In this document: one piece after another, positions 1 through 64,000 of the stretch | Numbering within the stretch: position 1 is the stretch's first letter | How the letters are laid out: every line of letters begins with the position of its first letter | DNA from: Fodinibius roseus | GTDB taxonomy: Bacteria; Bacteroidota; Rhodothermia; Balneolales; Balneolaceae | DNA length: 64,000 nt | Direction: 5' to 3' | Assembly: GCF_900129315.1 (NCBI RefSeq) | Contig: NZ_FQUS01000022.1 | Location: 1 to 64,000, forward strand | Translations under genes and position numbers: made by a program | The notes under the pieces: generated by a model | Seen by the model: the letters and a program-made list of their open reading frames with translations, nothing else | Told to the model about the DNA's origin: nothing | Database searches by the model: none

Positions 1-144
1 GAGGATATCCGGGAGCAGCGCGACGTAGCCGGCGAGCACCCGGAGGTGGTCGACAGCATCCGGACCATCATGGAGCGCGAGCACACCGTCCCCGATATAG
101 AGCAGTTTAAAATGGAAGCGCTGGGGGATGATAAGCGTAATTGA
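1..144 (+). CDS. Sulfatase, C-terminal fragment (cut by window edge)
   Basis: Only the last 47 codons are present, ending in TGA. The peptide contains DIREQRDVAGEHPEVV, matching the conserved C-terminal block of arylsulfatase-A-like enzymes (the 'D-x-x-E-x-x-N/D-L/V-A-x-x-H-P-E' segment after the last strand). The same block is recognisable at the end of the broken sulfatase further downstream (DIGEQRNLALDHPEIV). The catalytic part lies outside the window, so substrate and activity cannot be judged. It is followed by a PIG-L deacetylase on the same strand, consistent with a glycan or sulfate-ester degradation block. Confidence 0.75.
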   Translation, partial: EDIREQRDVAGEHPEVVDSIRTIMEREHTVPDIEQFKMEALGDDKRN

Positions 145-273
145 GAAAAGAGATATCTTCCCTGAAAATTAAAAAGATCTTTTAAAAAATATGTTGAAAC
201 AGAAAAGTGCATAGGCCAGGATTTGGTAAAATTTCAGGTCGATTTTTTTGTAAATAAATACTAATTATTGCTT

Positions 274-1185
274 ATGAGCTCAATTAATCGCCTCTTTTTA
301 CTACCTGTTATCGGAGCTTTGCTGGTTTGTGCAATGCCCGGTGATTCATGGGGACAAGCCTCTGATGACGAAAAACTTCGGATTATTGCCTTTGGGGCCC
401 ACCCGGATGATTGTGAATTGAACTCCGGCGGCGTTGCCGCGCTCTGGGCGGAAGAGGGACATGCTTTCAAATGTGTTTCTATGACTAATGGAGATATCGG
501 CCACTTCGGAATGTCAGGTGGAGAGCTTGCGCTGAGACGCATGGAAGAAGTAGAGGAGGCCGCAGAGGTGCTGGGTATTTCTACGGAAGTTATGGATATC
601 CATGACGGTGAGCTGATGCCGACGCTCGAAAACCGGAAAAAAGTGGCCAGGCTCATCCGCGATTGGCAGGCCGATATCGTAATGGTTCACCGCCGGTATG
701 ATTATCATCCCGATCATCGCTACGGCGGAGTACTGATTGATGATGCCACGGTGCTTGTAATGGCCAAGTATTTTACCCCGGATACGCCCCATCTTGCCCG
801 AAATCCCGTCGTGCTCTATTACCATGACGGCTTTGAGAAACCTTATCCCTTTCAACCGGATGTTGTGGTAGGGATAGATGACGTGGCGGAGAAGAAATGG
901 AAGGCGATCGCACAAATGCCCTCGCAGTTTTCCGATAAACAGTCGTGGACCTGGGGCACACGCGAGGAGGTCCCGGATGATGAAGACAAGCGTATGGAAA
1001 TGCGTATCGATGAAATCAAGCAACGATTTGAAAACCAGGCGGATACGTACCGAGACCGGATTATAGAGCTCTATGGGTCGGAAACCGGGCAAGATATTCG
1101 ATATGCCGAATCATTCGAACTGTCCCAGTACGGCCGACAAGTATCAGTGGAAGAACTTAAACATCTTTTACCCACTTTCGACTGA
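274..1185 (+). CDS. PIG-L/LmbE family deacetylase, secreted
   Basis: 303 aa counted from the ATG at 274 (a TTG two codons earlier is the alternative). The first ~29 residues form a signal peptide (hydrophobic LFLLPVIGALLVCA, then GQA). The zinc-binding AHPDD motif is at residues ~42-46, followed by GGELALRRMEE and a YHPDHRYGG motif carrying the second metal-binding His. Known members hydrolyse N-acetyl groups of GlcNAc-type sugars (GlcNAc-PI, mycothiol precursor, bacillithiol precursor). An exported version next to sulfatases and a GH109-like enzyme suggests deacetylation of amino sugars, which is inference. It ends in a family-like tail (YAESFELSQYGRQ). Confidence 0.88.
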   Translation: MSSINRLFLLPVIGALLVCAMPGDSWGQASDDEKLRIIAFGAHPDDCELNSGGVAALWAEEGHAFKCVSMTNGDIGHFGMSGGELALRRMEEVEEAAEVLGISTEVMDIHDGELMPTLENRKKVARLIRDWQADIVMVHRRYDYHPDHRYGGVLIDDATVLVMAKYFTPDTPHLARNPVVLYYHDGFEKPYPFQPDVVVGIDDVAEKKWKAIAQMPSQFSDKQSWTWGTREEVPDDEDKRMEMRIDEIKQRFENQADTYRDRIIELYGSETGQDIRYAESFELSQYGRQVSVEELKHLLPTFD

Positions 1186-1186
1186 A

Positions 1187-1330
1187 ATGAGTGGTCATAA
1201 ACGCCGGGGAGATGAGTTTATCCCTCCCGGTGAGGAGAAAGGCAGTCATTTGGAAGCTCTTTATAATCCGGAATGGCAAAAGAAAGTGAAAACCGGTATG
1301 AACAAACAATTTCAATTTTTAGATAATTAA
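1187..1330 (+). CDS. Small ORF between PIG-L deacetylase and GH109-like gene
   Basis: 47-codon ORF starting one base after the PIG-L stop and ending six bases before the start of the next gene, so it fills the gap exactly. It is hydrophilic and lysine/glutamate rich (PPGEEKGSHLEALYNPEW) with no signal peptide or membrane segment. I do not recognise it. It may be a real small protein translated by coupling, or the relic of a longer gene, since the composition looks coding rather than random. No motif allows a function to be assigned. Confidence 0.35.
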   Translation: MSGHKRRGDEFIPPGEEKGSHLEALYNPEWQKKVKTGMNKQFQFLDN

Positions 1331-1336
1331 GTGATC

Positions 1337-2749
1337 ATGAGTCATAATTTTGGAAGAAAAGAATTTTTAAAATTTCTCGGATTAGCTGGTTTCTCAGGAA
1401 CGGGCGTACTATCAAACTGGATGTCGCAGGATGAGAAAGGAAATCCATATAAAAAAACGCAGCCCCAGCGATTTAACATGCGCGGATACGCTGCCCCGCC
1501 GCTGGAGACCGTGGGGGTGGGGATTATCGGCGTCGGCAACCGGGGTTCGGGAGCGGTCAGAAGACTTTCGCGCATCGAAGGAGTGGATATCAAAGCCATC
1601 TCCGATTTGGAACAGGAACGGGTGGAGGAAGCTATAGACTCCATTTCGGATACCGATCACAACCCGGAGGGATACTGGGGCGATGAAGAGGAATGGAAAA
1701 AGGTGTGCGACCGCAACGATATCGACCTGATTTATATTTGTACGCCGTGGGAGTGGCATACGCCTATGGCGGTTTTTGCCATGAAGCATGAAAAACATGC
1801 AGCGACCGAAATACCGGCCGCACAAACCATTGAGCAGTGCTGGGAGCTGGTGGAGACCTCGGAAAAGACCCGCCGGCACTGCATGATGCTGGAAAATGCG
1901 TGTTACGACTTTTTTGAAATGGTTACGCTCAATATGGTACGGGACGGTTTTTTTGGAGAGATTATGCACGGCGAGGGGGCTTACATTCACCAGTTGATCA
2001 ACCATAATTTCTCAAAGGACAATTATAGCAACATGTGGCGTCTGCATGAGAACTTGAACAGAAACGGGAACCTGTATCCCATGCACGGCCTGGGTCCCAT
2101 CGCCCAGGCCATGGACATCAACTGCGGGGACCAGATGGATTATATGGTCTCTATGTCGAGTGATGATTTTATGATGCGTGAAAAAGCTGAAGAGCTGGCT
2201 GAAGAAGATGACTTCTGGGAGCAGTATACGCACTGGGACTACCGGGGCAATATGAATACCAGCACGATCCGTACTCACCGGGGACGCACGATCATGTTGC
2301 AGCATGACGTGACCTCTCCGCGTCCCTATTCCCGGATTCACCTGTTGAGCGGTACCAGGGGCATTGCAAGGAAATGGCCGCTGCCCGCCAAAATTGCTAC
2401 CGGACATGAGGACTGGCTTTCGGATGAAGAGTTCGGTGAGCTGGAAGAGAAGTATACTCCGGAAATCACTAAAAGAGTTGGAGAGCTGGCCCAAGAAGTG
2501 GGGGGACATGGTGGAATGGATACCCTGATGGACTGGCGGATGATCGATTGTCTCCGCAACGGCCTGCCGCTGGAAATGGATGTCTACGATGCCGCCCAGT
2601 GGAGTGCGGTCATACCGCTGAGTGAGCGTTCGGTAGCCAACAAATCAGAAACTCTTGATGTCCCCGATTTCACGGGGGGCGCCTGGAAGACCAATGAACG
2701 GAGAATGGATATTGAACTCCGGGAGGGAGGCACCACTAAAATCATATAA
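1337..2749 (+). CDS. Gfo/Idh/MocA family oxidoreductase, GH109-like (alpha-N-acetylgalactosaminidase type)
   Basis: 470 aa from the ATG at 1337 (a GTG at 1331 is possible). The N-terminus has an RKEFLK segment followed by a hydrophobic stretch, resembling a Tat-type signal with RK in place of RR. The Rossmann glycine motif is GVGIIGVGNRGSG. Diagnostic GH109 segments follow: TPWEWHTPMAVFAMKHEKHAATEIPAA, then MMLENACYDFFEMVTLNMVRDG, and GEGAYIHQLINHNF. Family members use tightly bound NAD+ transiently to cleave alpha-linked GalNAc. The neighbouring deacetylase and sulfatases suggest action on an amino-sugar glycan. Plain dehydrogenase activity cannot be excluded. Confidence 0.85.
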   Translation: MSHNFGRKEFLKFLGLAGFSGTGVLSNWMSQDEKGNPYKKTQPQRFNMRGYAAPPLETVGVGIIGVGNRGSGAVRRLSRIEGVDIKAISDLEQERVEEAIDSISDTDHNPEGYWGDEEEWKKVCDRNDIDLIYICTPWEWHTPMAVFAMKHEKHAATEIPAAQTIEQCWELVETSEKTRRHCMMLENACYDFFEMVTLNMVRDGFFGEIMHGEGAYIHQLINHNFSKDNYSNMWRLHENLNRNGNLYPMHGLGPIAQAMDINCGDQMDYMVSMSSDDFMMREKAEELAEEDDFWEQYTHWDYRGNMNTSTIRTHRGRTIMLQHDVTSPRPYSRIHLLSGTRGIARKWPLPAKIATGHEDWLSDEEFGELEEKYTPEITKRVGELAQEVGGHGGMDTLMDWRMIDCLRNGLPLEMDVYDAAQWSAVIPLSERSVANKSETLDVPDFTGGAWKTNERRMDIELREGGTTKII

Positions 2750-2888
2750 CCGGATGGGCCGACTTAAACTATTTGGTCTTGTCCGCAGTCAGGTTTCCCG
2801 GTGAATAATCCGGGTTAATCGAATTTTGTCATTGGATGATTTCTTTATTCCAATCTTAATTTAACGAAAATATGAAAGAAGTTTCACT

Positions 2889-4040
2889 ATGAATAGAACA
2901 GTACCAGTATTTACGCTTATGGCCGGCCTGCTATCGCTTCTTGTAAGCAGTTGTACGCAGCCCGATGCGACCGCACAAACAGAGTCGAATGATGACATTG
3001 CGGACATTAAATTGAGAGACTGGATGCCCGAGTCGATCCACAAGGCGGGGAATACCGATATCGAGCAAGCAAAGTATCCGGTTATAGACCTGCATGCCCA
3101 CGCCTATGCCAAAACGGAGGAAGAAGTGGATAAGCGCGTGGAGATCATGGATGCGGCGGGTATCGAAAAATCATTGATCCTGACCAAGGCGACGGGGGAT
3201 GAGTTTAAGGAAATACACAGCCTTTATTCGAAATATCCCGACCGGTTTGAAGTGTATTGTGGTATTGACTACGAGGGGTTTGAGGAAGACGGGTGGAGTC
3301 AAAAGGCCGTGGATCAGTTGAGAAGAGATGTGGAGGCCGGGTGCTCGGGACTTGGGGAAATGCATGATAAAGGGGCCGGGATGGGCGGTGCGCCGGGACC
3401 GGGCATGCATCCCGACGACCCCCGCATGGATGCCATCTTTGAAGAGGCGGCCAGCCTGGAAATCCCGGTAAACCTGCATGTGGCCGAGCCGATCTGGATG
3501 TATGAGCCGATGGACTCGACCAATGACGGACTGATGAGAGCACACACCTGGCAGGTGAAAAACCAGGACCAGATCGTAGGTCACGACGGGATGATTGAAA
3601 TTCTGGATAATACGCTCGAGCGTCACCCCAATACGACGTTTGTGGCCGCGCACCTGGCCAATACCAGCAATGACTTCAGCCTGCTGGCCGGTCTTTTTGA
3701 GAAGCACCCGAATTTGTATGCGGATATATCGGCGCGGTTTGCCGAGTTTTCCACGATTCCGCGAACCACAGCAGATTTCTTTGAGAAATATCAGGATCGT
3801 ATCGTCTACGGCACGGATTACGGGTTTGAGACCTTCCCGGATGATCCGGATAAACCGTACGGAAACAATACAACGACCCTGGAAATGTTCCGGATGACGT
3901 TCAGAGTCCTTGAAACCCGGGACGAGCATTTTTATATCACGGACCTGGTGGGCTATCGCTGGCCCATGTACGGACTGGATTTAAGCGATGAAGCTTTACA
4001 GAAAATCTACCGCGATAATGCCCTGAAGATTTTAGAATAG
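2889..4040 (+). CDS. Amidohydrolase-related TIM-barrel metal-dependent hydrolase, lipoprotein
   Basis: 383 aa. The signal peptide ends in a lipobox (LLVSSC, Cys22), so the protein is predicted to be lipid-anchored. The amidohydrolase_2 fold is indicated by DLHAHAYA (metal ligands His69 and His71), a GLGEMHDKG segment, VNLHVAEP, VAAHLAN and the late YGTDYGFE motif with the conserved Asp. Family members include decarboxylases and lactonases of aromatic or uronic acids; the true substrate cannot be read from sequence. It lies 139 bp downstream of the GH109-like gene on the same strand, consistent with the catabolic cluster. Confidence 0.8.
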   Translation: MNRTVPVFTLMAGLLSLLVSSCTQPDATAQTESNDDIADIKLRDWMPESIHKAGNTDIEQAKYPVIDLHAHAYAKTEEEVDKRVEIMDAAGIEKSLILTKATGDEFKEIHSLYSKYPDRFEVYCGIDYEGFEEDGWSQKAVDQLRRDVEAGCSGLGEMHDKGAGMGGAPGPGMHPDDPRMDAIFEEAASLEIPVNLHVAEPIWMYEPMDSTNDGLMRAHTWQVKNQDQIVGHDGMIEILDNTLERHPNTTFVAAHLANTSNDFSLLAGLFEKHPNLYADISARFAEFSTIPRTTADFFEKYQDRIVYGTDYGFETFPDDPDKPYGNNTTTLEMFRMTFRVLETRDEHFYITDLVGYRWPMYGLDLSDEALQKIYRDNALKILE

Positions 4041-4055
4041 GAACGTGTTTTTAAC

Positions 4056-4198
4056 AGAGGGTTTTTGAAAAAGCAGGTATTTTAATTGAAATCAAACCCT
4101 GAGCGAATTCAAAACCTCAGCATAGAAGGCAAAGGTGGGGTTTTTAAATTCTCGTACCTGCAGAGATTGGCCGCAGGAACGGCTATACGGCGTTTTTT
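4056..4198 (+). repeat. Dispersed intergenic repeat, copy 1
   Basis: About 143 bp between the amidohydrolase and sulfatase genes. It shares with the other copies the order: TTTGAAAA-type left end with CAGG, then CTGAGCGAATTCAAAACC, and a right end with TTGGCC...GGAACGG. The first two blocks match the complement of the copy at 52749-52889 closely. It is flanked by TTTTTAACA on both sides (4048-4056 and 4194-4202), which might be a target duplication. It explains the open reading frame extending upstream of the sulfatase. Confidence 0.7.
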
Positions 4199-4277
4199 AA
4201 CAACGAGTAAAACGCCTTGTGGTCATCCAAAAAATATAATTTGGAAGAGACAACCTGAATACAAAGATGTGCACACC

Positions 4278-5906
4278 GTGTTAGACTGGTTGACGAAAAA
4301 TAAGAATCATATTGCAATCGGATGTATCGCGACCGTGCTGCTCCTGCTGCAGTGCCTGGTGGCAGTGGGACAGCAGTCGACCGATAAACCCAATATATTG
4401 TTTGCTATTGCTGATGACGCCTCCTACCCCCACATGGGGGCCTACGGGGCGGATTGGGTCGATACCCCTGCCTTCGACCGGGTGGCGGAGCAGGGCATCC
4501 TGTTCACCCGCGCTTATGTCCCCAACCCGAAGTGCGCTCCCTCCCGGTCTATCATTCTGACGGGACGAAATTCATGGCAGCTGGAAGAAGCGGCCAATCA
4601 CTGGCCTGATTTTCCGCAGAAATTCAAGGTGTATACCGAAGTACTTGCCGAGCACGGGTACTTTGTAGGGAGTACGGGCAAGGGATGGGCGCCGGGCATT
4701 GCCAACAATGAAGAAGGGGCACCGCGCCATCTGGCCGGCCGTCCTTTCAACGAGCACCAGCTGGAGACCCCGCCCGCCGGCGGCATATCCGGCAACGATT
4801 ATGCGGCAAATTTTGAAGCATTTTTAAAAGAGAAATCCGCCGGCGAACCTTTTGTGTTCTGGTACGGCGGATATGAGCCCCACCGCGGGTATGAATGGCA
4901 GTCCGGCCTCAACAAGGGCGGGAAGTCCCTGGATCAGATAGATGAAATGCCCGGTTTTTTCCCGGATAACGACACTATACGGACCGATCTGCTTGATTAT
5001 GCTTTTGAGATTGAGCATTTTGATGAGCACTTGGGGCAAATGCTCGATCTGCTTGCAGAGCGCGGGGAACTGGGTAATACGCTCGTGGTGGTAACAGCCG
5101 ATAACGGTATGCCGTTTCCACGTATCAAGGGGCAGTCGTACGAGTACTCGGCCCACATGCCGCTGGCGCTCATGTGGCCGGAGAGGATCGTCAATGCCGG
5201 TCGAAAAGTAGATGATTTTGTCAGCTTTGCCGACTTTGCCCCTACGTTTATCGAGCTGGCGGGATTGGACTGGGAAGAAACGGGTATGCATGCGACAGTG
5301 GGACGCAGCCTGACTGATATTTTGTATTCTGACCGGGAGGGGGTTGTTAATCCGGATCGGGACCATGTTTTGGTGGGGAAAGAGCGGCACGATGTGGGCC
5401 GCCCCTACGATTGGGGGTACCCGGTTCGTGGTATTATTAAAGGGGATATGCTCTACCTTAAAAATTTTAAGCCGGACCGCTGGCCGGTCGGCAATCCTGA
5501 AACCGGTTATCTCAATACGGATGGGAGTCCGACAAAAACCGCTGTCCTGGACAGGCGAACGGCGCCGGGACAATACCACTACTGGGCATGGAATTTCGGT
5601 AAACGTCCCGGCGAGGAGTTGTACCATATTGCCGAGGATCCCGATTGTTTGCATAACCTTGCCGAAGATCCCGCATATACGGAGGAAAAAAAGCAGCTGA
5701 AAGAGGAACTTTATGCAAAACTGAAAGAGCAAGAAGATCCCCGGGTACTGGGGCGTGGGTACGTCTTTGACGCGTACCGGTATATGAATCAGGCCAATTA
5801 TAATTTTTATCACCGTTATATGGAGGGGGACCTGGAGAAAAGCGATGCCGGTTGGGTTAACGGAAGCGATTTTGAAACAGAACCGCTTCCGGTACAGCAG
5901 CAGTAG
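4278..5906 (+). CDS. Sulfatase, heparan N-sulfatase (sulfamidase)-like, exported
   Basis: 542 aa if started at the GTG at 4278 (TTG at 4290 is the alternative). The frame stays open to 4086, but that part is a dispersed repeat, and the hydrophobic signal sequence ([20 protein letters not shown]) begins right after 4278. The metal ligands ADD are at residues ~45-47, and the formylglycine motif KCAPSR has its Cys at ~86. [12 protein letters not shown] after it is typical of the sulfamidase-like S1 subfamily. TADNG carries the second metal site. Cys-type maturation by a formylglycine-generating enzyme is needed; none is in this window. Likely periplasmic removal of sulfate from a sugar. Confidence 0.88.
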
Positions 5907-6503
5907 CAGATATAAATTGCAATGCAGACAGAAAAAAAAGAAAGAACATGCAAGGTATCACACGATATAAATTTTCAGGGGCAACAAAGGCTTTGCTAAC
6001 GCGACTTTATTCATAACCCGGAGGCGACTAACCGGTAATCTGTCTTTTCCCCTTGGGCAGACCCGGTTACCGTCTTCGGAATCGGGCCCCCGGTTTAATG
6101 CCGGGGGTCTTTTTATTAAAGCTTTTCAACCGCATGACAGATGAACAGGTATCGACCGGCGGATCAGATACCTTTGGCTTAACATTCGTTTACACGGCTG
6201 CAGTTGTGGGACCCTTGATATGACAGCTGAGGAAGTGGATTTACGGCAGGACCGCATAAGGCACTACGGCGGGTCAACTTCGCCTTGTCTGCATCCAAAT
6301 TATTTTGGTGAATAATCCGGCTTAAAAGCTATGCAGGCTGAAACTTGCAACTTCTTCTAAGTTTCTGAATATTATATCTTTTCGTCTTTATATTAAAATA
6401 TAATTCATTTAGTGATTGAGCTCACCTGTTCATTTGTTGTTTAGAATGGCATGCGTTTCCTTTAATCACTTATATACCAAGCAATAAATATCTACAACCA
6501 TAA
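5907..6503. other. Gene-free region before the GntR gene
   Basis: About 600 bp with no convincing ORF. It holds a clear intrinsic terminator for the sulfatase cluster (6087-6115) and then AT-rich sequence (6350-6480), presumably the promoter of the GntR gene. I found no copy of the TATAG/CTATA palindrome here, so there is no visible autoregulatory site. Confidence 0.6.
6087..6115 (+). terminator. Rho-independent terminator after sulfatase cluster
   Basis: Perfect 7-bp stem CCCCCGG (6087-6093) / CCGGGGG (6101-6107) with a 7-nt loop, followed by TCTTTTTATT. Ends transcription of the upstream catabolic block. Confidence 0.85.
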
Positions 6504-7286
6504 ATGGAAGAGATCACGCAACCCATACCGAAATATTATCAAATTTATAAAAAATTACTGAAGCAAATCAGAAGTGGAAAATTCGAGGAATTCGATCGAT
6601 TTTATAGTGACACAGAGCTTGTGGAAAAGTATGACGTCAGTCGTGGCACCATTCGCGAAGCAGTAAAATTGTTGATTCAACAGGGATATATCGTGCGCGA
6701 GCAGGGGAAGGGAACCTTTGTCACAAGTCCGACTATAGAACAGGATTCAGACAAGCTTATGGGGTTTACGGAACTGATGGTGAAACACGATATTGAACCC
6801 TCGGCAAAAGTTATTGAGCGGGAAGTGGTGGATGCTCCCCTGGATTTAAAAGGACTCATGGACCTGGAAGACGAAACCCGGATGGTGCGTATCGTTCGGA
6901 TCAGATACGGCAATGAGGAACCGTTAATTATCGAGCAGTCCTATTTTGTTTATGATTTGTTTCAGCCCATTTATGAAATGGATCTTGAAGCCAATTCCAT
7001 ATATGAATTGTTGTATAAATACACAGATACCCGGCTGGGTGAAGCAAGGCAAAGGATTACGGCTGTCAACGCAGAAAAAGAAGAGGCCGACCTCCTGAAT
7101 GTTGACACTGGTGCTCCCCTGCTGCTTATGAAACGGCTGATTAAAACAAAAGAGGGAAACTATTTTCAGTATTCGGAAGATCTGTACCGGAGTGATCGCA
7201 TTAATTTTACAACGACCACCAAGCCCTATGAAAACAGCCATGACAACCATGGATTGCCGCTTGAGCTCCGGGATCAGAGCTGGTGA
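6504..7286 (+). CDS. GntR-family transcriptional regulator, HutC/FarR (UTRA) subfamily
   Basis: 260 aa. The N-terminal winged helix-turn-helix spans ~residues 1-76 (YYQIYKKLLKQIRSGKF, then YDVSRGTIREAVKLLIQQGYIVREQGKGTFV). The UTRA effector domain follows from ~residue 85 and has the typical ...EPLIIEQSYF... core. HutC-type regulators bind palindromes with a GTnTA-n-TAnAC-like core and are released by a small carbohydrate-type ligand. The next gene is glpK, and two related TATAG/CTATA palindromes lie at the glpK and susC promoters. The straightforward inference is a repressor of the glycerol/SusCD genes, possibly relieved by glycerol-3-phosphate or a glycoside. Ligand unknown. Confidence 0.9.
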   Translation: MEEITQPIPKYYQIYKKLLKQIRSGKFEEFDRFYSDTELVEKYDVSRGTIREAVKLLIQQGYIVREQGKGTFVTSPTIEQDSDKLMGFTELMVKHDIEPSAKVIEREVVDAPLDLKGLMDLEDETRMVRIVRIRYGNEEPLIIEQSYFVYDLFQPIYEMDLEANSIYELLYKYTDTRLGEARQRITAVNAEKEEADLLNVDTGAPLLLMKRLIKTKEGNYFQYSEDLYRSDRINFTTTTKPYENSHDNHGLPLELRDQSW

Positions 7287-7356
7287 TCCTGATTTGTATT
7301 TAGTCGGGCAGGGAGGTAAGTGATCTTTTTTTTATTGAAATCAACTGAAAAACGAT

Positions 7357-7385
7357 TTGACATAATGATGTTGTTTAACTAAACT
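7357..7385 (+). promoter_or_regulatory. glpK promoter
   Basis: TTGACA (7357-7362), 17-bp spacer, TAAACT (7380-7385). The predicted transcription start (~7392) lies inside the palindrome at 7385-7404, a classic repressor arrangement. Confidence 0.65.
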
Positions 7386-7404
7386 TGTATAGACATCTAT
7401 ACAA
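7385..7404. promoter_or_regulatory. Operator palindrome at glpK promoter
   Basis: TTGTATAGA (7385-7393), CA, TCTATACAA (7396-7404): a perfect 9-bp inverted repeat. Its TATAGnn(nn)CTATA character matches HutC/GntR operators. It overlaps the last base of the -10 box and the predicted start site, so bound protein would block initiation. Confidence 0.75.
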
Positions 7405-7428
7405 AAAATAATACACAGTGAACATACT

Positions 7429-8922
7429 ATGGCGGATAAGTATATTTTGGCGGTCGATCAGGGCACAACAAGTTCACGGGCTATTGTATTTGACAAGCAG
7501 GGAACCACCAAGTCCATAGCGCAAAAGGAGTTTCGGCAGATCTATCCCAAAGCCGGATGGGTGGAACATGACGGGGCGAGGATATGGTCGACCCAGTCAT
7601 CGGTCGCATCCGAGGCCATTACTGAAGCTGGGCTTCATGCAGAGGATATCGCGGCCATCGGTATCACGAACCAGCGGGAGACGACCTTGCTGTGGGATCG
7701 CAAGACAGGTCAGCCTGTTTACAATGCGATTGTATGGCAGGATCGGCGAACCTCGGATTTTTGTGACGAGTTAAAGGAGCGGGAGGGACTGGTAGAAAAT
7801 ATCCGTGAAAAAACGGGCCTGATTATAGATGCTTACTTTTCCGCCACCAAAATAAAATGGATTCTTGATAACGTGGAGGGGGTCCGCCGGCGGGCCGAAA
7901 ATGGAGAGCTCGCTTTTGGTACGATTGATTCGTGGCTGATATGGAACTTCACCCGTGGTGAAACGCACGTTACCGATGCCACCAATGCCTCCAGAACCAT
8001 GTTGTATAATATTCACGAGGGAGAATGGGACCGGGAAATTCTGGACCTGCTGGATATCCCCGAAAGCTTGCTGCCGGAAGTAAAATCATCCAGTGAAGTA
8101 TACGGGGAGACGAAAATTCTCGCCGAGGATATTCCCATCGCCGGTATAGCCGGCGATCAGCAGGCGGCTCTTTTCGGCCAACGGTGCATAACACCGGGCA
8201 TGGTCAAGAATACCTATGGTACGGGTTGTTTTATGGTGATGAATACCGGAGAGAAACCCATTGTTTCCGAAAACAACCTGCTGACGACCATCGCCTGGGA
8301 GATCGATGACCATGTGGAGTATGCCCTGGAGGGGAGCATTTTTATAGCCGGGGCTGTGGTCCAATGGCTGCGCGATGAGCTTGGCATCATACGGGAAGCC
8401 TCAGAAGTAGAGGGACTGGCCGCTTCGGTTAAAGATAACAACGGGGTGTATCTGGTACCGGCGTTTTCAGGCCTGGGAGCGCCTCACTGGAACCAGCATG
8501 CCCGGGGCACGATGGTGGGCTTGACACGCGGCGCCAATGCGGGACATATCGCACGGGCTGCGCTGGAAAGTATTGCATACCAGACTATGGATGTCATAAC
8601 GGCCATGGAAGCGGATTCAGGTATAGAGATTAAAGAATTGCGGGTAGACGGCGGGGCTACAGCGAATGATTTGCTCATGCAGTTTCAGTCGGATTTGCTG
8701 CAGGTACCGGTCATACGTCCCAAAACCCTGGAGACCACCGCACTCGGCGCTGCTTACCTGGCGGGACTGGCTGTGGGATACTGGAAAGATCATGAGGAGA
8801 TCAATAACCAGTGGCAGGAAGATAAAACGTTTACCCCGGAACAATCAGCGGATCAGGTCCAACAACTAAGGGCGGGCTGGAACAAGGCCCTGGATGCGGC
8901 TATTCACTGGTCGGAGAAATAG
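7429..8922 (+). CDS. glpK: Glycerol kinase
   Basis: 497 aa, the usual length. It phosphorylates glycerol to sn-glycerol-3-phosphate with ATP. It carries the FGGY N-terminal phosphate motif [13 protein letters not shown], the [13 protein letters not shown] and VWQDRRT segments, [13 protein letters not shown], and the C-terminal ATP-binding part ([19 protein letters not shown]). It lies 37 bp upstream of glpD, so the two are probably co-transcribed. Expression is likely controlled by the GntR protein encoded just upstream through the palindrome at 7385-7404. Confidence 0.97.
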
Positions 8923-8959
8923 GTTAAAATATATGTATAAGGAGTAGAAGCAAGGTTTG

Positions 8960-10519
8960 ATGAAACGCTCAGAAATGATTCAGGCGGTCAAAAACGAGAC
9001 CGCTGTATGGGATCTTATTATCATCGGGGGCGGGGCAACAGGACTGGGAACAGCCGTGGATGCCGCCTCCCGGGGTTATAAAACGCTGCTTCTGGAGATG
9101 GATGATTTCGCCAAGGGAACCTCCAGCCGGTCGACCAAGCTTGTGCACGGCGGCGTTCGTTACCTGGAGCAGGGAGACGTGCCGCTGGTACTGGAAGCGC
9201 TTAAAGAGCGGGGACTGCTGATACAAAACGCCCCCCACCTGGTCCACAACCAATCATTTGTGGTGCCCTATTACAGCTGGTGGCGGGGCCTCTATTACTG
9301 GCTGGGCCTGAGAATATATGATATCCTCTCCGGTGAACTCGGCCTTGGACCGTCAAGGCATTTGTCCGCCCGAACAACGCTGGAAAAAGTATCGACGCTC
9401 CGGTCAGAGGGACTGCGGGGCAGTATCATATACCATGACGGGCAGTTTGACGATTCAAGACTGGCCGTAAATCTTGCCAAGACCAGTGCAGAACATGGCG
9501 GTGTACCCATTAACTATATGAAAGTGACCGGCCTGTTGAAATCCTCCCGGAAGGTGAGCGGGGTGACAGCGCGGGACATGCTTAGTGGAGAAGAGTTTGA
9601 GATCGAAGGGCGGGCTGTTATCAATGCTACGGGAGTGTTTACCGATACTATTCTGAAGATGGATCAGGCGGAGTCGACACCCGTCATCGAACCCAGCCAG
9701 GGGGTACATATCGTTCTTGACAAGCACTTTCTGCCCGGAGAAACGGCGATAATGATTCCCAAAACAAGCGATGACCGCATTTTATTTGCCCTGCCCTGGC
9801 ACGGCAAAGTGATGGTCGGTACGACCGACACCCCGGTCGATGATATTACCGCTGAACCGGAAGCTATGGAGGAAGAGATTGATTTTATCCTTTCGCATGC
9901 CGCTGAATACCTGTCGGAGAAGCCTTCGCGGTCGGATATACGGAGCGTCTTTGCCGGACTGCGTCCTCTCGTCAAAAATGGTGATAATGAAGAGACCTCG
10001 GAAATTTCGCGCGACCATACCCTTATGGTATCATCATCCGGACTGGTTACTATTGCCGGGGGCAAATGGACGACCTATCGCAAGATGGCGGAGGATGTGG
10101 TGGACCGGGCGTCTTTGGTGGGGGACCTGGAGGACCAGCGGTGCGTGACCGAAACGCTTAGGATCCACGGGTGGGATAAGATTATCGATAAGGAGGATCC
10201 GCTGTCCCATTACGGCAGTGACCGATCGGAAATAAAAGAACTGGTTGGCAACAACCCGGAACTGGGGGAACCGCTTCATGAGCGGCTTCCTTATATCAAA
10301 GCCGAAGTGGTGTGGGCGGCCCGGAATGAGATGGCCATGACCGTGGAGGATTTTAACTCCCGGCGCAGCCGGGCACTTTTTCTGGATGCAAAAGCCAGTG
10401 TCGAGATGGCCCCGGAGGTGGCCCGGCTGATGGCTGAAGAGGCAGGTCGTGACGACCACTGGGTTAACAATCAAATTGCGGCGTATAAAAAACTTGCGAA
10501 ATCGTATCAGATATCATAA
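8960..10519 (+). CDS. glpD: Aerobic glycerol-3-phosphate dehydrogenase (FAD)
   Basis: 519 aa from the ATG at 8960 (the codon before it is TTG). Oxidises glycerol-3-phosphate to dihydroxyacetone phosphate at the membrane, passing electrons to quinone. The FAD-binding motif LIIIGGGATGLGTAVDAASRG is near the N-terminus, followed by GTSSRSTKLVHGGVRYLEQ, a GlpD signature. FALPWHGKVMVGTTDT and the C-terminal four-helix GlpA/GlpD region follow. An AAGGAG/AAGG-rich stretch precedes the start. It forms a pathway with glpK upstream and glpF downstream. Confidence 0.96.
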   Translation: MKRSEMIQAVKNETAVWDLIIIGGGATGLGTAVDAASRGYKTLLLEMDDFAKGTSSRSTKLVHGGVRYLEQGDVPLVLEALKERGLLIQNAPHLVHNQSFVVPYYSWWRGLYYWLGLRIYDILSGELGLGPSRHLSARTTLEKVSTLRSEGLRGSIIYHDGQFDDSRLAVNLAKTSAEHGGVPINYMKVTGLLKSSRKVSGVTARDMLSGEEFEIEGRAVINATGVFTDTILKMDQAESTPVIEPSQGVHIVLDKHFLPGETAIMIPKTSDDRILFALPWHGKVMVGTTDTPVDDITAEPEAMEEEIDFILSHAAEYLSEKPSRSDIRSVFAGLRPLVKNGDNEETSEISRDHTLMVSSSGLVTIAGGKWTTYRKMAEDVVDRASLVGDLEDQRCVTETLRIHGWDKIIDKEDPLSHYGSDRSEIKELVGNNPELGEPLHERLPYIKAEVVWAARNEMAMTVEDFNSRRSRALFLDAKASVEMAPEVARLMAEEAGRDDHWVNNQIAAYKKLAKSYQIS

Positions 10520-10887
10520 ATAAGGCGGGAGCAGGGATTAGGTGAAAAATTCTGCCTCAAGTTCTTTCATAATTTACTTACAGAAGCCTTTGAAAAACCA
10601 GGAATGTTGTTCAAGGTCAAGGTCAGCGGGGGGGGGCAGTCACAGCATATCGCCCGCATGTGAGGGTGAGGAATTCAACCGGCCGGTAACGTCGAGCAGG
10701 GCCAAAAGAACGGTTTTGCAAAGGCTTCTTGCAAATATCCCGCCAGACAGCTGCTTTTGCCATCAGCTGCCTGTTTTCTGATTCTACCCGCCGCCTGCCC
10801 GTTAAGGAGGCGGTCGGACGGCAACTTATTGTAAAGGCCTGTTCTTTTTAGAAAAATAACCGTTAATAAATCTTGTGGGGAAAATAG
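10520..10887. other. Intergenic region glpD-glpF
   Basis: 368 bp without a gene. Apart from the dispersed repeat (10582-10729) I see only the presumed glpF leader; no palindrome of the glpK/susC type is present, so glpF may be read from the glpK promoter or be regulated separately. Confidence 0.6.
10582..10729 (+). repeat. Dispersed intergenic repeat, copy 2 (with terminal inverted repeats)
   Basis: 148 bp between glpD and glpF. The ends are an 18-bp inverted repeat with one mismatch: AGAAGCCTTTGAAAAACC (10582-10599) against the complement of 10712-10729. The right ~60 bp (TTCAACCG-CCGGTAACG...GGCCAAAA...AACGGTTTTGCAAAGGCTTCTT) is nearly identical to the copy at 19951-20088. No ORF; probably a non-autonomous mobile (MITE/REP-like) element. 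Confidence 0.8.
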
Positions 10888-11658
10888 ATGTCACCATTTA
10901 TTGCAGAAATCATTGGCACCGCAATACTTATTCTGTTGGGTAATGGGGTGGTAGCCAATGTCTTGTTGAACAACACAAAAGGTCATGACAGCGGATGGAT
11001 CGTTATTACCTGGGGATGGGGGATCGCCGTATTCGTCGCCGTCTATACGATGGGACAGTTTAGCGGCGCCCATATTAATCCGGCGGTAACCGTGGGTCTC
11101 GCGGCTGCCGGATTATTTGAATGGTCCCTCGTGCCGGGTTATATCATGGCACAAATAGTGGGGGGAGCCATAGGGGCTTTTCTGGTCTGGCTTTCTTACA
11201 GGGACCATTTTCGTAAAACGACGGATGAAACGCTTATTTTAGCCTGCCACAGTACCATTCCCAATATCAGAAACTATTCTTCCAACTTTATGACGGAAAC
11301 CATCGGTACGTTACTGCTCGTGTTTGGCGTGTTGTATTTGGTATCCCCCGGATTTATAGGTGCAAACGGTGAGCTGCTCGAAACGATAACTATTGACGGA
11401 CAAGATGTGGGCTTTGGCCTGGGTGCGCTTTCCGCGCTCCCGGTCGGACTGCTGGTCCTGGGCATCGGCCTGTCGCTGGGCGGACCCACAGGCTACGCTA
11501 TCAACCCGGCCCGCGATCTGGGGCCTCGCATCATGCACGCGCTGCTGCCTATTTCCAACAAGGGAAGCAGCGACTGGTCCTATTCCTGGGTTCCTGTAGC
11601 GGCCCCCATTGTCGGCGGACTTGTGGCGGCGGGACTTTACCTGCTTCTGTCTTTATAA
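10888..11658 (+). CDS. glpF: Glycerol facilitator (aquaglyceroporin, MIP family)
   Basis: 256 aa inner-membrane channel with six predicted transmembrane helices. The two pore half-helix motifs are present: GAHINPAV (NPA at residues 64-66) and GYAINPARDLGPR. The Asp after the second NPAR is characteristic of glycerol-conducting GlpF rather than strict water channels. Passive glycerol entry here would be followed by trapping through GlpK and oxidation by GlpD, the two genes upstream on the same strand. Confidence 0.95.
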   Translation: MSPFIAEIIGTAILILLGNGVVANVLLNNTKGHDSGWIVITWGWGIAVFVAVYTMGQFSGAHINPAVTVGLAAAGLFEWSLVPGYIMAQIVGGAIGAFLVWLSYRDHFRKTTDETLILACHSTIPNIRNYSSNFMTETIGTLLLVFGVLYLVSPGFIGANGELLETITIDGQDVGFGLGALSALPVGLLVLGIGLSLGGPTGYAINPARDLGPRIMHALLPISNKGSSDWSYSWVPVAAPIVGGLVAAGLYLLLSL

Positions 11659-12031
11659 AGACAGGTTAACGCTTTCGTCTTTTCGGCTGGCTCAGAATTT
11701 TTCCCCCAGATGACATGTGGAAAGCTGGTAGGTTTTAGCATAAGATGCGTTTGAGATCACCACACGGTTTCACACCCTTCTCATACTAATTGTTAATAAA
11801 CGGTTTATTTCGAGTTAATCTGTTCTTAACACGAGATAAACATCTTCTCGACTCTTCTGATGAGGATGGGATAATCCAGTATATATTATGTAGCAGTGAG
11901 TTATCCTGTCCGGTGAGAAGATCATGATTTCAGGTTGCGGAATGGTCCGGAGAGGGTCTTCCCATGGTCACCTGTACATGCAATAATTTATTATTTAAAA
12001 AAACATTATTGCTGCAATTTTTCAGCGCAAT
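11659..12031. other. Non-coding region upstream of the susC promoter
   Basis: About 370 bp with no convincing ORF, becoming strongly AT-rich towards susC. No clear intrinsic terminator for glpF was found. The promoter and operator of susC follow. Confidence 0.55.
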
Positions 12032-12060
12032 TTGCAAAGCAATTATTTTTTTATTAAAAT
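12032..12060 (+). promoter_or_regulatory. susC promoter
   Basis: TTGCAA (12032-12037), 17-bp spacer, TAAAAT (12055-12060). It has the same geometry as the glpK promoter, with the operator starting within three bases of the -10 box. Confidence 0.55.
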
Positions 12061-12062
12061 GG

Positions 12063-12087
12063 TGTATAGTTGTCTATACAACTATAC
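12063..12087. promoter_or_regulatory. Operator palindrome at susC promoter
   Basis: GTATAGTTGT (12064-12073), CTAT, ACAACTATAC (12078-12087) is a perfect 10-bp inverted repeat. Nested in it, TGTATAG (12063-12069) and CTATACA (12074-12080) form a second one with the same half-site as the glpK operator. Two overlapping dyads could bind two dimers. Predicted target of the GntR/UTRA regulator at 6504-7286. Confidence 0.7.
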
Positions 12088-12105
12088 CTACAGATAACAA
12101 TTAAT

Positions 12106-15100
12106 ATGGTGAAAAGGGATAACATGATGCGAATTCTAAGCTTAATTCTACTGTTCGTTGGTGGAATCATTTCTCAATCGTTGGGTCAGAGTGTAAGTGG
12201 TGTGTTAACCGATGCAGAAAATGGCGATCCTCTGCCCGGAGTTAATATCCTGGTCAAAGGCACTACGACGGGAACGTCCACTGATGCTGAGGGGAAATTC
12301 GAACTTACGGTCGCAAGCCTTCAGGACACGTTGATAGTAACATTTATTGGGTACCAAACGAACGAAGTGCCTGTAAATGGGCGCACCGAAATTAATATCG
12401 AAATGCAGCCAGAGGCTATTACCGGTGAAGAAATGGTTGTGGTCGGATATGGCACCCAAAGAGAGGAAAATCTTGTCGGGTCGGTTAGCAAAGCGAGTAT
12501 TGAGGATATATCAGCTCGTCCCTCTGCTGATATAGCGAGTTCTTTGCAGGGAGCCGTACCGGGATTAAATATCAGAGCGTCGTCCGGTGGTGATCCGTCC
12601 GATACTCCTGAGATTAATATACGTGGTTTTAACTCGATTAACGGGGGATCGCCCCTGGTTTTGGTTGATGGAATAGAGGAAGATCTTGCGAATGTTAATC
12701 CCAATGATATTGAAAGTGTAACCGTTTTAAAAGATGCTCAAGCTGCGGCTATTTATGGTGCGCGGGGTTCCTTTGGAGTTGTTTTGATAACCACGAAATC
12801 AGGCAGAGAGGGAGAGTTTATTGTCGAGTATACCAATAATATTGGTTTTACAACAAATACTGCTCGTACAGATTTTGTGACTAATCCCGCTACCTATGCC
12901 CGGTGGGCGGATGGTGCAATTGGTAACTACCACAGTGGTTGTTATGTATGCTATGATGAAGAAGATTATGAGATTGCGGAGCAAGTAGCTAAGGGCGAAA
13001 GAGAACCTTTTTATGAAGAGCAGCCGGATGGGACCTATAAATTCTATGAAAACAATGATTATTATGACATCCTGTTTAAGAACCGGCGTCCCCATAAGAT
13101 GCATAATATTTCTGTCTCCGGGGGATCTGATAAATTAACCGGGTTTGTATCAGGGAGGATTTACGAAAGGAAAAAAATTCAAAACATTCAGGATGCAGAG
13201 ATGAAGCGATATAATCTGCAGCTCAACCTGAGTGCCAGCCCCTATGATTGGTTGGAACTATCTGCTGTCAGCAAGTTCAGCAGCAGGTATGATGAACAGT
13301 ATGCCGGGACCAAAAACGGTTGGGGCGGAACTCTCGGGGTTAGTAAATGGCGTGATCTTTTTCCCAATTATCCGGCTTTCATAGATGGTTATGGGGTAAG
13401 TGTGGGACGAACCAGAAATGGCTATGTCGGCCGTTTGGGGGCTTTAAAAGAGGGGGCGGCACATCGCCAATGGCAGTATGAAAAACAGACGAATACCCTA
13501 AAAGCCGAAGTAAATCCGATTGAAGGATTAGCGCTTAATATGGACTATAGCTACAGCATTGACAGGACGGACCGTACCTTTTCGTACACCCCTTTTGCTT
13601 ATCTGTCAGGTAATGAACTCGAGTTGGTAGAGGACGCGGGTCTTAATCGTCACAATGAGTATCGCTGGAAGGATTATTATAAAGCATTGAACATTTATGG
13701 TACCTATACCGAAAATCTGGCAGGCAAGCATAATGTCAAGTTAATGCTTGGTTTTAATCAGGAAGTATTTGATCGTGACAGAATAGGAGCCAGGATCGAA
13801 GACTTGCTCACAAGGGGTAAGGGGAACCTTGCATTTGGCACTGAAATGCTAGATATGGATGGTTCTACCCTGGAATGGGCTGTCCAAGGCTATTTTGGAC
13901 GTTTTAACTATGATTATGACGGAAAATATTTATTGGAAATCAATACACGGTATGATGGTTCCTCTCGTTTCCCGGAGGATAACCGGTGGGGATTGTTCCC
14001 GTCAGTAGGAGTAGGCTGGCAAGTAGACAGTGAAAACTTTTGGTCTTCTTCTTTGGAAGATGTCATTTCCTCATTAAAGTTAAAGGCTTCATACGGGAAG
14101 CTGGGGAATCAAAACGTGGGGGTAAATACCTTCAGACAACTGATAGGGATGGGCAGAACCTCATGGTTGGTTGATGGGGCAGAAGTTAATTATGCCAGGG
14201 CGCCGGCACCACTCCCGGCAAATATTGCCTGGGAAAAAATTACTTCTACGAACATAGGCGCTGACATCGGATTTCTTGAAGATAAGTTAACGGCTTCTGT
14301 TGAGCTGTACGAACGTAATACGAGCGACATGTATCTGCCCGGCAGACCCCTTCCCGCTGTATTTGGCGCATCGGAGCCTCGCAGAAACTATGCGTCCATG
14401 CGAAACAGGGGGCTTGAAGTAACCGTTGGTTATAGTGACCAGTTTAACCTAATGGGTTCTGCGCTTTCTTTTAACATACAGGCCAATGTATCGAATAATA
14501 AGGGCGTAATCACGAAATTTGATAATCCGAACGGGTTATTGAGTACCTTTTGGGAAGGGCAGGAGCTTGGTGAGATTTGGGGTTATCGCATAGACGACCA
14601 GTTTCGCTCAGATGAAGAAGCGGCAGCATTTCAAAATGAATTCGGCAGAGATAATTTGGTTGAGGTATACAGGGGAATACTTGATTACGGATCAAACACA
14701 GATTGGAATTACCTAAAGGGGGGGGATCTCAAATATGTTGATGTTGATGGAGATGGTCAGATTAACAATGGAAATAATACCTTGGAAGACCATGGAGATC
14801 TGGAACGAATCGGAAACGCGATGCCACAGTTTCCCTTTGGCTTTAAAATCAACGCCAACTGGAAACAATTTGATCTCTCTGTTATGGGGCAGGGCGTGGC
14901 AAAACAACACTGGTACCCGTCAGGTCCATTGTACTGGGCTACTTTTCACAGGCCGTATGTATCATTTATCAGAAAAGATATACTGGATAAGGTGTGGAAT
15001 CCGGAACATCCGAATGATCCCGATAGAATTTATCCTCAAAGACAGAGAGCGTATAATGCTCTGAGTTCAGGCCGCATGTCGTATAACCTTAATGACCATT

Positions 15101-15387
15101 ATTTAACAAATATAGGTTATCTGAGAATTAAAAATCTAACGGTGGGCTACACTCTTCCGCCGGGCGTGACACAGAAAGCCAATCTCAAAAGGGTAAGAAT
15201 CTTTTTTAGTGGTGAAAATCTGTTCACCTGGACTTTTGGAGGCTTGACGGAATACTTGGATCCTGAAGAAGTCGGTGCACATGTAAGTTATTCGAATCCC
15301 AATGGTGTGAGTGCAAGACCTGCTACTAATACGCAACTTTATCCTATCGGGAAAACCTATTCGGCAGGGGTGGAAATTAGCCTGTGA
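12106..15387 (+). CDS. SusC/RagA-family TonB-dependent outer-membrane importer
   Basis: 1093 aa from the ATG at 12106; upstream codons overlap the operator and cannot be coding, and ATG at 12124 is an alternative. A signal peptide (ILSLILLFVGGIISQSLGQ) is followed by a carboxypeptidase-regulatory-like domain (SVSGVLTDAENGDPLPGVNI...), a TonB-box-like EMVVVGYGTQ, the plug (RGFNSINGGSPLVLVDG; YGARGSFGVVLITTK) and the C-terminal 22-stranded barrel. Such proteins pair with a SusD lipoprotein (next gene) to import oligomers too big for porins. The glpK-like operator in front suggests a glycerol-containing or glycerol-linked ligand; that is inference. Confidence 0.93.
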   Translation: MVKRDNMMRILSLILLFVGGIISQSLGQSVSGVLTDAENGDPLPGVNILVKGTTTGTSTDAEGKFELTVASLQDTLIVTFIGYQTNEVPVNGRTEINIEMQPEAITGEEMVVVGYGTQREENLVGSVSKASIEDISARPSADIASSLQGAVPGLNIRASSGGDPSDTPEINIRGFNSINGGSPLVLVDGIEEDLANVNPNDIESVTVLKDAQAAAIYGARGSFGVVLITTKSGREGEFIVEYTNNIGFTTNTARTDFVTNPATYARWADGAIGNYHSGCYVCYDEEDYEIAEQVAKGEREPFYEEQPDGTYKFYENNDYYDILFKNRRPHKMHNISVSGGSDKLTGFVSGRIYERKKIQNIQDAEMKRYNLQLNLSASPYDWLELSAVSKFSSRYDEQYAGTKNGWGGTLGVSKWRDLFPNYPAFIDGYGVSVGRTRNGYVGRLGALKEGAAHRQWQYEKQTNTLKAEVNPIEGLALNMDYSYSIDRTDRTFSYTPFAYLSGNELELVEDAGLNRHNEYRWKDYYKALNIYGTYTENLAGKHNVKLMLGFNQEVFDRDRIGARIEDLLTRGKGNLAFGTEMLDMDGSTLEWAVQGYFGRFNYDYDGKYLLEINTRYDGSSRFPEDNRWGLFPSVGVGWQVDSENFWSSSLEDVISSLKLKASYGKLGNQNVGVNTFRQLIGMGRTSWLVDGAEVNYARAPAPLPANIAWEKITSTNIGADIGFLEDKLTASVELYERNTSDMYLPGRPLPAVFGASEPRRNYASMRNRGLEVTVGYSDQFNLMGSALSFNIQANVSNNKGVITKFDNPNGLLSTFWEGQELGEIWGYRIDDQFRSDEEAAAFQNEFGRDNLVEVYRGILDYGSNTDWNYLKGGDLKYVDVDGDGQINNGNNTLEDHGDLERIGNAMPQFPFGFKINANWKQFDLSVMGQGVAKQHWYPSGPLYWATFHRPYVSFIRKDILDKVWNPEHPNDPDRIYPQRQRAYNALSSGRMSYNLNDHYLTNIGYLRIKNLTVGYTLPPGVTQKANLKRVRIFFSGENLFTWTFGGLTEYLDPEEVGAHVSYSNPNGVSARPATNTQLYPIGKTYSAGVEISL

Positions 15388-15445
15388 TATTTCTCTTCAT
15401 TTCCGAGACAGATTCACCAAGAATACTTTAATTAACAATGAAAAA

Positions 15446-17203
15446 ATGGGTATAACAATGAGTAGGATCATACAAATATCGACAATAGTACTGTTGTCCC
15501 TCCTAATTGCAAGCTGCCAGGATATGCTTAATCAACCTCCCGATGATGCGGTAACGTCGGAGGAGTTTTTCAACACCGGTGACGACCTAAAAGCATACAC
15601 CAATGACCTGTATGCTGTTTTGCCCACAAAATCGGTGTATATGGACGACTCCGATTCCGATAATATTTTAGGGGTAAGTGCTGCCGACAGGCTTAAAGGA
15701 ACACGTACTGTACCAACAGACAGGGGCAGCGGGGGATGGTCCTGGGGACATCTGAGAAGAATCAACTACTTCCTTGAAAATTACAAGAGGGTGGATGATG
15801 CGGCTGCCAGGGCCCAATACTCCGGCATAGCCCGATTTTTCAGAGCTTTTTTTTACTACGAAAAAGTGAAGAGGTTCGGAGAGGTTCCCTGGTATGGCGA
15901 AGTAATTGATCAGGATGATGAAGATTTGTTGAATAAAGCCCGGGATCCGCGAGCATTAGTCATGGACTCCGTGCTTGCTGATATAAATTATGCTGTCGAC
16001 AATATTCCAGCCGAAAAGAAATTAAATCAGATTACAAAATATACCGCCTTTATCTTAAAAGCTCGCATCGGTTTGTTTGAAGGGACCTTTAGAAAATATC
16101 ATGATTTGGGAAATCATGAAAAGTTTTTGGAAGCGTCAGCCTCTGCTGCCAAAGAATTAATAGATTCCGGGGCTTACACGCTGTATACCAATGGAGGTCC
16201 GGATCAGGCCTATTTGGATCTGTTTGCGAGAAATAATCAGGATATGACAGAGACTATTTTAGCGGTGGATTATGAATTTGGTATACGAACGCATGATTTA
16301 GCTTACAGGATGACGGCCCCAACCCAGGGCAGATGGGGACTCGCAAAAGATCTTGTGAATAGCTATTTAATGAATGACGGGAGTCCATTTACCGATCAGG
16401 ATGGTTATGAAACCATGGGATTTTATGAGGAGATGCAGAACAGAGATCCACGGTTGACCCAAACCACCGCTGGACCCGATTATTCAACTTATGGCTCAAA
16501 TGACCCTGAACCCGTAAATTTAGATATAACAAGAACAGGATACAGAGTGATAAAAGCGTTGCCTCCAAAAGGGCCGCAATGGGGCTCGGGTGGATCGTAC
16601 AACGATGTCATCCTTTTCCGTTATGCCGAGGCGCTATTGATTTATGCTGAAGCAAAAGCGGAACTGGGAACGCTAACCCAGGCAGATTTGGATATTTCAA
16701 TCAATGAATTACGAGATCGAGTCGATATGCCGCACCTGAATATGGCGGATGCCAATGCGAATCCCGATCCCTATCAGGAGAATTTATACGAGAATTTAGA
16801 TCAGGGAGTCAACAAAGGCGTAATACTGGAGATTCGACGTGAACGCCGGGTAGAATTGATGAATGAAGGACTGCGGTGGAGCGACCTGATGAGATGGAAG
16901 GAAGGCCAAAAAGTTGAAGACCCAATAAGGGGTATTTACTTTTCTAGCCTGGGGGCTCATGATTTTAATAACGATGGCGATTATGATGTATATGTACATG
17001 ATGGCGACGACTCCGGAGCACCTGACGAAGTAACTGCAAAAATAAATATAAATGAAAGGCCCCTTACAGGGGGCACATCCGGAAACTTGGAACTGTTCTC
17101 CGGGGGTACATTTGAAGAACCCAAGGATTACTATTATCCGCTCCCTCGTGAAGATTTAGAATTAAATGACAATTTAGAGCAGAATCCAGGTTGGCCAGAA
17201 TAA
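15446..17203 (+). CDS. SusD/RagB-family nutrient-binding outer-membrane lipoprotein
   Basis: 585 aa from ATG 15446, or 581 from ATG 15458. The lipobox is LLIASC, followed by QDMLNQPPDD, the usual start of mature SusD proteins. Tetratricopeptide-like helices include FRAFFYYEKVKRFGEVPWYGEVI and ILFRYAEALLIYAEAKAELG, and the conserved C-terminal region has IRRERRVELMNEGLRWSDLMRW. It acts as the surface lid of the SusC importer encoded 58 bp upstream. An Asp/Asn-rich loop near residue ~515 (FNNDGDYDVYVHDGDD) resembles a calcium-binding loop, an observation only. Confidence 0.93.
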   Translation: MGITMSRIIQISTIVLLSLLIASCQDMLNQPPDDAVTSEEFFNTGDDLKAYTNDLYAVLPTKSVYMDDSDSDNILGVSAADRLKGTRTVPTDRGSGGWSWGHLRRINYFLENYKRVDDAAARAQYSGIARFFRAFFYYEKVKRFGEVPWYGEVIDQDDEDLLNKARDPRALVMDSVLADINYAVDNIPAEKKLNQITKYTAFILKARIGLFEGTFRKYHDLGNHEKFLEASASAAKELIDSGAYTLYTNGGPDQAYLDLFARNNQDMTETILAVDYEFGIRTHDLAYRMTAPTQGRWGLAKDLVNSYLMNDGSPFTDQDGYETMGFYEEMQNRDPRLTQTTAGPDYSTYGSNDPEPVNLDITRTGYRVIKALPPKGPQWGSGGSYNDVILFRYAEALLIYAEAKAELGTLTQADLDISINELRDRVDMPHLNMADANANPDPYQENLYENLDQGVNKGVILEIRRERRVELMNEGLRWSDLMRWKEGQKVEDPIRGIYFSSLGAHDFNNDGDYDVYVHDGDDSGAPDEVTAKININERPLTGGTSGNLELFSGGTFEEPKDYYYPLPREDLELNDNLEQNPGWPE

Positions 17204-17665
17204 AGGATCTTTACACTCTCATACCATTCAAATGGTTGGGATATGGTTAAAAGATTAATGATTTAGTAAGTTGTAATATCCATTGGATGGCAGAATGCCG
17301 TCTGATGGGGTTACAATGACTATCCAAAATTCACCTCGTTACTTGAAGCTTTTTATGAATCTGACCAGTGTGGATATGTTTTATCCCGGCGGAATTTATG
17401 GGAATTTGTACGAATAACACGGACGATATTTGTTGCCGTACTAGTACTGCTCTTGGTGATGGTGGAATCAGTGGATTATTGGCACGTTTTGGAGGTTTTT
17501 ATCGCTGATAACGTTGCTTTAAAGATGTGATTCATGTGGCCCTGACAGTTTGTTTGTGCCTTGTATCGGTAGTTAAACTTCCTAAAGATAAAAGAGAAGG
17601 AATTAGTGACAGAAAAAAATTATGCTCAAAAGCAGCCCCATTATCTTTCATACTGAATAAATAGG
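17204..17665. other. Gene-free region between susD and the broken sulfatase
   Basis: About 460 bp. Several short frames are open, including one with a hydrophobic stretch near 17420-17480, but none has a start, a length or a motif I can defend. No clear terminator. It may be a decayed gene linked to the pseudogene that follows. Confidence 0.4.
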
Positions 17666-17752
17666 ATGTCAGTACAAACCTGGAAAAAATATTCTGTAGC
17701 AGCTCTGTTTCTGCTTTTTATAGCATGTATGGAATCAAATTTAATAAAATGA
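17666..17752 (+). CDS. 28-residue ORF resembling an isolated lipoprotein signal peptide
   Basis: ATG at 17666, TGA at 17750-17752. The sequence is a basic start (MSVQTWKKYS), a hydrophobic core (VAALFLLFIAC) ending in a lipobox-like LFIAC, and only seven more residues. Its stop overlaps the ATG (17749) of the following sulfatase pseudogene in an ATGA arrangement. It could be a leader, or the remnant of a lipoprotein whose body was lost when the locus decayed. Confidence 0.35.
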   Translation: MSVQTWKKYSVAALFLLFIACMESNLIK

Positions 17753-18755
17753 AGAGATATCAACTGCTGTTTATTTTTGTAATTCTTTCTTTTGCGCTTT
17801 TTGCATTCCTTCCGGCAAATGCGCAGCCGAAATCGCCCAATGTTGTAATAATCCTGGCCGATGACCTGGGATACGCCGATGTGGGGACCTACGGTGCCCC
17901 GAAAATTGACACCCCCCACATCGACAAGCTGGCAAGCCAGGGAATGAAATTCACCGAGTTTTATGCAGAAAACCTCTGTTCGCCAAGCCGGGCCGCCCTG
18001 CTGACCGGAAGTTATGCCAGGCGGGTGGGAGTGTCCACGGTTTTTTGGCCGGATTCGGACGACGGACTGAATCCCGATGAAATTACGATAGCCGAATTAT
18101 TGCAGGAGGAGGGGTATGCAACGGCGGCTATCGGAAAATGGCACCTGGGTCATAAGAAGCCATTTTTGCCTACCAGTCAGGGTTTTGATTATTACTTTGG
18201 ACTTCCATTTAGTAACGACATGGGGCCGAATGCAAGACCTGCCAAGGGACCCTATGATCCGCTGCCGGTCATGCGCAATGAGGAAGTTATAGAACGGGGT
18301 CCAGATCAACAGCAGTTAACGAAGCGCTATACCGAAGAAACCGTTCAGTTTATTGAGGAGCATAAGAATAAGCCATTCTTTGTTTATTTGGCGCACACTA
18401 TGCCCCACGTACCTTTGCACGCGAGCCAAGATTTCCGTGGTACATCAGATTTTGGATTATACGGGGATGTCGTCGAGGAAATCGACTGGGAGATCTGCAA
18501 GCCGTCAGGATGGGAGATTGGAAACTACATCTTGAAGGCAAAAGAAGGGACTACAACAATATTCATTATGACTATTCGGATGATTTTGTCTTCCGTCAAA
18601 ACGAAGAGCTATACAACCTGGAGGAGGACATTGGGGAGCAGCGGAATCTGGCTCTTGACCACCCGGAGATCGTCGAAAAACTAGAGGAAGCGGTTAAAAA
18701 TCACAAAAAAGAAATCGAAGAGCATTCGCGTCCCCTGGGTGCCATTAAGGATTGA
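17749..18755 (+). pseudogene. Arylsulfatase-like gene with internal deletion and frameshift
   Basis: The first part (17749 to ~18490) reads a signal peptide (MKRYQLLFIFVILSFALFAF), IILADDLGYADVGTYG (metal ligands), the intact formylglycine motif LCSPSRAALLTGS, GKWHLGH and ...HTMPHVPLHAS. After GDVVEEIDW the frame breaks, and the C-terminal end continues in another frame from ~18491 (LQAVRMGDWKLHLEG ... DIGEQRNLALDHPEIV) to 18755. Intact relatives have roughly 170-200 more residues at this junction, including the DNG metal site. The deletion therefore removes essential residues, and the protein should be inactive. A short direct repeat TGGGAGAT flanks the junction region (18486 and 18509). Confidence 0.85.
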
Positions 18756-18967
18756 GGAAGAAAACGTCAGATCCCTTGTTGTAACTCGTTGCATTTAAAA
18801 ACGTCAATGGCTATAAAACGGGATGGAAGAAGGTGCCTGCAGGCACACGATGTGGGGCACTCCACAGCTATCAATTGTTAAATGGGGTGAACCGTGGATA
18901 GCCCTGTTTTATAAGCATGAAAACCTTATTTTAACGACCAAACCAAAAAACAACTTAACAGGAGAAA

Positions 18968-19837
18968 ATGAGCAAGCTGAAGAGCAGCGTACGAATGATC
19001 AATCAATATATAATTATGGGGGCTATGGGATTACTTGTGATGCAGGGCTGCAGTGGCGGACAATCGGATGATCGGGATTCCACCGGACATCAGGTTGAAA
19101 TTATCGCGCATCGCGGTGATTCCCACGCTGCTCCGGAGAATACGATGGCCTCGGTAGCATCCGCCTGGAAAAAAGAGGCCGATGCTGTCGAGGTCGATGT
19201 CTTTCTGTCCGCGGATAAGCGGGTTATGGCGATCCACGACAAGACTACCGAGCGTACGGGCGACAAAGCCCTTCCGGTCAGAGAAACCGGCTCGGAGAAG
19301 CTGCGGACGGTGGATGTGGGATCATTTAAAGGGGAAGAATTTGCAGGGGAAGAGATCCCGTTTCTGGAAGATATAATAGCTTCGGTGCCCGATCACAAGC
19401 GATTGTTTATCGAAGTGAAGGATTCCGAGCGGGCCATTCCCCCTGTCAGGGAACTTATTCAACAGAGCGGAAAACAGGATCAGATGGTCATCATAAGCTT
19501 TAGCCTGGAGGTGGTGAAAGCCAGCAAACAGCAGATGCCGGAGGTGCCGGCCTACTGGTTGCGATCGGCCCCGCGGGATCAGGACACGGGAGAGTACCAG
19601 TCTATCGATACAGCCCTTCTGGAGCAGGTAAAGGAGCATGACCTGGATGGACTGGATGTACATTACAGGGGCGTCACCCCGGAACTTGTTGAGGCGAGCC
19701 ACAAGGCCGGCCTTAAGCTGTTTGTCTGGACCGTCAATGAGTCGGACGACATCTCCGCGCTGGCCGAACAGGGGGTGGACGGGATTACCACGGACCGGAT
19801 TACCCGCGCGCAAAACGCCCTCGGACGGCAGCCATAG
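18968..19837 (+). CDS. Glycerophosphodiester phosphodiesterase, lipoprotein
   Basis: 289 aa. A hydrophobic leader ends at a lipobox-like VMQGC (Cys28). The GDPD domain follows: IIAHRGDSHAAPENTM (His48, Arg49, Glu57), VEVDVFLSADKRVMAIHDKTTERT (metal-binding Glu/Asp and catalytic His), LFIEVKD and the late VNESDDISALAEQGVDGITTD. It cleaves glycerophosphodiesters to glycerol-3-phosphate and an alcohol, here in the periplasm or outer membrane. A purine-rich AGGAG precedes the ATG. The product feeds GlpD, fitting with the glycerol genes in this region. Confidence 0.93.
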   Translation: MSKLKSSVRMINQYIIMGAMGLLVMQGCSGGQSDDRDSTGHQVEIIAHRGDSHAAPENTMASVASAWKKEADAVEVDVFLSADKRVMAIHDKTTERTGDKALPVRETGSEKLRTVDVGSFKGEEFAGEEIPFLEDIIASVPDHKRLFIEVKDSERAIPPVRELIQQSGKQDQMVIISFSLEVVKASKQQMPEVPAYWLRSAPRDQDTGEYQSIDTALLEQVKEHDLDGLDVHYRGVTPELVEASHKAGLKLFVWTVNESDDISALAEQGVDGITTDRITRAQNALGRQP

Positions 19838-20628
19838 TTAACCGGTATGACACAAGATCGTGAAACCTGTGGATTTTACGGGGAAAAACGCTTGCTGTCT
19901 TTTTTTATCTTTCTCTCATTTAACATGAAAATGGTTGAAATGATACTGTTCAGCATTCTTGGAAAAACCAGGGGCTTTGTTTTAACGCCGGAGGGAGGTT
20001 GCCCTCGGGGCATATAGCTCTTATACGAGAGGTTTCAACCGACCGGTAACGCCGACATTGGCCAAAAAACGGTTTTGCAAAGGCTTCTTTTCAATTTTTT
20101 CCTTCGACTTTGTGATGCCATGGCTACTAATTTGTTATTTACCCAGGGGTTCAGGGAATCAGGTGAAATGAATTGCTTGAGATTTTAGTTGTAAGCCCGT
20201 AGTCAATATGGGAATTTTTCATGGACCGCTAAATATGAATTCCCTGTGACAGCGGAACCGGAAAATCAATGGGTGAAATCATAGCCGCTGCCCTTCGGTA
20301 TAACTGCTCAATGCAGTACGGATGCGGGAGAGCTTAACTGTTCAAATTCAAAAATAGCATAGTCGGTTATCTTCATTTATATTCCGGGCACTAAACATAC
20401 CATTAACCTGAGTTCGTGATTAAGGATTAAAATGGAAAGCATGGCTGCTTTAAGCGTCTTCGCTTGAAATAACACTATGATGTGCGTTGACATCTATCAC
20501 AGCAGGAGCATTATTATGCTGAGGACTGTTTCTCCTATCGAACTCACATTAATTATGATTTATCTTTGAACGGATTTGTTTAGCTTTGCATTGAAGATTT
20601 AATATTAATTTGATTATCTCTCAGACTC
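19838..20628. other. Long intergenic region before argD
   Basis: About 790 bp. It contains one dispersed repeat (19951-20088). In the rest (20090-20628) I see no ORF, RNA gene or terminator; the last ~250 bp are AT-rich and presumably carry the arg promoter. No Arg-rich leader peptide was found. Confidence 0.55.
19951..20088 (+). repeat. Dispersed intergenic repeat, copy 3
   Basis: About 138 bp. The left end is degenerate (GGAAAAACCAGG) but the right ~60 bp (TTCAACCGACCGGTAACG...GGCCAAAA...ACGGTTTTGCAAAGGCTTCT, ending at 20088) match copy 2 almost base for base. Same orientation as copies 1 and 2. Confidence 0.75.
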
Positions 20629-21825
20629 ATGGCAGATACCGCACAGGAACTTGCTCATCGCTATCACGTGGATTTGTACGGCCGTTATCCCATCACCCTT
20701 GTCGAAGGCAAAGGCGTATATGTAACAGACTCCGAGGGCAATGAATATATTGATGCTCTCGCAGGAATTGCTGTTAACAGCCTTGGCCATTCTCATCCCC
20801 GGGTCGTTGAGGCGGTTCAACAGCAGGCGGGCAGGCTGATGCATATTTCGAATTTCTATTACAGCGGGCCTCAAAGCAAGCTGGTGGAAAAACTGGCGGA
20901 AGTGTCGGGTCTGGACCAGTCATTTCTATGTAACAGCGGCGCTGAAGCGATGGAGGGATCCATAAAATTGGCCCGGAAGTACGGTACCATTCGTGGAAAA
21001 AAGGGAAACATCATCTCCATGGAAAATTGTTTTCACGGGCGTACCCTGGGGACCATCGCCATGGGGAAGGAAAAATACCAGAAAGGATTTCACCCGCTCC
21101 CCAAAGGGTTTGAACAGGTGCCGGTTAATGATATAGAGGCACTGAAAATGAAAGCTGATGAAGAAACCATCGCCATTGTCATAGAACCGGTGCAGGGAGA
21201 AGGGGGGATCAATCCCGTGCAGGAAGAATATCTGAAACAGGTGCGAGCCCTGTGCGATGAACATGATATTCTGCTCATCCTGGATGAAATTCAGTGCGGC
21301 ATTGCCCGTACGGGTAAAATGTTTGCGTACCAGCATTACGGCATACTGCCCGATATCGTGGCTTCGGCCAAAGCGCTGGGGAACGGCTTTCCCATCGGGG
21401 CGGTCATCACTAAAAAAGAAGTGGCGGAAGCGTTTGAACACGGTGAACACGGGACGACCTATGGCGGTAACCCGCTGGCTTCGGCAGCTTCGCATGCCAC
21501 CCTTTCGGTTATGCAAGAAGAAAATATGCCGGGACAGGCCGCTGAAAAAGGCGCTTATTTTATGAATCGTCTGCAGTCGGTCTCTGAGGATCACGAGGCT
21601 ATTAAAGAGGTACGGGGCAGGGGACTGATGATCGGTGTGGAACTGAGTTTTGAGGGCGGGGAGGTTGTCAAAGAGATGATGAAACGCGGGGTGCTTTCGA
21701 ACTGCGCTTCCGGTAATGTAATGCGATTTGTGCCCCCGCTGATCATAACAAAAGAGGAAATCGATACCGTTATTAATGTATTTCTTGAATCTTTAAAAGC
21801 AGTCCAAACAGATGCCAAAGCATAA
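20629..21825 (+). CDS. argD: Acetylornithine aminotransferase
   Basis: 398 aa class-III PLP aminotransferase converting N-acetylglutamate semialdehyde to N-acetylornithine. Key segments are NSGAEAMEGSIKLARKYG, FHGRTLGTIAMG, IEPVQGEGG, ILDEIQCGIARTGKMFAYQHYG and SAKALGNGFPIGAV with the PLP-binding lysine. It overlaps argC by 14 bp and begins an argDCJ operon. An activity as a related omega-aminotransferase is less likely given argC and argJ next to it. Confidence 0.94.
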   Translation: MADTAQELAHRYHVDLYGRYPITLVEGKGVYVTDSEGNEYIDALAGIAVNSLGHSHPRVVEAVQQQAGRLMHISNFYYSGPQSKLVEKLAEVSGLDQSFLCNSGAEAMEGSIKLARKYGTIRGKKGNIISMENCFHGRTLGTIAMGKEKYQKGFHPLPKGFEQVPVNDIEALKMKADEETIAIVIEPVQGEGGINPVQEEYLKQVRALCDEHDILLILDEIQCGIARTGKMFAYQHYGILPDIVASAKALGNGFPIGAVITKKEVAEAFEHGEHGTTYGGNPLASAASHATLSVMQEENMPGQAAEKGAYFMNRLQSVSEDHEAIKEVRGRGLMIGVELSFEGGEVVKEMMKRGVLSNCASGNVMRFVPPLIITKEEIDTVINVFLESLKAVQTDAKA

Positions 21826-22849
21826 GATAGGAATTGTCGGAGCTACAGGCTACACCGGTTCTGAGCTGGTGCGCCTGCTGATTGATCACCCGGATGTAAG
21901 TATTGAAATTATTACCTCTGAAAGCAAAGCGGGACAGTCTTTTGCCAGTATTAATCCCCATTTCAAGGGACGAGTGGATATGAAGCTCGAGCCCCTGAAA
22001 AACCTGGAAGATCACGACCTGGATCTGGTATTCCTGGCGCTTCCCCACGGGGTGTCTATGGACTTTGTCCGGGAATGGAATCCCGACGATTTTCGGGTGA
22101 TCGATCTCTCGGGGGATTTTCGCCTGGGCTCCGCCGAAGAGTATACCCAGTGGTACAAAAAAGAGCACGTGGCGCCTGAGCTGATTAATGAAGCTGTTTT
22201 TGGGTTGCCGGAATTGTTCAGGGACCGGATTCGAAATGCGCAGCTGGTGGCTAACCCGGGATGTTATCCCACCTCTGCTATCCTGGCGCTGGCACCGTTG
22301 ATTAAAGACGGGATAATTGAGCCCGGCCAGATCATGATTGATTCCAAATCGGGTGTCAGCGGCGCGGGGGCCAAAGCAAAACAGCAAACTCATTTCCCGG
22401 AAGTATTCGGTAACTTTTCGGCATACGGATTGCTGAATCACAGGCATACGCCGGAAATACAGTATAACCTGGAGCAGTACTCCACCAAACCCACGGAGGT
22501 ACTGTTTACACCTCATCTTATCCCCATTGATCGCGGTATCCTGACCACCACCTATTCCACACCCGCAAGGGAAATTGATAAAAATTATCTCGGGGAATGG
22601 TATTATAGCTTTTATGAGAAGGAGTATTTTATCAGGGTGGTTGATCACCCGCCGAATCTAAAGCACGTACGGGGCTCCAATTATTGTGATATTCATGTAA
22701 CTTATGACGAGCGCACCAATAAGGTAGTGACCGTCTCTACCATCGATAACCTCGTAAAGGGAGCTGCGGGTCAGGCCGTACAGAACATGAATCTAATGTT
22801 TGGCTTTATTGAACGCACAGGACTGGAGATATCGCCACTGAGTCCCTGA
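21812..22849 (+). CDS. argC: N-acetyl-gamma-glutamyl-phosphate reductase
   Basis: 345 aa. NADPH-dependent reduction of N-acetylglutamyl phosphate to the semialdehyde. N-terminal Rossmann motif GIVGATGYTGSELVRLL; the active-site cysteine is in NPGCYPTSAILAL; GAGAKAKQQTHFPEV and HRHTPEI are conserved in the family. The start overlaps argD by 14 bp, giving translational coupling. Confidence 0.96.
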   Translation: MPKHKIGIVGATGYTGSELVRLLIDHPDVSIEIITSESKAGQSFASINPHFKGRVDMKLEPLKNLEDHDLDLVFLALPHGVSMDFVREWNPDDFRVIDLSGDFRLGSAEEYTQWYKKEHVAPELINEAVFGLPELFRDRIRNAQLVANPGCYPTSAILALAPLIKDGIIEPGQIMIDSKSGVSGAGAKAKQQTHFPEVFGNFSAYGLLNHRHTPEIQYNLEQYSTKPTEVLFTPHLIPIDRGILTTTYSTPAREIDKNYLGEWYYSFYEKEYFIRVVDHPPNLKHVRGSNYCDIHVTYDERTNKVVTVSTIDNLVKGAAGQAVQNMNLMFGFIERTGLEISPLSP

Positions 22850-22903
22850 TCATAATAATCTATAACGCTCTCTACCATTCATTGACTAAATTTTTGATCT
22901 ATC

Positions 22904-24115
22904 ATGCTTAACAATATTACACACGTACGCGGATACAAGTGCTGGGGAAGCCATATGGGTATTAAATCGAAACGGCGAGACTTGGCGCTCATATATTCCG
23001 AAAAGCCGGCCGCAGCTGCAGCGGTATTTACCCGGAATGTGGTTTGTGCCGAACCGGTGAAGCTGAGCCGCAAGCACATCAAAAATGGAAAAGCGCAGGC
23101 AATCGTGGTTAACTCAGGCAATGCCAATGCCTGCACCGGCGATGCCGGATGGCGTGGTGCGGTAGCTATGGCAGAAAAGACGGCAGAACTGCTGGATATA
23201 CCCGTTGAAGAGGTGTTGGTAGCATCCACCGGCCTGATAGGTGAACCTTTTCCCACTGAGAAGGTGCTCAAAGGCATCGAGGAAAGTGCAAAGAAGCTCT
23301 CCAACCGCGAAATGGCCGGCTCGCTGACGGCAAATGCCATCCTGACAACCGATACCTTTGCAAAGGAAGGATTTACCGACTTTGAAATAAACGGCACCAC
23401 CATCAATATGGCAGGAATAGCCAAAGGATCAGGGATGATTCACCCGGACATGGGAACCATGCTTGCCTTTATTACGTGTGATCTGGCGATTGATTCCAAG
23501 CTGCTGGATGAAGCCCTACGCGAGGCGGTGGACAAGACATTCAATATGATTACCGTGGATGGGGACACTTCTACCAATGATATGGTGGCTGTGATGTGTA
23601 ACGGCATGGCGGAAAACGAGAAAATTACCACCAAAGATGAACACTACGAACGGTTCTATGCCAACCTTGAAAAGCTGTGCAAGCACCTGGCAAAGCTGAT
23701 TGTCTCTGACGGGGAAGGAGCGACGAAACTGGTGGAATATCATGTGAAAAAGGCAAAATCGGAAGAGGATGCCCGAAAGATTATACGGACGGTGTCCGAT
23801 TCGAGTTTGGTAAAAACGGCTATTTTCGGGACGGATCCGAACTGGGGACGTATTATGGGGGCGGCGGGACGTGCCGGTGTTTCCTTTGATCCCGAAAAGG
23901 TGGATCTTTACATTGGTTCCGATGCCGAGCGAAGCGTACAGATCCTGAAAAAGGGTCAACCTGTAAAAGAGAGCCGGTCGGATGTAAAACAAGAGATGCA
24001 GGCTTCAAATATTACGGTAATTCTCGATTTAAACCAGGGTACCGCAGAAGCAGTGGGCTGGGGACCGGATCTGTCCTATGAATATATTCGGATCAATGCG
24101 GAGTATACGACCTGA
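22904..24115 (+). CDS. argJ: Bifunctional glutamate N-acetyltransferase/ornithine acetyltransferase
   Basis: 403 aa. Recycles the acetyl group from N-acetylornithine to glutamate. Family segments present: VVNSGNANACTGDAG, VASTGLIGEPFP, ANAILTTDTF, and the autoprocessing site GEGATKL, in which the Thr becomes the nucleophile of the beta chain. FGTDPNWGRIMGAAGRAG also matches. It lies 54 bp after argC. argB and argF/argG/argH are not in the window. Confidence 0.95.
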   Translation: MLNNITHVRGYKCWGSHMGIKSKRRDLALIYSEKPAAAAAVFTRNVVCAEPVKLSRKHIKNGKAQAIVVNSGNANACTGDAGWRGAVAMAEKTAELLDIPVEEVLVASTGLIGEPFPTEKVLKGIEESAKKLSNREMAGSLTANAILTTDTFAKEGFTDFEINGTTINMAGIAKGSGMIHPDMGTMLAFITCDLAIDSKLLDEALREAVDKTFNMITVDGDTSTNDMVAVMCNGMAENEKITTKDEHYERFYANLEKLCKHLAKLIVSDGEGATKLVEYHVKKAKSEEDARKIIRTVSDSSLVKTAIFGTDPNWGRIMGAAGRAGVSFDPEKVDLYIGSDAERSVQILKKGQPVKESRSDVKQEMQASNITVILDLNQGTAEAVGWGPDLSYEYIRINAEYTT

Positions 24116-24270
24116 AAGGGTGGGGCGGGTTTTTCACAAAGATTTATGGGGAAAGGCCGGGCTAATACCCGACTTCAAAAGCCGGGGGCCTGGAATAGGA
24201 ATAGAATATCTCCCTGCTCTCGTTCCCGTGACTGCCGGGGGAAATCCCCGGATCCGCCGGCCAATAAAAA

Positions 24271-24294
24271 AAGCCCGCTCGAAAAAGCGGGCTT
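24271..24294 (-). terminator. Terminator between argJ and csp (strong on the minus strand)
   Basis: AAGCCCGCT (24271-24279) / AGCGGGCTT (24286-24294) stem. On the minus strand it is followed by a run of seven T, so it terminates the cold-shock gene. On the plus strand only TTTAGCTTTG follows, making it a weaker terminator for argJ. Confidence 0.85.
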
Positions 24295-24323
24295 TAGCTT
24301 TGTATATTGCAAATAGTCAGAAA

Positions 24324-24542
24324 CTATTTGTAATCAAGACTGCGAACGTCAATCGCGCTTAACCCTTTGGGGGTTTCTTCCACGTCGAATTCTACGCTTT
24401 CGCCATCTTCGAGGCCTTGATTATAGTCTAAATTTTCTACGTTGTTTCGGTGGACGAATACATCTTTGCCTCCGTCCTCTGGTTTGATAAATCCGAATCC
24501 TTTTTCGACGTCAAACCATTTTACTGTTCCTTGTTGTGTCAT
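24324..24542 (-). CDS. Cold-shock protein (CspA family)
   Basis: 72 aa from the ATG at 24542; the frame is open further upstream but MTQQGTVKWFDVEKGFGFI is the canonical start. Contains RNP1-like KGFGFI and RNP2-like VFVHRNN of the single-stranded nucleic-acid-binding OB fold. These proteins act as RNA chaperones, often with a long structured 5' leader; the ~450 bp upstream (24543-25035) is free of other genes. Confidence 0.95.
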   Translation of the reverse strand: MTQQGTVKWFDVEKGFGFIKPEDGGKDVFVHRNNVENLDYNQGLEDGESVEFDVEETPKGLSAIDVRSLDYK

Positions 24543-25035
24543 GTGTACTATAAATGTTGTTTTGTCACCTAAGGTTACATCCATCGAGAAGAGTTGAATT
24601 AACGCGTCGTTCCTGGAAGGATTTCACTTCGAAGGTGGGAATTAATGATAACGCTGTAAGATAATATTCTTCTTTTAAAATGTCCATATTTCAACCGGAA
24701 TTTATACAGGAAATTTAATCAGGGGACATATTATTTCTAAGGGGAGGAGAATAAAACCACCAATAGTACTGTTATAAGACTACCCGTATCCTCTTCCGAT
24801 AACCGGAGCGAAAAGACGCGGAGCAAGGGTTGCATCGGCTTGTCAAACATCTGTGCAACGCCCAAGACCGTTACTGGATTTTCCTGGGGGGATTGAGCTG
24901 CTCCCAGACTTCCCTGCCCGGTCTCGGGAGGGGAGAGGCTAAGATACATTTGTCTTTGCTTTAATATAATGTCTATCTTGTTGTCTGGCAGCAAATAATA
25001 ATTAAATATCATTAAATATAAGAGGTATAGATACT
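24543..25035. other. Intergenic region between divergent csp and outer-membrane protein genes
   Basis: About 490 bp, holding both promoters and probably a long csp 5' leader. No ORF, RNA gene or conspicuous repeat was recognised. Confidence 0.5.
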
Positions 25036-25614
25036 ATGAAGGTAAAAAAAATATTACTCGGTTTTGCTACTTTGGCATTATTGCTAAGTGCTGTACCCCA
25101 AACAAGTTCTGCACAGTGGAGCCTGGGCGCTTCTTACGAAATAAGAAATGAAGAACCCAAGAACGGCTTTGGTGTCCGCCTCGAGCGCGATATCCTGCAA
25201 AAGCTGCCTCTTGTCAATCTGGGGCTACGAGGTCATTTCAGCTATTTTAATGATGAGAATCAGATAACTTCGGATGGAGCAACTTATTCAACGGAAATAA
25301 CGAATTACGACTTCGGATTAGCGGCCGTTGGCGGTATTTCTGCGGGTCTGGTGGCCCCTTATGTGGGACTGGGACTGGGATCTGAAACCGCCGATCTCAA
25401 TTTTAAGGATGGGGATAATCTTCCCGAAGGCGAAGGGTCCGACAGTAACCTGTACTGGAACGGCTTTGTGGGAGCCAAGCTCAGTCCCGTCCCGGCAATC
25501 AAGCCTTTTGTGGAATACCGGGTGAGGTCGAGCAAAGAGTTCAGCGATCTTAACAGGGATGCGATAGACACCAGCACCGGTCGCTTTATCATCGGACTGT
25601 CGCTCGCATTTTAA
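25036..25614 (+). CDS. Outer-membrane beta-barrel protein, function unknown
   Basis: 192 aa. Signal peptide ILLGFATLALLLSAVPQTSSAQ, then alternating short amphipathic strands (WSLGASYEIRN, GFGVRLERDI, VNLGLRGHFSYF, FGLAAVGGISAGLVAPYVGLGLG, WNGFVGAKLS, PFVEYRVR) and a C-terminal strand ending in GLSLAF with terminal Phe, the signal for outer-membrane insertion. It looks like an eight-stranded OmpW/OmpA-N-like barrel. Monocistronic, closed by a strong terminator. Confidence 0.8.
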   Translation: MKVKKILLGFATLALLLSAVPQTSSAQWSLGASYEIRNEEPKNGFGVRLERDILQKLPLVNLGLRGHFSYFNDENQITSDGATYSTEITNYDFGLAAVGGISAGLVAPYVGLGLGSETADLNFKDGDNLPEGEGSDSNLYWNGFVGAKLSPVPAIKPFVEYRVRSSKEFSDLNRDAIDTSTGRFIIGLSLAF

Positions 25615-25632
25615 GCCATAAACTGGTTTTTG

Positions 25633-25663
25633 AGGCGGACACCGGCGGTGTCCGCCTTTTTTT
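25633..25663 (+). terminator. Rho-independent terminator after beta-barrel gene
   Basis: Perfect 11-bp stem AGGCGGACACC (25633-25643) / GGTGTCCGCCT (25647-25657), loop GGC, then a T run to 25663. Confidence 0.92.
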
Positions 25664-26186
25664 GTATCCTATGGAGTCCCTCGGATTTAGATGGCGCGGG
25701 GAGAGTCAGGCGATGTGAGTCCCATTTTGGGATCTTTTGAGGCAAATAGTGAACCCGGTCAACGAAGAAAAGTTCGGAATCCGGCCAAATTTGACGGACT
25801 CGCAGGGGATTTTGCGAAGTCTAACAGGCTTCAATGGGCGCCATGTCCGGGATTGGCCCGTATTTATAGTGAGGAAATAGCACTTATCCTCTTAATAGCT
25901 TTGAGTTTAAAGCATAAACTAACATTAGATTCCGTAAGAGCTGTAAAATAGGGCCCGGGTGTTGCGCTGACCCTCAGGACCTTCCGCTGTTCCGGGGTTA
26001 TACAGACAAGTTTGTACGTTCGCCTGGCTTCTGTATTCCGAAGGTATCCGGGAGAAGAAAATCCTGGCGACGACCGAATTTCGGGGCGAGCAACGCGTGT
26101 CATCCCCGGTCGAATGCAATGGAAAAAGATATTGTTTTAAAGTTTGATCTTGCTCGGAACGGGCTTTTTTTCTTAATTGATCATTT
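25664..26186. other. Intergenic region before rel
   Basis: About 520 bp. An 86-codon ORF at 25691-25951 is open but has no recognisable motif and an unconvincing composition, so I do not call it. Otherwise only AT-rich sequence before rel. Confidence 0.5.
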
Positions 26187-28436
26187 ATGGCGGAGACAAA
26201 AACCACATACTATACTATTGATCTGGACGAATATAAGCTCAATTCGTCCCAGCAGGAGGATCTGAATCAGCTGCTGGAGGTATGCCGGGAGCACCTCGAA
26301 AATCCTGATGAACAGATGGTTGCCCGCGCTTTCAAGCTGTGCTATCTGTCGCATGAGGGTATCGAAAGGGCCTCAGGGGAGCCCTATTACTATCACCCGG
26401 TGTCGGTGGCCAAGATTGTGGCCTCAGAAATCAATATTGATGATGTTTCGGTCGTGGCCGCACTCCTGCACGATACCGTTGAAGATACGGAGGTAACGCT
26501 CGAGCATATCAGGGAGAAGTTTAACGATACGGTGGCTCATCTCATCGACGGGGTCACCAAGATTTCCGGCGTGTTTAAGAGCCGGGATACCAAGCAGGCC
26601 GAAACGTTTATGAAGCTGTTGCTCTCCATGGCCGAAGATATCCGGGTTGTGCTGATCAAGTTTGCCGACCGGCTCCACAATATGCGTACTATTCAGCACC
26701 TGCCGCGCGAAAAGCAGCTGCAAAAGGCCACAGAAACGATGGAGCTCTATGCGCCACTGGCTCATCGCTTTGGACTCTTTAATATCAAAAGCGAGCTGGA
26801 GGATCTCTGCTTCAAGGTAATCGATCCCAATTCGTTCAAGTTTATTTCGCGGAAACTGCGCGAAAAGCGGGAGTCGCGCGAGCGATTTATTGAGGAATTT
26901 ATGCAGCCGATTCGCGAAGAGCTGCATAAGCAGGGCTTTCGCTTTGAAATTAAAGGGCGTCCCAAGCATATTTATTCGATTTTTCGGAAAATGCAGCGTC
27001 AGCAGAAGCCGTTTGAAGAAATTTACGACCTTTTTGCGATTCGAATTATTCTGGAGGATCCCCATACCAAGGAAGATTGCTGGCGCGTGTATTCTATTAT
27101 TACGGATTGGTATACTCCCATCCCCAAGCGGTTTCGCGATTTTATTTCCGTACCCAAAGCCAATGGTTATCAGTCGCTGCATACCACTGTGATAACCAAG
27201 CAGGGACGCAAGGTCGAAGTGCAGATCCGGACCCGGCAGATGGATGATATTGCTGAAAAGGGGTTGGCTGCCCACTGGAAATATAAAGAAGGGAAAAAAG
27301 GGTCGGAAACGCTGGACAAGTTTGTACACTGGGTGCGGGATATTCTGGATAATCCGCGTCCAGAGGCAGCCACGGAATTTGTTAAGGATTTTCAGCTGAA
27401 CCTGTACCAGGATGAAATTTATGTGTTCACCCCGCAGGGGGAGCTGCGCACCCTTCCGCAGGGGGCCACCCCCATTGACTTTGCCTTTGATATCCACAGT
27501 GAGATCGGCGAGCGCGCTATGGCGGCGAAGGTGAACGGAAAGATGGCCCCGTTGCGCCAAAAACTGGAGATCGGCGACCAGGTGGAAATTATTACCGGCA
27601 ATAAAATAAATTTAAATCCCGACTGGATCGATGATGTCGTCACCCATAAAGCGAAATCGCGAATCCGACAGTTTATCAAACAAAAAGAGCGGCAGGTTGC
27701 GGATGAAGGCCGTGAAATTTGGGAGAAACGGGCAAAGCGCGGAAAGATCGAAATCTCAGAGCAGGACCTGATGCAGGTTGCTCACAAGCTGAGTTTCGAT
27801 TCAACGCAGGAACTGTTCTATGAAATCGGCAAAGGAAATTTTGACGTAAATAAACTGTTTAAATCAGTCAAGCAGTTTACCGGAACGGGTCGCATAGAAG
27901 AAGAAAAAGAGTCAGAGGAGCAGTCCGTTGTCACCGAAGAGGAAATTCAGCAGACCTATATCGACTCGGCGCGTTCACTGGGCGATGAAAAGGCGCTGGT
28001 TATTGATGACAATATTTCAAATATTAAATACAGTTATGCCAACTGCTGCAATCCGATTCCCGGCGATGATGTTATTGGCTTCATCAGCCGCACGGGTGAT
28101 GTCAAGATTCACCGGTCCAATTGTAAAAATATTCACCATCTCATCCAGACCGACGGCGAGCGTATTATCGATGTGTCATGGGCTAAGAATATTGATTCCA
28201 AATTCCTGGGGGCTGTCAAAGTCATTGGAGAAGACCGCGTAGGATTGATAAACGACCTTACGGATATTCTGTCTAAATCGATGGAAACAAACATGAAGAG
28301 CATCAATGTGACCAGCGACAGCGGAATGTTTGAAGGAATCCTGACAGTGTATGTGGATGATATCAATCATCTCGACCGCGTGGTTACCAAATTGCATAAG
28401 GTAGAAGGCGTAAAAAGTGTTTTCCGTTACGAGTGA
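26187..28436 (+). CDS. rel: Bifunctional (p)ppGpp synthetase/hydrolase (RelA/SpoT family)
   Basis: 749 aa with the full long-RSH architecture. HD hydrolase: YYYHPVSVAKIV...AALLHDTVEDTEVT, with intact HD and ED residues. Synthetase: KGRPKHIYSIFRKMQ, YDLFAIRII, YTPIPKRFRDFI, PKANGYQSLHT. TGS: IYVFTPQGELRTLPQGATPIDFAF. C-terminal zinc-finger-like CCNPIPGDDVIGFI...HRSNC and ACT (VIGEDRVGLINDLT). The HD motif is intact, so the enzyme should both make and degrade the alarmone. Apparently the only RSH in the window. Confidence 0.96.
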   Translation: MAETKTTYYTIDLDEYKLNSSQQEDLNQLLEVCREHLENPDEQMVARAFKLCYLSHEGIERASGEPYYYHPVSVAKIVASEINIDDVSVVAALLHDTVEDTEVTLEHIREKFNDTVAHLIDGVTKISGVFKSRDTKQAETFMKLLLSMAEDIRVVLIKFADRLHNMRTIQHLPREKQLQKATETMELYAPLAHRFGLFNIKSELEDLCFKVIDPNSFKFISRKLREKRESRERFIEEFMQPIREELHKQGFRFEIKGRPKHIYSIFRKMQRQQKPFEEIYDLFAIRIILEDPHTKEDCWRVYSIITDWYTPIPKRFRDFISVPKANGYQSLHTTVITKQGRKVEVQIRTRQMDDIAEKGLAAHWKYKEGKKGSETLDKFVHWVRDILDNPRPEAATEFVKDFQLNLYQDEIYVFTPQGELRTLPQGATPIDFAFDIHSEIGERAMAAKVNGKMAPLRQKLEIGDQVEIITGNKINLNPDWIDDVVTHKAKSRIRQFIKQKERQVADEGREIWEKRAKRGKIEISEQDLMQVAHKLSFDSTQELFYEIGKGNFDVNKLFKSVKQFTGTGRIEEEKESEEQSVVTEEEIQQTYIDSARSLGDEKALVIDDNISNIKYSYANCCNPIPGDDVIGFISRTGDVKIHRSNCKNIHHLIQTDGERIIDVSWAKNIDSKFLGAVKVIGEDRVGLINDLTDILSKSMETNMKSINVTSDSGMFEGILTVYVDDINHLDRVVTKLHKVEGVKSVFRYE

Positions 28437-28802
28437 GATATCTGCTATCAGTAAGCCGTTATTTGCTTAAGAGAGCTTTGCAAAACCGTTCTTTTGTCCC
28501 GATTCCGCATTTTTGCGCATTCAATATCCTCACATATACCTATGTATATGCTACGATTTTAAATTTTCTCAGGCTTTGATATTGATCAAAATGCCTGGTT
28601 TTCAAATCGTTTCTTCGAGAATAAAAAATCCGGGCTTATGTCTCGCAACGATCACGAGAACTCAAATAACTGGTATTAATCCCGGGCGAAACTTTCAAAT
28701 CCGTTATAAATGTAATATCATCAACTCAATTATGCGATTGTCCACTGTTATACTTTTTCAGTATTATCACATGACAGTATTAATTTAATATTTTAGTACA
28801 TT
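28437..28802. other. Intergenic region rel-HU
   Basis: 366 bp, mainly occupied by the dispersed repeat at 28470-28616. The remaining AT-rich stretch up to 28802 presumably holds the promoter of the HU-ruvX-def-fmt operon. Confidence 0.55.
28470..28616 (-). repeat. Dispersed intergenic repeat, copy 4 (inverted)
   Basis: About 147 bp, opposite orientation to copies 1-3. Starts with GAGAGCTTTGCAAAACCGTTC, contains TTCAATATCCTCACATATA and CTCAGGCTTTGAT-TGATCAAAA, and ends CCTGGTTTTCAAA. It aligns along its whole length with copy 5 at 52749-52889. Confidence 0.8.
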
Positions 28803-29135
28803 ATGATTACCTATACCAAAAGAGATATCGTACGGCGTGTGGCGGATCAGCTGGATGAACCGATGGTTCAAACCGAGCCCTGGGTCGATGCGGTACTGGT
28901 TGCTCTTCGGGAGACCATGATGGATGCGGATCCGACCTGTCGGATCGAATTACGTGATTTTGGTGTTTTTGAAGTAAAGAAGACGAAAGCAAAGCCGCGG
29001 GCGCGTAATCCGCGGACGAATGAAGAGATTTACGTGCCGGCGCACCGAAAAACACACTTTAAACCGAGTAAACTTTTAAAACAATTTCTAAAACAGCCTC
29101 TTGAAGAAGAGGACCTGGAAGAAATGGAAGGCTGA
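28803..29135 (+). CDS. HU/IHF-family DNA-binding protein
   Basis: 110 aa. The Bac_DNA_binding fold is recognisable: YTKRDIVRRVADQLD helix, IELRDFGVFEVKKTKAKPRARNPRTNEEI (the beta-ribbon arm with its RNP tip, which inserts into the minor groove) and a C-terminal helix. An acidic tail (LEEEDLEEMEG) extends past the usual ~90 residues. It lies two bases upstream of ruvX and is probably the first gene of an operon with ruvX, def and fmt. Confidence 0.92.
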   Translation: MITYTKRDIVRRVADQLDEPMVQTEPWVDAVLVALRETMMDADPTCRIELRDFGVFEVKKTKAKPRARNPRTNEEIYVPAHRKTHFKPSKLLKQFLKQPLEEEDLEEMEG

Positions 29136-29137
29136 CA

Positions 29138-29593
29138 GTGGCACAGTATGGCAGACTTGTAGGAATCGATGTGGGAACCAAATGGTTCGGTATAGCCCGT
29201 TCTGACCTGCTCCGAACGGTTGCTAATCCGGTGGGCACCTATGGCTCGGATGAGGTCTTTAATAAGCTCGAGGAGCTGGTTGAGAACGAGCAGGTAACAA
29301 AAATGGTAGTCGGCTGGCCGCTTACGCCCGCTGGAGAGGAGGGAAGGGCCATTAAAATGGTTCGGAAATTTCTTGAACGATTCAGAGAACATTTTCCCGA
29401 TATGGAAGTTGTTAAAGTGGATGAGCGCTATACCTCCAAAGAAGCCGTACGCGCCATGGTAGAGGCGGGTGTCCCGAAGATGAAGCGCCGGGAATCCGAC
29501 CGTATCAACCAGGCTGCTGCGGCGATCATTCTGCAGAAATACATAGAATTTGAAAAATCAGAAAATGTCCGTATTACCGATCGTTACGTATGA
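29138..29593 (+). CDS. ruvX: Putative pre-16S rRNA nuclease / Holliday-junction resolvase-like (YqgF)
   Basis: 151 aa, starting at a GTG two bases after the HU stop; no ATG fits. RNase-H-like fold: GRLVGIDVGTKWFGIARSD (first catalytic Asp), VVGWPL, VDERYTSKEA (Glu) and ESDRINQAAAAIILQKY (last Asp). In E. coli YqgF completes 16S rRNA 5' processing. The 3' end overlaps def by 29 bp, indicating coupled translation. Confidence 0.93.
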   Translation: MAQYGRLVGIDVGTKWFGIARSDLLRTVANPVGTYGSDEVFNKLEELVENEQVTKMVVGWPLTPAGEEGRAIKMVRKFLERFREHFPDMEVVKVDERYTSKEAVRAMVEAGVPKMKRRESDRINQAAAAIILQKYIEFEKSENVRITDRYV

Positions 29594-30134
29594 TGATGAG
29601 ATTCTTCACCAAGAAGCAAATCCGATAGAAAAGGATTCTGAAGAGCTTCAACAGCTGATCGACGATATGTTCGATAGCATGTATAACTCAGAAGGAGTGG
29701 GCCTGGCCGGACCGCAGGTCGGGGAACTGAAGCGCCTGTTCGTGGTGGATGCCGACCCCATGTCCGAAGAAGCGGAAGAGCCGAAACACGGGCCGCTTGT
29801 CATGATTAATCCCGAAATTATTGAAAAAAAAGGACAGGAAGTAGAGATGAATGAGGGATGTCTGAGTATCCCGGGGATAAACGCACCGGTAAGCCGTCCT
29901 GAAACGATCGTCGTGAAGTATCTGGATCGCCGGTTTGAACCCCGGCAACTGGAGGTGGGCGGCTGGCTTGCGCGCATAGTGCAGCATGAGACCGATCACC
30001 TGGACGGAATCCTTTTTTTAGATCATCTCTCGCTCTTCAAGCGGAAGCTTTTGAGTTCAAAGCTAAAAGATATTGATGCGGGAGTAGTCGAAATCGACTA
30101 TCCCACCGAACCCAAAAAAGCCAAAGCCGGATAA
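29565..30134 (+). CDS. def: Peptide deformylase
   Basis: 189 aa from the ATG at 29565, inside the ruvX frame. Removes the N-formyl group from nascent proteins. All three family motifs are present: EGVGLAGPQVG (motif 1), EGCLSIPG (motif 2, metal-binding Cys) and QHETDHLDG (motif 3, two metal-binding His and the catalytic Glu). Followed by fmt after 16 bp, the usual def-fmt pair. Confidence 0.97.
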   Translation: MSVLPIVTYDDEILHQEANPIEKDSEELQQLIDDMFDSMYNSEGVGLAGPQVGELKRLFVVDADPMSEEAEEPKHGPLVMINPEIIEKKGQEVEMNEGCLSIPGINAPVSRPETIVVKYLDRRFEPRQLEVGGWLARIVQHETDHLDGILFLDHLSLFKRKLLSSKLKDIDAGVVEIDYPTEPKKAKAG

Positions 30135-30150
30135 GGATTGTCCATTGTGT

Positions 30151-31065
30151 ATGCGTATTGTTTTTATGGGTTCGCCCGATTTTGCTATTCCCAGTCTTGA
30201 AAGGCTTCACCAGTCCGCCCACGAAATTGTCTCCGTTGTCAGCAATGTCGATAAACGCCGTGGACGCCGCGCAAAGCCGTCTCCCACACCGGTAAAAGCC
30301 AGGGCGCTGGAATTGGATCTGCCGGTGATTGAAGTGGAAGATCTCGACAACCCGGATTTTTACCGCGATTTAAAAGTTTTGGATGCGGATCTCTTTGTCG
30401 TAGTGGCCTTTCGCATTCTTCCCCCTGAATTACTGGAGCTTCCCGGCCGGGGAGCAATCAATCTTCATGCTTCCCTGCTGCCGAAATACCGGGGAGCTGC
30501 ACCTATCCACTGGGCTGTAATGAAGGGCGAGAAGCAGACCGGCTGCACGGTTTTTTTCCTGGATGAGCAGGTAGATACGGGACAAATTATTGCTCAACGT
30601 GCAACTAACATCGGTATAAACGAGACAACCGGTGATGTATACAACCGCCTGAAAGAAATGGGAAGCGTATTGCTTACGGAAGTCGTTGATGATATTGAGC
30701 GGGGAGATTATGAGACGCACCGCCAGGATCATGAGGAAGCGACCCCTGCTCCAAAACTGTTTACCGGGGATTGTAAAGTAGATTTTGATCGTCCGGCCAG
30801 GCAAGTCCATGATAACATTCGTGGACTCAGTCCCTTTCCGACGGCCTGGGCCCGGTTGGATGGTCTTAAATTTAACATGTACCGCTCGGCCCTGGGGCCT
30901 GATCAACATTTGGCACCCGGGATATTAGCCATGAATGATGATGAGTTATTGGCCGGCTGCCAAAAGGGCACTGTAATCCTGAAACAAGTACAGCTGGAAG
31001 GCAAACAGCGAATGAGCGGCAAGGATTTTATGAATGGGTACAGCGGCTCGGGAAGACTGAAATAG
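30151..31065 (+). CDS. fmt: Methionyl-tRNA formyltransferase
   Basis: 304 aa from the ATG at 30151. Formylates initiator Met-tRNA with 10-formyl-THF. N-terminal MRIVFMGSPDFAIPSLERL; catalytic region INLHASLLPKYRGAAPIHWAVMKGEKQTG (Asn and His of the SLLP signature); VDTGQII. The C-terminal OB-like domain has a conserved KGTVILKQVQLEGKQRM. It completes the formylation/deformylation pair with def. Confidence 0.96.
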   Translation: MRIVFMGSPDFAIPSLERLHQSAHEIVSVVSNVDKRRGRRAKPSPTPVKARALELDLPVIEVEDLDNPDFYRDLKVLDADLFVVVAFRILPPELLELPGRGAINLHASLLPKYRGAAPIHWAVMKGEKQTGCTVFFLDEQVDTGQIIAQRATNIGINETTGDVYNRLKEMGSVLLTEVVDDIERGDYETHRQDHEEATPAPKLFTGDCKVDFDRPARQVHDNIRGLSPFPTAWARLDGLKFNMYRSALGPDQHLAPGILAMNDDELLAGCQKGTVILKQVQLEGKQRMSGKDFMNGYSGSGRLK

Positions 31066-31150
31066 AAAAAAATAATTATGGGTTGATAATTAATGAGATA
31101 TTGATGATATACTTTTCAAAGTTTATATAACCTTCAAAAATTGAAATACT

Positions 31151-31822
31151 ATGGAGATGGAGCCGTTACTGCAAGCTGCAAAAGATGGAAAGCTTGAAGA
31201 GCTAAAACAATTAGTGCAGGAGGGAACGAATATTGAGGAAACTGCCAAGAATGGATCGACCGCCCTTATTTTTGCCGCCCAGCATGACCAGATGGAAGTG
31301 GTAGCCTATTTGCTTGAGCAAGGGGCCGATCCGAATAAAACAACATCTCTGGGCGGCAGTGCTCTTAACAGGGCGGCTGAAAACGGCAATACAAAAATGA
31401 TGAAGCTGCTGCTGGAACACGGTGCCCAAATCAGAGATCTGGCGCTGATTGCCGCCGCGAGGGAGGGCAACCTGCAGGCGGTGCAATTGCTTTGTGAAGA
31501 AGGGGCGGATGTAAATGCCACCCAGCGATGGGGTCATACGGCCCTTATGCTTGCCGCGCGGGACGGACATACGGAAATTGTAGACTACCTGCTTGACCGG
31601 GGAGCAAAAGTCAAAAAGCGTGATAAAAATGGGGCAACTGCGCTCTCTATGGCCCTGGATAATGATCATGTGGAAGTAGCGAGTCGGCTGCGACAAGCGG
31701 GGGCAACAGAGGAAAAAAAGGAAAGCCGGCAAGAGATCGATGCTGAGGATGAATTTGTGGACGATTTGGATCTCGATGAAGAGATTCCGGAAGATATGGA
31801 TTTGGATGAGGAAGAGGATTAA
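31151..31822 (+). CDS. Ankyrin-repeat protein
   Basis: 223 aa with no signal peptide, so probably cytoplasmic. About five ankyrin repeats, e.g. NGSTALIFAAQHDQMEVVAYLLEQGADPN, LGGSALNRAAENGNTKMMKLLLEHGA and RWGHTALMLAARDGHTEIVDYLLDRGAKVKKRDKNGATAL, then a very acidic tail of Asp/Glu repeats (DDLDLDEEIPEDMDLDEEED). Protein-binding scaffold of unknown partner. The upstream fmt and downstream gap give no functional hint. Confidence 0.9.
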   Translation: MEMEPLLQAAKDGKLEELKQLVQEGTNIEETAKNGSTALIFAAQHDQMEVVAYLLEQGADPNKTTSLGGSALNRAAENGNTKMMKLLLEHGAQIRDLALIAAAREGNLQAVQLLCEEGADVNATQRWGHTALMLAARDGHTEIVDYLLDRGAKVKKRDKNGATALSMALDNDHVEVASRLRQAGATEEKKESRQEIDAEDEFVDDLDLDEEIPEDMDLDEEED

Positions 31823-31958
31823 AATTTTATTCAATCATTTACAATAAAGGGATTTACTGTTATTTTTAGGCGGCTTGATTATCGCCTGGGATGTATTAAC
31901 GCTCAATGCTTTAAACAAGTTTTCACACTCAAATGGAGTTAACAAAAAGTAAAATTTT

Positions 31959-32963
31959 ATGGCTAAAATTAACGTAGGAATTAACGGATTCGGACGAATT
32001 GGTCGACTGGTAGCTCGATCGATATTGTCTTACCACCAAGATGAAATTACTATTGTAGGGATCAACGACTTGACCGATGCCGAAACACTGGCATATTTAT
32101 TTAAACGCGATTCAGTTCACGGCACCTATGAAGGAGAGGTCGACGTAAGTGAGAAAGCTATTACCATCGACGGAATGGAAATCGGCATAACTTCGGAACG
32201 GGACCCGGTGAATCTGAATTGGGATGAGCTCGGCGCAGACGTAGTTGTTGAGTCTACCGGCTTTTTCCGAACCTATGATGCCGCTTCCAAGCATCTTGAA
32301 GCCGGGGCAGACAAAGTTATTATTTCTGCACCTGCAAAAGGAGATAAAGAAGTTAAAACGATTGTTTTAGGCGTCAATGACGATATTATCGATGATGAAA
32401 CACAAATCTATTCCAATGCCAGCTGTACGACCAATTGCCTGGCGCCGATGGTAAAAGTACTGGACGATGCTTTCGGACTGGAAAAAGGATTCATGACCAC
32501 CACCCACGCCTATACGGGGAGCCAGAATATACTGGACGGGCCCCATAAGGATCTGCGAAGAGGCCGAACGGCTGCCCATAACCTGGTGCCTACGACGACC
32601 GGGGCTGCTCAAACGGTAGAGCTCGTCTTGCCCGAGCTTGAAGGCAGACTGGACGGAAGCGCCATCCGGGTACCGGTTCCCGACGGTTCGCTGACGGATC
32701 TTACCGCTATTGTCGAAAAGGATGTGACGGTAGAACAGGTGCATAATGCCTTTAGGGAAGCTGCGGACGGATCGATGAAGGGTGTATTAGCCTACTCCGA
32801 AGAGGAGCTGGTATCAACCGATATATTGGGTGATCCCCACTCTTGTATTTATGATTCCGGCTTTACCAAAACCAATGGAAAACTGGTGAAGATATTGGCC
32901 TGGTACGATAACGAGGCCGGTTACTCTGCCCGTACCGCTGATCTGATTTCAAAGATCGTGTAA
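31959..32963 (+). CDS. gap: Glyceraldehyde-3-phosphate dehydrogenase, type I
   Basis: 334 aa. The glycolytic enzyme, with N-terminal INGFGRIGRLVAR (NAD-binding), active-site SNASCTTNCLAP with the catalytic Cys, TTTHAYTGSQNILD, and DLRRGRTAAHNLVPTTTGAA. The usual Asp follows the second strand region (GINDLTDAETLAYLFKRDSVHG). Monocistronic with a strong terminator. Confidence 0.97.
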   Translation: MAKINVGINGFGRIGRLVARSILSYHQDEITIVGINDLTDAETLAYLFKRDSVHGTYEGEVDVSEKAITIDGMEIGITSERDPVNLNWDELGADVVVESTGFFRTYDAASKHLEAGADKVIISAPAKGDKEVKTIVLGVNDDIIDDETQIYSNASCTTNCLAPMVKVLDDAFGLEKGFMTTTHAYTGSQNILDGPHKDLRRGRTAAHNLVPTTTGAAQTVELVLPELEGRLDGSAIRVPVPDGSLTDLTAIVEKDVTVEQVHNAFREAADGSMKGVLAYSEEELVSTDILGDPHSCIYDSGFTKTNGKLVKILAWYDNEAGYSARTADLISKIV

Positions 32964-33047
32964 TATTCAGATTATAGCTTTTGTCTACCGGGCATTTATG
33001 CCGGGAGGACGCAGGCTGATATTTCATTTGCTCTATTATTAACATTA

Positions 33048-33081
33048 AGCACAATACAAGGATTTGTATTGTGCTTTTTTA
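33048..33081 (+). terminator. Rho-independent terminator after gap
   Basis: Perfect 12-bp stem AGCACAATACAA (33048-33059) / TTGTATTGTGCT (33064-33075), 4-nt loop, six T in a row. Confidence 0.93.
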
Positions 33082-33476
33082 TTGTGCTGATCATTCAGTA
33101 TTGAAAAGAGGATTTCAGGAGGTAAAGAGAGTCCCCGGTATATAGATTACCGATATCAGAACAAGAAACCCCGTTGTGGCCCAAAGAGGGTCAGCTTGTA
33201 CAAATGTTGGCTCAATTTTATAATTTTGTTATCTGTACCACAGCCTCGGCAATTAAATTAAATAAGAGGGACTGTGATTAAACGCTACCGGCCATGAGTA
33301 TGTTCCTTCAGACCGGCATTCTGCAGGACTTTTTCTTAATGATATGGACGCGAAGGGAAAGTTTAACCAAAACAGTTTTTGTTTTTTGCTATCCTCTTTA
33401 GAAGAGAGAAAAGGCAGGAACTATTTTTGTAATTAGGCAAGAAAGTTTCGATTTTGGAGGCTCCGGAAAAAATTTG
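33082..33476. other. Intergenic region between gap terminator and tRNA-Pro
   Basis: About 395 bp, AT-rich, no ORF or repeat recognised. The tRNA promoter must lie in its last part. Confidence 0.5.
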
Positions 33477-33551
33477 CGGGGCGTAGCGCAGCCCGGTTAG
33501 CGCGCGTCGTTCGGGACGACGAGGTCGCCGGTTCAAATCCGGCCGCCCCGA
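33477..33551 (+). tRNA. tRNA-Pro (anticodon CGG)
   Basis: Full cloverleaf. Acceptor CGGGGCG (33477-33483) pairs with CGCCCCG (33544-33550); D arm GCGC/GCGC; anticodon stem CGTCG/CGACG with loop TTCGGGA, anticodon CGG at 33512-33514; T arm GCCGG/CCGGC with loop TTCAAAT. The discriminator is A (33551); CCA is not encoded. Confidence 0.96.
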
Positions 33552-33821
33552 CAGTTGACACCTTTTATTTGCAGGACAGAGGTTTTTCCGGTTCTGAAGT
33601 GTGGTCCGGAACGAGCAAGGTATCGGGACCGTTCTGAACTTTCCCTGGCAATTAAAGTTTGATTGATTGGCTTGATCTTTTTAATGGCTATGTGGTCTAA
33701 TTCCCCGGCCCTCAGGGTCGGAAAAAATAAATAGTGTTTTGCGGCGAGCAAATCGAATGAATACCCGGATCACGATGGCTCTTCCTCGTGGCAGTTTATT
33801 AACTTATTGATTTTTTCGGAT

Positions 33822-34271
33822 ATGATTGATTGGCAGCAGATCCACAAGAAAACAGTGAACGGGAACCCTGATCCCCCCAAAAGGATAGAAAAGAGTGAAG
33901 CTGAGTGGCGGGAAGCCTTAACCGGGGAGCAGTTCCGGGTAACGCGAAAAAAGGGAACCGAACAGCCTTATTCCGGGCAGTACTGCGAATCGCACGAGCC
34001 CGGCCTCTATGCCTGTGTTTGCTGCGGCACCGAGCTTTTTGATTCCACCGAAAAATTTGAGTCGGGGTCGGGCTGGCCCAGCTTTACGGAACCGGTACAG
34101 GATAATGCCATCCGCTACGAGGTGGACAAAAGCCTGGGGATGAATCGTATTGAAGTGTTATGCAATGTGTGCGATGCGCACCTGGGACACGTTTTCCCGG
34201 ATGGTCCCGAACCTACAGGACTCCGATATTGCATTAATTCGGCTTCGCTGCAGCTGATTGAGGAAGATTAA
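33822..34271 (+). CDS. msrB: Peptide-methionine (R)-S-oxide reductase
   Basis: 149 aa from the ATG at 33822. Two zinc-binding CxxC pairs (CVCCGTELF and CNVCDAHLGHVF), GSGWPSFTEP, and the catalytic cysteine in the C-terminal RYCINSASL motif. The position often holding the resolving cysteine (GCGWPSF in many relatives) is Ser here (GSGWPSF), so regeneration may use another thiol. Repairs oxidised methionine in proteins. Stand-alone gene after tRNA-Pro. Confidence 0.94.
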   Translation: MIDWQQIHKKTVNGNPDPPKRIEKSEAEWREALTGEQFRVTRKKGTEQPYSGQYCESHEPGLYACVCCGTELFDSTEKFESGSGWPSFTEPVQDNAIRYEVDKSLGMNRIEVLCNVCDAHLGHVFPDGPEPTGLRYCINSASLQLIEED

Positions 34272-34465
34272 ATCGTTATTGGGCGCTCCTCAGGCACCCT
34301 GTCATTTAATGGAGTGTAACTTTACCATTCTGACAATAAAGTTGTACACTTATGGCCAAAGAATACATTTTGTTGGGATCCCTCCTTGTGCCATGTCCAT
34401 CATCCTATAGAGGGAAAATAAGCGTAGGATCTGCTTTTTTTAATCAACAATAGCAGCTACAGCCG

Positions 34466-35650
34466 TCAATACTGCGGCACGCTGTCGTCAATTTCTTTTG
34501 ACCAGGCCAGGATACCGCCTTTCAGGTTATAGAGGTTGTCGAAGCCGTACTTCTCGTTAAGCTGTTTAATCGCATCCGCGCTGCGCTGTCCGCTGCGGCA
34601 GTGGACAACCACTTTTTTGTCCCGGCTTATTTTATCCGCATGATCAATGATGGTCTTGAGAGGAATCAGCTCCCCGCCGATTTCAGCGATCTCCACCTCG
34701 TGGGGCTCGCGCACATCAACAAGCTGTACCTCTTCGCCGCGCTCGAGCCACGACTTATATTCCTGCACCGTAACTTCCGGCACTTCGGATTCCCGTTCTT
34801 CCTGTCCGTTCGAGGAAGAGGGGAGCCCGCAAAAGGCCTCATAATCGATTAGTTCGGTGATCTCGGGTTCCGGGCCCGTCAGCGGATTGTCCCTGTTTTT
34901 CGTTACGGTTACTTTCCGAGTGCTGAACTCCTGGGCGTCGAACAGGAACAACTGCCCGGAAAGCGGTGACCCGATACCCGTAATGATTTTAATAACTTCA
35001 CTGGCCTGCAGGCAGCCGATGATGCCCGGAAGGACGCCCAGCACGCCCGCTTCCGCACAACTCGGCACCAGTCCGGGGGGCGGGGGCTCCGGGAAGAGAT
35101 CCCGATAATTTGGACCGCGGTTGCCTTCCTCATCCAGATAGTTGAACACCGAAAGCTGTCCCTCGAACTGAAAAATTGATCCATGCACATTCGGCTTGCC
35201 CAGCATTACACAGGCGTCATTGATCAGGTACCGTGTTGGAAAATTGTCCGTCCCGTCGGCGATCACATCATACTTCTCGATGATCTGGAGCGCGTTTTCA
35301 CTGGTCAGGCGCACGTTATGGATTTTGATATCAATATGCGGGTTAATCTCCTGCAGTCTTTCCCGGGCAACCTCGACTTTGGGCCGCCCCACGTCAGAGG
35401 CGCCGAAGAGTACCTGCCGGTGCAGGTTGCTGGCTTCCACTTTGTCAAAATCCACAATGCCGATCGTACCTACACCCGCCGCCGCAAGGTACTGCAGCAT
35501 CGGGGCACCGAGTCCGCCGGTCCCCACCGCCAGCACTTTCGAGGCCTTCAGCTTCTGCTGGCCTTCCATGCCAAATTCCGGGATAGAAAGGTGACGGCTG
35601 TAGTGGCCGAGTTCCTCACTTGAAAATTCTATGTTCTTCCAGTTGTCCAT
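34466..35650 (-). CDS. moeZ: Molybdopterin-synthase-type adenylyltransferase/sulfurtransferase (MoeB-rhodanese fusion)
   Basis: 394 aa. The N-terminal E1-like ThiF/MoeB domain has GTGGLGAPMLQYLAAAGVG (ATP-binding), DFDKVEASNLHRQVLF, DGTDNFPTRYLIND and the catalytic-cysteine region LVPSCAEAGVLGVLP. A rhodanese domain follows from ~residue 290 with HCRSGQRSADAI (persulfide Cys). MoeZ of M. tuberculosis adenylates the GG end of CysO and sulfurates it to a thiocarboxylate. The genes upstream on this strand (CysO-like carrier, JAMM protease, CysM) make that the likely role, and it may serve MoaD too. Confidence 0.93.
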   Translation of the reverse strand: MDNWKNIEFSSEELGHYSRHLSIPEFGMEGQQKLKASKVLAVGTGGLGAPMLQYLAAAGVGTIGIVDFDKVEASNLHRQVLFGASDVGRPKVEVARERLQEINPHIDIKIHNVRLTSENALQIIEKYDVIADGTDNFPTRYLINDACVMLGKPNVHGSIFQFEGQLSVFNYLDEEGNRGPNYRDLFPEPPPPGLVPSCAEAGVLGVLPGIIGCLQASEVIKIITGIGSPLSGQLFLFDAQEFSTRKVTVTKNRDNPLTGPEPEITELIDYEAFCGLPSSSNGQEERESEVPEVTVQEYKSWLERGEEVQLVDVREPHEVEIAEIGGELIPLKTIIDHADKISRDKKVVVHCRSGQRSADAIKQLNEKYGFDNLYNLKGGILAWSKEIDDSVPQY

Positions 35651-35702
35651 GACAGTTATTTTTTAAATTCCAATATGAATCCAGTGATTTCACGCAGAGT
35701 CG

Positions 35703-36023
35703 CTAAGAAGCAGTGAAGAAATATTCATAGCGATTTTGCGTGGCATACTCCATCCCGCCGGCGATGGCGGGAATAATACTGACCTCCGTATCTTCACTGA
35801 GCTCAAGGGAGCCATTTTCGGCCGGATCCACTTCCTCGTCGCCGATATAAAGCTTGATATAGGACCGGATATTCCCCTCTTCGTCCAACAGGTTTTGCTC
35901 AACTTCAGGATATTCATCGATAAATTGTTCAATCGCTCCCGAAAGGGTGGTTTGCCGGGTCTCAAAACGCCGGTTTTGGTCAGTGTATTTTCTCAGAGGA
36001 GTCGGGATGATAATCGTTGCCAT
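35703..36023 (-). CDS. CysO/MoaD-like ubiquitin-fold sulfur carrier with C-terminal tail
   Basis: 106 aa from the ATG at 36023 (MATIIIPTPLRKYT). Beta-grasp carrier domain ending in IIPAIAGG at residues ~83-90. Unlike mature MoaD/ThiS, 16 residues follow the GG (MEYATQNRYEYFFTAS), so the carrier cannot be adenylated until the tail is cut. The gene directly upstream encodes a JAMM protease suited to that cleavage. M. tuberculosis CysO works with Mec, CysM and MoeZ; tailed carriers paired with a JAMM protease are also known from Wolinella (HcyS/HcyD). Predicted sulfur donor for cysteine synthesis. Confidence 0.88.
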   Translation of the reverse strand: MATIIIPTPLRKYTDQNRRFETRQTTLSGAIEQFIDEYPEVEQNLLDEEGNIRSYIKLYIGDEEVDPAENGSLELSEDTEVSIIPAIAGGMEYATQNRYEYFFTAS

Positions 36024-36045
36024 AAAGCTTGTTTGTATTTTAGAT

Positions 36046-36486
36046 TTACGTTTCTGTGTTGTGTATGAATTCTTTGACTTCCGTGGATTCTTCCTCAAAT
36101 TCCCGGTGGTCATTTAATCGCCAGGAGCGAACATCGGCCGCAGCTCCGTCCCGAACGGAGATAATGATATACGAGAACCAGGGCATGGCCACTTTGCGGT
36201 CGTGCTCAGATGGCTCCGCCGGGTGGTCGGGATGAGAATGATATACTCCCAGCAGGTCCAGATCATGATCGATTGCATATTGTTCGGCCTTCCGGTAGTC
36301 CCGGGGATCAATTTGGAAACGTCTTCGTTGATCTCCATCCTTCGCATTATCTACCTGCCGGGCAATCTGAACCTGGCGGACCTCCCCCTCCAGGCCATAG
36401 AAAAAACCACAGCATTCGTTGGGATAGTCCGCTTCGGCATGACTTCGCATCTTTTGAAGAGCATGATTACTGATGTTCAGTTTCAT
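36046..36486 (-). CDS. JAMM/MPN+ metalloprotease (Mec-like)
   Basis: 146 aa. JAMM zinc site complete: Glu in YPNECCGFFYG, then GVYHSHPDHPAEPSEHD giving His-x-His, Ser and Asp in the family spacing. In M. tuberculosis Mec removes the new cysteine from the CysO C-terminus. Here it may also trim the 16-residue tail of the carrier encoded 22 bp downstream. It sits 20 bp after cysM in a cysM-JAMM-cysO-moeZ operon. Confidence 0.92.
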   Translation of the reverse strand: MKLNISNHALQKMRSHAEADYPNECCGFFYGLEGEVRQVQIARQVDNAKDGDQRRRFQIDPRDYRKAEQYAIDHDLDLLGVYHSHPDHPAEPSEHDRKVAMPWFSYIIISVRDGAAADVRSWRLNDHREFEEESTEVKEFIHNTET

Positions 36487-36506
36487 ATGTAAATAAATAT
36501 AAACGC

Positions 36507-37451
36507 TTAAAATAGTTGGTTGCTAATTTCTCCGTATTTACTGAGGTCATCCGGGAAAATCGTTACGATGACGCCCTCGTCCAATTCCTCCGCCAGCTCA
36601 AGCGCCCCGGCCAGGTTGGCAGCTGAAGAGGGACTGATAAGCAGCCCTTCTTTTTGAGCGGTCAGCCTGACCAGCTGATGGGCTTGTTCCGTACTGACCC
36701 TTCGCACTTCATCGGCCACCGATGCGTCATAAATAGCCGGGGTATGGGCGGTTTCAAGGTGTTTCCATCCTTCAAGACCATGCATCGCCAGGTCGGGTTG
36801 CAGGGCGATAAGTCGAATATTCTTTTTGTATTCTTTTAAAAACCGTCCGGTGCCCGTGAACGTTCCGGTAGTGCCCAGACCGGCAATATAGTGGGTAATC
36901 CCGTAATCGGTCTGGTCCAGAATCTCCGGTCCCGTCGTGTCGTAGTGGGCTTTCCAGTTGCTGGGATTGCTGTACTGGTCGGCATAGTAATACTTGTCAG
37001 GCTGTCTTTCGTACATTGAACGCGCGACTTCCTGGGCTTCGTCTGTGCCTCCGCTTCGGGATGTAAGTACAAGGTTTACATCCAGTGCTCTCAGAATCTG
37101 TTTTCGCTCTTCAGAAGCATTTTCAGGCAGGCACAGTGTTACCGGGATACCCATGGCGGCCCCGAGATGTGCGTAGGCAATGCCGGTATTGCCACTGCTG
37201 GCATCCAGCAGCTGTTTGCCTTTGTAGAGCTTCCCGCTGCTAACGGCATCCCGGATGATGCGGTAAGCGGGACGCGTTTTGACGCTTCCTCCGAATTGCT
37301 GCCACTCCAGCTTGGCAAATATGCTAACCTGTTCGCTGGTATGAAGGTTCTGAATCGGGAATAGCGGCGTATGACCGATATAATTATCCAGCCGTGCGAT
37401 GTTCTGTTCCAACGTTACGTTCTGATTTTCAATAAGGTCAGGTGTTTGCAT
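36507..37451 (-). CDS. cysM: Cysteine synthase, CysM (B) type
   Basis: 314 aa PLP enzyme. The PLP lysine lies in QQFGGSVKTRPAYRII, the phosphate/carboxylate-binding loop is ASSGNTGIAYAHLGAAMGIP, GLGTTGTFTG is the second glycine loop, and LLISPSSAAN is near the C-terminus. Grouping with a tailed sulfur carrier, a JAMM protease and MoeZ points to the protein-thiocarboxylate route, in which CysM uses an activated serine (O-phosphoserine in Mtb) and CysO-COSH rather than free sulfide. First gene of the operon; a poly-Cys ORF lies upstream. Confidence 0.93.
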   Translation of the reverse strand: MQTPDLIENQNVTLEQNIARLDNYIGHTPLFPIQNLHTSEQVSIFAKLEWQQFGGSVKTRPAYRIIRDAVSSGKLYKGKQLLDASSGNTGIAYAHLGAAMGIPVTLCLPENASEERKQILRALDVNLVLTSRSGGTDEAQEVARSMYERQPDKYYYADQYSNPSNWKAHYDTTGPEILDQTDYGITHYIAGLGTTGTFTGTGRFLKEYKKNIRLIALQPDLAMHGLEGWKHLETAHTPAIYDASVADEVRRVSTEQAHQLVRLTAQKEGLLISPSSAANLAGALELAEELDEGVIVTIFPDDLSKYGEISNQLF

Positions 37452-37525
37452 GATTTTCTGAATAATGAATTTTCGGGGGAATAAATGGGCGTGAGCAGAT
37501 GAATTGGGCTGGGACCCGGATTTAC

Positions 37526-37564
37526 TACCGGATGAGAAGAGAATGTGAGCGTTTAGATCCGGTA
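37526..37564 (-). promoter_or_regulatory. Inverted repeat between poly-Cys ORF and cysM
   Basis: On the minus strand TACCGGAT (37564-37557), two bases after the poly-Cys stop codon, is perfectly complementary to ATCCGGTA (37533-37526). A second ATCCGG (37521-37516) could compete for the same partner. This looks like alternative RNA pairing for attenuation, but there is no T run and no ribosome-binding site in it, so the mechanism is unclear. Confidence 0.4.
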
Positions 37565-37565
37565 A

Positions 37566-37649
37566 CTATCTACAACAACAGCAACAACACGCACAACAGT
37601 GGTGTTTGAGGGAAGAATGAACTGATATGTTTTGTTGTGTTGCTGTCAA
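37566..37649 (-). CDS. Candidate poly-cysteine leader peptide of the cysM operon
   Basis: 27 residues if started at TTG 37649; no ATG or GTG is available in the frame, which is closed by TGA at 37679-37677. The C-terminal end is KHHCCACCCCCCR: eight Cys in nine codons, six of them consecutive TGT/TGC. Placed 115 bp upstream of cysM on the same strand, with an inverted repeat directly after the stop. Ribosome stalling at the Cys codons when Cys-tRNA is scarce would be the expected sensing mechanism. A chance TGT-rich microsatellite is the main alternative. Confidence 0.55.
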   Translation of the reverse strand: MTATQQNISVHSSLKHHCCACCCCCCR

Positions 37650-37833
37650 ATCTCGAATAATTATGTTAGACGTTTTTCAGCAAACATCTATGAATGTGTT
37701 CAAAGATAGGAAAAAATTTTATAAATCCAATAGGTTTGCGCAGCTTTTAATTGCCTGTACAAATAGTGCATCATAAGTGAGTCAGGCCATAGGATTCTAT
37801 GTTAAAGAACAATATAAAATATCTATTTTAATT

Positions 37834-37890
37834 ATGTGTTGCGGCACAAAGAGCGGCATTCATCCGGCTCGTGTAGGCAGCCGGTTGTGA
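37834..37890 (+). CDS. 18-residue ORF beginning Met-Cys-Cys
   Basis: ATG TGT TGC... to TGA at 37888-37890, encoding MCCGTKSGIHPARVGSRL. The ORF overlaps the 5' arm, the loop and most of the 3' arm of the terminator hairpin at 37855-37906, so its translation would affect folding. Two Cys codons right after the start, in the region between two cysteine operons, are suggestive. But stalling there would favour termination, opposite to the 38131 leader. I cannot assign a role with confidence. Confidence 0.35.
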   Translation: MCCGTKSGIHPARVGSRL

Positions 37891-37906
37891 GTGCCATGCT
37901 TTTTTG
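37855..37906 (+). terminator. Intrinsic-terminator-like hairpin in the cys intergenic region
   Basis: Nested stem GGCA..TCA..CCGGCT (37855-37869) / AGCCGG..TGA..TGCC (37879-37895) followed by ATGC and six T. No annotated gene lies upstream on this strand, so it ends a short transcript or acts as an attenuator. GGCAC at 37843-37847 could compete for GTGCC of the 3' arm. Confidence 0.6.
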
Positions 37907-38050
37907 GTGCAGCAAAAACAGTGAGGTTTTATCCAATTTTGATCCTCATGCAGCTGACTCTGCGATCGGGTTTGGGATGCTTAAAGGGGGATCAAACAGA
38001 GATAAAAAAGGGGTTACTAAAATAAGGATATATTTTTTTTGAAATTCGAG

Positions 38051-38079
38051 TTGACTTATACTTCATAAGTTTCTATCCT
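38051..38079 (+). promoter_or_regulatory. Promoter of the sulfite-reductase (cys) operon
   Basis: TTGACT (38051-38056), 17-bp spacer, TATCCT (38074-38079); predicted start near 38086, giving a ~310-nt leader that contains the Cys leader peptide and its terminator. Confidence 0.6.
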
Positions 38080-38130
38080 AAAAGCGCTGATGACAACACG
38101 TCATTGTCAAACAACCAATTAATTATTTTG

Positions 38131-38250
38131 ATGAATAACGAAACTCAGAACCACAACTTTTCAGCGATCTCCACTGCCATGCGTATGGATATGTGTATGT
38201 GTTGTTGTATGAATCCTTTGAAAGGTAGTGGAGCTGATATGTCAAAATAA
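38131..38250 (+). CDS. Cysteine-rich leader peptide of the cys operon attenuator
   Basis: 39 codons, ATG at 38131, TAA at 38248. Residues 17-27 read MRMDMCMCCCM: four Cys codons (38194-38196 and 38200-38208), all TGT, interspersed with Met. The ORF ends 18 bp before a perfect terminator. Codons 31-34 carry AGGTAGTGG (38223-38231), which is complementary to the 5' arm of that terminator. This is the layout of an amino-acid leader peptide: stalling at the Cys codons leaves the antiterminator segment free, while complete translation covers it. The Met codons may add methionine sensing. Confidence 0.85.
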   Translation: MNNETQNHNFSAISTAMRMDMCMCCCMNPLKGSGADMSK

Positions 38251-38308
38251 TGATCTGAGAAACTGACAAAAAAAGCCCACTACCTGTTGCAGGTAGTGGG
38301 CTTTTTTA
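38223..38308 (+). promoter_or_regulatory. Cysteine-responsive transcription attenuator (antiterminator/terminator)
   Basis: Segment 1 AGGTAGTGG (38223-38231, inside the leader ORF) pairs perfectly with segment 2 CCACTACCT (38277-38285). Segment 2 as GCCCACTACCTG (38275-38286) pairs instead with segment 3 CAGGTAGTGGGC (38290-38301), a 12-bp stem with a TTG loop followed by six T (38302-38307). The 1:2 and 2:3 helices exclude each other. A ribosome held at codons 24-26 would reach only to about 38220, leaving segment 1 free. Confidence 0.88.
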
Positions 38309-38396
38309 TTTGATAATGCCCGCCTGCCTGCATCAGCAGGGCTTTGTTAGATACAAGTAAATCACCAAACCACAAACAAAGCAAAAGTAAACCACT

Positions 38397-39239
38397 ATGT
38401 CTGACGTATTAACCAACAAAGAAGTACTCGCTACTACCGATTGGGCCGCCAATCATCTCAACGATGAGGGCATCCGGTTCGTAGAAGTGGATGTAGATAC
38501 CGAATCCTATGACTCCGGTCACATTTCCGGCGCGGTAGGATGGAACTGGAAGACCCAGCTGCAGGATCAGCTACGAAGAACCATCAGTTCAAAGGAAGAT
38601 TTCGAAAACCTCTTGCAGGAATCCGGGATCGATAACGATACCACGGTCGTACTTTATGGCGACAATAACAACTGGTTCGCTGCCTGGGCTTACTGGCTGC
38701 TGAAATATTACGGCCATGAAGATGTAAAGATTCTGGATGGCGGCCGAAAGAAATGGGAGGCAGAAGGTCGCGAATTAACCACCGACACGCCGGATTACCC
38801 TGCGACGGACTATACGATATCCGGGGTAAAGAAAGAATATCGTGCCTTCCGTCAGGATGTTGAAGAGCGCCTGAACGATAATGATTTCGGTCTGGTGGAT
38901 GTCCGCTCACCGGATGAATTTACCGGCAAGATTCTGGCGCCTCCGGGCTTGAATGAACTCTCTCAGCGGCCGGGTCATATTCCGGGAGCTTCAAATATTC
39001 CATGGTCGAAAGCAGTAAACGAAGATGGAACGTTCAAAAGCGAAGAGGAGCTGAAAGAAATCTATGAAAACGAAGGAATCACGCCCGATAAGGATATTAT
39101 TTCTTACTGCCGGATTGGCGAGCGTTCAGCGCATTCCTGGTTTGTCCTGAACGAGCTGCTCGAATACCCGAGTGTGCGTAATTATGACGGTTCGTGGACA
39201 GAATGGGGCAACCTGATTGACGCACCTATCGAACGGTAA
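38397..39239 (+). CDS. Sulfurtransferase (thiosulfate/3-mercaptopyruvate type, two rhodanese domains)
   Basis: 280 aa. N-terminal inactive rhodanese domain (residues ~10-125, with ILDGGRKKWEAEG) and C-terminal active domain (~150-275) with SYCRIGERSAHSWF, the CRxGxR-type loop favouring thiosulfate. Transfers sulfane sulfur to cyanide or thiols and could handle thiosulfate entering cysteine synthesis. First structural gene after the attenuator and co-directional with the sulfite-reductase genes (30-bp gap). Confidence 0.92.
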   Translation: MSDVLTNKEVLATTDWAANHLNDEGIRFVEVDVDTESYDSGHISGAVGWNWKTQLQDQLRRTISSKEDFENLLQESGIDNDTTVVLYGDNNNWFAAWAYWLLKYYGHEDVKILDGGRKKWEAEGRELTTDTPDYPATDYTISGVKKEYRAFRQDVEERLNDNDFGLVDVRSPDEFTGKILAPPGLNELSQRPGHIPGASNIPWSKAVNEDGTFKSEEELKEIYENEGITPDKDIISYCRIGERSAHSWFVLNELLEYPSVRNYDGSWTEWGNLIDAPIER

Positions 39240-39269
39240 AATCCAACTTAATTAAACTAAAGATCCTTT

Positions 39270-40952
39270 ATGGGTTCTCGACGAAAAAGAACAAAAAGTA
39301 AAATTGAGGTCATAAAGGAGAACAGCGATTATCTGCGTGCGCCTCTTGCTGAAGAAGTGGGAAATGATTCTTCCCACTTCGGCAAGGAGGCCATACAGGT
39401 GCTTAAATTTCATGGCACCTACCAGCAGGATGATCGTGATCTCCGGGAAGGGCGTGACCGCCACTACATTTTTATGATTCGCGGCCGGTTGCCGGGTGGC
39501 AAAATGACCCCGGATCAATACCTGGCTATCGATAAAATAGCCGACGATTATGCCGATCAAACCCTGCGGGTAACAACCCGGCAGGCCTTTCAACTGCACG
39601 GCGTAATCAAGGATGAACTCAAAAAGACGCTACAGGAGATTAATAATTCGTTAATTACCACACTTGGCGCCTGTGGTGATATCGTGCGCAATGTGATGGC
39701 CTCGCCGGCTCCGGATATCGACGGACGCCAGGCAAGGGTCCAGGCCTTCGCCGACGATCTGTCCGACATATTATTGCCTGCCAGCAAGGCCTATCACGAA
39801 GTTTGGTTGAACGGCGACAAGGTCTATTCCGGCAAGGAGGAAGTTACCGACAGCGAGCCCCTGTATGGTCACAGTTACCTGCCGCGGAAATTCAAAGTGG
39901 GCATTGCCCTGCCAAAAGACAACAGCATCGATATCTATACGCAGGATATCGGGTTGGTCGCTCTTTTCGATGATGACAATGAGATCGAAGGCTTCAATGT
40001 GATCGTCGGCGGCGGCATGGGAATGAACCATCGCAAAGAGGATACCTTTCCACGGCTGGGCGACGACCTCGGATACGTTCCCAGGGAAAAAGTGGTTGAC
40101 GTGGTGAAAAAAATTATCGAAATACAGCGTGATCACGGGGACCGCAAAAACCGCAAGCAGGCCCGAATGAAATACCTGATCCATAAATGGGGGTTGGAAA
40201 AGTTTGAAAACGAGCTGACAGAGCGCCTTGGGTATGAATTGGAGCCTTTCCGTGAGTTGCCCGACTTTGAACTGGATCTCTATCTCGGCTGGAACAGGCA
40301 GTCGGATGGCAACTGGTTCCTGGGGCTTTCCATTGAAAACGGGCGCATCAAAGATGACGGGGCCCTTCAGCTGAAGAGCGCACTCCGTAAAGTGGTAAAG
40401 GAATATGGCACGGGCGTTCGGCTTACCCCCAACCATAACGTGATCCTTACCGATATCGCTGAAGATGACAAAGAGAGCATCGAGCACATTTTTGATGATC
40501 ACGGCGTATTGCTGGACGACGAACTTTCAAACGCCATCAAATATTCGATGGCTTGCCCGGCCCTGCCTACCTGCGGACTGGCTATCACCGAATCCGAACG
40601 GGCGCTGCCGGATATCATCAGAGACCTGGATGAAGTGCTCCACGACCTCGGCCTCGAGGACGAGAAACTGTCCGTCCGAATGACCGGCTGTCCGAACGGT
40701 TGCTCCCGTCCCTACGTAGCCGATATAGGGTTTGTAGGTCGTTCGCTCGATAAATATACCATCTTTATTGGTGGAGACCCTTCGGGGACGCGGTTGAACA
40801 GGAAATATAAAGACCTGGTGGAACGTGAAAATCTGGTTGAGGAAGTAACGCCTCTGCTGGAGCATTTTAGCAAAAACCGGATAAACGGCGAGTCCTTCGG
40901 GGACTTTTGGAACCGGGTTGATGTCGAAGAAACCGAATTAGTCTCAGCTTAA
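39270..40952 (+). CDS. cysI: Assimilatory sulfite reductase, siroheme/[4Fe-4S] hemoprotein (CysI type)
   Basis: 560 aa. Six-electron reduction of sulfite to sulfide. Duplicated nitrite/sulfite reductase ferredoxin-like halves: FHGTYQQDDRD, RVTTRQAFQLHG, LPRKFKVGIALP and NVIVGGGMGMNH. The cluster ligands are ACPALPTCGLA (C-x5-C) and TGCPNGCSRPYVADIGFVG (C-x3-C), binding the [4Fe-4S]-siroheme pair. No flavoprotein cysJ is nearby; the ferredoxin at the end of this operon is the likely electron donor. Siroheme is supplied by the two following siroheme genes. Confidence 0.93.
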   Translation: MGSRRKRTKSKIEVIKENSDYLRAPLAEEVGNDSSHFGKEAIQVLKFHGTYQQDDRDLREGRDRHYIFMIRGRLPGGKMTPDQYLAIDKIADDYADQTLRVTTRQAFQLHGVIKDELKKTLQEINNSLITTLGACGDIVRNVMASPAPDIDGRQARVQAFADDLSDILLPASKAYHEVWLNGDKVYSGKEEVTDSEPLYGHSYLPRKFKVGIALPKDNSIDIYTQDIGLVALFDDDNEIEGFNVIVGGGMGMNHRKEDTFPRLGDDLGYVPREKVVDVVKKIIEIQRDHGDRKNRKQARMKYLIHKWGLEKFENELTERLGYELEPFRELPDFELDLYLGWNRQSDGNWFLGLSIENGRIKDDGALQLKSALRKVVKEYGTGVRLTPNHNVILTDIAEDDKESIEHIFDDHGVLLDDELSNAIKYSMACPALPTCGLAITESERALPDIIRDLDEVLHDLGLEDEKLSVRMTGCPNGCSRPYVADIGFVGRSLDKYTIFIGGDPSGTRLNRKYKDLVERENLVEEVTPLLEHFSKNRINGESFGDFWNRVDVEETELVSA

Positions 40953-40970
40953 TCCTTATCGAAAACCATT

Positions 40971-41792
40971 ATGAGCACGCAAACGTACCATTCCACCGGC
41001 AAAGTTTATCTGGTGGGAGCGGGCCCGGGCGATCCCGATTTGATTACGGTGAAAGGAGCAAAGGTTCTGAAAAAGGCAGACGTCATCGTATATGACCGCC
41101 TGGCCAATCCCGAACTCCTGGCAATGACCTCAGACCGGTCGGAGCACCTGTATGTCGGTAAGCGTCCGGATAAGCCTTCCGTCTCGCAATCACAGATTAA
41201 TCGTATCCTTGTCGCCAAAGCCCGCGAGGGAAAGATTGTTGTCCGCCTGAAGGGCGGGGATCCCTTTGTCTTCGGACGAGGGGGCGAAGAGTGTGAGGCG
41301 CTGAAGGCCGCAAATATTTCATTCGAAGTCGTGCCCGGCATTAGCAGCGCGCTGGCGGCTCCCGCTTTTGCCGGCATCCCGGTAACCCATCGCAAGGTGG
41401 CCCGGTCGTTTACGGTCGTTACCGGTCATACGGTCAAAAATGCCGATACTTTTGCCAACTGGGAGCACCTGGTCAATGCTGACACGCTGGTCATTCTTAT
41501 GGGGGTGAAAAGTCTCCCGAAGATAGCTGAAACGCTCACGCGTCTCGGGCGTCCGGCGGATACCCCGGTCAGTGTTGTTCAGCAGGCGACCTACTCGTCT
41601 CAACAAACAGTACTGGGCACGCTGGAGACCATTGGGGAAAAGGCCGAATCGCTGTCACCACCGGCGACCATCGTGATTGGTGAGCTGGCAGCCAAAAGCA
41701 AGGAACTGGCCTGGTTTAATAGCAAGACCGGGGAAAATACCCAACAGGAAACTATTTCAAACTCCAGACCTCGAGCGCAATTTGCTGGTTAA
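40971..41792 (+). CDS. cobA: Uroporphyrinogen-III C-methyltransferase (SUMT)
   Basis: 273 aa. SAM-dependent double methylation of uroporphyrinogen III to precorrin-2, the first siroheme-specific step. VYLVGAGPGDPDLITVKGAKVLKKADVIVYDRL is the SUMT N-terminal signature; VRLKGGDPFVFGRGGEE, VVPGISSALAAPAFAGIPVTHR and ILMGVKSL are further family motifs. The tail beyond residue ~250 is non-conserved. Co-transcribed with cysI 18 bp upstream; with the dehydrogenase at 42568 it replaces a fused CysG. Confidence 0.95.
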   Translation: MSTQTYHSTGKVYLVGAGPGDPDLITVKGAKVLKKADVIVYDRLANPELLAMTSDRSEHLYVGKRPDKPSVSQSQINRILVAKAREGKIVVRLKGGDPFVFGRGGEECEALKAANISFEVVPGISSALAAPAFAGIPVTHRKVARSFTVVTGHTVKNADTFANWEHLVNADTLVILMGVKSLPKIAETLTRLGRPADTPVSVVQQATYSSQQTVLGTLETIGEKAESLSPPATIVIGELAAKSKELAWFNSKTGENTQQETISNSRPRAQFAG

Positions 41793-41804
41793 ACTATTTT
41801 AACA

Positions 41805-42584
41805 ATGCAAGAGCTTAAAGAAGAAATTATTCCCAATCAAACGTTATCCAAAGATTTTTTGGATCGCCTCAACAGGCAATTCGAAGTAGCGGGTCCCAGT
41901 CAGGTGCTGTTCTGGGGGTACCATACTTTCGGGACCGATATGGTACTGGGCACCGGTTTTGGTCCCTCCGGAATGTTTTTGATTTATCGCCTGTGGGAGC
42001 TGGGGATCAAGATTCCCATTTTCTACCTGGACACTCACTTGTTATTCGATGAAACCTACGAGTTGAAAGATCGGGTAGAAAATCGGTTTGACCTTGAGAT
42101 CACCCGTGTCACAACAGGTCTTTCGCTGGAGGAACAAGCTGAGAAATACGGGGAAAAACTCTGGGAAACGAATCCCAACCGCTGCTGCCATCTGAGGAAG
42201 GTCCTTCCGCTGCGTAATTATCTTTCCGACAAGAAGGCCTGGATTACCGGGCTGCGCAGAAGCCAGTCAGAGGACCGGAGCAATACCCAGTTTGTCGAAT
42301 GGGACCCGGATAACAAAGTGGTAAAAATCAATCCCCTGGCGAACTGGACGGGCAAGGAAGTGTGGAATTATATCCGGGGCAAGGGACTCCCCTATAATCC
42401 ACTGCATGACGAGGGGTATCCGAGTATCGGGTGTATCCCGTGTACACAGGCGGTGGACAGCGATGTAGACGATGAGCGGGCCGGCCGCTGGAAAGGGTTG
42501 GAGAAAACAGAATGCGGCATTCATCTCTCTACGCAGAAAAACGGCAATGCAGCAAAGAAAAATATGAATGGTAATGGACAGTAA
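41805..42584 (+). CDS. cysH: Adenylyl-/phosphoadenylyl-sulfate reductase
   Basis: 259 aa. Reduces APS or PAPS to sulfite. PP-loop ATPase-like fold. Two Cys pairs, NRCCHLRKVLPL and IGCIPCTQAV, mark the [4Fe-4S]-containing form, generally associated with APS as substrate. The catalytic Cys is in KTECGIHLS near the C-terminus. ITGLRRSQSEDRS is the substrate-binding segment. It feeds CysI encoded upstream. Residues after the catalytic motif (AAKKNMNGNGQ) overlap the next gene's possible start. Confidence 0.94.
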   Translation: MQELKEEIIPNQTLSKDFLDRLNRQFEVAGPSQVLFWGYHTFGTDMVLGTGFGPSGMFLIYRLWELGIKIPIFYLDTHLLFDETYELKDRVENRFDLEITRVTTGLSLEEQAEKYGEKLWETNPNRCCHLRKVLPLRNYLSDKKAWITGLRRSQSEDRSNTQFVEWDPDNKVVKINPLANWTGKEVWNYIRGKGLPYNPLHDEGYPSIGCIPCTQAVDSDVDDERAGRWKGLEKTECGIHLSTQKNGNAAKKNMNGNGQ

Positions 42585-43269
42585 TATGGATATGTTTCCA
42601 ATTTATTTACGGCGTTTGGATGAACGCCGGACCGTCTTGGTCGGGGGCGACCACGAGGCCGAGGGCAAGGCAGAACAGCTGTTAGAGCGAAATGCAAAGC
42701 TCACGGTCATCAGTCCCCATTTAACCGAAAAAATGCAGCGATGGGTGGGGGAAAACCGCTTCAAGTGGATCCCGCGCAGCTATAAACAGGGCGACCTGGA
42801 GGACGCTTTTATGGCTATCGTGGCCGAGTATGAAGGCGACGTAAACAAAAAAGTATACCAGGAAGCCAAAGAGCGGGGCATCCTCGTGAATGTGATGGAC
42901 GATATTCCCCACGCCAATTTTGCCTTCGGCTCTATCGTTAAGCGGGGACCGCTGACTATTTCCATATCAACCAGCGGTGCGGCCCCGGCCCTGTCGGTGC
43001 GGTTGCGCCAGCGCTTCGAGAAGGAGTTCGGTCCCGAGTACGGTGATTTCCTGGACTTTATGCAGAAGCTGAGGAAGCCGATGTCCCGGCATCACTCCCG
43101 GTTTGAAACGCGAAAGCGGCTCTGGTATGAGGTCATCGATTCTGATGTGCTGAGTCTTTTCCGGAAGGGGATGATAAAGGAAGCTTATCACAGGACCGCT
43201 GATATTGTGGGCGAGGAGGTGGTGACTGACGCCCTGGGAGCATCAGCCATAGAAGAAATTGAGGCGTGA
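42568..43269 (+). CDS. Precorrin-2 dehydrogenase / sirohydrochlorin ferrochelatase (siroheme synthase N-domain)
   Basis: 233 aa from the first ATG (overlapping cysH by 17 bp); ATG 42586, just after the cysH stop, is equally plausible. Opening MFPIYLRRLDERRTVLVGGDHEAEGKAEQLLE is the NAD-binding part of CysG-N/Met8/SirC proteins; NVMDDIPHANFAFGSIVKRGPLTISISTSGAAPALSVRLRQRFEKEFG is the family's central signature. Makes sirohydrochlorin, and possibly inserts iron. With the SUMT gene it supplies siroheme to sulfite reductase in the same operon. Confidence 0.93.
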   Translation: MVMDSNMDMFPIYLRRLDERRTVLVGGDHEAEGKAEQLLERNAKLTVISPHLTEKMQRWVGENRFKWIPRSYKQGDLEDAFMAIVAEYEGDVNKKVYQEAKERGILVNVMDDIPHANFAFGSIVKRGPLTISISTSGAAPALSVRLRQRFEKEFGPEYGDFLDFMQKLRKPMSRHHSRFETRKRLWYEVIDSDVLSLFRKGMIKEAYHRTADIVGEEVVTDALGASAIEEIEA

Positions 43270-43492
43270 TTCGCAATAGTACTTATTTTATTTATTTCTA
43301 CAGGAACGACAGTAGGCATTGAAGATCATTAAAGCTTGTCATTCTGAGTTTGTCGAAGAATCTTCTGAGTATAATCCTCCTATTGTTGCTAAAAGGAAAT
43401 CCTGTAACGACGACATTTCAGGATGGCCAATTGATTTGTTAATCCTTTTTAATAATAATTCTAATTGTTGACTCGACTAATAAAATTTAACG

Positions 43493-43831
43493 ATGGCGTA
43501 CGTAGTTGCTGAACCATGCATTAATTGTAAATACACTCATTGCGCATCCGTTTGCCCGGTTGACGCATTTCGTGAGGGCCCCAACTTTTTGGTTATTGAT
43601 CCCTTTGAGTGCATCGATTGTGATGCCTGTGTACCGGAGTGTCCGGTAGAGGCGATCTATCCCGATGACGAAGTACCCCTGGAGTGGGAACATTACATAG
43701 ATTTGAACGACCGGCTTTCCGAGCAGTGGATCGATCACCATATCGATCAGACTACCGACCCGATGCCCGATGCGGACGAGTGGGCGGAAAAAGAGGACAA
43801 GGAAGAGCTGCTGGTGGAGTCGTGGAATTGA
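43493..43831 (+). CDS. fdxA: 7Fe ferredoxin (FdxA type, 3Fe-4S/4Fe-4S)
   Basis: 112 aa. AYVVAEPCINCKYTHCASVCPVDAF is the FdxA first-cluster motif and FECIDCDACVPECPVEAIY holds the second cluster; the C-terminal ~50 residues are acidic as in Azotobacter FdI. A low-potential electron carrier. Located 223 bp after the siroheme gene on the same strand; the absence of a cysJ flavoprotein makes it a reasonable electron donor for CysI. That link is inferred from position only. Confidence 0.93.
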   Translation: MAYVVAEPCINCKYTHCASVCPVDAFREGPNFLVIDPFECIDCDACVPECPVEAIYPDDEVPLEWEHYIDLNDRLSEQWIDHHIDQTTDPMPDADEWAEKEDKEELLVESWN

Positions 43832-43912
43832 TCGGCTCTGTCAGGCTTTTCGGATGCTGGATGACCTGGCTCAAATATCCAATCAATACAATATTAACCG
43901 TATATTGTTATC

Positions 43913-45310
43913 TCAGCGGTTAGGGGGATATTCAGCCTCTCCTTTATCAATTACAAGCACCCAGTCATTGCCGCGTATGGGATCCGCAGGGGGATCGAAA
44001 TGATGGGTTTTTTGAGCTTTAAATGGTTTCAAGCGTATGCTATTTCCCATCCGGGGATTATACCACCAGGCTTGTACAATATGGTTGTCAAATATCGAAA
44101 GGGTTATATCCAGACTTTGTCCGTGTGGAATATAAATGATTGCGAAGCTGTTGTCCCGGGCCCTCGCCGCGCGGGCTGGAGCAGAGCCCAGTAACGAATC
44201 TTTTTCGATAAGCTCCTGGTCGGGGATGAGTTTGGTAAATGACCTGGACGTAAAAAGCGTCCGCAGGTATTTCATCTGAAAAGCCCCGGGATAGTCCATT
44301 GCCTCATACCATGGAGTGCGAGCCGAAGATACCGGTTCACGGCCGGGCTCCCACATTTGCCAAATGTTATGGTTCCCGTAAGTATGTCCCAGGGCCCCGG
44401 CCAGCATGGACCAATAGGCCGCCTGACGTACATCAAAAGCGTGAAACCACCCATTTTCGGGATCCCAGGAAACGGGATGATCTTCATAACATGGCTCACC
44501 GTCCAGTGCAGGCTTTACCGGGGATTCCTGATAATTGGAAGACATCATTCTAAAATTTTTGTTGTCGACCTTTCCGTGTCCCGACTGGAACATATTGAAG
44601 TCCAGCCATTCGGCCTCATGAAACCATTGGCTTGAACTGCTCCCTCCCTGCGGGTGATACGTCATGAGATGACGACCTTCATCTCCCTGTCGAATGCCTT
44701 CGGCCATAGCGTGGATGATGTTATGGTGTTGCTCTGTTTCGGGATTACGGTCGCCTCCCATAATCCAGATGATCGGATCGTCTTTATACCGCCTGCCCAA
44801 AAAAGCGCCAAAATCCCGGGCGTTTGACGGGGTGAATATTTCAGGCCCTTCGCCCCATTTCCTGTTAAACTTATCGCCCCAGGTAGGAAGCATCCCGATA
44901 CGGAGTCCCAATTCTTCTGCCTTTTCAACGATAAAGTCGACATGTTCGAAATAGGCTTCGTTCGGTCGAGTGGGATCCTTGTCATCCAGGGGAAGATCTC
45001 CATAGGGATTGGGGATGGCGAGCCCGTTAAGCTCGGCTAATACAACTGCCTGGATGATGGTGAAGCCTTTTGCCGCCCTGTTTTCCAGGTACAGAGTGGC
45101 TTCTTCTCGGTCAAGACGGTGGAAAAGCTCCCATGCCGTGTCCCCCAGCCAAAAGAAAGGAGTATTATCTTCTTTGATTAAATACCGGTTGTTATCGCTG
45201 ACCTTCAGGGTTTGTGCCTGAGCGGGGAGGACCGGCTGAACGCACACGAGAATGAAAGCCGATAGAACAGAAACAACTTGTGATGGGCGTATTATACTGT
45301 CATGAGACAT
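43913..45310 (-). CDS. Secreted glycoside hydrolase, DUF4038/GH140-like (apiosidase-type)
   Basis: 465 aa with signal peptide (SVLSAFILVCVQPVLPAQAQ). DNNRYLIKEDNTPFFWLGDTAWELFHRLDREEATLYLENRAAKGFTIIQ is the typical DUF4038 opening of the (beta/alpha)8 barrel. WIMGGDRNPETEQHH holds a catalytic acidic residue candidate, and DGEPCYEDHPVS with YWSMLAGALGHTYGNHNIWQMW matches the remainder. A short C-terminal beta domain follows. GH140 enzymes release apiose from rhamnogalacturonan II; other DUF4038 members have unknown targets. Isolated between sulfur and leucine genes. Confidence 0.85.
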   Translation of the reverse strand: MSHDSIIRPSQVVSVLSAFILVCVQPVLPAQAQTLKVSDNNRYLIKEDNTPFFWLGDTAWELFHRLDREEATLYLENRAAKGFTIIQAVVLAELNGLAIPNPYGDLPLDDKDPTRPNEAYFEHVDFIVEKAEELGLRIGMLPTWGDKFNRKWGEGPEIFTPSNARDFGAFLGRRYKDDPIIWIMGGDRNPETEQHHNIIHAMAEGIRQGDEGRHLMTYHPQGGSSSSQWFHEAEWLDFNMFQSGHGKVDNKNFRMMSSNYQESPVKPALDGEPCYEDHPVSWDPENGWFHAFDVRQAAYWSMLAGALGHTYGNHNIWQMWEPGREPVSSARTPWYEAMDYPGAFQMKYLRTLFTSRSFTKLIPDQELIEKDSLLGSAPARAARARDNSFAIIYIPHGQSLDITLSIFDNHIVQAWWYNPRMGNSIRLKPFKAQKTHHFDPPADPIRGNDWVLVIDKGEAEYPPNR

Positions 45311-45654
45311 GATCTTTGTATAGATTCGAAATTTTAGTCATAATTATGATACAAAAAAGTAGCTGAATGGCGATACCATTTTAATGGTAATGTAATGAAA
45401 TAAATGTGTTATGAAGAGATCCGGGTCGCCCGGCTGTTTGAAAGGGCATAGGCGTACTCTTTACAAAGTTGGGAGCCCGCGGGAAGATATGCTGCGCTGA
45501 TTTATGGAAGAAGGGTAGTGCTGGAGCAGGGAAATTATAAATACATCTACCTCAAAACAGATATGCCGGGGCTTTGAAACCCGGCATATCGCATATTCGT
45601 TTTGGTTACTCCGGTTTCTTCCTTCGGGTCCCGGATGCCATACTGCCCAACTAC
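45311..45654. other. Intergenic region between leuB and the GH140-like gene
   Basis: 344 bp. It holds the presumed promoter of the GH140-like gene near 45311-45400 and the terminator of the leu operon (45560-45590); nothing else recognised. Confidence 0.55.
45560..45590 (-). terminator. Terminator-like hairpin downstream of leuB
   Basis: Perfect 11-bp inverted repeat GATATGCCGGG (45560-45570) / CCCGGCATATC (45580-45590) with a 9-nt loop. Read on the minus strand it is followed by CTGTTTTG. Likely end of the long ilv-leu operon. Confidence 0.7.
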
Positions 45655-46764
45655 CTACAGCAGCGTACCCGGCTGTAGATTGGGATTGAGGTGCTTCAGG
45701 ACCGCACTGCCCATCTCCGTGGTATCCACCACATATTCCCTGGAGGGATCGGTCGAGATATCGCCCGTTCGGAACCCGTCTTTCAGGGTGGTCTCAATGG
45801 CTTCTTCAATCTCCCGGGCGGCCTCGGGCATATCCAGCGAATACCGGCACATAAGCGCCACGGATGCGATGGTTGCCAGGGGATTGGCTTTGTTTTCCCC
45901 GGCTATGTCGGGCGCCGAACCGTGCACGGGCTCGTACATGGCATGCTTTTCACCAAGGCTGGCAGAGGGAAGCATGCCGATGGAACCGGTGATCATGGAG
46001 GCTTCGTCACTCAAAATATCGCCGAACATGTTGCCGGTCACGATCACGTCAAACTGGCTGGGATACCGCACCAGCTGCATGGCGCAGTTGTCGACCAGCA
46101 TGTGCTCGAGGGTTACCTCCGGCCATTGCTTGGCCGACTCCGTCACGGTGCGCCGCCACAGCCGCGAGGAATCGAGAACATTCGCCTTATCCACAGAAGT
46201 GACTTTGCGATTGCGGACGGCAGCGGTCTCAAAAGCGGTATGAACGATGCGCTTGACTTCTTCAGTGGTATAGATCAGGGTGTCTACGCCGCGCTCGCCG
46301 GTGTCGGTTTTTTCGATCAGACGGGGCCGTCCGAAATAGATGCCGCCGGTCAGTTCACGGACAATCATGATGTCCACATCCCGGATGATCTCCTCTTTCA
46401 GGGGGGAGGCGTGAATCAGCGATTCGTAGGTTTTAATGGGACGAAGGTTGGCGTATAGGCCCAGTTCCTTGCGCAGCCCCAGCAGCGCTGCTTCGGGACG
46501 CTTGTCCTTGGGCTGGTCATCCCACTGGGATCCGCCTACGGCGCCCAGCAGGACCGCATCGGCCTTTTTACAGGCCTCCAGTGTTTCCCGGGTAAGGGGA
46601 CGTCCGAAGCGATCAATGCTGGCTCCGCCCACCTCATGGTTTTCCGTTTTTAATGTATAATCGTGACGCTCACAGACGGCCTGCAGAATTTTGACGGCTA
46701 CTGAGGTCACTTCCGGTCCGATACCGTCGCCGGATAGTACAGCAATTTCTTTGGTTATTGACAT
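45655..46764 (-). CDS. leuB: 3-isopropylmalate dehydrogenase
   Basis: 369 aa. Oxidative decarboxylation of 3-isopropylmalate in leucine synthesis. KEIAVLSGDGIGPEVTSVAV N-terminus, LLGAVGGSQWDD, LRKELGLYANLRPIK, VRELTGGIYFGRPR, substrate/Mg site DNCAMQLVRYPSQFDVIVTGNMFGDILSDEASMITGSIGMLPSASLG. Last gene of the operon, overlapping leuD by 10 bp. Confidence 0.97.
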   Translation of the reverse strand: MSITKEIAVLSGDGIGPEVTSVAVKILQAVCERHDYTLKTENHEVGGASIDRFGRPLTRETLEACKKADAVLLGAVGGSQWDDQPKDKRPEAALLGLRKELGLYANLRPIKTYESLIHASPLKEEIIRDVDIMIVRELTGGIYFGRPRLIEKTDTGERGVDTLIYTTEEVKRIVHTAFETAAVRNRKVTSVDKANVLDSSRLWRRTVTESAKQWPEVTLEHMLVDNCAMQLVRYPSQFDVIVTGNMFGDILSDEASMITGSIGMLPSASLGEKHAMYEPVHGSAPDIAGENKANPLATIASVALMCRYSLDMPEAAREIEEAIETTLKDGFRTGDISTDPSREYVVDTTEMGSAVLKHLNPNLQPGTLL

Positions 46765-47330
46765 GGAATCATCCCCTCTTTTCGTGCAAATTCAAAAATC
46801 CCGCCGGCATTTACAATATCCGCCACGCTGCCGAGGGGACGAATATCATAGGTTTCGTTTTGTGTTACGTTTTTGACCACTCGCTCCTGGGGATGTATTT
46901 CCAGCTTGTCGCCGGTGTGAACTTCTTTGCTCAGGTCTTCCAGGCTCTCATAGGGAATGACAAAGCCGCCGTCTACCGAGTTGCGGTAAAAAATCCGTGC
47001 GAAGGTGGGAGCGATGATCGCCTGCACGCCGGCGATATCCAGGGAGGCCGGGGCATGCTCGCGAGACGACCCACACCCGAAATTAGGTCCCCCCACAATA
47101 ATATTAAACTCACTTTCAAACCGGTCTTCCTCAACCAGCGGGATGTTCCCCTGGGGGAGCCCCGATTCGGCATCCGGCACGCCGGACAAGGCATAACGGC
47201 CATAAAATTTTCGCTCTTCCGGGTCGTCTAAACTGTACACGAGGTGTTCGGCAGGAATAATCTGGTCGGTGTCGATATTTTTACCGAGCACAAACGCTTT
47301 TCCTGAAATAATTTGCTGCTGATTAGCCAT
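46755..47330 (-). CDS. leuD: 3-isopropylmalate dehydratase small subunit
   Basis: 191 aa. Swivelling domain of isopropylmalate isomerase. GKNIDTDQIIPAEHL and GGPNFGCGSSREHAPASL are the signature substrate-binding segments; FARIFYRNSVDGGFVI follows. Encoded directly after leuC and overlapping leuB. Forms the heterodimer with LeuC, which carries the iron-sulfur cluster. Confidence 0.96.
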   Translation of the reverse strand: MANQQQIISGKAFVLGKNIDTDQIIPAEHLVYSLDDPEERKFYGRYALSGVPDAESGLPQGNIPLVEEDRFESEFNIIVGGPNFGCGSSREHAPASLDIAGVQAIIAPTFARIFYRNSVDGGFVIPYESLEDLSKEVHTGDKLEIHPQERVVKNVTQNETYDIRPLGSVADIVNAGGIFEFARKEGMIPCQ

Positions 47331-47368
47331 AATAAATTATGAAGAAATAATATTGATTGTGATTCGAT

Positions 47369-48682
47369 CTATATAACGGTTTGCTGTATAAAGACACGCG
47401 GGTCGGTAATCTTCCCGGTTACGGCCGATGCCGCCACGGTATACGGGGAAGCCAGGTAAACCTGTGATTCTTTAGAGCCCATGCGTCCCGGATAGTTACG
47501 GTTGGTCGTAGAGATACAAACTTCCTGGTTGTTGAGCCGGCCGAACGTATCGGAGGGTCCGCCCAGGCAGGCTGCACAGGACGCCTGTCCGATTTTACAG
47601 CCCGCTTCTCTGAAGATATCGATCAGCGGCTTCCCGTTCAGGGTATGTGTTTCAAGTCCCTCTGCAATTTCAGTCGTGGCGGGTACGATATAGGTATCGA
47701 GCTTAAGGTCGTTGCCGGCAATAATCTCAGCCGCCGCTTCGAAGTCAGACAATTTCCCACCTGTGCAGGAGCCGATATAGGCGCGATCGAGCTTAGTGCC
47801 TTCCAGCTCCAGGGCTGTGGCTTTATTATCCGGGCTGTGGGGCTTTGCAACCATCGGTACCATGTCTTCGAGATTGTACCGATATTTGCTGTGGTAGGTG
47901 GCATCCGGGTCGCTGTAGACGGGTTCAAAATCCTTGTCGGTGCGCTGTCGGACATACGCTTCCGTTTTGGCATCCGGTTCGACGACTCCGTTTTTGCCGC
48001 CCGCTTCAATAACCATATTGGTGAGGGTCATCCGGTCTTCCATCGACATGACGCTGATCCCGGGACCGCCAAACTCCATGGTGCGGTAGGTAGCGCCGTC
48101 GACGCCGATATCACCGATAATTTTCAGAATAATATCTTTTGCCATGATATAGGGGGGCATGGATGTGCCTTCAAACTCAAAACGCATGGTTTCGGGCACT
48201 TTGACCCAAAGCTGCCCGGTTCCCATGATGAAAGCGGCATCCGTATTACCGATACCGGTGGCAAATTGTCCGAATGCTCCGGCCGTACAGGTGTGCGAAT
48301 CCGTACCAAAAAGCACTTCGCCCGGCCGCGTAAATCCTTCTTCCGGGAGAGCGATGTGGCAAACACCCTTGTAATCCTCAGATCCGACATCATAAAAATA
48401 GGGGAGGTCCTGGTCCGCGGCAAAAGCCCGGAGGATATCCACATTGCGGTTGGCGTATTTATCTTTGGTAAAGATGTAGTGGTCCGGAATGATGACAAGT
48501 TTCTCTTTATCCCATACGCGGGCGTCTTCGCCAAACTGATTTTTAAAAATGCCGATTGACGGGGGACCGCAAACATCATGGGTCATCAGTACATCTACGT
48601 CCACCCAGACACTTTCGCCGGGCTCCACGGAGGAAGCACCACTGTGGTTTGCTAATATTTTTTCTGTGAGGGTCATTCCCAT
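47369..48682 (-). CDS. leuC: 3-isopropylmalate dehydratase large subunit
   Basis: 437 aa, the shorter LeuC/homoaconitase-like form. Aconitase fold; the [4Fe-4S] ligands come from GSCTGGKLSDFEAA and QASCAACLGGPSDTFG; VWVDVDVLMTHDVCGPPSIGIF and GTDSHTCTAGAFGQFATGIGNTDAAFIMGTG are active-site segments. Isomerises 2- to 3-isopropylmalate together with LeuD; may also process citramalate from CimA to beta-methylmalate, as in known citramalate pathways. Start MGM; the ATG two codons later is also possible. Confidence 0.95.
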   Translation of the reverse strand: MGMTLTEKILANHSGASSVEPGESVWVDVDVLMTHDVCGPPSIGIFKNQFGEDARVWDKEKLVIIPDHYIFTKDKYANRNVDILRAFAADQDLPYFYDVGSEDYKGVCHIALPEEGFTRPGEVLFGTDSHTCTAGAFGQFATGIGNTDAAFIMGTGQLWVKVPETMRFEFEGTSMPPYIMAKDIILKIIGDIGVDGATYRTMEFGGPGISVMSMEDRMTLTNMVIEAGGKNGVVEPDAKTEAYVRQRTDKDFEPVYSDPDATYHSKYRYNLEDMVPMVAKPHSPDNKATALELEGTKLDRAYIGSCTGGKLSDFEAAAEIIAGNDLKLDTYIVPATTEIAEGLETHTLNGKPLIDIFREAGCKIGQASCAACLGGPSDTFGRLNNQEVCISTTNRNYPGRMGSKESQVYLASPYTVAASAVTGKITDPRVFIQQTVI

Positions 48683-48724
48683 AATTCTGATCTTTTAAGA
48701 GTATTTGAAATTAATAAGTGAAAG

Positions 48725-49915
48725 TTAGCTGGTCACCGTCGTATCTCCCGAAACCTTTTGTTGCGGCAGCGTTTCACTGACCAGCGCAAGCAATTCCTGT
48801 TCGTTAACGATTTTTTTCTCATCGGCAAGATTGGTGAACTTCACATAGACCTGGTTCAACTCATCCTTGCCGAGAGAATACCCCAGCTTCTGGAGCTTTT
48901 TGTTGAGTGCAAAGCGCCCCGAGTGTTTACCGAGCACAATTTTGTTGCCGGTCAGGCCCACAGATTCCGGGGTCATAATTTCATAGGTCATCGGGTTGTT
49001 CAAGACGCCGTGCTGGTGAATGCCGGCTTCATGTGCGAAGGCATTCTCACCGACGATGGCCTTGTTCAGCTGAACCTCGTTGCCGGTGATCTCCGTGAGG
49101 AGCCTGCTGGTTGGCATCAGCTGATCCGTTGCGATATTCGTATATTTGCCAATGTTGTTTTTCCGGGTTGTGATGGCCATAACAATTTCTTCGAGCGAAG
49201 CGTTGCCTGCCCGTTCCCCGATGCCGTTGATGGTACATTCAATCTGTTGTGCGCCATTCCGTACCGCCATCAGCGAATTGGCAACGGCCACTCCCAGGTC
49301 GTTGTGGCAGTGTACACTCAGGGTGGCCTGTTCTATGTTGGGCACGTTTTCACGGATGCTTCGGATCAGCTCTCCGAATTCCCAGGGCAGGGCATAGCCC
49401 ACCGTATCGGGCACGTTGATAACCTTGGCCCCCGCATCAATTACGGCCGTAAAAACCTCGAACAGGAATTCAGGATCACTGCGGGAGGCATCCTCAGCCG
49501 AAAATTCCACTTCGTCACAGAATTTACCGGCATATTCCACGGCCGAAACCGCAGATTCCAGGACCTGCTCCCTGTTTTTCTTAAGCTTATACTCCATATG
49601 AATATCCGAAGTAGCAATAAACGTATGGATCCGCGGTTTTGCAGCGGGTTCAACGGCTTCAGCGGCCCGGTCGATATCCTTGGTGGTCGTCCGGCAAAGC
49701 GCAGCTACAGTACTTTCTTTGATCTGCTGGCTTATTTTTCGAACCGTTCTGAAGTCTCCTTCCGATGCAATGGGAAAACCGGCTTCGATAACATCCGCCT
49801 TTAGACGTTCAAGCTGGAGGGCAAGCCGCAGTTTTTCATCCTGGTTCATGCTAAATCCCGGAGACTGTTCTCCATCTCGAAGTGTCGTATCGAAAATTTT
49901 GATTTGGTTTTCCAT
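48725..49915 (-). CDS. leuA: 2-isopropylmalate synthase
   Basis: 396 aa from the ATG at 49915 ([23 protein letters not shown]). HMGL-like TIM barrel condensing acetyl-CoA and 2-oxoisovalerate. LRDGEQSPG and [20 protein letters not shown] (metal-binding HxH) are the two family signatures; [16 protein letters not shown] and GIHQHGV follow. At this length there is no complete C-terminal LeuA regulatory domain, so leucine feedback through that domain is doubtful. Located between cimA and leuC. Confidence 0.93.
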
Positions 49916-50070
49916 AGTGGTGGAATTAAAGATATTGAAAGTTAAATTCTCACAATAGTGCAAGGTTGCAGGCGATGTAAAGCTGATAATCGTTTTGCAG
50001 TTATAGCATAGCAGGGTAAAATGTCTCGTGCTGTCCGTAGGGTATTCATATTCTTATTACCAATCATGAA

Positions 50071-51663
50071 TTAAATGACTTCTTTTTGTTGTATGCTCTT
50101 CTGTTTTTGCGCAAGGTAATAGCCAAAGCTGTCCGTAAGAGCCTGCCAGCTGGCATCAATGATGTTGTGAGAAACGCCCACCGTGCCCCAGCTTTTCCCG
50201 TGTTCGGCGGAGTCGATAAGCACGCGTACATCCGCGCCGGTACCGTCTTTTTCATTCAGCACGCGCACTTTGTAGTCGTTCAGATGCATATTGCTTATTT
50301 CCGGATAAAATTTGTGCAGGGCCTTACGGAGTGCTTTATCAAGGGCGTGGACCGGTCCGTTGCCCTCGGCCGCGCAGTGCTCCGCCTGGTCATTGACTTT
50401 GATCCGCAGGGTCGCTTCTGTGCGCGAGCTGCCGGAAACGTTTTTTTCCACGATAATGCGAAATCCCTCCAATTTGAAGAACTCTTCCCATACGCCCGTC
50501 ATACGTTTGACCAGCAGCTCGAATGAAGCTTCAGCCGCTTCAAACTGATAGCCTTTATTTTCCAGCTCTTTAAGCTTTTGCACGATTTCAGATACGTTAT
50601 CACCGTACTTGTCCAGCTTGATCCCCAGCTGTTCGGCTTTATAGCTGATGTTGCTTCGGCCGGACAGGTCCGATACCAGTACCCGCCGGCTATTGCCTAC
50701 CCGGCTGGGAGGGACGTGCTCGTAGGTATCTTCATTCTTCATGACCGCACTGACGTGGATACCGCCTTTGTGAGCAAAGGCACTGCGCCCCACATACGGC
50801 TGACGAATATCAGGATTCAGATTGGCCAGCTCGCTGACAAAACGCGAAAGGGCTGTCAATTCTTCCAGCTTTTCATCAGGGATACATTCATAATCTTGTT
50901 TGAGCTGAAGGTTCGGAATCAGCGAGCAGAGATTGGTATTGCCACACCGTTCGCCATAGCCATTAACGGTACCCTGCACATGGGTGCACCCGCTTCGCAC
51001 GGCGGCCATGGCATTGGCCACCCCCAACTCACAGTCGTTGTGGGCGTGAATACCCACGGGGATGTCAACCCGTTTGTGTACTTCAGCAACAATTTCGGAT
51101 ATCTCGTGCGGGAGGGTGCCCCCGTTGGTATCGCATAAAACAACCGTGTCGGCACCGGCCTCTTCCGCCGCCTTGAGCGTAGAGAGCGCATACTCGGGAT
51201 CCGACTTGTAGCCGTCGAAGAAATGTTCGGCATCGTAGATGACTTCCTTGCCGTGTTGTTTGAGGAAGCCAACGGAATCACGAATGATTTCAAGATTCTG
51301 TCCCGCCGTAATTTGCAGTGCTTTTTCGACATGCAGCAACCAGCTCTTGCCAAAAATGCAGACGACGGAGGTGCCTGCTTCTACCAGCAACCGGAGGTTT
51401 CGATCCTCCTCCGGGGACGCCCCCGCGCGGCAGGTACTGCCAAAAGCTACAATCCTGGCATGTTCAAACGAGGCATCGGCCGCCAGTTCAAAAAATTCCA
51501 TATCACGGGGATTGGAGCCCGGCCACCCGCCTTCGATATAATTAATGCCGAAGGCATCCAGCTGTCGGGCGATCCGCAGCTTGTCTTCTGCAGAAAAAGC
51601 CACTTTTTCGCCCTGGGTTCCGTCCCGGAGCGTGGTATCAAATATGTCAATTGATCTGTTCAT
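50071..51663 (-). CDS. cimA: (R)-citramalate synthase
   Basis: 530 aa. Condenses pyruvate and acetyl-CoA to citramalate, giving a threonine-independent route to 2-oxobutyrate and isoleucine. [29 protein letters not shown] (the TQGE variant separates CimA from LeuA), [51 protein letters not shown] and [10 protein letters not shown]. The C-terminal ~130 residues form the LeuA-type allosteric domain, probably the isoleucine site. Its ATG overlaps the last base of ilvC. Confidence 0.94.
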
Positions 51664-52691
51664 TATTCAGCTGCTGTTTCTACAACTTCTTCATCGTCTT
51701 CATCGATCCAGTCCATCATAGAGCGGAGTTCCCTGCCTACGGTTTCAATTTTATGTTTGCTCAGATCACTGCGCAGCGATTTAAGCCTGGGAAGCCCGTC
51801 TTTGTTCTCCTGGATCCATTCATCGGCAAAGGTGTGGTCCTGCACCTCTTTGAGAATTGCTTTCATCCGCTCTTTTGTGGAGGAATCGACCACCCTGGTC
51901 CCCCGGGTAAGTCCCCCGTACTCGGCTGTATCGCTGACCGAATAGTACATCCGTTCAATACCGCCCTCATACATCAGATCCACAATCAGTTTCAGCTCGT
52001 GGAGGCACTCGAAGTAGGCGATTTCGGGCTGGTAACCGGCTTCTACAAGGACTTCAAATCCCTGTTTGACCAGTTCCGAGGCGCCGCCGCAGAGCACCGC
52101 CTGTTCCCCGAAAAGGTCGGTCTCGGTTTCTTCTTCAAAGGTCGTTTCAAGTACCCCGGCCCGGGTTCCTCCGAGGGCCTTGGTATAGGCCAGGGCGGTT
52201 TCCCGGGCTGTTCCTGTGTAATCCTGTTCGATAGCAATCAGGCAGGGTACGCCGGATCCTTTTTTATACACGCGGCGTACCAGGTGCCCAGGGCTTTTGG
52301 GGGCAACCATAAACACGTCCACATCCGGATCGGGCTCTATCTGTCCGAAGTGAATGTTAAAGCCATGGGCAAAGGCCAGTACGTTGCCTTCTGTTAAATT
52401 CGGTTGAATTTCCTTTTTATAGACATCAGCCTGGTGTTGATCGGGAATTAAAATCATGACGATATCACCGGCTTCCGCCGCTTCCGCCGTTGGCAATACG
52501 TTGAGGCCGGCTTTCCGGGCATCTTCCCGCGAGGAGCTGTCTTCCCGAAGTCCCACGACGACATCGATGCCGCTTTCTTTGAGATTCAGAGCATGAGCGT
52601 GTCCCTGACTTCCATACCCAATGATGGCAACCGTTTTATCGCTTAGATAGTTAAGATCGGCATCGTCGTTGTAATACGTTTTAGCTTTCAT
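51663..52691 (-). CDS. ilvC: Ketol-acid reductoisomerase (NADP+)
   Basis: 342 aa, class I length. [31 protein letters not shown] is the NADPH-binding Rossmann motif; [47 protein letters not shown] and [17 protein letters not shown] carry the metal-binding Asp/Glu. Converts acetolactate and acetohydroxybutyrate to dihydroxy acids, the substrates of IlvD. Overlaps cimA by one base; preceded by a dispersed repeat between ilvN and ilvC. Confidence 0.97.
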
Positions 52692-52748
52692 GTCTACTTC
52701 TTCGTTTAATGATTTATGAGTTATTTCTTATTTATGAGATTTTTATAC

Positions 52749-52889
52749 GAGAGCTCTACAAAACCATTCTTTCGGCCACCCTTTGCATTTTCGCGAATTC
52801 AACATCCTGACATATATTTAATATGTTCTGGTTTTGAATTCGCTCAGGCTTTTGGACTGATCAAAGGTCCTGGTTTTCAAACTCCTCTA
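52749..52889 (-). repeat. Dispersed intergenic repeat, copy 5 (inverted, inside ilv operon)
   Basis: About 141 bp between ilvN and ilvC. Same order of blocks as copy 4: GAGAGCTCTACAAAACCATTC, TTCAACATCCTGACATATA, TGAATTCGCTCAGGCTTT, TGATCAAAGG and CCTGGTTTTCAAA. Its right edge includes the ilvN stop codon (52887-52889). Transcribed within the operon, so its inverted terminal sequences could form an mRNA hairpin affecting ilvN/ilvC stoichiometry (inference). Confidence 0.82.
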
Positions 52890-53414
52890 TACATTTCCGT
52901 CAAATTCTCTTTTGAGCGCAACACTCCCGGTCCGCGCCACTTCGTCCACTCCGAAAGGATAGAGCATGCCGATAAAGGCATTGACTTTATCACGGTTGCC
53001 GGTAACTTCAATCGTCAGTTTCTCCGGGCTGATATCAATGACTTTTGCCCGGAAAACCTGGGCTATCTGCATGATTTCCGACCGGCTGGATCGGGTGGCG
53101 GTCACTTTGATCAGGGCCAGTTCCCGATCCACGAAGCTGTCGTAGGTCAGGTCGTTGACTTTTACCACGTCAATAATCTTATTGAGCTGTTTGGTAATCT
53201 GCTCAATAATCTGTACATCGCCATGCGTGGTGATGGTGATACGAGCCAGGTCTGATTTTTTGCCCGAGCCAAAGCTGATGCTGTCAATTTCAAAGCCTTT
53301 GCCGCTGAAAATGCCGATTATGCGGGAAAGAGCATTTAAATTATAGCTTACCAGTACCGAAAGCGTGTGTTTTTCAACTGTTTTTTCCTTCGTCACATTG
53401 TTTGTCTGTTTCAT
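52887..53414 (-). CDS. ilvN: Acetolactate synthase small (regulatory) subunit
   Basis: 175 aa. HTLSVLVSYNLNALSRIIGIFSGKGFEIDSISFG is the N-terminal ACT domain, containing the valine-binding Asn region; the C-terminal IlvH-type domain follows (VKVNDLTYDSFVDRELALIKV...). It activates and confers feedback inhibition on IlvB. Starts three bases after ilvB ends. Terminates at the edge of the dispersed repeat. Confidence 0.95.
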   Translation of the reverse strand: MKQTNNVTKEKTVEKHTLSVLVSYNLNALSRIIGIFSGKGFEIDSISFGSGKKSDLARITITTHGDVQIIEQITKQLNKIIDVVKVNDLTYDSFVDRELALIKVTATRSSRSEIMQIAQVFRAKVIDISPEKLTIEVTGNRDKVNAFIGMLYPFGVDEVARTGSVALKREFDGNV

Positions 53415-53417
53415 TAT

Positions 53418-55163
53418 TTACTCGTCGCCTTCAACCATTTCATTTAATGCGGCTCCTGAAGGAACCATCGGATAACAATTTTCGTGTTCTTCCACCTTGA
53501 AGTCCATGACCACGGGACCGTCATTGATCGCCATCGCCTGTTCCAGGACTTCATCCATTTCTTTGGGATTGGTGGCCCGGAGTCCGACGGCCCCGTAGCT
53601 TTCGGCCAGTTTCACAAAATCGGGATTCCCTTTCTTCAGGATCGAGTGGCTGTAGCGCTTGTTAAAAAACAGCTCCTGCCACTGCCGTACCATCCCCAGG
53701 CATTCGTTATTCATGATCGCAATTTTCAGGGGAACCTCATACTCGACAGCCGTCGCCAGTTCATAGGCCGTCATTTGGAAACCGCCATCGCCCGTGATAC
53801 AGACCACCGTTCGGTCGGGACAGCCGAAAGCCGCTCCCATGGCCGCCGGGAAGCCGTAGCCCATGGTCCCCAGTCCCCCGGAAGAGAGGAACGAGCGCGG
53901 ATAATTGAAGGTATAATGCTGAGCCGCCCACATCTGGTGCTGGCCGACGTCCGTCACAACAATAGCCTCGCCATTGGTATAGTGGGAGATTCGTTCGATC
54001 ATCAGCTGTGGTTTAATCGTCGTTTCCGAATCAGGTACCTTCAGCGGGTGTTCACGCTTCCAGGTGTTGATGGTATCCCACCACTTCTCAGTATCTGGCT
54101 TCGTCGCCTGACGATCAATAGAGGGCAGCACTTTTTTGACATCGCCAACAATGGGAATATCCACCGGCACATTCTTGCCGATGTTGGAAGGGTCAATATC
54201 GATGTGGATTTTCTTCGAATGGGGAGAAAATCCATCCAGCCGTCCCGTAACCCGGTCATCGAACCGGGCCCCGACGGCCAGTAATACATCACATTCGGTC
54301 ATCGCCATATTCGCATAATAGGTGCCATGCATGCCCAGCATGCCTACCGACTGCGGCTTGCTTTCCGGAAAGCCACCCAGCCCCATTAATGTAGTGGTAA
54401 CGGGGATGTTCAACCGCTCGGCCATTGCCGTAAGTTCTTCCCAGGCTTCTCCCAGTACCGCACCTCCTCCGGCATAGATCAGCGGTTTTTTGGCTTCGCT
54501 GAGCAATTGTGCCGCTTTGGAAATTTGTGTTGCGTGACCCTCTTCCGTCGGCTTATAGCTGGGGATAGAAATCTTTTTCAGTCCGCTGTAGCGGCACTCG
54601 GTATTCAGCATATCCTTGGGAAGATCCACCAGCACCGGACCCGGACGCCCGCTTGTCGCTACATGAAAGGCTTCCCGTACCACCTGCTCAAGATTATTGA
54701 CGTCCTTGACCAGGTAGTTGTGCTTGGTAATGGGACGGGTAATACCGACAATATCCGCCTCCTGAAACGCATCATTGCCGATCAGCTCCGTCGGCACCTG
54801 TCCCGTAAACACAACCAGCGGAATGGAATCCATCGCGGCGGTGGCGATACCGGTGACCGTATTGGTGCCGCCCGGGCCGGATGTTACCAGTACCACACCG
54901 GCCTTGCCGGTAGCGCGGGCATAGCCGTCCGCAGCGTGGGCACCGGCCTGCTCATGTCGTATCAGCACATGATTGATATCGTGCTCGTCAAATAGCGCGT
55001 CATAGATAGGGAGTACTGCCCCGCCCGGGTAGCCGAAAATAGTATCTACCTTGATATCTTTAAGGGTTCGGATCAGCAGTTCCGCGCCGTTTAAAACAGC
55101 GGGTTCGGGTGTCTGGGATTTGTTGGTTGCACTGTCGATTGTTTGTGTTTTTGCTTGTGCCAT
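53418..55163 (-). CDS. ilvB: Acetolactate synthase large subunit
   Basis: 581 aa from the ATG at 55163, which has an AGG Shine-Dalgarno four bases upstream; the frame stays open a further nine codons. ThDP enzyme: VDTIFGYPGGAVLPIYDAL, IRHEQAGAHAADGYARATGKAGVVLVTSGPGGTN, LIGNDAFQEADIVGITRPITKHNYLV, and the ThDP motif GDGGFQMTAYELATAVEYEVPLKIAIMNN. Makes acetolactate or acetohydroxybutyrate. Head of the ilvB-N-C-cimA-leuA-C-D-B operon, and probably controlled through the leader structures at 55165-55296. Confidence 0.97.
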   Translation of the reverse strand: MAQAKTQTIDSATNKSQTPEPAVLNGAELLIRTLKDIKVDTIFGYPGGAVLPIYDALFDEHDINHVLIRHEQAGAHAADGYARATGKAGVVLVTSGPGGTNTVTGIATAAMDSIPLVVFTGQVPTELIGNDAFQEADIVGITRPITKHNYLVKDVNNLEQVVREAFHVATSGRPGPVLVDLPKDMLNTECRYSGLKKISIPSYKPTEEGHATQISKAAQLLSEAKKPLIYAGGGAVLGEAWEELTAMAERLNIPVTTTLMGLGGFPESKPQSVGMLGMHGTYYANMAMTECDVLLAVGARFDDRVTGRLDGFSPHSKKIHIDIDPSNIGKNVPVDIPIVGDVKKVLPSIDRQATKPDTEKWWDTINTWKREHPLKVPDSETTIKPQLMIERISHYTNGEAIVVTDVGQHQMWAAQHYTFNYPRSFLSSGGLGTMGYGFPAAMGAAFGCPDRTVVCITGDGGFQMTAYELATAVEYEVPLKIAIMNNECLGMVRQWQELFFNKRYSHSILKKGNPDFVKLAESYGAVGLRATNPKEMDEVLEQAMAINDGPVVMDFKVEEHENCYPMVPSGAALNEMVEGDE

Positions 55164-55164
55164 G

Positions 55165-55296
55165 TGACCTGGTAAATATACTTTTCCCACCAGAGGTCAG
55201 AAGGAAGTAAAATTGTTAGTTGAACTTTTATTCTAACCCCTGGCTGCTATTATTAGCTGATAATTAGAATTAGGTTAATAATGCCAGAAGTTAGAA
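55165..55296 (-). promoter_or_regulatory. Four-segment alternative RNA structure controlling the ilvB ribosome-binding site
   Basis: On the minus strand, in order. Segment 1 TTCTAACTTCTGGC (55296-55283, inside the leader ORF); segment 2 GCCAGGGGTTAGAA (55244-55231); segment 3 CTGACCTCTGG (55200-55190); segment 4 ACCAGGTCA (55173-55165), containing the ilvB Shine-Dalgarno AGG. Pairing 1:2 is 14 bp (two G-U). Pairing 2:3 is 11 bp (two G-U). Pairing 3:4 is TGACCT/AGGTCA plus GGT/ACC across a 2-nt bulge. Each helix excludes its neighbour, as in translational attenuators. Confidence 0.82.
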
Positions 55297-55486
55297 CAGG
55301 TAGAATAAGTAGAATACTAATTACACCTATTTCAGGAGAGATAGAAACAGCTGCCGATATGAATAAAGCAATAACGAATATCAACGAGATATAGTCCTGC
55401 GAGGACAATCCGAATAAAGGTTCGGAAGGTGCTGCAGTTGCGGATGTATGTGATACTTGTGTATTCAACGGTTGCTGTCTTTTCAA
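55253..55486 (-). CDS. Ile/Leu/Val-rich leader peptide of the ilv-leu operon
   Basis: Up to 77 residues, TAA at 55255-55253. The start is unsure: no ATG lies in the frame; TTG at 55486, 55468 or 55408 is possible. Of the last 22 residues (ISILLILPVLTSG, then IINLILIIS) 15 are Ile, Leu or Val, and five of the Leu codons are CTA. The stop is 89 bases upstream of ilvB, and codons 64-68 overlap RNA segment 1 of the attenuator. The alternative is a small membrane protein with two hydrophobic segments. Confidence 0.7.
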   Translation of the reverse strand: MKRQQPLNTQVSHTSATAAPSEPLFGLSSQDYISLIFVIALFISAAVSISPEIGVISILLILPVLTSGIINLILIIS

Positions 55487-55498
55487 TTAAGAATAGGC

Positions 55499-55527
55499 AT
55501 GATAGAAAAAGGAGCATTCGTTGTCAA
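55499..55527 (-). promoter_or_regulatory. Promoter of the ilv-leu operon
   Basis: On the minus strand TTGACA (55527-55522), 17-bp spacer, TATCAT (55504-55499); predicted start near 55492. This puts the leader ORF start within a few bases of the transcript 5' end. Confidence 0.65.
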
Positions 55528-55651
55528 ATAAAAAAGCAACTTTTTTTATTTTTTTTTCTCTTGTTTAGTTCGTGGATTCTTTTAGTTTTTAAACGTTATT
55601 TGAAATGATTAGCCTCGATTTCGAAACCTTGATATGTTTAGTGAGGTGCGA

Positions 55652-55675
55652 TAAAAAAAGGGATACTAATCCCTT
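55652..55675 (-). terminator. Terminator-like hairpin in the ilvB-ilvD intergenic region
   Basis: AAGGGAT (55658-55664) / ATCCCTT (55669-55675) with a 4-nt loop. On the minus strand it is followed by seven T. No gene would be terminated here, since ilvD runs the other way, so it may shield the divergent promoters or end an antisense transcript. Confidence 0.5.
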
Positions 55676-55784
55676 AGTTACGGTTGCAAGTTCATTGCAC
55701 CCAAAAAAGGCGCCCTCTTATGAAGTCCGGGTTGGATGGTCTAATCTCAGAAACAGTTTTTAAACAGATAAATAAATAAATTTT

Positions 55785-57464
55785 ATGGGCCGGAAACTTA
55801 ATAAATACAGTTCTCAACTTACACAACAGCAGTCTCAGGTGGGCTCCCGCGCCATGCTTTACGGAGCGGGATTGACGGATGAGGATATGGATAAAGCCCA
55901 GGTGGGCATAGCCAGTACCGGGTGGGAGGGGAATCCCTGCAATATGCATCTCAATGACCTGGCCGGGCATGTCCGCGAGAGCACCTGGAATGCGGGACTG
56001 GTGGGGCTGATATTTCACAGCATCGGGGTGAGTGACGGTATTTCCATGGGGACGGAGGGCATGAAATACTCGCTGCAGTCGCGCGAGATTATCGCCGACT
56101 CCATTGAGACGGTGATGCGGGCCCAGTGGTATGATGCGAATATCTCGATTGTGGGGTGCGACAAGAATATGCCGGGCTCGGTGATCGCCATGGCCCGCCT
56201 GAACCGTCCTTCGATTATGGTGTACGGGGGGACCATCAGGCCGGGTAAGCTCAATGGAGAGGACCTCAATCTCGTTTCAGCCTTTGAATCCTATGGGGAA
56301 TATCTTTCCGATAATATTGATGAGGATGAGCTGAATGACGTCATTCGGCATGCCTGTCCCGGCGCCGGGGCCTGCGGCGGTATGTATACCGCCAATACCA
56401 TGGCCTCGGCTATTGAGACGATGGGCATGAGCCTCCCGTTCAGTTCTTCAATCCCGGCTACGCACAACCAAAAAATAGAAGAATGCCAAAAGGCGGGAGA
56501 GGCTATCCTGCACCTGCTGGAAAAAGATATCAAGCCGCGGGATATCATCACGCGCAGAGCCCTGGAAAATGCGGTCACCATTACGGTGGCACTCGGGGGG
56601 TCGACGAACGCGGTGATGCACCTGCTGGCGATCGCACGGTCGGCCGGGGTCCCTTTCAGTATTGATGACTTCCAGGAGATCAGCAACCGGACGCCCTTTC
56701 TGGCTGATCTCAAACCCAGCGGCAAATATATGATGGAAGACCTTTACAATGTGGGGGGGGTTCCGGCGGTGCAAAAGTTATTGTTGAAAGAAGGATTTCT
56801 GCAGGGAGATTGCCTTACGGTTACCGGCAAAACCCTCGAAGAGAATGTGGCCGATGTCCCCGGTTTATTTGAAGAGCAAAACATCATTGCCCCGGTAGAG
56901 AATCCGATAAAGGAGACGGGACACCTGCAGGTCCTGTACGGCAACTTGGCCCCGGAGGGCGCGGTGGCAAAGATTACGGGCAAAGAGGGGACCAAGTTTA
57001 CCGGGACGGCCCGGGTCTATAATTCGGAAGAGGAGAGCCTGAAAGCTATTCAGGATGGGAAAGTACAGAAAGGGGATGTCGTTGTTATCCGGTATGAAGG
57101 GCCCAAAGGGGGGCCCGGAATGCGCGAGATGCTCTCTATTACGGCGGCTATTATGGGAGCGGGACTCGGTAAAGAGGTGGCGCTTATTACCGATGGACGC
57201 TTTTCGGGCGGCAGCCATGGTTTTGTTATCGGTCATGTGACGCCGGAGGCGCAGGTAGGGGGACCGATCGGGTTGATCGAAGACGGGGACACTATCACTA
57301 TTGACGCCGATGAGCGCATCATAAAGGTAGAACTTTCCGATGAGGAGCTGGAAAAGCGCCGCGAACACTGGGAGGCCCCGCCTTTGCAGGTTACCAGCGG
57401 CGCGCTCTACAAGTATGCCCGGTTGGTCTCTTCCGCCTCCGAGGGATGCGTTACGGATCAGTAA
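55785..57464 (+). CDS. ilvD: Dihydroxy-acid dehydratase
   Basis: 559 aa. IlvD/Edd family; dehydrates dihydroxy acids to 2-oxo acids for valine and isoleucine. [13 protein letters not shown] contains a cluster-ligand Cys; [31 protein letters not shown] and [21 protein letters not shown] supply the others; [12 protein letters not shown] and [23 protein letters not shown] with the catalytic Ser region complete the picture. Divergent from the ilvB operon. Confidence 0.97.
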
Positions 57465-57563
57465 TCATCGCGGCAGTGAAACATGCTTTCTTTAAGCGTC
57501 CGTTGAAAACGCTGCAAAAAAGTAGGATAACGGGCGGGGGCATGATGCTGCCTGTTTAGCTAA

Positions 57564-57591
57564 GTGTTAACGGATACTTCATCGTTAACAC
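57564..57591. repeat. Inverted repeat between convergent ilvD and metZ
   Basis: GTGTTAACG (57564-57572) / CGTTAACAC (57583-57591), perfect 9-bp dyad with a 10-nt loop, no T run on either side. Could act as a weak bidirectional terminator or a protein-binding site; no further support. Confidence 0.4.
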
Positions 57592-57610
57592 ACAGGTTAA
57601 GTAGCTGATC

Positions 57611-58777
57611 TTATCTGAGGGCCTGTCCAATATCTTCCTGTATATCCTCTATAGATTCGAGTCCCACCGCAATGCGCACCATGCCGGGCGTAATATTTAC
57701 GGCTGCCCGTTCTTCATCGGTTAGTTTGGAATGGGTGGTCGAAGCCGGGTGGGTGGCAATGGTGCGGGTATCGCCCAGGTTGGCCGACAGCGAAAGGGTA
57801 TTCAGCTTATCCAGAAACTGCTTGGCGGCCTCATACCCCCCACTGATGTTAAACGACACGACACCGCCTCCTTTTTTCATCTGCTTTTGAGCCAACTCGT
57901 ATTGGGGATGGCTCGGGAGGAAGGGGTACTTGACCCATTCCACCTTCGGCTGTTCTTCCAGGAATGCTGCCAGCGCCAGGGCGTTTTCACAGTGCCGCTC
58001 CATGCGGACGGGCAGGGTCTCCAGGCTTTTGGAGAACATCCAGGCATTAAAAGGGGAGAGGGCCGGACCGGAATGGCGGGTAAAAAAGCTGATTTCATCA
58101 ATATAGCGCTCCTTGCCGACGACTACGCCCCCGATGCCGCGTCCCTGTCCATCGATAAACTTGGTCGCTGAATGCAGGCTGATATCGGCGCCGTAGGCCA
58201 TCGGTTTTTGCAAGCAGGGGGTGGCAAAGCAGTTATCGACAATCATAATCAGTCCGTGAGCCTCAGCCAGCTGTCCCGCCCATTCCAGGTCGATGAGATC
58301 CAGTCCCGGGTTGGAGGGCGTTTCCAGAAAGAGCACCCGGGTATTATCATTAATGAGCGATTCCCACTCTTCCGGGGTATCGATATTCCCATAGGAGTAA
58401 TCAATGCCCCACTTGGGCAGAATACCGTTGAGAATCTGATGGGATGAGCCAAACAGCGAACGGCATGCCAGCACGTGATCGCCCTGTTCCAGCAGGCCGG
58501 CGAGGCTGGAAAATATAGCCGACATGCCCGAAGCGGTGGCTACCCCGGCTGGGGCCTCTTCCAGCTGACACATTTTTTGGACAAACTCATCGACATTCGG
58601 GTTGGAATACCGGCTGTAGACGTTGCCTTCCATTTCATTAGCAAAAAGCGCGCGGGCATGGTCGGCCGAGTCAAAAACGAAGCTTGACGTCATAAACAGC
58701 GGAGTCGAGTGTTCCCGCTGATCCGTGTGGCGGGTTTGGGTTCGTATGGCGTCTGTTTCTGGGTTTCGTTTACTCAT
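57611..58777 (-). CDS. metZ: O-succinylhomoserine/O-acetylhomoserine sulfhydrylase (Cys/Met-metabolism PLP enzyme)
   Basis: 388 aa. PLP gamma-family fold: YSRYSNPNVDEFVQKM, ATASGMSAIFSSLAGLL, ETPSNPGLDLIDL, VDNCFATPCLQKPMAYGADISLHSATKFIDGQGR with the PLP lysine, and NLGDTRTIATHPASTTHSKL. The opening (RTQTRHTDQREHSTPLFMTSSFVF) most resembles MetZ, which adds sulfide to O-succinylhomoserine to make homocysteine. A cystathionine gamma-synthase or lyase role is less likely. Five bases after osmC. Confidence 0.9.
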   Translation of the reverse strand: MSKRNPETDAIRTQTRHTDQREHSTPLFMTSSFVFDSADHARALFANEMEGNVYSRYSNPNVDEFVQKMCQLEEAPAGVATASGMSAIFSSLAGLLEQGDHVLACRSLFGSSHQILNGILPKWGIDYSYGNIDTPEEWESLINDNTRVLFLETPSNPGLDLIDLEWAGQLAEAHGLIMIVDNCFATPCLQKPMAYGADISLHSATKFIDGQGRGIGGVVVGKERYIDEISFFTRHSGPALSPFNAWMFSKSLETLPVRMERHCENALALAAFLEEQPKVEWVKYPFLPSHPQYELAQKQMKKGGGVVSFNISGGYEAAKQFLDKLNTLSLSANLGDTRTIATHPASTTHSKLTDEERAAVNITPGMVRIAVGLESIEDIQEDIGQALR

Positions 58778-58782
58778 GGCGG

Positions 58783-59202
58783 TTATTGAGGAGGGTTGAT
58801 TTCGAAGCTGTGGGTGATCTCGGAAGTCTTTTCCAGCGTTTTGGAAACCGAGCAGTATTTGTTCAGCGATAAACTGATGGCGCGTTCCACCTTGCGCTGG
58901 TCAAGGTCGCCGGTAAAGATATAGTGCATGTGGATGGTCTTGAACTCCGAATACGTCCCCGTCTTCTGGCGGTCCCCATCCACGACGACCTCGAGGTCCT
59001 GCAGCTCCTGTTTCTGTTTTTCCAGGATGCCGATGATATCGATGGCACTGCATCCACCTGCCCCGGCCAGCAAGAGCTGCATGGGACTCATTCCCCCCTC
59101 CAGTCCGCCTACCTTTCTGGAGCCATCCATCCGGATACGTCCTCCTTCTTCATTAGCGGCTTCCATGTGGGTTCCTTCGAGCTGGTCGATCGTAATTTTC
59201 AT
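58783..59202 (-). CDS. OsmC-family protein
   Basis: 139 aa. Two conserved redox cysteines, AGAGGCSAIDIIGILEK (residue ~51) and LNKYCSVSKTL (~118), define the OsmC/Ohr family, thiol peroxidases acting on organic or sulfur peroxides. It most resembles the YhfA-type branch. Translated just before metZ with a 5-bp gap, so the two share an operon; a link to sulfide or persulfide handling is possible but inferred. Confidence 0.9.
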   Translation of the reverse strand: MKITIDQLEGTHMEAANEEGGRIRMDGSRKVGGLEGGMSPMQLLLAGAGGCSAIDIIGILEKQKQELQDLEVVVDGDRQKTGTYSEFKTIHMHYIFTGDLDQRKVERAISLSLNKYCSVSKTLEKTSEITHSFEINPPQ

Positions 59203-59315
59203 GAAGAATAACAGGTTTTGTGGTAATTAAAGGAGGCGGGAACTTACATAAATAGGATGAGGGAATAAAGGTTTGGCAGGGATAAAAACAGCGGCCGGAG
59301 CCGGAGCATCAAAAA

Positions 59316-59936
59316 TTATCCCGGCCGGTGCCGTTCCTCCAGTCGTTCCACCACCTGCCCCAGCGATATATCCTTTTCCGCCAGCAGTACCATCAGGTGG
59401 TAAAGCAGATCCGAGACTTCGCCCACAAAGGCGTCCCGATTATCGTTTTTGGCCTCAATAATGGCTTCCACCGCTTCTTCACCGACTTTTTGTGCAATCA
59501 TATCCACCCCTTCTTCGAAGAGATGCGTAGTATAAGAATCCTCCGGTCGTTCGCTCTTGCGGCCGGCGATCAGCTGCTCCAGTCGGTTTAGAAAATACAG
59601 ATTTTGCTTCGGTTTAAAATCTTTTCGGAAAAAACAGGACCGGTTGCCCGTATGGCAGGTCGGTCCCTGTGGATGTGCAAGAACAAGCAGCGTATCGTGG
59701 TCACAATCCCGCTGCAGGTCTACCAGCTCCAGGTAGTTGCCCGACGTTTCGCCTTTGGTCCACAGCCGCTCTTTTGTGCGGCTGTAAAACGTCACCCGCT
59801 CTTTTTCGAGAGTGGTTTTGAGCGCTTCTTCATTCATATAGCCAAGCATTAATACCTGGAAATTATCCGCATCCTGAATTACAGCGGGAATAAGTCCCCC
59901 GCCTTTTTCGAAGTCTAAGGTGTCGATGTCAATCAT
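59316..59936 (-). CDS. hisIE: Bifunctional phosphoribosyl-AMP cyclohydrolase / phosphoribosyl-ATP pyrophosphatase
   Basis: 206 aa. HisI domain (residues ~1-110): VLMLGYMNEEAL, FYSRTKERLWTKGETSG, DCDHDTLLVLAHPQGPTCHTGNRSCF with the metal-binding DxDxD-like and Cys residues. HisE domain (~115-200): SYTTHLFEEGVDMIAQKVGEEAVEAIIEAK and DLLYHLMVLLAEKDI. Catalyses steps 2 and 3 of histidine synthesis. Follows hisF on the same strand, 137 bp apart; the other his genes are not in the window. Confidence 0.96.
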   Translation of the reverse strand: MIDIDTLDFEKGGGLIPAVIQDADNFQVLMLGYMNEEALKTTLEKERVTFYSRTKERLWTKGETSGNYLELVDLQRDCDHDTLLVLAHPQGPTCHTGNRSCFFRKDFKPKQNLYFLNRLEQLIAGRKSERPEDSYTTHLFEEGVDMIAQKVGEEAVEAIIEAKNDNRDAFVGEVSDLLYHLMVLLAEKDISLGQVVERLEERHRPG

Positions 59937-60073
59937 GGTATGTCAGTTGCGTGAAGCGTAGTTCGTATTCTGTCTTTTATTTTGCTTATGATCTGTTGGA
60001 GTAGGCCGAACCTCCGCAATACGCAGTGCGACCTATCCCTCCGTGTTATGGACCGGAAACGGGCCCGTACCAA

Positions 60074-60838
60074 TTATGTTTCTATGTTACGTACCGGGAT
60101 GTTTGATTTCCCCAGTTCTTTCTTGAGATCAGCTATCTCAATTTCTCCAAAGTGAAAAATGCTGGCCGCCAGGACGGCATCCGCCTTTCCGGTTTTGACC
60201 GCATCAATGCAGTGTCGTATGGTTCCCGCCCCTCCGCTGGCAATCACCGGGATCGAAACCCGGTCGTTTACCGCGGAAAGCAGTTCGAGGTCGAAGCCGG
60301 ACTTGGTGCCGTCGCGGTCCATGCTGGTCAGCAGGATTTCTCCAGCACCCCGCCGTTCGGCTTCGGTAATCCACTGCAGGGCATCCTTGCCGGTGTTTTT
60401 TGAACCGCCCGAAATGTAGACCGTCCACTGAGACCCGGTTCGTTTGGCATCCACGGCCGCTACGATGCACTGCGATCCGAATTGCCGGGACGCTCTGTCA
60501 ATCAGGCCGGGATTTCGGACGATCGCACTGTTGAGGGATACTTTGTCCGCACCGGCATGCAGGATATCCGCAATTTCATCCACGCTGCCGATACCACCAC
60601 CCACGGTAAACGGGATATCAATCCGCCGTGCAATTTGTGTGACCAGCTTAACCAGGGTCTTTCGCTTTTCCCTGGTTGCGGTTATGTCCAGAAAGACCAG
60701 CTCGTCGGCCCCCTCCTCCGAGTAGCGCTGTGCCAACTCCACCGGATCACCGGCGTCGCGCAGTCCTTCAAAATTTATTCCCTTAACGGTCCGACCATCT
60801 TTAATATCCAAACAGGGGATGATCCGTTTTGTCAGCAT
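60074..60838 (-). CDS. hisF: Imidazole glycerol phosphate synthase, cyclase subunit
   Basis: 254 aa (beta/alpha)8 barrel. [19 protein letters not shown] holds the first catalytic Asp (Asp11 equivalent); [35 protein letters not shown] (second catalytic Asp, Asp130 equivalent), [24 protein letters not shown] and [10 protein letters not shown] are all conserved. Works with HisH (not in window) to close the imidazole ring. Confidence 0.97.
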
Positions 60839-60944
60839 ACCTGTGTTTAGGTGATTAGTTTCGTTTTACAATTTTTTCTATATAGCTTAATGAAGCTGAA
60901 TTTAAGGCATTGTAAGCAGGGAATCACAATTTATTTCAGGTCAT

Positions 60945-61463
60945 ATGCGTCTATTAGCAAATATGTTTCTATTTATTTTTGAACTGTGTTTCAAGCTGGC
61001 GGCTTCCCTCGCAGCCATTATTGCTATGGCAGCACAGGGCGGGGTTATTTCGAAGGTGGCAGCCGGCTTTTATTCACTCCCCGAAGCGGTACGGGAGATT
61101 ATCTGGTGGGTTAGAAATATTCCTGAAATAGGAAAAATAGTAAATGATTACAATACATTGACGGCTGCAAATTTCAATCAAAAATACGGGTCCGGAGCCG
61201 TCAATTATGTCATGGACTATCTTAATGAGGCCGTTGACTACCTTCAGCAGGTATATTTGAATATTTCGGGTCAGCCGGTGGGCACGGTGTCGGCTGCGGT
61301 CGTTGTTTTTTTAATTTTTTACCTCGTAGCACGCATTGCTCGTTTTGTGCGGCAGGAGGGACAAGGTTCATTTGTCACTCGTTTCGAACGCCGTGCCGGT
61401 GATCGCGTGTTTAAGAAAAAGGAGAATTCACCGGAACATTATGACAGTACGAAGTGGACATAA
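60945..61463 (+). CDS. Small membrane protein of unknown function
   Basis: 172 aa. One hydrophobic segment near the N-terminus (LLANMFLFIFELCFKLAASLAAIIAM) and one at ~residues 118-138 (VGTVSAAVVVFLIFYLVARIARF), separated by a ~80-residue soluble stretch rich in aromatic and Asn residues (YNTLTAANFNQKYGSGAVNYVMDYLNEAVDYLQQVY). The C-terminal end is basic (RFVRQEGQG...RRAGDRVFKKK), suggesting a cytoplasmic tail. I do not recognise the family. Divergent from hisF, followed by non-coding sequence. Confidence 0.7.
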   Translation: MRLLANMFLFIFELCFKLAASLAAIIAMAAQGGVISKVAAGFYSLPEAVREIIWWVRNIPEIGKIVNDYNTLTAANFNQKYGSGAVNYVMDYLNEAVDYLQQVYLNISGQPVGTVSAAVVVFLIFYLVARIARFVRQEGQGSFVTRFERRAGDRVFKKKENSPEHYDSTKWT

Positions 61464-61678
61464 ATGTTTTTTTTTGAGGACGATTTTTTTAGGAAAATCA
61501 TTGCAAAACCTCGCATCTCTCTTTCCGGCCGCCGTTCGTGCTCCATGAGCATGGCCAGGGGGGCGCTCAATAATTAATTTAAACCATTTCTAAATTTAGG
61601 GTAATACTGTTATATAAAGAAATTAAATGGTAAACTACATTCAGGTAAATATTAATAAACGAGGTAGAGGTGATTGTT

Positions 61679-61777
61679 ATGGCAAAACCAAAAGAGTGTC
61701 CTCGATGCGGTTCTACCGCAGTTGAACCCTGTCATCAGGAACCGAAGGTAGACTGTATCAGGGACGAAAAGAAATAA
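61679..61777 (+). CDS. 32-residue CxxC microprotein
   Basis: ATG at 61679, TAA at 61775-61777, preceded by a good AGAGGTG ribosome-binding site nine bases upstream. Sequence MAKPKECPRCGSTAVEP, then CHQEPKVDC: one CxxC pair and two further cysteines, a possible zinc-binding mini-ribbon. Followed after 25 bp by a strong terminator, so it looks like a genuine monocistronic small gene. Function unknown. Confidence 0.65.
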   Translation: MAKPKECPRCGSTAVEPCHQEPKVDCIRDEKK

Positions 61778-61802
61778 CGATATCTTATATTATTAATGAT
61801 TC

Positions 61803-61837
61803 AAAAGCCGCTCTGACTGATCAGAGCGGCTTTTTTT
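61803..61837 (+). terminator. Rho-independent terminator after the CxxC microprotein
   Basis: Perfect 10-bp stem GCCGCTCTGA (61807-61816) / TCAGAGCGGC (61821-61830), CTGA loop, A run before and seven T after. Confidence 0.93.
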
Positions 61838-61908
61838 ATGGTGTTCTTTGATCTGTATACTTGACCCAAGGTTACTTAACTGAAAATTTTCGAACACTTG
61901 GGAACCTT

Positions 61909-63783
61909 TTAGTGATCCTGTTTCAGCAGCTCTTTTTTCATTTCCCGGTATTTTCGGGTGAAGTGTATCCCCATTTGTGATTCCCGGAGATCAAAGCCGA
62001 ACGCCCGCTTGCTTACCACAATAATGGGGGGCGCCTGGATGCGTTTAAAAAAGTTTATTTTGTACAGTCTCCAGGTATGCTCCAGGTCTTTTATGAAGTC
62101 CCGGTGACCGCCAAAGAGTCGCGAAACCAGTCCGACTTCGATCTCCAGCATCTCCTCCAGGCTCCCGTCGATATACCACTGAAGGATATCCTCCGGATCG
62201 CGGCGAAATTCGATAAAGGCTCTCAGCAGGCGGTCGTGATAGGGATAAACGAAGGGATCGCCCTCACCCTCTTCGATATTTTGCTCGTCACTCAGCTCAG
62301 CGGAAGCGGGGATTTCAAAAAGCTGATCCGAAAAAATATTCTTGTCCTCCAAAGAATTGATATAACGACACAGCTCATAGACTTCGGTTTTGTAGAGGTC
62401 GGCAATTGGGGCAAGGGCCCCGTTGATGTCCCCATATAGCGTGGCGTATCCCGTGGCCGTCTCGCTCTTGTTGCCGTTGTTCACAAATACCGCGTTCAGG
62501 GCGGCGGCAATACCCGCCAGTACCCTGCTTCCACGGTCCCGGGCCTGGATATTTTCGCGCACCACCGGGGACAGCTCCAGCTCGGTCCGGCGGCCGGAAC
62601 CGTCCAGCCGCTCAAAAGCTGTGTTACCAAGCTGTTTCAGGGTAAATTCGAATGCTTCCTGGATGGGGACAACTCCGTAGTTGAGCTGCAGGGTCTCGGC
62701 CAGCTGTCGCGCCAGTCCCCTGGTCAGCTCCGAGTTAAACTCAGAGGGCATATTCACCGCATATACCTGTCCGGGGCCAAGTGCCCGGCAGAGCAGGTAG
62801 GCACTCAGCGAGGAGTCGACCCCACCGCTCATGCCGATGACCGCTTTGGAGGCATGGATTAAATCAAAAAATTTGCGGATCCCGTACGTGAGCCCTTTTA
62901 ATAACTCCTCATTATCCCGGTGGTTCGAGAGCGTCTTTTTTTCTTGCTTTTTCCCGCCATTGTTCTGAAGGTCTACGTGTAACACCTCCTCCTCATAATC
63001 ACCGGCGATGTTTTGTACCGAACCATCAGGATTGTAGACGGTCGTATTGCCCTCAAAAAGGAAGAGGTTCTTACCATTATTCTGTATGCCGATATTGTTC
63101 ACATAAATATAGGGGACCGGGTGGTCCTTCAGGCGATCTTTCACCACTCGGTGACGTTTGTCATTTTTTCGCCAGGTCCAGGGGGAGCAGGAAATGTTGA
63201 TAATACACTCCGCCCCGTTGTTCAGTAGGGTTTCGATGGGATCTATCGTGTAATCATCACTCCACATATCTTCACACAGACTGACGCCGATCCTTCTTTC
63301 CCTGCCGTTAATGTCAATTTGAAGCGGCTGCAAAAAATCCTCGATATCCATATCCTTCTCCCCCGACAGCTTCCGGGCGGAGTAGAAATGCCGGTCGTCA
63401 TCAAATTCCCGGTAGTTGGGATGCAGCGTTTTGTGAAACCGACCCGCTATCTTCCCATTTCGGGCGACAAAAGCGGTGTTGAATTTTCGGAGTCGTCCAT
63501 CTTCACCCACGGCCTCTTTGTCTATATCCACATTTCCCCATACGACCGTAATCCCGTCGGAAGAGGCAACAATCTGCTCGTTATACCGGTAGCAGTCAAG
63601 GACAAACGCCCTGTTTTCCCATTCATCGCCGATCAGGTAGCCCGGGACCGCCATTTCGGGGAAAATTACAATATCCTGCTTGTCGGCTTTCGCCTGCTTA
63701 ATCAGGCTGAGCATTTTTTCGGTATTGACATCCGGGTGACCCGGAGAAATTTCAATCTGGCAGGCTGCGATTCTTACATCCAT
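61909..63783 (-). CDS. nadE: Glutamine-dependent NAD+ synthetase
   Basis: 624 aa, two domains. N-terminal nitrilase-type glutaminase: IVIFPEMAVPGY (Glu), HKTLHPNYREFDDDRHF (Lys) and GVSLCEDMWSDDY (catalytic Cys). C-terminal NAD synthetase (from ~residue 295): AVIGMSGGVDSSLSAYLLCRALG P-loop, NNGNKSETATGYATLYGDINGALAPIADLYKTEVYEL. Amidates nicotinic acid adenine dinucleotide with glutamine nitrogen. Monocistronic here. Confidence 0.96.
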   Translation of the reverse strand: MDVRIAACQIEISPGHPDVNTEKMLSLIKQAKADKQDIVIFPEMAVPGYLIGDEWENRAFVLDCYRYNEQIVASSDGITVVWGNVDIDKEAVGEDGRLRKFNTAFVARNGKIAGRFHKTLHPNYREFDDDRHFYSARKLSGEKDMDIEDFLQPLQIDINGRERRIGVSLCEDMWSDDYTIDPIETLLNNGAECIINISCSPWTWRKNDKRHRVVKDRLKDHPVPYIYVNNIGIQNNGKNLFLFEGNTTVYNPDGSVQNIAGDYEEEVLHVDLQNNGGKKQEKKTLSNHRDNEELLKGLTYGIRKFFDLIHASKAVIGMSGGVDSSLSAYLLCRALGPGQVYAVNMPSEFNSELTRGLARQLAETLQLNYGVVPIQEAFEFTLKQLGNTAFERLDGSGRRTELELSPVVRENIQARDRGSRVLAGIAAALNAVFVNNGNKSETATGYATLYGDINGALAPIADLYKTEVYELCRYINSLEDKNIFSDQLFEIPASAELSDEQNIEEGEGDPFVYPYHDRLLRAFIEFRRDPEDILQWYIDGSLEEMLEIEVGLVSRLFGGHRDFIKDLEHTWRLYKINFFKRIQAPPIIVVSKRAFGFDLRESQMGIHFTRKYREMKKELLKQDH

Positions 63784-64000
63784 ATTAGGTATAGGTAATA
63801 TTATAGGGTAACGCCTCGGGTAGTTACCAGGTCAAAGCCGGCGGGTCCGGAAAGCCTCCGGAAGCCGGTTTTTGCCAGCCTCTTCAGCTGCATATTGACA
63901 CCATAACGCGGAAGGTGATTCAAGACCTGTCGGCCAACGGCGTTAAAGTAGGGAAATTACAGGTGACATGAGACCCGTGGCCCGCTTCTGCCGGCGAGAG
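63784..64000. other. Terminal 217 bp without a gene
   Basis: No ORF or RNA recognised. A GC-rich nested hairpin at 63838-63868 (CCGGC..TCCGGA / TCCGGA.GCCGG) followed by five T resembles a plus-strand terminator or attenuator, but no gene upstream on that strand is visible. Confidence 0.4.

Follow-up and report, generated by a model that had tools for sequence, protein, structure and literature searches.

We found that the branched-chain amino acid operon of Fodinibius roseus is preceded by a conserved leader that is probably a ribosome-mediated attenuator of the ilvBNC-cimA-leuACDB operon, acting on the initiation of ilvB translation. All of its parts lie on the minus strand of the window, the 64,000-nucleotide stretch of contig NZ_FQUS01000022.1 that was analysed. 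The promoter that an earlier note on this DNA had reported was recovered as TTGACA-17-TATCAT (55499..55527; 11/12 consensus match), and it is followed by a leader ORF of probably 71 amino acids (55253..55468, with its TAA stop at 55255-55253), by ilvB, which encodes the large subunit of acetolactate synthase (53418..55163, ATG at 55163; TIGR00118), and by the remainder of the operon in the order ilvN, ilvC, citramalate synthase, leuA, leuC, leuD, and leuB (45655..53414). In the window, ilvD is divergent from this operon. Among 34 family relatives, 14 have a promoter of the TTGAC type (score of at least 9/12), and every one of the eight from the same genus is among them. We also observed a hairpin resembling an intrinsic terminator, AAGGGATTAGTATCCCTTTTTTTATC (55658-55675, minus strand), which lies between ilvD and the leader promoter and points towards the leader.

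As in known ilv/leu attenuators, the leader ORF contains a control-codon run matching the products of its own operon. This control-codon region consists of the last 22 leader codons (55256..55321), which encode ISILLILPVLTSGIINLILIIS; a recount agreed with the earlier figures of 15 Ile, Leu, or Val residues and five CTA codons, compared with an Ile/Leu/Val share of 21% in window genes. A conserved TTG at 55468 is the probable leader start, since the start could be assigned by an N-terminal motif in 29 of the 34 family leaders and all 29 begin with TTG. The bias extends to relatives: among the 54 of 60 ilvB orthologues with enough upstream DNA to be read, every one had Ile, Leu, or Val at 12-15 of the last 20 leader codons, while the other two frames averaged 1.2 and 5.9. 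In leader tails, Leu is encoded by CTA in 80% of cases, versus 3.1% in window genes, a 26-fold bias, and Ile by ATT in 85%, versus 43%; CTA occupies codons -4 and -6 in 97% of family leaders and codon -13 in 85%. CUA has been singled out by theory as the Leu codon most sensitive to starvation in E. coli, and the leu leader of Salmonella became less sensitive when CUA was changed to CUG (PMC1183508).

The end of the leader and the DNA beyond it contain four segments with competing pairings. Segment 1 (55283..55296) lies within the leader codons and pairs with segment 2 (55231..55244), whose near-invariant sequence, CCAGAGGTTAGA, begins 11 nt beyond the T of the leader's TAA stop codon and can pair with either segment 1 or segment 3 (55190..55202; near-invariant GACCTCTGG). 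Segment 4, UUACCAGGUCAC (55164..55175), runs to the ilvB ATG. We scored helices 1:2, 2:3, and 3:4. In the window, helix 1:2 joins 55296-55283 to 55244-55231 in 14 pairs including two GU, the length first claimed for it, while helix 2:3, previously given as 11 bp, was recovered at a different length, joining 55243-55231 to 55202-55190 in 13 pairs with GU counted. Helix 3:4 has its 5' arm at 55187..55193, which pairs with 55175-55169 in seven pairs ending at most 6 nt from the ATG at 55163, and has an alternative outer part, TGACC/GGTCA. Compared with 200 dinucleotide shuffles of the segment-2 region, with a pass defined as better than 95% of the shuffles, 2:3 passed in all 54 genomes (window, p=0.01) and 1:2 in 50 of them (window, p<0.005); the four genomes failing for 1:2 belong to more distant families. 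In all 54, the two helices use overlapping segment-2 bases and are thus mutually exclusive, as in attenuators.

In the family alignment of 34 relatives, 93% of cells were paired for 1:2 and likewise for 2:3, rising to 98% for the 2:3 core helix, versus 30-60% in slid controls for 2:3, and 89% were paired for the inner four pairs of 3:4. Two of these inner pairs were changed on both sides, in eight cells, and none of 500 shuffles scored as high. Covariation within the family was modest and clearest for inner 3:4, with few double changes in 2:3, because the helix cores are nearly invariant; a pooled order-wide alignment of the 2:3 core added little covariation for the same reason. The covariation check suggested with the original observation was thus positive for inner 3:4 and limited for 1:2 and 2:3, and of the structural evidence, covariation carries less weight.

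Segments 1, 2, and 3 are almost invariant in the family, on both sides of the leader stop codon, which bears on whether the leader ORF could instead encode a functional small membrane protein with the RNA pairings as by-products. The leaders are about 60-83 amino acids long and share hydrophobic stretches and a similar N-terminal motif, as such a protein might, but we reject this reading as barely credible because the middle of the family leaders varies freely in sequence and length while the non-coding segments past the stop codon do not. The strength of the CTA bias, the conservation of segments 2 and 3 beyond the stop codon, and the constant association of the element with ilvB also argue against it.

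For the attenuator, we propose that when charged Leu, Ile, and Val tRNAs are scarce, the leader ribosome would stall on the CTA- and ATT-rich end of the leader and cover segment 1, upon which 2:3 would form and leave the ilvB start region open. When charged tRNAs are plentiful, the ribosome would reach the leader stop, where it would overlie the 5' end of segment 2, and then leave; 1:2 would form, and segment 3 would pair with segment 4 and hide the ilvB start. In 37 of 40 cases, folding predicted a more accessible ilvB start when 2:3 could form than when it could not (p=1e-7). When a stalled ribosome was modelled on the family leaders, stalls anywhere from codon -17 to codon -1 left the start open (0.50-0.56); it was closed (0.42) with the ribosome at the leader stop and stood at about 0.43 with the ribosome upstream of codon -18. 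Stalls at codons -17 to -6 gave a mean predicted accessibility of 0.53, against 0.42 (p about 1e-4), a moderate shift that is noisy in single genomes, the window included. In these models, the ilvB start opens only for stalls on the control codons, and a hairpin masking the start region of the downstream gene, as in erm/cat-type systems, is predicted. Duplex energies favour 2:3 over 1:2 (medians of -26.6 versus -20.8), so the default state of the ribosome-free leader is uncertain.

Segment 4 had been described as holding the ilvB Shine-Dalgarno sequence; of this description, the masking of the start region stood and the Shine-Dalgarno sequence did not. Segment 4 of the window contains AGGT, which is not conserved among relatives, and a 4-mer Shine-Dalgarno-like motif is found in segment 4 in 14 of 34 relatives. 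Such motifs were also not enriched in window genes (4/38 versus 2.6 in shuffles, with start sites that are mechanical guesses), and a search with 16S tail patterns for the anti-Shine-Dalgarno sequence gave no match. We prefer start-region masking to Shine-Dalgarno sequestration on account of this lack of conservation and enrichment. A point against the model is that, in some of the more distant families, 3:4 is short and is separated from ilvB by another small ORF.

Between the leader ORF and ilvB, the window has no hairpin resembling a terminator, and no intrinsic terminator (a stem followed by at least six T in eight) was detected at this position in any of the 54 orthologues, in line with the earlier claim that a T-run terminator is lacking; the U-tract terminator that serves as 3:4 in ilv/leu transcription attenuators was thus found in 0/54. 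As a positive control, the same scan found a terminator in 9 of 9 relatives of other genera that have a different, ilvD-ilvB operon (L123-L131), which indicates that Balneolaceae are able to use an intrinsic terminator for the same pathway. Upstream of ilvD, these operons carry an apparent classical U-tract transcription attenuator, with leaders such as MLSTVISLVIIRVIGITYRPGKALC. Their leaders belong to the same bacterial family and pathway as the element described here and are short and rich in Val and Ile, but they differ from it in having a U-tract terminator, GGAAGGCTTTTTTTT, an unrelated sequence, and another operon order. Most known ilv/leu leaders act by transcription attenuation (PMC10272879), as this one would if it were a classical attenuator with an atypical intrinsic terminator missed by the scan, but the contrast between 0/54 here and 9/9 in the ilvD-ilvB leaders makes such an oversight very improbable.

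Without an intrinsic terminator, some other off-switch is needed, and the same leader and ribosome sensing could instead end in Rho-dependent termination, in which 3:4 would leave ilvB untranslated and Rho would stop transcription in the leader or early in ilvB. Attenuation by Rho has been proposed for leader peptides lacking a terminator in Actinobacteria (PMC1262725), and polarity could go along with translational control. We regard Rho as an unlikely main output, albeit the most plausible of the alternatives considered, since 3:4 extends as far as the region of the start codon and shows covariation in its inner pairs, features that control of translation explains directly and that Rho does not need. 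The translational attenuator of the earlier note is thus supported by the conserved leader tail and helices, by the missing terminators, and by predicted start accessibility that follows the position of the ribosome; from these we infer that the ribosome stalls on the leader, that the switch operates in vivo, and that its output is translation and not Rho-dependent termination.

Of 129 genomes from the order Balneolales, 60 yielded an ilvB orthologue. Alignment of the regions upstream of ilvB, a check that had been proposed for this leader, recovered the leader tail in 54/54, and the Ile/Leu/Val-rich leader end, the exclusive helices, and the start-masking arrangement are kept across the order. 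Judged by sequence, the leader and its helices are not a chance arrangement. A covariance model built from the family matched strongly only at ilvB, once per genome, and had no strong match in family genomes lacking an ilvB orthologue, such that the element tracks ilvB; the more distant Balneolales families, which have diverged too far for this model, were read one by one. Exact matches to a degenerate leader pattern were all from Balneolaceae, including Rhodohalobacter halophilus, R. sulfatireducens, and Fodinibius halophilus, apart from one record labelled only 'Bacteroidetes bacterium'. Four genomes of the same genus (G003, G005, G007, and G009) have neither strong ilvB and ilvD orthologues nor the leader, and may have lost branched-chain amino acid synthesis. 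In genomes with the ilvB leader, the regions upstream of ilvD contained no comparable leader, and the few Ile/Leu/Val-rich stretches there were taken as chance. A plasmid search returned only similarity to ilv genes, and an Rfam covariance-model search of the element (T-box, riboswitch, Leu leader) gave no match at E<=1, with three chance-level eukaryotic matches only.

In more distant families (L044, L046, L048, L049, L051, L054, L055, L084, and L087; also L134 and L137), an extra short ORF is present between segment 3/4 and ilvB. This ORF is often cysteine-rich, as in MNHPYTKQHARKPQACDCFIYGCCI and MKQYKTCERCVRPCALATAGCH; the first such ORFs contain about 27 Cys in 402 residues, with ORFs chosen without a control. 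Their composition suggests a possible second, cysteine-responsive control. Outside the order, a family of the same class (f20; L134, L135, and L140) has an Ile/Leu/Val-ending leader, LASVVLLLGLIIITV, upstream of ilvB, and this leader region contains complementary stretches, GGCCGATCCTTC and GAAGGATTGGCC, that resemble 2:3 by eye. The f20 leader is possibly a relative or a parallel of the Balneolales element. The four other members of the class outside the order that were read had no such leader or complementarity.

Ribosome-mediated control of amino acid biosynthesis is a textbook case of transcription termination, while the element described here is terminator-free, conserved, and predicted to act on the start of translation. 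We lean towards regarding it as an order-wide class of amino-acid-sensing attenuator in which the output is translation initiation, the start region is masked rather than a Shine-Dalgarno sequence, the hosts apparently hardly use Shine-Dalgarno sequences, and part of the order has a second, often cysteine-rich leader ORF. No description of the element was found in Rfam or in open-licence papers; earlier reports in subscription journals are possible. Within one family, other genera carry a classical version with a terminator for this pathway, and setting it beside the present element offers a natural comparison of two output modes, which also bears on how a start can be masked without Shine-Dalgarno pairing.

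In translational attenuators of the ermC/cat type, a stalled leader ribosome frees the downstream start region from a masking hairpin. The same stall-driven unmasking is predicted here, but the cue in those systems is an antibiotic, whereas the predicted cue here is a lack of charged Leu, Ile, or Val tRNA and the target is a biosynthetic operon; ermB is an example of the erm/cat type (PMC8274638). Enterobacterial ilvL and leuL and Corynebacterium ilvB-II share with our element an Ile/Leu/Val-rich leader peptide, competing helices, and a branched-chain amino acid operon (PMC1183508, PMC10272879), and the enterobacterial leu leader also shares its rare CUA Leu codons (PMC1183508). Unlike them, our element has no intrinsic terminator and no Rfam match, and its last hairpin covers the ilvB start; its leader of about 60-80 codons is also far longer than the 15-17 amino acids of ilvB-II. 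Motifs of uORFs associated with ilvB have already been described (PMC10272879). The LEU element upstream of actinobacterial leuA likewise combines a leader peptide with Leu codons and a biosynthetic gene whose start is predicted to be masked, and its codon mutations did not behave like classical attenuation (PMC1262725). These LEU elements are the nearest predicted case of start masking, and their architecture is different: in them it is the run of Leu codons that pairs with the Shine-Dalgarno sequence, within a pseudoknot (PMC1262725), whereas here segment 3 would mask the start and segments 1 and 2 would act as the switch.
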